A DNA stretch of 22,311 nucleotides from IMG/VR virus record IMGVR_UViG_3300031758_000632, positions 1 through 22,311 of that record, one strand, 5' to 3'. A program made the translations under genes and the position numbers. The notes below the pieces were generated by a model. The model did no database searches. It was not told the DNA's origin and saw nothing but the letters and a program-made list of their open reading frames with translations. This document shows positions 1 to 22,311 of this stretch, piece by piece (within the stretch, counting starts at the first letter, position 1; each line of letters opens with the position of its first letter). The DNA comes from a virus.

Positions 1-2
1 GC

Positions 3-785
3 AAGCGGGTCAAGGGTGTCAACCTACTGTTTACAGATGTGGATGTCCACACGGCCCAGTATGTTGGCGCTCCATTTGTCTATGGCTTTGAGAAGGCTGG
101 CTCTGGCTGCGGTCTCATTTCGGCCCAGGCTGTGGCGGCCATTGATACGGCAGCCATTTGGATGAGTAGGGCAGGCTTTTGGATATATGACGGCTATGTC
201 AAGCCACTGCCAAGCGATGTATCTGACTACATATTTGACAATATCAACTATGCGCAGGCATCCAAGATTTATGCGGTCCATGTCAGCAAATTTGGCGAAA
301 TCTGGTGGTATTACCCAAGCGCATCAAGTAATGAGAATGACAGCTATGTCACTTTCAACTACCGCGAAAACCACTGGAACATTGGTACGATGGCCAGAAC
401 TGCTGGGGTTGATGCCGGAGTGTTCACCTATCCTTTGATGGTTTCCAGCACTGGCTACATTTACGAGCATGAAGTTGGCTTTAACTATGACAGCGCCAGC
501 GTCTATGCCGAGTCTGGCCCAGTGCAGATTGGCAATGGCGACAACATCATGTCTGTGCGCCAAGTTGTGCCAGATGAGCAGACATTGGGTGAGGCCGTGG
601 TCTCATTCAAGACCCGAAACTACCCGACTGGGACTCAGTCCACATTTGGACCATATACGGCAGCAAACCCAACTTCAGTGAGGTTTTCTGGTCGACAAGT
701 CAATATGAAGGTGACTGGCAATACTTTGGCCGATTGGCGAGTTGGCACAATGAGACTAGACGCTGTCCCAGCCGGTAAGAGATGA
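3..785 (+). CDS. Tail protein, P22 gp10-like stabilization family (5' end cut off)
   Basis: The reading frame is open from the first complete codon, so the N-terminus lies outside the window; about 260 C-terminal residues are present. Aromatic segments such as GFWIYDGYVKPLP, EIWWYYPS and ENHWNIGTMAR look like the beta-rich repeats of podovirus tail proteins that close the portal channel (P22 gp10 type). I recognise these from the family rather than from an alignment. The role would be assembly of the tail hub under the portal and retention of packaged DNA. The gene ends in a 4-bp ATGA overlap with the GNAT-like gene, and ejection-protein genes follow, as after P22 gene 10. A GTG at 39 is an internal codon, not the start. 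The class of tail protein is fairly sure; the exact orthologue is not. Confidence 0.7.
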   Translation, partial: KRVKGVNLLFTDVDVHTAQYVGAPFVYGFEKAGSGCGLISAQAVAAIDTAAIWMSRAGFWIYDGYVKPLPSDVSDYIFDNINYAQASKIYAVHVSKFGEIWWYYPSASSNENDSYVTFNYRENHWNIGTMARTAGVDAGVFTYPLMVSSTGYIYEHEVGFNYDSASVYAESGPVQIGNGDNIMSVRQVVPDEQTLGEAVVSFKTRNYPTGTQSTFGPYTAANPTSVRFSGRQVNMKVTGNTLADWRVGTMRLDAVPAGKR

Positions 786-1150
786 GCGACCAAGAGCATT
801 TGGAAAGGCTGCGCCAACAAGTGGAGGCGGCATTAGAATACTCTGGAGGCACACATAATTTTGATGATATTGCCGAGATGGTGGAAAACCACAGATTACA
901 GCTGTGGCCAGCCAAAGACTCGGTGGTATTGACAGAGATCATTGTCTATCCCAGGCTAAAGAATTTGCATTATTTTCTGGCTGGTGGCGACCTAGATGAA
1001 CTCTCAAGGATGAGACCATTGATCGAATCCTGGGGCAAATCTGTTGGATGCACCAGGGTGACTTTGGCAGGCCGAAGAGGCTGGGCAAAGACATTTTTGA
1101 AAGACGAAGGGTACAGCCCACAATGGGCTGTACTTGCAAAGGACTTATAG
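782..1150 (+). CDS. GNAT-fold-like phage protein
   Basis: A 122-residue protein starting at the ATG of the ATGA overlap with the tail gene, so it is probably translationally coupled. The order is helix, WPAKDSVVLTEI strand, LHYFLAGGD strand, then a segment containing SVGCTRVTLAGRRGWAKTF and a C-terminal strand. This resembles the degenerate acetyltransferase-fold proteins in podovirus structural clusters (T7 internal virion protein A is one such fold). The RRGW/GY-type end fits the acetyl-CoA side of the fold, but I see no clear complete catalytic or CoA-binding loop. A structural or assembly role is therefore as likely as an enzymatic one. Its place between the tail gene and the ejection-type genes supports a virion role. 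Confidence 0.6.
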   Translation: MSDQEHLERLRQQVEAALEYSGGTHNFDDIAEMVENHRLQLWPAKDSVVLTEIIVYPRLKNLHYFLAGGDLDELSRMRPLIESWGKSVGCTRVTLAGRRGWAKTFLKDEGYSPQWAVLAKDL

Positions 1151-1160
1151 GGGAAAGACT

Positions 1161-2198
1161 ATGGCAACAAGAGAAGAAGTAATAGCAGCTTATGCAGCTA
1201 ATCCAAAGGCATCACTTGCTCCAACTGAAGACGCAATTGCGTTTTTTATGCAAGGTGGGCTTGGTAATTTCAACACCATTGTTGACCAGGCAAGGGCAGA
1301 AAATCCAGCACTTGCAGCGCAGATTGATGCCCAGAGGGCAACGACCGCAGGCGGCACAACCACTGGCGGCACAACCACTGGCGGCACAAGGACCACCACA
1401 GGCGGTGGTGCTGTTGACAATTCAGCGCTCTATCGCAACCTAGTCACGCAAGCCTATGGCGGCATTGGCCGCACAGGCTTTGGCACTGGCCCAAAGAATA
1501 TTGACCAAAGCGGTTATGACTTTTGGCTTAATGCTTTGCAAACTGGCGCATTGACACCAGAAACATTTGGTTCATCATTCAATAGAGCTGTTGGCCAATA
1601 TGTCACTGAAAATCCAACTAATGCAATAACTCAAAATGTGCAGGCTTATAAGCCTTTTCAGAATATTGGTCTGCTGTCTCAGTCTCAAATACAACCCCAG
1701 TCTATGGGCGCTCAACCAGTTACCAATTACCAGCCACAAAGTCTGGCGCAGAATTTCCAGAACTACATGGGCATTCCCATTGGCGCTCAGTACAACCCTG
1801 CCGTGACAGCTGGTGGCGCATCACCTTATTCACAGATCAGGGCAATAAGCCCCCAAATGGTGAATCCTTATGCGGGTGTTGTGGCCAACACTGCCATGGG
1901 TGGCTATAACCCCATGCTTTATGAGAATATCAGGGCGGCTAATGCAGCAGCGGCAGCATCAGCGGCTGGTGGCTCGACAAATGATGGCTCTACTGGTGGC
2001 ATGGCCAAAGGTGGTTATGTCCATGGTGGCTTGATGTCTGGCCCCAACCCACCTGGCCCAGATGATGGCGCTGTCAATCTTGATATTGGTGAATATGTCA
2101 TCAAGAAATCTGCTGTCGATAAATACGGCAAAGGACTTTTGGACATGATCAATGAAGGCAAAGTGCCAGTCAAAAAAGCAAAATCATTGCTGTTTTAA
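1161..2198 (+). CDS. Gly/Ala/Gln-rich putative structural protein
   Basis: 345 residues from the ATG at 1161, chosen over an in-frame TTG at 1134 because GGGGAAAG lies just upstream. Residues about 60-85 are a Gly-Thr tandem repeat. A segment around residues 108-140 (YDFWLNALQTG...FNRAV) resembles the helical DUF4214-type repeat seen in surface and virion proteins. The middle is Gln/Asn/Pro-rich. The C-terminus carries GPNPPGPDDGAVNLDIGEYV followed by IKKSAVDKYGKGLL, a tail I recognise from several phage virion proteins of unknown function. No signal peptide or membrane segment is seen. The next gene follows after 11 bases. Position suggests a minor virion or assembly protein; the function is unknown. 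Confidence 0.65.
   Translation: MATREEVIAAYAANPKASLAPTEDAIAFFMQGGLGNFNTIVDQARAENPALAAQIDAQRATTAGGTTTGGTTTGGTRTTTGGGAVDNSALYRNLVTQAYGGIGRTGFGTGPKNIDQSGYDFWLNALQTGALTPETFGSSFNRAVGQYVTENPTNAITQNVQAYKPFQNIGLLSQSQIQPQSMGAQPVTNYQPQSLAQNFQNYMGIPIGAQYNPAVTAGGASPYSQIRAISPQMVNPYAGVVANTAMGGYNPMLYENIRAANAAAAASAAGGSTNDGSTGGMAKGGYVHGGLMSGPNPPGPDDGAVNLDIGEYVIKKSAVDKYGKGLLDMINEGKVPVKKAKSLLF
1351..1389 (+). repeat. 15-bp tandem repeat, about 2.6 copies
   Basis: The unit gcggcacaaccactg is present twice exactly (1351-1365, 1366-1380), followed by nine more matching bases apart from the last. It encodes the Gly-Gly-Thr-Thr-Thr repeat of the structural protein, so any length change by whole units would keep the frame. 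Confidence 0.9.
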
Positions 2199-2209
2199 GG
2201 GGAAACAAT

Positions 2210-3166
2210 ATGTCTAAAGGTGGCGACAGCGTCAGCACAAGCTCAATTGATCCTCAGATCAAACAAGCATTTCTTTCAAATTTTCAGCAAGCTCAAAATG
2301 TTGCTGGTACATTGCCAGTCCAGCAGATTGCTGGCTTTAATCCAATGTATCAGGCAGGCGAGGAGGCTCTGGTTAACACGGGCCTTGCTGGCCCAGGCAT
2401 TACTGGCACAGACTTGGCCGCGCAGATGGCGGCTTATGGTGGTGTTTATCAGCCAAATCAACTTACAGCGCAGCAGACTAATCTTGGGATGACTGGACCA
2501 GGCTCAATTGCCAGTTACATGAACCCCTATACAGAGGCAGTGCGAACCAATGCATTGTCTGATTTGGAATCTGCAAGACGCGCTGCTATCCAGCAAACTG
2601 GTGAGCGCGCCACACAAGCCCGTGCATTTGGTGGATCACGCCAAGGTGTGGCCGAGGCTCTGACAAACCAAGGGTTTGCCAAGCAGGCTGCCACACTTGG
2701 GACAACTTTAAACGAGCAGGCATTCAATCAGGCCATGGCCATGCAGCAGGCTGACATTGGCCGCAGATCAGCAGCCGACATTGCCAATCAGCAAGCAGGC
2801 TTGCAAGGCGCTCAATTGCGATTAGGTGGTGCAAGCCAGCTAGGCAATTTGGCTGCACAGCAACAAGCATTGCGTCTTGGTGGCGCTCAAGCGGTCATGG
2901 GTGCTGGCGGTGCGCGTCAGGCTTTGGACCAGCAACAAATGGATGCCATTCGCAACATTGGCCTCCAGCGTCTGGGCATTGTCCAGTCAAGTCTTGGTGC
3001 AAGCCCTGCTAATTTGGGAATGCAGGCAACAACACCTTACAGCCAGAATGTTGGCGCTGGCGCTCTTGGTGGCGCTTTGGCTGGCGCTCAATTGGGCAGC
3101 GTTGTTCCAGGAATCGGGACAGCAGTAGGTGCAATTGGTGGCGGTATTCTTGGCCTATTGCGTTAA
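2210..3166 (+). CDS. Putative ejection (internal virion) protein, P22 gp7 position
   Basis: 318 residues; TAAGGGGAAACAAT gives a good ribosome binding site before the ATG. The sequence is mostly Gln/Ala-rich helix. It includes an MNPYTEAVRTNALSDLE segment and a Gly-Ser-Arg stretch (RAFGGSRQGVAEA) characteristic of a family of phage virion proteins, then a long region of QQ/QA repeats. The final 40 residues are a glycine-zipper-like hydrophobic stretch (GALGGALAGAQLG, GTAVGAIGGGILGLL) suited to inserting in a membrane. Its place after the tail genes, first of three proteins of 318, 510 and 604 residues, parallels P22 gp7, gp20 and gp16, which are ejected into the cell with the DNA. No homology search was possible; the role is by context plus composition. 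Confidence 0.6.
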   Translation: MSKGGDSVSTSSIDPQIKQAFLSNFQQAQNVAGTLPVQQIAGFNPMYQAGEEALVNTGLAGPGITGTDLAAQMAAYGGVYQPNQLTAQQTNLGMTGPGSIASYMNPYTEAVRTNALSDLESARRAAIQQTGERATQARAFGGSRQGVAEALTNQGFAKQAATLGTTLNEQAFNQAMAMQQADIGRRSAADIANQQAGLQGAQLRLGGASQLGNLAAQQQALRLGGAQAVMGAGGARQALDQQQMDAIRNIGLQRLGIVQSSLGASPANLGMQATTPYSQNVGAGALGGALAGAQLGSVVPGIGTAVGAIGGGILGLLR

Positions 3167-3182
3167 TTAGAAGGATTAAAAA

Positions 3183-4715
3183 ATGGCTAATGAAACTGGA
3201 TTTGATTTAAGCAGTTTGTTCAGTGGCGGTCTTGGTGGCACTCCATCAGGACTTGACGCATTGCTGACAGAAGACCAGCGAAAACTCTTGGGCCGTAATG
3301 CTGCACTGTCAGCAGCTGGTGCATTGCTACAAGCCAGTGGCCGAAGCACAACCCCCATCAGCATGGGCCAAGCACTTGGATCAGCTTTGATGGCTGGCCA
3401 GCAAGGTTATCAGCAGGCAAGAGCTGGCTCATTGCAAGATTTGATTCTGGGCCAGAAACTGCAAGAGGCTAAAACAGCCCAAGATTTGCAAACCCAATTG
3501 GGCAATATTTTCACCAAACCAACAACTGCATTGAGTCCAGAGCAGCAGGCTTTGGCCGCACCAGGAATGCAAGCCGGACCAACCATGGCCCGTGCTGAAC
3601 TGGCTGCAAACATTCAACCACCAAGCGATGCCGAGATTAAAGCGGCTCAATATCAACGGGCCGCAGACCTTTTGGCATCAAGAGGCAGAGGCGAAGAGGC
3701 CAAACGCTATCAGGACATGGCCAGAGACTTAAACCCACGGGCTAAAGTTGTTGGCCAGCCATTTGAGGTGACTGACACTACTGGCAAGCCCATCATGGTC
3801 CAGCAGTTTGAGTCTGGCGACATCAGGACCATGCAAGGCTTTGGTCCAAAGCGTGATGTCGTCTTGCAAAACCTTGGCGGCCAGACTGTGGCTGTTAACA
3901 AATCAGCATTAACGGGCGGTGAAACATTTGCCCAGACAATGACCCCAAGCGAGATTGCCAACTTGAAAGTGGCTCAAGGCAACTTGGCCGTGGCCCAAGG
4001 CGGTCTTGGCTTGCGCCAACAAGAATTTTTGCGTGGTGCGACAGAGATCAGAGAAACACCAGAAGGTTTGGTCTATGTTCCAAAAGCGCCTGGTGGTACT
4101 GCCATGCCAGTTATGACGGCAGCTGGAACACAACTTGAAGGTGCTGGCTCTAAGCCGACTGAAGACCAAAGCAAGTCAGCAGGCTTTGCATTCCGAATGA
4201 AGCAGTCAACAAACATCTTCAATCAGCCTGCGGTGGATAAATCTGGTGAGCCAATTTTAGACCCCAAGACTGGCAAGCCAGTCACACTTGAGCAGGCTTA
4301 TGGCCAGCCAGGGAAGTATCAGGCCATCATGCGCGCCATTCCAAGTGCTGGATTAACAACTGGCTTGGCCAATGTCTCAGAAGATGTGGGCCGTCAGCAG
4401 TATCGTCAGGCTCAAGAGAACTGGGTCACTGCCAACTTGCGACCAGAGTCTGGTGCAGTTATTGGCGTGGAAGAGATGGAAAAAGAGATTACTAAATATT
4501 TCCCACAGACCAATGACGCGCCAAAAACCATTGAGCAAAAAGCCCGTGCCAGACGCGACACCGAGCTGGCCATGACTGTCCGAGCTGGTCCAGCTTATAA
4601 GCAGATTGAAAAACAATTAGCTGCACAAAATGCCCCAGTGGCTGCAAGGCCGACTGGTGTGCCTAGACTTGTCAGAGACCCTGCAACCGGCATCTTTCGC
4701 TATGTAACGGAGTAA
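3183..4715 (+). CDS. Putative ejection (internal virion) protein, P22 gp20 position
   Basis: 510 residues, start ATG preceded by AGAAGGATT. It is rich in Gln and Ala with long predicted helices. The N-terminus has a short Gly-rich lead, then LGRNAALSAAGALLQASG. The C-terminal third contains YRQAQENWVTANLRPESGAV followed by IGVEEMEKEITKYFP, a signature I recognise from many phage virion proteins annotated only as structural or DNA-transfer proteins. No catalytic motif is visible. It sits between two other ejection-type genes, three bases before the next start. Its length is close to P22 gp20. It may form part of the trans-envelope channel during DNA entry; that is inference. Confidence 0.6.
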   Translation: MANETGFDLSSLFSGGLGGTPSGLDALLTEDQRKLLGRNAALSAAGALLQASGRSTTPISMGQALGSALMAGQQGYQQARAGSLQDLILGQKLQEAKTAQDLQTQLGNIFTKPTTALSPEQQALAAPGMQAGPTMARAELAANIQPPSDAEIKAAQYQRAADLLASRGRGEEAKRYQDMARDLNPRAKVVGQPFEVTDTTGKPIMVQQFESGDIRTMQGFGPKRDVVLQNLGGQTVAVNKSALTGGETFAQTMTPSEIANLKVAQGNLAVAQGGLGLRQQEFLRGATEIRETPEGLVYVPKAPGGTAMPVMTAAGTQLEGAGSKPTEDQSKSAGFAFRMKQSTNIFNQPAVDKSGEPILDPKTGKPVTLEQAYGQPGKYQAIMRAIPSAGLTTGLANVSEDVGRQQYRQAQENWVTANLRPESGAVIGVEEMEKEITKYFPQTNDAPKTIEQKARARRDTELAMTVRAGPAYKQIEKQLAAQNAPVAARPTGVPRLVRDPATGIFRYVTE

Positions 4716-4718
4716 AAA

Positions 4719-6533
4719 ATGGCTGACAAAATTGTTCAAATCCCCAACATTGGGCCAGTGTCTTTCCCAGAAAGCATGACTGATGAGCAGATCATCAAAG
4801 CCATTCAAGCATTGCAAGTGCCAGCTGCTGCGCCAGTAGCACCAGCGCCAACTGGTAAAGCCCCAGAGTCTTTTGAATCCAAGATTATGAATTCGCCAGT
4901 CGGTGGTGTTATTCGCGGTTTGCGCGATATTCCAGACGCTGGCGCTCAACTGTTGACTCGCGGCCTAGAAGCTATTTCCCCAGCAGGCTCTAGTCTTGAG
5001 CAGTTTGCCCAAGCAGAGCGCAGAAGGGTTGAAGATATCAATCGTCAGGCTGAACTAGATTACCAAAGAAACTGGCGACAAGGCCAGATGCGCCAAGGTG
5101 AAATCGATGTGGGCCGAGTCGGTGGCAACATTGCAGGCACATTGATCCCATCAACTGCTGCTGTGCGCGCACTTGGTGCAGTATCAGCCCCAGTGCGTGC
5201 TGGTGCAATTACTGGTGCAATTGGCGGTGCTTCACAACCCGTGGCCACCACCCCTGGCACAACAACACCACAATTCTTTGCTGAGAAAGTCGAGCAAATG
5301 GGTGCTGGCACTTTATTTGGCGCTGGCGCTGGCTATGGTGCAGATAAATTATCCAAGTTACTTTTTGGCACTAAACCACCAGCTATGCCAATGCCTGGTC
5401 AACCAGGTGTCGGTGGCGCTCAAGTCAATGTGACCACAACACCCACAGCCACAGTCACTGGTGGTGGCATGACTCCTGGTGTTGTCGGACCAGATGCATC
5501 AGCCGGACTTACTTCTGCCCAGCAGGCCATTCTTGGCCGTGGCAAAGAAATGGGATTCCGCACAACGCCTGGTCAAGAGACAGGCTCTAGGTCTTTGCAG
5601 CAAATGGAAGCTCGAATGGAATCAAGCCCATTTACTTCTGGACCATTTAACACGATCAAAACAGAGAATCAGAAGATTCTTAATCGAGCAACGGCCCAAG
5701 CCATTGGTGTTGATTCCACAGAATTAAGCAATCCAGTATTGGCCCAAGCACAGCGCCAGATTAGCAATGTCTACCAACAAGTGGCAAGCCCACAAGTCAA
5801 AAAGGTAGATGGAAACACCATTCAAACTGGCATTGAAATTGTCGATAAGGCTTTTGAAGGTCTGACAACTCAGCCATTTAAAAACAATATTTTTGTTCAG
5901 CAAGTGCAAAACATAGCAGCCAAAGGCGAGGCCAGTGGTAATGAATTGCAGGCTTTATCGTCAAAAATTGGTAAACGCGCTAAAAACGAAATGACCACAG
6001 CAATGGGTGATCGTGAGCTTGGCAGCGCTTTGTTCCAGCTCAAAGAGATGGTCGATGATGCCTTGGCCCAAGGTTTGTCAAAAGAACAACAAGCCGCATT
6101 CCAGCAAGCCCGTGCCAACTATCGCAACTTGATGACCATCAGGTCCAATCAAGGTGTGGTCAATCCATCGACTGGCAATGTGTCAGGTTTGAACTTGGCC
6201 AGCGCATTGACCCGTAAAGACCCACAAGGTTTTGTGTTTGGCTCTAACCAGACACCGATGTATGAGGCCGCTAGGTTTGCCCAAGCATTTAAGCCAATTG
6301 TTGGCGACTCTGGAACGGCCACAAGGTCCATGGAAGTCAGCCCATTGAGCATGATGCTGGCCGCGCCAACAAACATTGCAGCCCGTGCCTATACAGCCCA
6401 ACCAACTGCTAACTTGGCATCAAGAATGCAGACTGGTGTTGCACCAGGTACTGATGCGGCCACACAAGAACTCTTGAAAAAGATGTTTCCGACCACTGGT
6501 GCAGCTGGTCTAATCAGCCTGCTTGGCCAATAA
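4719..6533 (+). CDS. Large putative ejection (internal virion) protein, P22 gp16 position
   Basis: 604 residues beginning VQIPNIGPVSFPESMTDEQI, a short beta-then-helix head found at the start of several large phage internal proteins. A hydrophobic Gly/Ala region at about residues 135-205 (VGGNIAGTLIPS, GAITGAIGGA, LFGAGAGYGA) could insert in a membrane. A Thr/Pro/Gly linker follows (about 225-260), then a largely helical C-terminal half. I see no lysozyme or transglycosylase catalytic motif. Length and position match P22 gp16, the largest ejection protein. It is the last gene of the plus-strand structural run, and its stop directly abuts the stop of the converging minus-strand operon at 6534. 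Confidence 0.6.
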   Translation: MADKIVQIPNIGPVSFPESMTDEQIIKAIQALQVPAAAPVAPAPTGKAPESFESKIMNSPVGGVIRGLRDIPDAGAQLLTRGLEAISPAGSSLEQFAQAERRRVEDINRQAELDYQRNWRQGQMRQGEIDVGRVGGNIAGTLIPSTAAVRALGAVSAPVRAGAITGAIGGASQPVATTPGTTTPQFFAEKVEQMGAGTLFGAGAGYGADKLSKLLFGTKPPAMPMPGQPGVGGAQVNVTTTPTATVTGGGMTPGVVGPDASAGLTSAQQAILGRGKEMGFRTTPGQETGSRSLQQMEARMESSPFTSGPFNTIKTENQKILNRATAQAIGVDSTELSNPVLAQAQRQISNVYQQVASPQVKKVDGNTIQTGIEIVDKAFEGLTTQPFKNNIFVQQVQNIAAKGEASGNELQALSSKIGKRAKNEMTTAMGDRELGSALFQLKEMVDDALAQGLSKEQQAAFQQARANYRNLMTIRSNQGVVNPSTGNVSGLNLASALTRKDPQGFVFGSNQTPMYEAARFAQAFKPIVGDSGTATRSMEVSPLSMMLAAPTNIAARAYTAQPTANLASRMQTGVAPGTDAATQELLKKMFPTTGAAGLISLLGQ

Positions 6534-6920
6534 CTAAGACCCAAAAAACGCGGCCACAAGTGGGTCGCGTTTCACAACCCGTCTTTTCTGTCTACGTCTG
6601 GCAGCGTCAAAGTCTTTGTCGTCTGCACTCATTTTGTCGCGGTATTTCTTAATGCGCTCAGACCCTGGCACTGGCCCAGGCGCTATGGCATCTTCACCAT
6701 CCCCCCATGACCACAGTGGCCGCCACTGGCCATTGGCGCTCACTCTGGTATATCCACTGATATATACCAATTCATGGCGGTGCAAATCAAACAGAATTCT
6801 GGCTGCACTGCGCCTGGCACAAAAGCACAACTTGGCCAGATCAAGGTCAGACAGATTGCCTTTCTTTTGTAGTGCTGCCTCAATGGCAGGCTCTACACGG
6901 GGTTTTAAGCCTCTGGCCAT
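6534..6920 (-). CDS. Small basic winged-helix-like DNA-binding protein
   Basis: 128 residues. Residues about 8-55 look like a winged helix: IEAALQKKGNLSDLDLAKLC, a recognition-helix-like ARRSAARILFDLHRH, then strands LVYISGYTRV and RPLWSWGDG. The C-terminus is strongly basic (RRRQKRRVVKRDP) and ends AAFFGS. The conserved-looking GSERIKKYRDKM segment resembles tails of small phage HTH proteins. It is last in the minus operon; its ATG lies inside the 59-aa gene (16-bp overlap). A role as an early regulator or accessory DNA-binding protein is inferred from the fold only. Confidence 0.6.
   Translation of the reverse strand: MARGLKPRVEPAIEAALQKKGNLSDLDLAKLCFCARRSAARILFDLHRHELVYISGYTRVSANGQWRPLWSWGDGEDAIAPGPVPGSERIKKYRDKMSADDKDFDAARRRQKRRVVKRDPLVAAFFGS
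6546..6572 (-). terminator. Hairpin with T tract near the end of the minus operon
   Basis: AAACGCG (6546-6552) pairs with CGCGTTT (6566-6572), and an inner CCA/TGG pair leaves a 4-base loop. Read on the minus strand the stem runs into six T residues (6548-6543), the layout of a factor-independent terminator. It lies inside the last codons of the winged-helix-like gene, about 10 bases before its stop codon. It would also face plus-strand readthrough from the structural genes, where the T tract is weaker. Termination is not proven. Confidence 0.35.
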
Positions 6921-7084
6921 GTGCCACTCTCCATTCGGGATTTTAAACGCTCCAGCATTGTTTTGACAACGAATGCACGGGCTTTGACTTCAGTAGGTAT
7001 GGCGTGGCCATAAACTTCTGGATGAAGTAGGTCATTGACCAGGTCGAGGGATGCGTCAATGGCTGGTGGTAGGTCATTGGTCAT
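6905..7084 (-). CDS. Small 59-aa protein of unknown function
   Basis: Read directly from the sequence: ATG at 7084-7082 and TAA at 6907-6905, giving a protein that begins MTNDLPPAIDASLDLVNDLL and ends RMESGTWPEA. The start overlaps the end of the methyltransferase gene by 11 bp and the gene's end overlaps the winged-helix-like gene by 16 bp. That continuity of overlapping frames is the main reason to believe it. It appears mostly helical, with no cysteines, membrane segment or recognised motif. Confidence 0.6.
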   Translation of the reverse strand: MTNDLPPAIDASLDLVNDLLHPEVYGHAIPTEVKARAFVVKTMLERLKSRMESGTWPEA

Positions 7085-7827
7085 TTAAGATTTTCCAAGC
7101 TGTTGCTGCGCAGAGTGGGACTTGGCCATTGCCGATGGCTTTAGATCGGTCCAATGCATAGGCCACCCCATCACCCATTCGAGCCACACTGGGTTCAATT
7201 TGCCACCACTGCTTTGTTCCAAATCCCTCACTGCCTGGTTGATTGTGTATTGCGCTTGATGGCCTGATTTTCTTTTCGGAGTCCAATTGGGTTGAGTCCC
7301 CCTTTGGCCACAACTCGCGTCTGGTGTTGGAAATGTTTGTCCCACAAATCCAGATTCTATCCCTCTGATGGTTTGCTCCAATGTCCGCTGCTCCCAGCAC
7401 TCCCCATCTCGCATCAAACCCCATTGCGGCCAAGTCTCCGAGAACTCTTCCAAGTCCCCTAGAAGTGAGCATTGGTGAGTTTTCCACAAACACGAATCCT
7501 GGCTGTACTTCGTGAATGATCCGCGCCATTTCACGCCACATTCCGCTTCTGTCGCCATCAATACCCGCCCCCCCCCCCCGAGATTGAGATGTCTTGGCAT
7601 GGAAAGCCGCCAGATACGACATCAACAATGCCTCGCCATGGGTGGCCGTCAAAGGTTTGTACGTCATCCCAGACTGGGAAAGGCGGGAGAAGGCCGTCAT
7701 TTTGTCTGGCGCACAATACGCTTGCTGGGTAGGCCTCCCACTCGACTGCGCAGACTGTGCGCCATCCAAGGAGATGCCCTCCAAGTATTCCGCCACCAGC
7801 GCCTGCGAAAAGAGCCAGCTCATTCAT
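7074..7827 (-). CDS. C5-cytosine DNA methyltransferase (Dcm-like), frame broken at a 12-G tract
   Basis: The intact enzyme would be about 250 residues from the ATG at 7827. Motifs in order: I (FAGAGGG, residues 7-13), the acidic residue of motif II (AVEW), D of motif III (DVQTF), IV with catalytic Cys77 (GGFPCQ), VI (VENSP), VIII (HQRDRIWI) and X (AIGNGQVP). The target-recognition region between VIII and X is short, as in compact phage enzymes. Motifs I-IV read in one frame and stop at 7558-7560 after 89 residues; motifs VI-X read in another. With 11 Gs instead of 12 the frames join as DISISGGGAGIDG, matching the canonical spacing after PCQ. The start overlaps the upstream stop by 8 bp. It likely methylates phage DNA against restriction or for regulation. 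Whether the break is real, variable or a sequencing error cannot be told here. Confidence 0.85.
7568..7579 (-). repeat. 12-base poly-G tract (C on plus strand)
   Basis: Twelve consecutive C on the plus strand, the longest G/C homopolymer in the window. It lies six codons after the catalytic Cys codon of the methyltransferase. The full protein needs a tract of 3k+2 bases (11 or 14); 12 puts the N-terminal half out of frame. Such tracts are classic slippage sites and also classic sequencing-error sites. Confidence 0.95.
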
Positions 7828-8101
7828 CACCATCCTTAAACTTCTCCAGCGCAGACACTTCAATGTGGTCCACCATGGACTGCAAAATAATGTGGGCAAT
7901 GTCCACATCAGTGCCAGCGATGTATGCGTTATTCAGCACCATGCTCTCTTCAAGGTCAGGCTCATAAGGTGAGCCAAGGGAATCAACTGATCCCTTTTCT
8001 TCTGGGCTGTATTCCAGAAAGCATATAAGGTCAACATCTTCTACTGAGCAGGCAAATTCAAATAAGCCTCTGGGGCAATTGGGTGTGGGGCCGTAGTTCA
8101 T
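7820..8101 (-). CDS. Acidic 93-aa protein of unknown function
   Basis: 93 residues, acidic, starting at the ATG of a 4-bp ATGA overlap with the upstream gene. An N-terminal strand pair (LFEFACSVEDVDLICFLEYSP) is followed by a loop and the segment YIAGTDVDIAHIILQSMVDH. This arrangement, extended N-terminal strands then a 'gtDv' turn and a C-terminal helix, resembles small early phage proteins of unknown function. No metal-binding, membrane or catalytic motif is seen. Its 3' end overlaps the methyltransferase start by 8 bp, so the two are probably coupled in translation. Confidence 0.6.
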   Translation of the reverse strand: MNYGPTPNCPRGLFEFACSVEDVDLICFLEYSPEEKGSVDSLGSPYEPDLEESMVLNNAYIAGTDVDIAHIILQSMVDHIEVSALEKFKDGDE

Positions 8102-8367
8102 GTTTTATCCTTTGTGTAAAGCGCAATTGGTTTGTAGATGCCTGAAGGTTTTTTCCACCGGAAATATCGATGCCCAGTTGCGTTCTCGCAAAGGTATGCA
8201 ACTGGCTCTGGAACTGTTATTGAGATCACGCCAGCTTGGCTGGGTGTTGGCTGCTCCAGGTATTGAGCGTAAACACGATCAGCGACAAGGGCGGCAAAGT
8301 GTTCAATGTCACCATGCAGGGTCAGGCCATTGTCTTCAATCAGTTTAAAAATTTCGTCTTTGGTCAT
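8098..8367 (-). CDS. 89-aa protein of unknown function
   Basis: I chose the ATG at 8367 rather than an in-frame ATG at 8379 because 8367 forms a 4-bp ATGA overlap with the stop of the 31-aa membrane peptide gene and has GGTGG about 7 bases upstream. The N-terminal half is a helix pair (TKDEIFKLIEDNG, EHFAALVADRVYAQYL). The C-terminal half contains EPVAYLCENATGH and YKPIALYTK, a 'PVAY...PLY' end I recognise in many small phage proteins of unknown role. The single Cys gives no metal site. It is the second gene of the minus operon. Confidence 0.6.
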   Translation of the reverse strand: MTKDEIFKLIEDNGLTLHGDIEHFAALVADRVYAQYLEQPTPSQAGVISITVPEPVAYLCENATGHRYFRWKKPSGIYKPIALYTKDKT

Positions 8368-8459
8368 GCCGACCACCATGCCACCAAAAGTGCGGCCATG
8401 CCAACGCCAATGGCCAAGGCAGTCAAATAATCCAAGAGGGATTCGGTTGAGGGTTTCAT
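8364..8459 (-). CDS. 31-aa single-pass membrane peptide
   Basis: Read directly: ATG at 8459-8457, TGA at 8366-8364. After MKPSTESLLDY it has a hydrophobic stretch, LTALAIGVGMAALLVAWWSA, running to the end: one membrane span with the charged N-terminus outside the span. The stop overlaps the next start in the ATGA arrangement used throughout this phage, which supports reality despite the short length. It is first in the minus operon, 27 bases from the predicted transcript start. Function unknown; a membrane-acting early protein or small holin-like peptide are possibilities. Confidence 0.5.
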   Translation of the reverse strand: MKPSTESLLDYLTALAIGVGMAALLVAWWSA

Positions 8460-8477
8460 TGGTTTCTTTCGTTTAAG

Positions 8478-8499
8478 TTGCACAGTAGTAACAGTGTAA
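8478..8499. promoter_or_regulatory. Imperfect 22-bp palindrome, candidate operator
   Basis: TTGCACAGTAG followed by TAACAGTGTAA: 7 of 11 half-site positions are symmetric, with intact outer TT.CAC/GTG.AA. It covers the predicted -10 hexamer of the minus-operon promoter, a usual place for a repressor site. The nearby small XRE-like protein is the obvious candidate ligand. Confidence 0.35.
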
Positions 8500-8522
8500 G
8501 ACAGAAAACAAATATCTTGCAA
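8493..8522 (-). promoter_or_regulatory. Candidate promoter of the minus-strand early operon
   Basis: On the minus strand, -35 TTGCAA (8522-8517), an 18-base spacer, then -10 TACACT (8498-8493); 4 of 6 consensus matches each. Transcription would start near 8486, giving a leader of about 27 bases before the 31-aa gene. The sequence between the divergent genes is AT-rich. Confidence 0.4.
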
Positions 8523-8530
8523 GAATTATT

Positions 8531-8555
8531 TTTATGTGTTGTTTTTATACATAAA
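8531..8555. promoter_or_regulatory. 7-bp inverted repeat, candidate operator
   Basis: TTTATGT (8531-8537) and ACATAAA (8549-8555) form exact arms with 11 bases between them, centred 32 bases upstream of the XRE-like gene. It overlaps the spacer of that gene's predicted promoter. Spacing of about two helical half-turns fits a dimeric HTH regulator. Confidence 0.4.
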
Positions 8556-8568
8556 GCGCAATTAGAAT
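8539..8568 (+). promoter_or_regulatory. Candidate promoter of the XRE-like gene, possibly leaderless
   Basis: -35 TTGTTT (8539-8544), 18-base spacer, -10 TAGAAT (8563-8568, 5 of 6 matches). The expected start of transcription falls on or next to the ATG at 8575, and no Shine-Dalgarno sequence precedes that ATG. This would make a leaderless message, as for lambda cI from its maintenance promoter. Confidence 0.35.
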
Positions 8569-8574
8569 GCGGTC

Positions 8575-8775
8575 ATGCAATCAATTCACGATATCAAGGT
8601 AAAGGCCAAGGCTCACAAGATCACCATGGCTGCGGTGTGTAATGAGGCTGGCATCCAACAGTCCCAGGTGAGCCGATGGCTGTCTGGAACTGTTGAGCCA
8701 CTGTGGACATCAGTCAATCAATTGCACTTGGCCCTTGAGAAACTGATCGACAGATCACCAGTCGTTATCGACTGA
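8575..8775 (+). CDS. Small XRE-like helix-turn-helix regulator (Cro/CI type)
   Basis: 66 residues, the length of Cro-like repressors, and a single HTH domain. Helix 2 and recognition helix 3 are visible at about residues 17-36 (TMAAVCNEAGIQQSQVSRWL), followed by SGTVEP and a helix TSVNQLHLALEKLID. It is divergent from the minus early operon and sits by two palindromic candidate operators, so it most likely controls that operon and itself. There is no C-terminal oligomerisation or protease domain, so lysogeny cannot be inferred, and no integrase is present in the window. Its last 21 bases overlap the end of the SSB gene on the other strand. Confidence 0.75.
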   Translation: MQSIHDIKVKAKAHKITMAAVCNEAGIQQSQVSRWLSGTVEPLWTSVNQLHLALEKLIDRSPVVID

Positions 8776-9324
8776 CTCGGCCACTGGCGCAGAGCCTTTG
8801 CCTGCCACCACTCCAAAGTCACTGGCCGCTGATGGCTTTGCACCACCCAGCGAATCACCCTTGGCCAAAAGCATGATGTTGTTGAGACCATACGACACAC
8901 CCTTATTGCCAGCCTGGTCATAAGCATAAGCATTTAGACTGACTCGGCCATAGTCGCCAGACACAATATCTTGGCTGCCCAAGATGTCATGGCCATGGGC
9001 ATCCACTGCGCCAGGCTTATTGGTTGACTTGGTGTTGAAGAAATAGTGGCCAGCGTACTCAGGCCCAAGTGGTCCGCCATCAGATTTGACTTCAGTATCG
9101 CCATCACGCAAGGGATTGCGCACAGTCTTGGGAATCTTGTCCCCGAACTTGGCGGTCAATGCGGCCTTGGCTGCCGCTTTCAATTGGTTCACAGTCTCGG
9201 TGTCTGTTTTGGGGACAAGCACTTGGGTTGAGAACTCTTCTTTCCCGTTCATTTCATTCTTGCGAGCTGTTAAAGCTGAGAAATAAGAAAAACGAACTTT
9301 TCCGGTTACGACTCTTGTTGACAT
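8755..9324 (-). CDS. Single-stranded DNA-binding protein, DUF2815 family
   Basis: 189 residues, start ATG preceded by AAAAGGAAAAAACC. The start (TGKVRFSYFSALTARK) and FSTQVLVPKTD, the VRNPLRDGDTE loop, YAGHYFFNTKS and GRVSLNAYAYD with GVSYGLNNIMLLAKGD match the DUF2815 phage family, regarded as OB-fold single-strand binders. The C-terminus is acidic and ends in an aromatic residue (ESVDNDW), like T7 gp2.5 and bacterial SSB tails that recruit replication partners. It is transcribed away from the SNF2 helicase across a 111-bp control region, the other replication genes being on the plus strand. It probably coats phage single strands during replication and recombination. Confidence 0.85.
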   Translation of the reverse strand: MSTRVVTGKVRFSYFSALTARKNEMNGKEEFSTQVLVPKTDTETVNQLKAAAKAALTAKFGDKIPKTVRNPLRDGDTEVKSDGGPLGPEYAGHYFFNTKSTNKPGAVDAHGHDILGSQDIVSGDYGRVSLNAYAYDQAGNKGVSYGLNNIMLLAKGDSLGGAKPSAASDFGVVAGKGSAPVAESVDNDW

Positions 9325-9357
9325 GGTTTTTTCCTTTTAAGGGTTTAGGTTTTTACG

Positions 9358-9377
9358 TTTCTGTCGTCAAACAGAAA
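9358..9377. promoter_or_regulatory. 20-bp palindrome with a -35 hexamer in its centre
   Basis: TTTCTGT (9358-9364) and ACAGAAA (9371-9377) are exact inverted arms. The six bases between them read TTGACG on the minus strand, a 5-of-6 match to a -35 element for the SSB gene. The half-site ACAGAAA also occurs at 8501-8507 in the other divergent region, hinting at a shared regulator. Confidence 0.45.
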
Positions 9378-9407
9378 TTGCACTTTAGCACAAATGTCAG
9401 TTAAGAT
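9378..9407 (+). promoter_or_regulatory. Candidate promoter for the replication module
   Basis: -35 TTGCAC (9378-9383), 18-base spacer, -10 TAAGAT (9402-9407). It begins directly beside the palindrome and would start transcription about 20 bases before the helicase ATG, with AGGAAA as ribosome binding site. Probably drives the plus-strand genes through the primase-helicase. Confidence 0.4.
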
Positions 9408-9435
9408 GCCTGCAAGTTAAAACGAGGAAACGATC

Positions 9436-10662
9436 ATGCAACTATTCCCCCACCAGCAAGAGGCCAAGCTCTTCTTGCTGTCCAGGCGCAGGGCCATATT
9501 GGCCGACCAGCCACGGGTTGGTAAGACGCTACCCACAGCAGCTGCTGCACTTGAAAACCTACCCGCACTGATCGTCTGCCCAGCCATTGCCAAGACAGTT
9601 TGGGAATCTGCCTTTGCCAAATTAGCCCCGAACGTCTCGGTCCATGTTGTCAATGGAAAACGCGAGGCTTCAGAGGTAAATAGCGCAGATATCACCATCA
9701 TTAACTACGATGTGTTGCAATACGCACAAACAGATTTGGACAGATATAACACTCTAGTTTTGGATGAGTGCCACAGAATCAAGAATCCAAAAGCCCAAAG
9801 GACCAAGGCCGCCATGCTGGCCATGAAGAAGATTTCTTTTGTTTATGCATTGTCTGGCACACCAATTCCAAATCGGCCCATCGAGCTGTGGCCCATCTTG
9901 CACGGCCTTGGCATTTACAGGGGCGGCTGGTTTGACTTTGCAGGCCGATACGCCAAGATGTGGGTCGCCCCATGGGGCTTGGATACCAGTGGCGCATCTA
10001 ACCTGGTTGAACTCAAAGACATGATGAAGCCCCATGTCATGCGCAGAAAAAAAGAAACCATCTTCAAAGACTACAAAGAGCCACAAGTCAGCCTGATCAC
10101 CTTTGATTTACCCAACGACAAACGTGAGCAAAGTTTTGATGCCGATGCCTTGATGGCAAACCCCAACGCCTTGCTGGCCTTTGAGGGTCTGGCCGAAGTC
10201 ATGCGCGAGGCCGGAATGCGCAAAGTCAAGGCGGCCAGTGAATTCATCGATGACTTGCTCCAGGCCGATGAGCCAGTGGTGGTGTTTGCGCACCACAAAG
10301 ATGTGGTCCAAGCCCTGCAAGATGAACTCAAAACCCACAAGCCCGTGACAGTAGTGGGGGACACTACAAGAGCCAAGCGCGACAAGGCCATTGCAGATTT
10401 TCAGTCTGGCCAGACCAAATGCATCATTGGCAACATTGCCGCCATGTCTGAAGGTGTAGACCTATCCGCTGCCGACACGATTGTCTTTGTTGAATGCACT
10501 TGGTCCACATCAGCACTGGAGCAGGCCAGCAGCAGAGTCGAAAACATCAACAAATCAGGCATTCCACCCGTCATCTACATATTGACCATCAAGGCCAGCT
10601 TGGACCATACAGTCTTGGCCAAGGTCTTAAAGAAACTGAATATCGTCAATCAAATCATTTAA
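9436..10662 (+). CDS. SNF2/DEAD-type DNA helicase
   Basis: 408 residues with two RecA-like domains. Q-like motif LFPHQQEAK; motif I DQPRVGKT (24-31), slightly divergent from the usual GLGKT; motif Ia LIVCPA; motif II LDECHRIKNP (107-116); motif III LSGTPIPN. The second domain has VVVFAHHKDVVQAL, then SEGVDLSAADTIVFVECTWS and the motif VI area EQASSRVENI, where SNF2 proteins usually have Q..GR.HR. Family role: ATP-driven translocation on double-stranded DNA, seen in many phages beside replication and recombination genes. The ribosome site is AGGAAA. It is followed 12 bases later by the DUF2800 nuclease, so probably one operon. Confidence 0.85.
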   Translation: MQLFPHQQEAKLFLLSRRRAILADQPRVGKTLPTAAAALENLPALIVCPAIAKTVWESAFAKLAPNVSVHVVNGKREASEVNSADITIINYDVLQYAQTDLDRYNTLVLDECHRIKNPKAQRTKAAMLAMKKISFVYALSGTPIPNRPIELWPILHGLGIYRGGWFDFAGRYAKMWVAPWGLDTSGASNLVELKDMMKPHVMRRKKETIFKDYKEPQVSLITFDLPNDKREQSFDADALMANPNALLAFEGLAEVMREAGMRKVKAASEFIDDLLQADEPVVVFAHHKDVVQALQDELKTHKPVTVVGDTTRAKRDKAIADFQSGQTKCIIGNIAAMSEGVDLSAADTIVFVECTWSTSALEQASSRVENINKSGIPPVIYILTIKASLDHTVLAKVLKKLNIVNQII

Positions 10663-10674
10663 CCAGGAGAAACC

Positions 10675-11682
10675 ATGCAACACGAAACCAGAAAACACGC
10701 CCGACTCTCAGCATCACGAACAGATCGGTTTATGCAATGCCCAGGCTCATATCGCCTCGAATCCCTCATGCCATGGGAGCCAGCTGGCGAGGCTGCTGCC
10801 ATTGGCACAGCCATCCATGAGCTGTCAGAGATCATTCTGCGCGGTGGTGCAATCCCCACTGGCACTGACCCTGACCATTTGTCCATGGCCCAAGGCTATG
10901 CCAACTTTGTCAATACTTTGGTAGAAAACCCCAGAAAGAAGCTGATCGAAGTTAACCTTGATGAAGGCTTGAAGTCTCTGCACCCAGCGCTTGGTGGCAC
11001 AGCTGATGCCATCCTGGTCGATGGCAACCATCTTCATGTCATTGATTTGAAGACTGGCCGTGTGGCCGTTGACGCAAATGACAACAAGCAGCTCTTGACT
11101 TATGCCCTTGGTGCAATGCGCCAGCTCAAAGCGCCAGACACCATCGAATGCACCATGCACATTTTCCAGCCCCGTGTTGGCCACAGCAAGTGGACAGTGT
11201 CTGGCAATTACTTGAATTTGCACGGCAGGCGCTTGAAAGAGGCTGCCGAGCTGGCGCTCACTGGCGATGCCCCCACAAACCCATCACCCGATGCTTGCCG
11301 ATACTGCAAGGCCAAGACCATTTGCCCATCCATGCGCGAGAAGGTCCAAGAAGTCGCTAGGAGCGATTTCAAGCCTGACACCACTGTTACCCCAGAGATG
11401 CTAGATAACGCTGTCCTGATGGCCGCATGGGCCGATGCCGTGCAGTCTGCTGCCAAGGCTCAGATCACTGAAGGCAAAGCGATTGACGGCTGGACCATGC
11501 GCGCAGGCCGTAAGACAAAATTCTGGAAAGACGAGGCTTTGGTCATGGAAGCATTCAAAGACAACTTGAAGGTGTGGGAACTCAAAAGCCCCAGCGCTGT
11601 CTTGAAACTTGGTGTCGAGGTGAGCGAAGACCTAGTCGGTGAGAAGAGTGCTGCGCCCAGTCTTGTCAAGGCCAAGGAATGA
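10675..11682 (+). CDS. DUF2800 nuclease, Cas4/RecB-like PD-(D/E)XK fold
   Basis: 335 residues, ribosome site AGGAGA. An N-terminal SASRTDRFMQCPGS carries Cys22 and precedes the GTAIHELSE helix with its conserved His. The core has LGGTADAILVDG and VIDLKTGR, supplying the acidic residues and Lys of a PD-(D/E)XK site (about residues 104-130). At about 205-217, DACRYCKAKTIC gives three more Cys, so four Cys frame the nuclease as in the iron-sulfur Cas4/AddB nucleases. It probably processes DNA ends alongside the SNF2 helicase and DUF2815 SSB, an association common in phages. The 3' end overlaps the 30-aa membrane peptide gene in an ATGA junction. Confidence 0.85.
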   Translation: MQHETRKHARLSASRTDRFMQCPGSYRLESLMPWEPAGEAAAIGTAIHELSEIILRGGAIPTGTDPDHLSMAQGYANFVNTLVENPRKKLIEVNLDEGLKSLHPALGGTADAILVDGNHLHVIDLKTGRVAVDANDNKQLLTYALGAMRQLKAPDTIECTMHIFQPRVGHSKWTVSGNYLNLHGRRLKEAAELALTGDAPTNPSPDACRYCKAKTICPSMREKVQEVARSDFKPDTTVTPEMLDNAVLMAAWADAVQSAAKAQITEGKAIDGWTMRAGRKTKFWKDEALVMEAFKDNLKVWELKSPSAVLKLGVEVSEDLVGEKSAAPSLVKAKE

Positions 11683-11771
11683 GGCCAGGTTATGTCTGGG
11701 TTTTACTTCTGGCCGTGCTGACTGCCTTTTGGACCTACATGATCCATTTGGCTTTTCTCTGGCAAGCATAG
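11679..11771 (+). CDS. 30-aa single-pass membrane peptide
   Basis: Read directly: ATG of an ATGA overlap with the nuclease stop, TAG at 11769-11771. The product MRPGYVWVLLLAVLTAFWTY continues MIHLAFLWQA: one membrane span with a positively charged N-terminus. The coupling to the upstream gene and the hydrophobic reading argue against chance. Function unknown; its position in a replication module makes an early membrane role more likely than lysis, though a holin-like function cannot be excluded. Confidence 0.5.
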   Translation: MRPGYVWVLLLAVLTAFWTYMIHLAFLWQA

Positions 11772-11800
11772 AATCCACAACTCACGCCCCCAAAAGAAAA

Positions 11801-11828
11801 GCCTGGCAGCGCGTTAACACTACCAGGC
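11801..11828. terminator. Stem-loop upstream of the primase-helicase
   Basis: GCCTGGCAG (11801-11809) pairs with CTACCAGGC (11820-11828) with one mismatch and a 10-base loop. Downstream on the plus strand there is no T tract. On the minus strand it is followed by CTTTTCTTTT, so it could stop antisense transcription, or act as an RNA structure in the leader of the primase-helicase gene. Confidence 0.35.
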
Positions 11829-11855
11829 CAAAGTCCAACTCAAGGGCAACTAACA

Positions 11856-14024
11856 ATGAAACACCCAACTAAAGGAATTTCAGTGGCAATCATAACTGAA
11901 ACACCCCAAAACGACACGTTTGTCCAGTCCCAGTCTGTGGCCTGCAAGATAGGCGCAGTCGCACCCGATGCCGTCTTTTGTACCTTTGCCCTGCAAGGCA
12001 ATAAAAAGATTCCATACAAGCGAAGCGGCCAAGGTGTTGCACGGGATACAGACCCAGCAGAACTCTACACATCCGAAGACATTTGGGCCATGGAGTCAGC
12101 CCCAAGTGGCCAATACCTTGGCCTTGTCCAGCAGCGCCCCATCATCAGCGCATCAGGAAACTATTTGGTTTGCCTTGATGTAGACATGAAACACGCCTCT
12201 GGCCCGACCAACGTGGCCATTCAGCGCATGGCAAAGTATGTCAAGCAAAAGAAGATGCTGACCGAGGTTTCTGTCTCAGGCCGTGGCCGTCATGTCTTCT
12301 TATGGGTCTCACCACCCAAAGAATCTGACCTGGTGCTGCCCAAGTACAAGCTAGGCGGTGGTCAGGAACTGGAAGTATTTGGCCTCCCAAACAGTGCCGG
12401 AAAGTCAGTGCTACTCAGTGGCAACGCTGTGGTGGGTGAATTCCAAGAGGCTGTGGACCTTTTTAGTCTTCTACAAGACTGGGGCATCATCGAGCAGCAC
12501 CAGATGCAAGAGCCAAAGCCTGCACCACCTACACAATCATTTGACTTCACCCAATTAGGCTCAAGACTTGAAGACAGCGATCTTGATCGTGCCATCAAGG
12601 CTTTGCACCACATCAGCCCCGACTGTGACTATGACCAGTGGATTGAGCTAGGCCAAGCGCTGCACACCGAATTCGGAGAGGCTGGTCTTGGCCCATGGAT
12701 GCAATGGTCTATGGCTGGCCAGAAGTTTGCCGGCACAAAAGACATTGAGACCCACTGGAAGTCATTCCACCAGGGCAAAGGTGTTGGTCTTGGCACACTC
12801 TACAAACACGCCAAGGACTGTGGCTGGGAAGCCCCAACCAAGCAGACCGAGCGTAAAAGTGCGGTGGAAGACTTTGCAGCGGTGATCAGTCAGGCCCAAG
12901 CACCAGTGGCCACAGATGAAGTCAAAGGCTGGCCAGAGCGCCATCTATTCATTGGCCAGATCAAGCCGATCCGCTACATGGTTAAAGGATTCTGGGCGCA
13001 CAGTTTCATGGTACTGGCCGGTCAGCCTGGCATTGGCAAGACCACGGCCATCATCAGTCTTTGCATGGTCATGGCAGGCTTACAGGCCAAGGACTGCCAA
13101 CTTACAGCCACCAAAAAGCGCAAAACAATCATCGTGACTGAAGACTCTGACCAGGTTGAAAGAACATTAACAGGCTATGCACGGCATTATGGGATAAACC
13201 CCAAAGCATTATCAGACTGGTTTGTCATCATCGATGCCAAAAGGTCCAATGTGAAAGATTTACTCATGCTTGCGCATAATGTAATAAACCACACGATTGA
13301 TAATATCCGGCCATTATTGGTACTTGACACGGCCAATGCCACCATGGATATTGATAATGAGAATGACAACTCTGAAGTGGGTGCATATATTGCCGCCCTA
13401 AAGCAGACCATCTATATCCAACTGGACACGCCAGTCTGCATCATCACCCACACGAACAAAACAATCAGCAAGTCAGACTCAGATGCCACAGCCCGTGGAG
13501 CAAGTGCATTCACGGGTGACGCAACCCTCACCGGCATTCTGTTTGAAGACGAGACCAAGACCCGATATATGCGCCTGGTCAAAACCCGTTACCAACCCAA
13601 CTTCAGAGAAATTAAATTCCATAGTGATGTCTTTGCCGACACAGTCTTGGATGAAGATGGAGATATCCAAGAGCAGATGGTGCTACTGGTAGTCCCAGAA
13701 ATGTCATCAGAGGAAGACCGAAGGCAGGCAGCCAATGACAGGATGAATGACAAGCGCCAGCAACAAGTCCAAGATGCCGCAGATGCTGCCTGCAACTTTG
13801 TCCAAAGCATCATCAATGCTAAAGGCGCAGTCATTATGCGCAGAGGGTCAGGGCGGCCATCAGTGCCAAAGGAGATGGCAGGGATGCACCAACTTGAGTG
13901 GGCCGACATCTACCAAGCAGTGCCAATGGCTGACCAAAGCTATGCCAGACGGGCAGTAGGCGCGGCTATTTTCCAGCGCTTCTGTCAGGACCAATCAGGC
14001 AATGGGTGGGTGCAAATAAAGTAA
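11856..14024 (+). CDS. Primase-helicase: prim-pol, PriCT-like and RecA-type ATPase domains
   Basis: 722 residues from the ATG at 11856 (AAGGG 9 bases upstream). A GTG at 11883 with AAGGAA 5 bases upstream is an equally good start. The N-terminal archaeo-eukaryotic primase-like domain shows CLDVDMKHASG (acidic metal-binding pair, about 105-112) and SVSGRGRHVFLWV (140-152). A PriCT-2-like segment DCDYDQWIELGQALHTEFG (254-272) follows. The ATPase domain has Walker A LAGQPGIGKTT (about 386-396), Walker B LLVLDTANA (about 485-493) and THTNKT after it, as in RepA/AAA_25 hexameric helicases. It would make primers and unwind the fork. The C-terminus may carry a small DNA-binding domain. Its stop codon lies in the first repeat of the candidate origin, so initiator gene and origin are adjacent, as in many plasmids. 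Confidence 0.85.
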   Translation: MKHPTKGISVAIITETPQNDTFVQSQSVACKIGAVAPDAVFCTFALQGNKKIPYKRSGQGVARDTDPAELYTSEDIWAMESAPSGQYLGLVQQRPIISASGNYLVCLDVDMKHASGPTNVAIQRMAKYVKQKKMLTEVSVSGRGRHVFLWVSPPKESDLVLPKYKLGGGQELEVFGLPNSAGKSVLLSGNAVVGEFQEAVDLFSLLQDWGIIEQHQMQEPKPAPPTQSFDFTQLGSRLEDSDLDRAIKALHHISPDCDYDQWIELGQALHTEFGEAGLGPWMQWSMAGQKFAGTKDIETHWKSFHQGKGVGLGTLYKHAKDCGWEAPTKQTERKSAVEDFAAVISQAQAPVATDEVKGWPERHLFIGQIKPIRYMVKGFWAHSFMVLAGQPGIGKTTAIISLCMVMAGLQAKDCQLTATKKRKTIIVTEDSDQVERTLTGYARHYGINPKALSDWFVIIDAKRSNVKDLLMLAHNVINHTIDNIRPLLVLDTANATMDIDNENDNSEVGAYIAALKQTIYIQLDTPVCIITHTNKTISKSDSDATARGASAFTGDATLTGILFEDETKTRYMRLVKTRYQPNFREIKFHSDVFADTVLDEDGDIQEQMVLLVVPEMSSEEDRRQAANDRMNDKRQQQVQDAADAACNFVQSIINAKGAVIMRRGSGRPSVPKEMAGMHQLEWADIYQAVPMADQSYARRAVGAAIFQRFCQDQSGNGWVQIK

Positions 14025-14071
14025 AGCGGTAAACAGGTAGTAAACAGGTAGTAAAGCGGTATACCTGTTTA
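14022..14071 (+). repeat. Iteron-like 10-bp repeats, cluster 1
   Basis: Copies of TAAAGCGGTA (14022-14031, 14052-14061) and TAAACAGGTA (14030-14039, 14041-14050), and one inverted TACCTGTTTA (14062-14071). Spacings are 8, 11 and 11 bases; 11 is about one helical turn, putting copies on one face of the DNA. The last two copies form a 20-bp imperfect palindrome. The first copy begins at the primase-helicase stop codon. Confidence 0.85.
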
Positions 14072-14093
14072 GACAATGGCTGGCTCTGTTGGT

Positions 14094-14120
14094 ATAAGTG
14101 GGGGTCGTAGACCCACTTAT
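14094..14120. repeat. Hairpin next to a DnaA box
   Basis: ATAAGTGGG (14094-14102) pairs with CCCACTTAT (14112-14120); TC/GA pairs continue inside after a GG bulge, closing on the loop GTA. The right arm ends in the first four bases of the DnaA box at 14117, so extrusion and DnaA binding would compete. Confidence 0.6.
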
Positions 14121-14125
14121 CCACA
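14117..14125 (+). other. DnaA box TTATCCACA
   Basis: A perfect match to the high-affinity bacterial DnaA box (TTATNCACA). It lies between the two iteron-like clusters, in the non-coding stretch 14025-14227. Confidence 0.6.
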
Positions 14126-14153
14126 GGCAAGTCTGGCAAGTTTTGTGATGGTG

Positions 14154-14206
14154 AAAAGTAAAGCGGTAAAGCGGTAGATTTCCTTTGTCCATACCGCTTT
14201 ACTTTT
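14154..14206. repeat. 15-bp perfect inverted repeat with two more iteron-like copies
   Basis: AAAAGTAAAGCGGTA (14154-14168) and its exact complement TACCGCTTTACTTTT (14192-14206), 23 bases apart. A second direct TAAAGCGGTA lies at 14167-14176, offset by 8 as in cluster 1. On the plus strand the right arm is followed by AACGATTTTT, so a weak terminator role is also possible for the primase-helicase transcript. Confidence 0.85.
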
Positions 14207-14227
14207 AACGATTTTTGGAGGTTATCG

Positions 14228-14560
14228 ATGGTCCAACAAGTTGAACAGTTATCCACAGGTTATCCACAGTCGTTGGATGAGAGGGTTTTTTGCCATGAAT
14301 GTCAGCATTCATGCATGGTCGAGCAGCGCCAGTCCATGCCAGCAGAGCAGATGGAAAGGCACAGGAAGGTCAACTCAAAACCACTCCAGTGGATGTTTGA
14401 CCAGGCAAAGATTAGGAATGGATGGGCAACCATCACATGGTCCGAACATCAGTGCGGCCAGACTGGCCTTGCCGCATTCCCAACCGATGTCAAACACCGA
14501 TGCCATTTGTTCCAAGCCAAAGCCTCGGCAGTAGAATCGGAGTCATGGTGGTTGACATAA
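14228..14560 (+). CDS. Cys-rich, putative zinc-binding protein
   Basis: 110 residues. The start is decided by GGAGG at 14217-14221, six bases before the ATG. Residues 22-29 read CHECQHSC, and further Cys occur at about 76 (EHQCGQ) and 92 (KHRCHLF). This spread of CxxC plus later Cys/His resembles small phage zinc-ribbon proteins. Codons 8-14 contain two perfect DnaA boxes, so part of the origin lies inside this gene and the coding sequence is constrained by it. The 3' end overlaps the VRR-NUC gene by 16 bp. DNA binding is plausible but unproven. Confidence 0.65.
   Translation: MVQQVEQLSTGYPQSLDERVFCHECQHSCMVEQRQSMPAEQMERHRKVNSKPLQWMFDQAKIRNGWATITWSEHQCGQTGLAAFPTDVKHRCHLFQAKASAVESESWWLT
14249..14268 (+). 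other. Two tandem DnaA boxes, 11 bp apart
   Basis: TTATCCACA at 14249-14257 and again at 14260-14268, same orientation, one helical turn apart. Both are perfect matches and in the same orientation as the box at 14117. They fall inside the start of the Cys-rich gene. Confidence 0.65.
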
Positions 14561-14931
14561 AGCGCAAGCGAAAGAGCATTGAACACATTGAGCAAGTCAA
14601 GGTGGTGCAGCACTTTCGTGCGTTCTATCCGGAAATCATCATTGCAGCAATACCCAATGGAGGCGATAGAACGGCCTCAGAGCGCGTTAGGTTGCATTCT
14701 GAAGGGGTATTGGCAGGGATGCCTGACCTTTGCGTCTTAGAGCCTAAAAATGGCTTTCATGGGTTATTTTTGGAAATGAAGACCAAGGCCGGAGTGGTCT
14801 CAAGCAAACAAAGCGCTGTGGGTTTGCAGTTAAACGCAAAAGGATATCTGTGCCTGGTCTCTCGATCAGCACCAGATGCAATCAAAATCATTGAGGATTA
14901 CTTGAATGGCAAAAGCACAAACACTGAGTGA
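14545..14931 (+). CDS. VRR-NUC nuclease (PD-(D/E)XK)
   Basis: 128 residues from the ATG at 14545 (a GTG at 14548 with GGAG five bases upstream is an alternative); the frame is open further upstream but that part is out of character. An N-terminal Glu/Gln helix (EHIEQVKVVQHFR) is followed by AAIPNGG, then the catalytic core GMPDLCVLEP (Asp61), LFLEMKTKAG (Glu77, Lys79) and a Gln-containing helix with KGYLCLVSR. This is the complete VRR-NUC pattern. Stand-alone phage members are thought to be structure-specific nucleases that resolve junctions or trim DNA before packaging. It overlaps the Cys-rich gene by 16 bp and the small terminase gene by 26 bp, placing it between replication and packaging. 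Confidence 0.85.
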   Translation: MVVDIKRKRKSIEHIEQVKVVQHFRAFYPEIIIAAIPNGGDRTASERVRLHSEGVLAGMPDLCVLEPKNGFHGLFLEMKTKAGVVSSKQSAVGLQLNAKGYLCLVSRSAPDAIKIIEDYLNGKSTNTE

Positions 14932-15412
14932 GCTGGCTGACAACATCGCAACCAGGCAGATGAACCAAAAAGAACTTGCCAACATCGAGCGCAAAGAGAT
15001 GTCTGGGATCAATAAGAAAATTCACGCCTTTGGCGGTGAGGCTATGCTCTTTGACCATATTGCCGAAGGGAAGACCATCGATTCAGTGATTAAGTCTTTG
15101 GACATAAGCATTGGCGGTTTCTACAAATGGATAGAAAAAGATGCCAAGCGGGGGGAACTCCTCGCACGCGCACGCACGCGAGGTGGGAGAAGTTTAGCAG
15201 AGCAGACGCTGGAAATTGCAGACAACGCAAGCCCTCAAGAGGCGCAAGTGGCCAAGCTGAGAGTGGATACAAGGCGCTGGCTGGCCTCCAAGCAAGCGCC
15301 AGATGAGTATGGTGACAAGCAGCAACCACTGGTCAACATCGACCTTGGAAGCATGGCCCTTGATGCACTGCGCAAGCGCAGCGTGACAATCGAGGATATG
15401 AATACCAAATGA
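14906..15412 (+). CDS. terS: Terminase small subunit
   Basis: 168 residues; start ATG with GAGG 9 bases upstream inside the VRR-NUC gene. A central HTH is seen at about residues 43-75 (AMLFDHIAEGKTIDSVIKSL, then ISIGGFYKWIE), with a long helix RARTRGGRSLAEQTLEIAD after it. The conserved end LRVDTRRWLASKQAPDEYGDK is typical of small terminases of podoviruses and related phages. It would bind the packaging site and load the large subunit. The large subunit gene is 1 kb downstream rather than next door; the gap holds a candidate origin and four small genes, which is unusual. Its recognition (pac or cos) site may lie in or just after this gene. Confidence 0.8.
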   Translation: MAKAQTLSELADNIATRQMNQKELANIERKEMSGINKKIHAFGGEAMLFDHIAEGKTIDSVIKSLDISIGGFYKWIEKDAKRGELLARARTRGGRSLAEQTLEIADNASPQEAQVAKLRVDTRRWLASKQAPDEYGDKQQPLVNIDLGSMALDALRKRSVTIEDMNTK

Positions 15413-15457
15413 TTCAGTCACTTTATACAACGATCATTATGTTAAGTGGACAAGTCG

Positions 15458-15466
15458 TTATCCACA
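15458..15466 (+). other. DnaA box TTATCCACA
   Basis: Perfect consensus box, 46 bases after the small terminase stop codon. First of three in this segment. Confidence 0.6.
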
Positions 15467-15498
15467 GAATTAAGTGCATCAAAGTATTACAAGCCTAG

Positions 15499-15507
15499 TT
15501 ATGCACA
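15499..15507 (+). other. DnaA box TTATGCACA
   Basis: Perfect match to TTATNCACA with G at the variable position. It lies seven bases before an inverted box. Confidence 0.55.
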
Positions 15508-15513
15508 GGAATC

Positions 15514-15522
15514 TGTGGATAA
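15514..15522 (-). other. DnaA box, inverted (TGTGGATAA)
   Basis: Reverse complement of TTATCCACA. It faces the box at 15499, forming a convergent pair. Confidence 0.6.
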
Positions 15523-15630
15523 AGTTGGCCAAAATCTGGGGACAAGTCGGTGGTGGCCAGCTGGCGGTCGGTGGCGCGACCCCCCCCATGGCCGGATCGG
15601 AGGGGGCGACTGTGGCGGCACTAAACACCT

Positions 15631-15670
15631 ACAAAAAAAATTTTCTAAAAAATAAAAAAATAATTTAACA
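15631..15670. other. AT-rich tract, candidate DNA unwinding element
   Basis: Only 3 of 40 bases are G or C, made of A runs, a TTTT and TAAAAAAATAATTTAA. It is by far the most AT-rich stretch in the window and lies about 110 bases from the DnaA boxes. It could also be an upstream promoter element for the small-gene run that follows. Confidence 0.6.
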
Positions 15671-15722
15671 AACAAGTCAAATTGTGCAAAAATGTCAACT
15701 CCACAAACAACGGAGCAAACGA

Positions 15723-15887
15723 ATGAAATCTAAACTAGCGACAGTGATCTTCAAAGGTCAGGAGTGGGTCGTCATTGACTCGACTGAGACTAGAGACGAA
15801 AAAGTGTTTTGCAAGCTAATGAGCTTGGATGGGACAACTGTTTTGCACGCATGGGTCGACATTAACCTGATCGTGGGGATAATATGA
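15723..15887 (+). CDS. Small 54-aa protein, unknown function
   Basis: Start ATG at 15723 chosen because CGGAG lies 7 bases upstream; the frame is open back to 15684 but without a good site. The protein is beta-rich in appearance: KLATVIFKGQEWVVIDSTET, KVFCKLMSLDGTTVLHAWV. This pattern, two or three strand pairs with an aromatic core, suggests a small barrel, but no family is recognised. It is the first gene of a run in which each stop overlaps the next start by four bases, leading into the large terminase gene. Confidence 0.6.
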   Translation: MKSKLATVIFKGQEWVVIDSTETRDEKVFCKLMSLDGTTVLHAWVDINLIVGII

Positions 15888-16045
15888 ATATTACGTTATT
15901 AACTAAAGTGCGCCAGTTATTCAATGTTGATTATGTGCCGCGCAGTACTAATCGACATAATCAACTGCAATATATCAAGGCAATTAGATTATTAGGTGAT
16001 AAATGGTTAATCCATAAAAATAATGAAGTGCAGAAAATACAGTGA
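15884..16045 (+). CDS. Small 53-aa basic protein, unknown function
   Basis: Read directly: ATG at 15884 in an ATGA overlap with the preceding stop, TGA at 16043-16045. The product begins MNITLLTKVRQLFNVDYVPR, has NQLQYIKAIRLLGDKWLIH and ends EVQKIQ. It is basic, helical then strand-like. Base use is more AT-rich than the neighbouring genes. No motif recognised; the precise overlaps at both ends are the main support. Confidence 0.55.
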   Translation: MNITLLTKVRQLFNVDYVPRSTNRHNQLQYIKAIRLLGDKWLIHKNNEVQKIQ

Positions 16046-16239
16046 AGAGTAATTTTGTAAATAACCATATTCGGTTAAATGGGAATATGCATGGCCATAA
16101 ATTACGGCTTTGTAATAAATGCGAAGAGATGAAGCCACCAGAGGGTGGGGTGCAGATGAGTGTGGCCAGGTGGATATGTGCATCGTGCTGGACCGATCGG
16201 GAGACGGGCCGGAATCTGAAACAAGCGAGGATGAAATGA
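16042..16239 (+). CDS. Small zinc-ribbon protein
   Basis: 65 residues from a GTG start that overlaps the preceding stop (GTGA). It carries CNKCEEMKPPEGG and, 15 residues later, WICASCW: two CxxC knuckles about 20 residues apart, a standard zinc ribbon. The flanks are basic (HGHKLRL, RNLKQARMK), so nucleic-acid binding is likely. It ends in an ATGA overlap with the next gene. Confidence 0.65.
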   Translation: MKSNFVNNHIRLNGNMHGHKLRLCNKCEEMKPPEGGVQMSVARWICASCWTDRETGRNLKQARMK

Positions 16240-16439
16240 CTGATTTGTTGACAGCGATGCATTTGTCGGTGATGTTGCTGGATTTGAAGATTCGGATGAT
16301 GGAGGCGATACAAGAGGAGAGGTTTGACCTGGCGATGACTTACCACTTGTTGATACTTGTGAGGACTGATGAGCTTCAGGCGCACAGATGGGCGATGAGT
16401 CCCAAGGCATGGGCCATCTATGAGACGATCCACCCATGA
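16236..16439 (+). CDS. 67-aa helical protein upstream of the large terminase
   Basis: The start is the ATG at 16236, in an ATGA overlap with the zinc-ribbon stop; a longer frame from 16119 would overlap that gene by 120 bases and is unlikely. It looks entirely helical: MTDLLTAMHLSVMLLDLKIR, then MMEAIQEERFDLAMTYHLLI, then DELQAHRWAMSPKAW. No motif recognised. Its stop overlaps the large terminase start by four bases, so translation is probably coupled to that gene. Confidence 0.6.
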   Translation: MTDLLTAMHLSVMLLDLKIRMMEAIQEERFDLAMTYHLLILVRTDELQAHRWAMSPKAWAIYETIHP

Positions 16440-17842
16440 AAGAAAATGTCTTTTCGCAGTGGGTAGAGAGGTATCAGCCTGACCCCGTGTTGTTTGTGCG
16501 GGAGGTTTTGGGGGTTGACCCTGACCCGTGGCAAGTGAAGTTTCTTGGGGCGATTGCCCGTGGTGATCGGAAGATAAGCGTTAGAAGTGGCCACGGGGTG
16601 GGAAAGAGTACGGCCAGCAGCTGGGCCATGCTCTGGTACTTTATGACCAGGAGTCCGGTCAAGGTGGTGGTGACAGCGCCAACGAGCAGTCAGTTATATG
16701 ACGCGATGTTTGCAGAGCTAAAGAGGTGGATCAATGCGATGCCATTGCCTTTGCAGGGACTGCTGACTGTCAAGCAAGAGAGGATTGAATTTAATGCTGC
16801 ACCGACTGAGATGTTTATTTCTGCCAGGACAAGTCGGGCAGAGCAGCCAGAGGCTTTGCAGGGGATTCACTCAGAGAACGTGATGCTGGTGGCTGATGAG
16901 GCCAGTGGTGTGCCAGAGCAAGTGTTTGAGGCGGCAGCTGGCTCGATGTCTGGCCACAATGCGGTGACGCTGTTACTGGGGAATCCGGTCAGAAGCTCTG
17001 GGTTCTTTTACGACACCCACACGCGCCTGTCTGATGAGTGGACCACGTTTCAAGTGGCTTGCACTGATTCACCCCGTGTCTCAGATGAGTACGTCAAAGA
17101 GATGGCCATGCGGTATGGCGAGGAGAGCAATGTCTACCGGATCAGGGTGATCGGGGAGTTTCCCAAGGGGGATGACGACACTGTGATTGCCATGGATTTG
17201 CTGGAGAGTGCGGTCAATCGGGATGTCGCGCCAAGTGACTATGCGCCCATGATCTGGGGGTTGGATGTGGCGCGGTTTGGAAGTGACCGATCAGCACTGT
17301 GCAAAAGGCAGGGCAATGCGGTCACAGAGAATATCCGGACATGGAAGAATCTGGACCTGATGCAATTGACTGGCGCGGTGGTGGCTGAGTATCAGGCATT
17401 GCCACCAAGCCAGCAGCCAAAGGAAATACTGGTCGATTCAATCGGACTTGGGGCTGGGGTGGTGGATCGGCTGCGGGAGCTGGGGCTACCGGCCAGAGGG
17501 ATCAATGTGTCAGAGTCACCAGCCATGGGTGGGACTTATAGAAATCTGAAGGCAGAGCTTTGGTACAGGGCAAGAGCCTGGCTTGAGGCACGGGACTGCA
17601 AGATGCCAAAGGATGATGTCTTGATTGCCGAGCTGGCCACAGTGCGGTACAACTTCACCAGCAATGGCAAGATCGCTATTGAGGGAAAAGACGAGATCAA
17701 GAGGCGCGGCCTGCCAAGTCCTGACAAGGCCGATGCCTTTGTCCTGACATTTGCAAGTGATGCGGTGATGGGGATGTACGGGAGCAGTGGCTCAAGCAAA
17801 TGGTCACAGCCCCTGCGCAGAAACCTTGTCAGGGTTGCATAA
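16436..17842 (+). CDS. terL: Terminase large subunit
   Basis: 468 residues. Adenine-binding DPWQ (30-33), Walker A RSGHGVGKST (50-59), Walker B VMLVADEA (149-156, Asp154-Glu155), coupling motif LLLGNP. The nuclease domain has WGLDVARFGSDRSAL (first catalytic Asp, about 275), VDSIGLGAGVVDRL (about 333-346) and SPDKADAF (about 430). All motifs are present, so the motor and the headful or cos nuclease should be active. Length is usual for the family. Base use is richer in GGG and GAG than in the structural genes. It follows four small genes by 4-bp overlaps. Confidence 0.95.
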   Translation: MKENVFSQWVERYQPDPVLFVREVLGVDPDPWQVKFLGAIARGDRKISVRSGHGVGKSTASSWAMLWYFMTRSPVKVVVTAPTSSQLYDAMFAELKRWINAMPLPLQGLLTVKQERIEFNAAPTEMFISARTSRAEQPEALQGIHSENVMLVADEASGVPEQVFEAAAGSMSGHNAVTLLLGNPVRSSGFFYDTHTRLSDEWTTFQVACTDSPRVSDEYVKEMAMRYGEESNVYRIRVIGEFPKGDDDTVIAMDLLESAVNRDVAPSDYAPMIWGLDVARFGSDRSALCKRQGNAVTENIRTWKNLDLMQLTGAVVAEYQALPPSQQPKEILVDSIGLGAGVVDRLRELGLPARGINVSESPAMGGTYRNLKAELWYRARAWLEARDCKMPKDDVLIAELATVRYNFTSNGKIAIEGKDEIKRRGLPSPDKADAFVLTFASDAVMGMYGSSGSSKWSQPLRRNLVRVA

Positions 17843-17874
17843 TTCGGGTATTGACAAACCAATGGGGGAAACCT

Positions 17875-18063
17875 ATGAAGGCAATGAGTAAAGCGCAAAA
17901 GAAGGTCGGCAAGGTGATGAAAGAGTTTGGCTCTGGCAAACTGCACTCCGGCAAGGGTGGACCGGTTGTGAAGAATCCCAAGCAGGCCATTGCCATTGCA
18001 ATGTCTGAGGCAAAACTGCCCATGCGCGGTCAGCGCACGGCAAAGAACAAGGCGAAAAAATAA
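17875..18063 (+). CDS. Small basic protein, DUF6496-like
   Basis: 62 residues from the ATG at 17875, preceded by GGGGGAAACCT; an upstream GTG at 17800 lies inside terL and is unlikely. The segment KVGKVMKEFGSGKLHSGKGG with VKNPKQAIAIAMSEA is the signature I associate with DUF6496 proteins, found in phages and bacteria with no known function. The protein is very basic with a Lys-rich tail (TAKNKAKK), so DNA contact is plausible. TAATG joins it to the next gene. Confidence 0.7.
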   Translation: MKAMSKAQKKVGKVMKEFGSGKLHSGKGGPVVKNPKQAIAIAMSEAKLPMRGQRTAKNKAKK

Positions 18064-18542
18064 TGGCTACTTTAAAACGCACCATGGAACAAGTCATGGA
18101 CAGGGAAGAGGGCGAGGACATGAGCGCAGGCGAGAACTGCCCATTGCCCACGCAAGACATTACCCTCAATCTGAAAAACCGCGCCAAGGCAATCACCAGC
18201 GCTGGCTATGGTCCTGAGAATCCCAAACTGCCCAATGAGGCTTTTTGGCGCAAAAAGGCTGACCAGTGGGATGTGAGCATGGATGACGCAAAGCAGAGCG
18301 TATGCGGTAACTGCGCGGCATTCAATGTGTCTGACAGCATCAAAGAGTGCATTGCCCAAGGCATTGGCATGGAAGCAGACCCTTGGGGAACAATCAAGTT
18401 GGCTGATCTGGGTTACTGTGAAATCTTTGATTTCAAGTGCGCAGCCAGTAGAACGTGCGATGCATGGGTGGTCGGTGGCCCGAACACTGGCGAGCAAGAG
18501 GGTGAAGAATCTGAAGAGTATGAAGAGGGAGAAGAGGAATGA
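18063..18542 (+). CDS. Cys-rich protein with acidic tail, unknown function
   Basis: 159 residues, start in a TAATG junction. Five Cys fall in the middle: CGNCAAFN, KECIAQ, GYCEIFDFKCAASRTCDAWV, which by count gives CxxC, C, C, C, C. The motif 'RTCDAW..GGP' recurs in small phage proteins near portal genes and is sometimes compared with iron-sulfur (HiPIP-like) clusters; I cannot confirm this. The last 16 residues are nearly all Glu/Tyr/Ser, which may contact the basic neighbours. Function unknown. It ends in an ATGA overlap. Confidence 0.65.
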   Translation: MATLKRTMEQVMDREEGEDMSAGENCPLPTQDITLNLKNRAKAITSAGYGPENPKLPNEAFWRKKADQWDVSMDDAKQSVCGNCAAFNVSDSIKECIAQGIGMEADPWGTIKLADLGYCEIFDFKCAASRTCDAWVVGGPNTGEQEGEESEEYEEGEEE

Positions 18543-18691
18543 AGCAAGGTTTGTATTCCAACATTGCAGCAAAGCGTGAGCGTATTAAGGCAGGCTCTGG
18601 CGAGAAGATGCGCAAGCCTGGTGCTAAAGGCGCTCCATCAGCTGCTGATTTCAAGGCTGCGGCCAAAACTGCAAAGAAACCAAAGAAATGA
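18539..18691 (+). CDS. 50-aa basic conserved protein
   Basis: Read directly: ATG of an ATGA overlap at 18539, TGA at 18689-18691 that overlaps the next start. The product begins MKQGLYSNIAAKRERIKAGS and continues GEKMRKPGAKGAPSAADF with a Lys/Ala tail. I recognise this short protein from phages with this terminase-portal gene order, where it is uncharacterised. Its charge suggests a nucleic-acid or membrane-surface interaction. Confidence 0.65.
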   Translation: MKQGLYSNIAAKRERIKAGSGEKMRKPGAKGAPSAADFKAAAKTAKKPKK

Positions 18692-18984
18692 AGACCCCAG
18701 CTTGGCAGCGCAAAGAGGGCAAGTCACCATCTGGTGGTTTGAATGCCAAGGGTCGGGCAAGTGCCAAGGCCGAGGGCATGAACTTGAAAGCGCCAGTCAA
18801 GGATGGCGACAACCCAAGACGCGCATCATTCTTGGCGCGCATGGGCAATATGCCTGGTCCTGAGATGAAGGGCGGTGAGCCGACTAGGCTGCTGCTGTCA
18901 CTCAAGGCATGGGGCGCAAGCTCCAAGGCTGATGCCAAGGCCAAGGCGGCTGCCATCAGTGCCAGGAACAAGGCCAAGAAATGA
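18688..18984 (+). CDS. Basic protein, DUF6321-like
   Basis: 98 residues, ATGA start. MKTPAWQRKEGKSPSGGLNA followed by KGRASAKAEG, LKAPVKDGDNPRRASFLARM and GNMPGP with SLKAWGASS is the DUF6321 pattern as I know it, a phage family without assigned function. The last 20 residues are Lys/Ala-rich. Together with the 62-aa and 50-aa genes it makes a block of three basic proteins with one acidic one, all coupled. The stop overlaps the glycosyltransferase start. Confidence 0.7.
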   Translation: MKTPAWQRKEGKSPSGGLNAKGRASAKAEGMNLKAPVKDGDNPRRASFLARMGNMPGPEMKGGEPTRLLLSLKAWGASSKADAKAKAAAISARNKAKK

Positions 18985-19676
18985 TTTGTCCGATTGTCAT
19001 TGCCACTGTCAAGGGCCACGGGTTGGCCGTATTGCTAGAGTCAATCAGGCAATACGCGCCAGAGTGTCCGGTTTACTTGCGCGGCCCAGAGTCAGTCATT
19101 GAGCATTTTGATGCTGACTTCAAGATTTATGGCCAGCCAAGGAACTTTGGCGAGGATTACAACGAAATCATTGAGGCGGCACTCAAAGACTGGTCATCAT
19201 GCATTGTGGCCAATGACGACATAGTGCTGACACCCACCAGCGTGAAGGTGCTGATGGAAGATGTGGCCATTGTCAGGACCATGAACAGCTACAAAGCTGG
19301 GTGGGTTGCATCAAGGACTGATGCGGCCAGACCTTGTCAGAATGTGCGAATCACTGAACAGCCAGAGAAGCTGAACTTTTACAAATTCCCATCAGAGGCC
19401 CACATCAAAATGGTCCAAGAAATCAGCCCAATCTTTGCATGGATATCAAGTGATGCATTTGAAGAGGCAAAGTTTCCCCCTCTGAATTGGTACTCAGATG
19501 ATGTGCATTGTATGGACTTAATCCAAAAAGGCTATGCCCATTATGTGAGTGCCAGTTATGTCCACCACATTGGCAGCAACACCATTGGCTTTAATGCTCA
19601 GAAGCTCCATGAGGATGCGCTGCCATGGCTTAGAGAAAACAGACCCGAATATGCGAGTGCCTGGTTTGATTCTTAA
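18981..19676 (+). CDS. Glycosyltransferase, GT-A (GT2-like) fold
   Basis: 231 residues, ATGA start. The opening ICPIVIATVKGHGLAVLLES is the first beta-alpha unit of a nucleotide-sugar-binding GT-A domain; CIVANDDIVLTP (about 73-84) carries the metal-binding acidic pair. Later segments WISSDAFEEA, NWYSDDVHCMDLIQKGY and YVHHIGSNTIG give the acceptor-side Asp pair and a conserved His, as in small family-2 enzymes. No membrane segment. It probably adds sugar to a virion protein, DNA or surface glycan. It overlaps the methyltransferase gene by 26 bp, suggesting a joint task. Confidence 0.75.
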   Translation: MICPIVIATVKGHGLAVLLESIRQYAPECPVYLRGPESVIEHFDADFKIYGQPRNFGEDYNEIIEAALKDWSSCIVANDDIVLTPTSVKVLMEDVAIVRTMNSYKAGWVASRTDAARPCQNVRITEQPEKLNFYKFPSEAHIKMVQEISPIFAWISSDAFEEAKFPPLNWYSDDVHCMDLIQKGYAHYVSASYVHHIGSNTIGFNAQKLHEDALPWLRENRPEYASAWFDS

Positions 19677-20184
19677 TCTAGGCTCTGGCAAAGACTGGTG
19701 TTCTGAATATCTGAATGCAGATATTCAAGCCAGCAAGAATCCTGACTGGCTGGTGGATATCAGCAAGATTAAGTGGGGCGACACGCTAGAGACTAGGTTT
19801 GGCCAGCTAGAAATCGTGCCAGGAATGTTTGAGGTGATACTGGCCAATGATGTGCTGGAACACATCCCCAATCTGGTGGATGCCATGACCAACTGCAAAG
19901 AATTGCTGATGGTGGGTGGCCAGATGCGGATTCATGTGCCGTATGAGCTGAGTCTTGGCGCTTGGCAAGACCCAACCCATGTCAGGGCATTTAACGAGAA
20001 TTCTTGGAAATACTACACCGAGTGGCACTGGTACTTGGGCTGGCCTGATCGGTTTGAGCTGACAACACTGGAAATGCGTCTCTCAAAGGTGGGAGAAGCA
20101 CTAGAATTGCCACAAGACGAAATTATCCGCACCCCAAGGGCTGTGGACTCCATGTATGTGGTTCTTACAAAGGTCAAGCCATGA
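19651..20184 (+). CDS. SAM-dependent methyltransferase, class I
   Basis: 177 residues from ATG 19651; the open frame continues upstream but only as antisense-quality sequence inside the glycosyltransferase gene. Motif I LILNLGSGKDW (6-16), an acidic strand NADIQ, ANDVLEHIPN (64-73) as motif IV, then MRIHVPYELSLGAWQDPTHV with AFNENSWKYY, typical of Methyltransf_11-type enzymes acting on sugars or small molecules. Following a glycosyltransferase, methylation of the transferred sugar is the likely role, though not shown. The stop overlaps the portal ATG by four bases. Confidence 0.8.
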   Translation: MRVPGLILNLGSGKDWCSEYLNADIQASKNPDWLVDISKIKWGDTLETRFGQLEIVPGMFEVILANDVLEHIPNLVDAMTNCKELLMVGGQMRIHVPYELSLGAWQDPTHVRAFNENSWKYYTEWHWYLGWPDRFELTTLEMRLSKVGEALELPQDEIIRTPRAVDSMYVVLTKVKP

Positions 20185-22311
20185 TTGAAAATATTACCGA
20201 TAACCTATCCACCGACATTGCAGCCACCGAGCCAATGGATGATGCAGAACTGCAAGCGATCATCACGCAAGACCTGACCGATGCGGTGAGCTATGTGGAC
20301 AGTGATCTGTCACCCACACGCGCCAAAGGGACTGAATACTATCGCGGGGATTTATTCGGCAATGAGGTCGAAGGCAACAGTAAAGTGGTGGCCATGGAGG
20401 TGCGCGACACTGTCTCGGCCATGCTGCCAAGCCTGATGCGGGTTTTCTTTAATTCTGAGAATGTGGTGGAGTTTTCACCCCGTGGCCCAGAAGATGTGAA
20501 GATGGCCCAGCAGGCGACCGACTACGCCAACTATGTATTCCAAAATGACAACAACGGGTTTTTGACCAGTTATGCCATTTTCAAAGATGCATTGGTCAGG
20601 AAATGCGGCATTGCCAAATTCTGGTGGGAAGATGACGAGAAGGTCCGAATTGAGGAATATACGGGACTTGATGACCAAACCCTCGAAATGCTCATGCAAG
20701 AGCCTGGTGGCGAGGTCAAGATCATTACGTCTTACCCAGACCCTGCCATTGACGAGGCACAGCTGACGACAGTAGACCCCACCACTGGCCAGCCCATGGT
20801 GATGCCTGCCCCGATGATCCATGATGTGCAGATCAAGCGCATCACAAAGGATGGCCGGATCAGGATCATGGCCGTGCCGCCCGAAGAGCTGCTATTGGAC
20901 AGACGCGCTAGATCGTTTGAAGACTCGACCATCATTGCCCACAGGCAGATGGCCACAGTGGCCGACCTGATTGCCATGGGTTATGACCAGGATGAGATCG
21001 AAGAGAATCTGTCATCGACAGACCTTGACAGCAATGACGAGTATTTGGCGCGTCAGCCACTGAGTACCACTTTTGGTACAAGTGACGCTGCCAACCCGAT
21101 GATGCAGCGCGTGCTGTACATCGAGGCATATTCCCGTGTTGACTTTGATGGTGATGGCATTGCAGAGCTGCGCAAGGTCTGCTGCATGGGCGGTGGCTAT
21201 AAGGTGGTGCGTAATCTGCCTGCCAGCTACATTCCATTTGCTGACTTTCCCTGCGACCCAGAGCCACACACAAGCCCACTTGAGGCTATGTCAATTTTTG
21301 ACATTACCCGCGACTTGCAAGAGATCAAGTCGGAAATACTTAGAAACACATTGGACAGTCTGGCCCAGTCGATTCACCCGCGCACAGCTGTGGTCGAAGG
21401 TCAAGTCAACATTGATGATGTCTTGAACAATGAGACGGGCGCGATTATTCGCATGAGAGCGCCTGGCATGGTCCAACCCCTGACAACGCCATTTGTGGGT
21501 CAGGCCGCATTCCCGATGATGGAATACATGGACCAGATCAAGGAAGATCGCACCGGCATGAGCAAGGCTGCCATGGGACTGAATGCTGACGCATTGCAGT
21601 CAAGCACCAAAGCAGCTGTAAATGCGACCATCAATGCAAGCCAAGGCCGCATTGAGCTGACAGCCAGAATCTTAGCTGAAGGCATGAAAAAGCTATTCAA
21701 GGGCATTTTGTTCCTGGCCACAACGCACCAGGACAAAGCCCGAATGGTCAGAATGCGCAATGAGTGGGTGCAGATCGATCCAAGATTCTGGGATGCCAGC
21801 ATGGATGCCAACATCAACATTGCCCTGGGCAATGGCGACACCAACGAGAAACTGCAAGCGCTGATGATGATCATGTCCAAGCAAGAGCAAATCTTGCAAC
21901 AACTTGGCCCAACCAACCCCTTGGTCACGCCACAGCAGTTTAGTAATACCCTGCGAAAAATCGTAGAGTTGTCTGGTTTCAAAGATTCATCGAGCTTTTT
22001 CCAAGATATCCCTGCCGACTATGTGCCACCACCACCACAGCAAAAGCCATCACCCGAAGAGGTTTTGGCCCAGGTGCAGGCCGAGTCTATCAAGGCAGAT
22101 ATCCAGAAGAAAGCGGCAGAGCTGGAGCTAAAGCGCCAGCAAATGATGATGGATGATGATTTGACCCGTGACAAAATGGCTCAGGATTTGTATCTCAAAA
22201 AGTATGAAATTGAGTTAAAGTACAAATCACAGATCAGTACAGCCGAAATTGATGCGGCCCAGAATATTGATCGTGAAGCAATGCGTCAGCAGGCATTGTT
22301 GGCCCAGCAGC
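20181..22311 (+). CDS. Portal protein, P22 type (3' end cut off)
   Basis: 710 codons are open from the ATGA start to the end of the window, with no stop. Features: long N-terminal helix region (DAVSYVDSDLSPTRAKGTEYYRG), RDTVSAMLPSLMRVFF, the central VPPEELLLDRRARSFEDSTI with ADLIAMGYD, EAYSRVDFDGDGIAELRKV, and the clip/stem part FDITRDLQEIKSEILRNTLD, MEYMDQIKEDRTGMSKAAMG, which is the well-known portal signature. The C-terminus is Gln-rich and helical (EVLAQVQAESIKADIQKKAA), like the barrel of P22 gp1. It forms the dodecameric DNA gate at one capsid vertex. Only the last part is missing. Confidence 0.9.
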   Translation, partial: MIENITDNLSTDIAATEPMDDAELQAIITQDLTDAVSYVDSDLSPTRAKGTEYYRGDLFGNEVEGNSKVVAMEVRDTVSAMLPSLMRVFFNSENVVEFSPRGPEDVKMAQQATDYANYVFQNDNNGFLTSYAIFKDALVRKCGIAKFWWEDDEKVRIEEYTGLDDQTLEMLMQEPGGEVKIITSYPDPAIDEAQLTTVDPTTGQPMVMPAPMIHDVQIKRITKDGRIRIMAVPPEELLLDRRARSFEDSTIIAHRQMATVADLIAMGYDQDEIEENLSSTDLDSNDEYLARQPLSTTFGTSDAANPMMQRVLYIEAYSRVDFDGDGIAELRKVCCMGGGYKVVRNLPASYIPFADFPCDPEPHTSPLEAMSIFDITRDLQEIKSEILRNTLDSLAQSIHPRTAVVEGQVNIDDVLNNETGAIIRMRAPGMVQPLTTPFVGQAAFPMMEYMDQIKEDRTGMSKAAMGLNADALQSSTKAAVNATINASQGRIELTARILAEGMKKLFKGILFLATTHQDKARMVRMRNEWVQIDPRFWDASMDANINIALGNGDTNEKLQALMMIMSKQEQILQQLGPTNPLVTPQQFSNTLRKIVELSGFKDSSSFFQDIPADYVPPPPQQKPSPEEVLAQVQAESIKADIQKKAAELELKRQQMMMDDDLTRDKMAQDLYLKKYEIELKYKSQISTAEIDAAQNIDREAMRQQALLAQQ

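Follow-up and report, generated by a model that had tools for sequence, protein, structure and literature searches.

The iteron plasmids RK2, R6K, P1 and F have winged-helix Rep initiators that lack primase and helicase, and the alpha protein of phage P4, whose helicase is of the SF3 type, is not known to require DnaA. The origins of these plasmids combine iterons with DnaA boxes, and DnaA aids the opening of the duplex (PMC4980987). In P4 alpha, a Toprim-type primase, the helicase and a C-terminal DNA-binding domain are found in one chain, which binds the origin repeats (PMC4234260). The oriV of the IncQ plasmid RSF1010 comprises iterons, the hexameric helicase RepA, a primase and hairpins near the origin, and in pRN1 (ORF904) and phage BIP-1 the (proposed) origin lies 3' of a prim/pol-helicase gene and has a conserved stem-loop (PMC4234260). 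In the PLE satellites of Vibrio cholerae, the DNA-binding domain of the initiator RepA and the iterons change or swap together (PMC8263062). Finally, the A-site of the ABC primosome is a DnaA box inside a single-stranded DNA hairpin, according to PMC6127211, citing Masai et al. 1990.

Here, we describe a locus from a viral sequence of 22,311 nucleotides (IMG/VR record IMGVR_UViG_3300031758_000632, positions 1 to 22,311, one strand), hereafter referred to as the window. Sequence comparison indicates that this site is very probably a DNA replication origin, and on our best reading the primase-helicase of the phage would recognize it through its C-terminal domain, with host DnaA assisting.

Iterons and DnaA boxes next to the primase-helicase gene

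The primase-helicase gene (positions 11856 to 14024, + strand) codes for 722 amino acids with a prim/pol-like N-terminal region (assigned by PHROG matches), a PriCT_2 domain (residues 247 to 319), an AAA_25 ATPase of the RepA type (residues 361 to 536) and a C-terminal domain. We propose this protein as the putative initiator. Its stop codon (14022 to 14024) falls within the first copy of an iteron, so that, as in iteron-type theta origins, an array of short repeats adjoins the proposed initiator gene. The pattern TAAANNGGTA was found eight times, always between 14022 and 14201, against 0.18 copies expected in the 22 kb, which bears out the original prediction of eight copies of TAAA(GC/CA)GGTA within about 180 bases and nowhere else in the window. 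Six copies lie on the + strand (14022, 14030, 14041, 14052, 14159 and 14167) and two on the − strand (14062 and 14192). They form a left group (14022 to 14071, +) of four direct copies and an abutting inverted copy (14062 to 14071) and a right group (14159 to 14201, +) of two direct copies and an inverted one (14192 to 14201). Read in order, the steps are 8, 11 and 11 up to the abutting inverted copy, then 97 bp, then 8, with the last, inverted copy 25 bp further on. The predicted spacing of 8 or 11 holds for the direct copies within the groups, but the inversion of two copies had gone unmentioned.

Perfect DnaA boxes (TTATCCACA) were found five times in the window against 0.17 expected, and allowing up to one mismatch there were 13 matches against 4.4 expected, a number reached in none of 100 shuffles. 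The three perfect boxes that had been predicted to follow the repeats are present on the + strand, but the first (14117 to 14125) comes after the left repeat group and before the right one, where it is part of the 3' arm of a hairpin. The other two (14249 to 14257 and 14260 to 14268) are, as foreseen, 11 bp or one helical turn apart inside the next gene, ORF110 (14228 to 14560, +), which codes for a CxxC protein. The tally of three was incomplete, as two perfect boxes, at 15458 (+) and 15514 (−), had been missed. Together with TTATGCACA at 15499 (+), they make up a second cluster (15458 to 15522). Wherever ORF110 has Leu-Ser-Thr at box 2, these residues are encoded by TTA TCC ACA in all variants listed; in the primase-helicase, these codons account for only 0.16, 0.14 and 0.35 of their respective amino acids. 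No clear AT-rich unwinding element was seen when the sequence from 14022 to 14268 was read by eye.

Conservation of the layout among relatives

The set of relatives comprised 80 sequences, 70 of which could be read across the origin region by means of an anchor motif. Three of the remaining ten (L017, L080 and L070) have the region with an altered hairpin, and the others end before or inside it. These 70 relatives, the window and its copy L081 gave 72 rows, which fell into iteron classes 1, 2 and 3 (43, 8 and 21 rows, respectively). The repeats change in concert, from TAAA(CC/GC/CA)GGTA in class 1 to TAATGCGGTA in class 2 and TAAT(G/A)CGGAA in class 3, with the 8/11/11 spacing and the presence of an abutting inverted copy preserved throughout. 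In all, more than 70 relatives share the layout, with an iteron sequence that shifts in concert between lineages. In MW202879.1, whose primase-helicase is 52% identical, and in its kin (class 4), the same layout is built from unrelated iterons of the type TCGGAGATACC, and further iteron variants were found in L170, L171, L172 and L246. In most relatives read, ORF110 contains one more iteron, the ninth, of the class found at the locus; the window lacks this copy.

Searched as DNA against named phages, the origin gave short DnaA-box matches only, and the plasmid search gave only partial matches, covering at most 29% of the query among the matches listed. For the double box TTATCCACAGGTTATCCACAG (14249 to 14269), phages phiK7A1 and vB_KpP_FBKp16 gave short matches that were not significant. 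The search of genome contigs returned one match, the phage-like contig L170, which was assigned, perhaps wrongly, to the bin of an uncultured Acidimicrobium MAG; besides its own iteron variant, it has six perfect DnaA boxes.

The family is one of small freshwater phages, and the genome of the phage described here would be about 36 to 38 kb long. The site is surrounded by genes for an Enc34-type single-strand-binding protein, an SNF2-type helicase, a DUF2800/PD-(D/E)XK protein and a VRR-NUC protein, as well as an Sf6-type small terminase, the large terminase and the portal. Neither DNA_pol_A nor Phage_integrase (tyrosine integrase) was matched in 12 records (the window, ten relatives and MW202879.1), the polymerase profile search covering family A, and the annotation of the complete MW202879.1 names no DNA polymerase. 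A match to a C5-cytosine methylase (7074 to 7823, −) was seen in only two of the class 1 rows compared, one of them perhaps that of the window; no row of class 2 or 3 had it. A serine resolvase gene (966 to 1634 in MW202879.1, our L149) occurs only in class 4 genomes, a hint that this lineage resolves dimers or has a plasmid-like phase.

The second DnaA-box cluster is present in classes 1 to 3. It belongs to a second conserved noncoding element, located after the small terminase gene (15413 to 15680 in the window), that contains, in addition to the boxes, a stretch rich in G+C that has tracts of C and of G, and then an A/T tract at about 15633 to 15668. In class 4, the G+C-rich and A/T parts of this element are kept and the boxes are absent.

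DnaA-box confinement and GC skew

All 39 perfect copies of TTATCCACA in ten near-complete relatives (35 to 39 kb) are located either in the origin region or in the second cluster, about 1.4 kb downstream. We evaluated the cumulative GC skew after detrending, because the raw minimum depends on the point at which the circle is cut; the raw minimum was set aside, since net skew ties it to that point. The detrended minimum was found 114 to 336 bp upstream of the hairpin DnaA box in 11 of 11 near-complete genomes, which, being related to each other, do not amount to 11 independent trials and of which ten are linear contigs closed by assumption, only MW202879.1 being recorded as circular. Genes on the + strand of the relatives had a third-position skew of −0.10 to −0.23 upstream of the site and of −0.04 to +0.07 downstream. 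The window agrees, with its cumulative minimum at 13604 and a third-codon-position skew that goes, on the same strand, from about −0.2 (SNF2, DUF2800 and primase-helicase) to +0.14 (ORF110) and +0.32 (large terminase). The change in skew that the original prediction had offered as a check is therefore present at the site. Concerted iteron change, confinement of the DnaA boxes and the skew minimum all support its proposal of an initiator-plus-DnaA origin, in which the call on host DnaA and the lytic lifestyle are presumed.

The C-terminal domain of the primase-helicase follows the iteron class

When class 1 and class 2 proteins were compared, 14 columns separated the two without exception, all of them at residues 627 to 716 of the primase-helicase and thus in the C-terminal domain (residues 627 to 722; 13734 to 14021, +). 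There were no such columns in the single-strand-binding, SNF2, DUF2800 and VRR-NUC proteins, the 66-amino-acid HTH protein, one 93-amino-acid protein, ORF110, the small terminase or residues 1 to 600 of the primase-helicase; the methylase and the other 93-amino-acid protein had no class 2 rows and so fell outside the comparison. Four relatives (L018, L026, L035 and L037) join a class 1-like ATPase region to a class 2 C terminus, iterons and hairpin, with the switch point near codon 610, and may share one ancestral exchange event. From these patterns, the C terminus and the iterons appear to be exchanged between phages as one unit, and the iterons appear to be read by the C-terminal end of the phage's own primase-helicase. 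This co-inheritance is in part physical linkage, because the region coding for the C terminus adjoins the iterons; nevertheless, ORF110, on their other flank, has no class-separating column despite its closeness.

Residue 665 is S in 39 of 39 sequences with TAAA repeats and P or A in 30 of 30 with TAAT repeats, a correlation with iteron base 4 that involves few independent events. Along these lines, L172 has TAAA repeats and S665, and L170, otherwise its closest relative, has TAAT repeats and A665. The residue is located in an AT-hook-like motif, RRG[S/P/A]GRP (13842 to 13859 in the window), the GRP of which is missing in class 4, where the iterons are unrelated. A Pfam search of the C-terminal domain gave no match. 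Its structural model (pLDDT of 88) found nothing significant in the PDB with Foldseek, with or without the preceding strands and helix, and we therefore do not assign it to the winged-helix fold. Against viral models, its sole significant match was a homologue of 91% identity.

A conserved hairpin with a DnaA box in its stem

Between the two iteron groups there is a conserved hairpin (14088 to 14125, +) with an imperfect, bulged stem, and the DnaA box at 14117 lies within this stem, as in A-sites of the ABC primosome. Folded as single-stranded DNA, it gave z-scores of −4.2, −6.1, −4.0 and −5.3 in the four classes. In class 4, all 14 pairs are kept in ten distinct sequences, with three pairs changed on both sides. 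Classes 1 to 3 together with L172 keep 98.6% of the pairs over 23 distinct sequences, with four of nine pairs doubly changed; this set includes loci outside the motif filter, which hold further paired changes. The covariation score of either set was reached in none of 500 shuffles, although related sequences can beat shuffles without any structure; slid controls stayed low. Paired changes could also arise if a dimeric protein bound a symmetric site in duplex DNA. One-sided changes between standard pairs (G-T type), as G-U tolerance would give, were absent from both sets, so the pairing pattern leans, weakly and on small numbers, toward a hairpin acting as DNA rather than RNA. In L017 and L080, the stem pairing is kept even with the box changed to TTGTCCACA. 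Apart from these cases, nearly all relatives read retain the box in the 3' arm, while other parts of the stem vary.

Proposed function and alternative explanations

Judging from these signals, initiation would begin with the C-terminal domain of the primase-helicase binding the iterons directly 3' of its own gene, which would place the prim/pol-like domain and the hexameric ATPase of the RepA type there. Replication would presumably also depend on host DnaA, which would bind the hairpin box and the two boxes of ORF110 and aid duplex opening. The hairpin, extruded once its strand is single-stranded, might then act as a helicase-loading or priming site for one strand. Synthesis would probably be carried out by host DNA polymerase III, because no phage polymerase was found. 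More specifically, we tentatively suggest that the fused prim/pol-RepA-type helicase reads the iterons through its C-terminal fold, residue 665 of RRGxGRP reading base 4, that the hairpin is an A-site, so that the phage initiator and host DnaA both load machinery there, and that C terminus and iterons form a mobile specificity cassette.

A different role for the hairpin within an origin would be that of a priming or assembly site for the phage prim/pol-helicase itself, like ssiA/ssiB of RSF1010 for RepB' or the proposed stem-loop of pRN1, the DnaA box being secondary. RSF1010 does unite iterons, RepA helicase and ssi hairpins, and pRN1 and phage BIP-1 have their stem-loop 3' of the prim/pol-helicase gene (PMC4234260). 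The varying stem sequence with its pairing kept, even in the two genomes with an altered box, points the same way. On the other hand, the box is retained in nearly all other relatives read, and we regard this role as the less likely one, though a serious candidate.

The iterons could instead be operators through which the primase-helicase or another phage regulator controls the downstream genes, with the hairpin acting in RNA as a terminator or attenuator. An intergenic position ahead of ORF110 and the mix of direct and inverted repeats suit a regulator, and the hairpin would be transcribed. However, there is no sigma-70-like promoter or intrinsic terminator between 13900 and 14300, an Rfam search gave no match, the 66-amino-acid HTH protein does not follow the iteron class, and the two-sided stem changes without G-U intermediates fit DNA better, albeit in small numbers. 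As the skew minimum and the DnaA boxes would also be left unexplained, we consider such a purely regulatory role improbable; autoregulation may accompany origin function. Even less credible is that, in place of an origin, the site serves recombination (res) or packaging (pac). The small terminase gene is nearby and class 4 genomes have the serine resolvase, but classes 1 to 3 share the layout without a resolvase, for which the res idea was dropped, the small terminase has no class-separating columns, and boxes and skew would again be unaccounted for.

Comparison with known systems

A replication origin read by the primase-helicase and assisted by DnaA would share features with each of the systems introduced above. 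As in P4 alpha, a primase-type region (here prim/pol-like), a helicase and a putative C-terminal DNA-binding activity would be combined in one protein, but here the ATPase is AAA_25 (RepA type) and the site has DnaA boxes and a hairpin. RSF1010 uses three separate proteins and leading-strand-only synthesis, whereas here there is one fused protein and the hairpin has a DnaA box. Plasmid iterons measure 17 to 22 bp (PMC4980987), compared to about 10 bp here, spaced by 8 or 11 bp. In pRN1 ORF904 and BIP-1, the helicase is SF3, no iterons were found acting as origin and DnaA boxes are unreported.

That such a hybrid origin is little described in lytic-type podoviruses with primase-helicase replication, as originally claimed, agrees with the literature searched (partial coverage), where we found no description of one, nor of iterons, a fused primase-helicase and a DnaA-box hairpin together in a phage without a detected polymerase. 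The locus would be a compact phage origin in which host DnaA seems to work together with a multidomain primase-helicase. Natural swaps pair protein residues with iteron bases, making initiator-iteron recognition directly testable, and the natural use of a DnaA-box hairpin as an A-site becomes directly testable as well.

The hairpin has its closest precedent in the ABC primosome A-site (PMC6127211), with the ssi sites of RSF1010 and the stem-loop of pRN1 as alternatives (PMC4234260); unlike the A-site, the stem here is bulged and placed within an iteron array, and DnaA use is putative. The C terminus and iterons of these primase-helicase phages appear to co-swap as described for PLE (PMC8263062), although PLE has a RepA_N initiator and is a satellite on the replisome of its helper phage, unlike the phage studied here. 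The principles, that is, iterons with DnaA, a fused initiator and co-swapping, are known singly, and their combination at this locus appears to be new.
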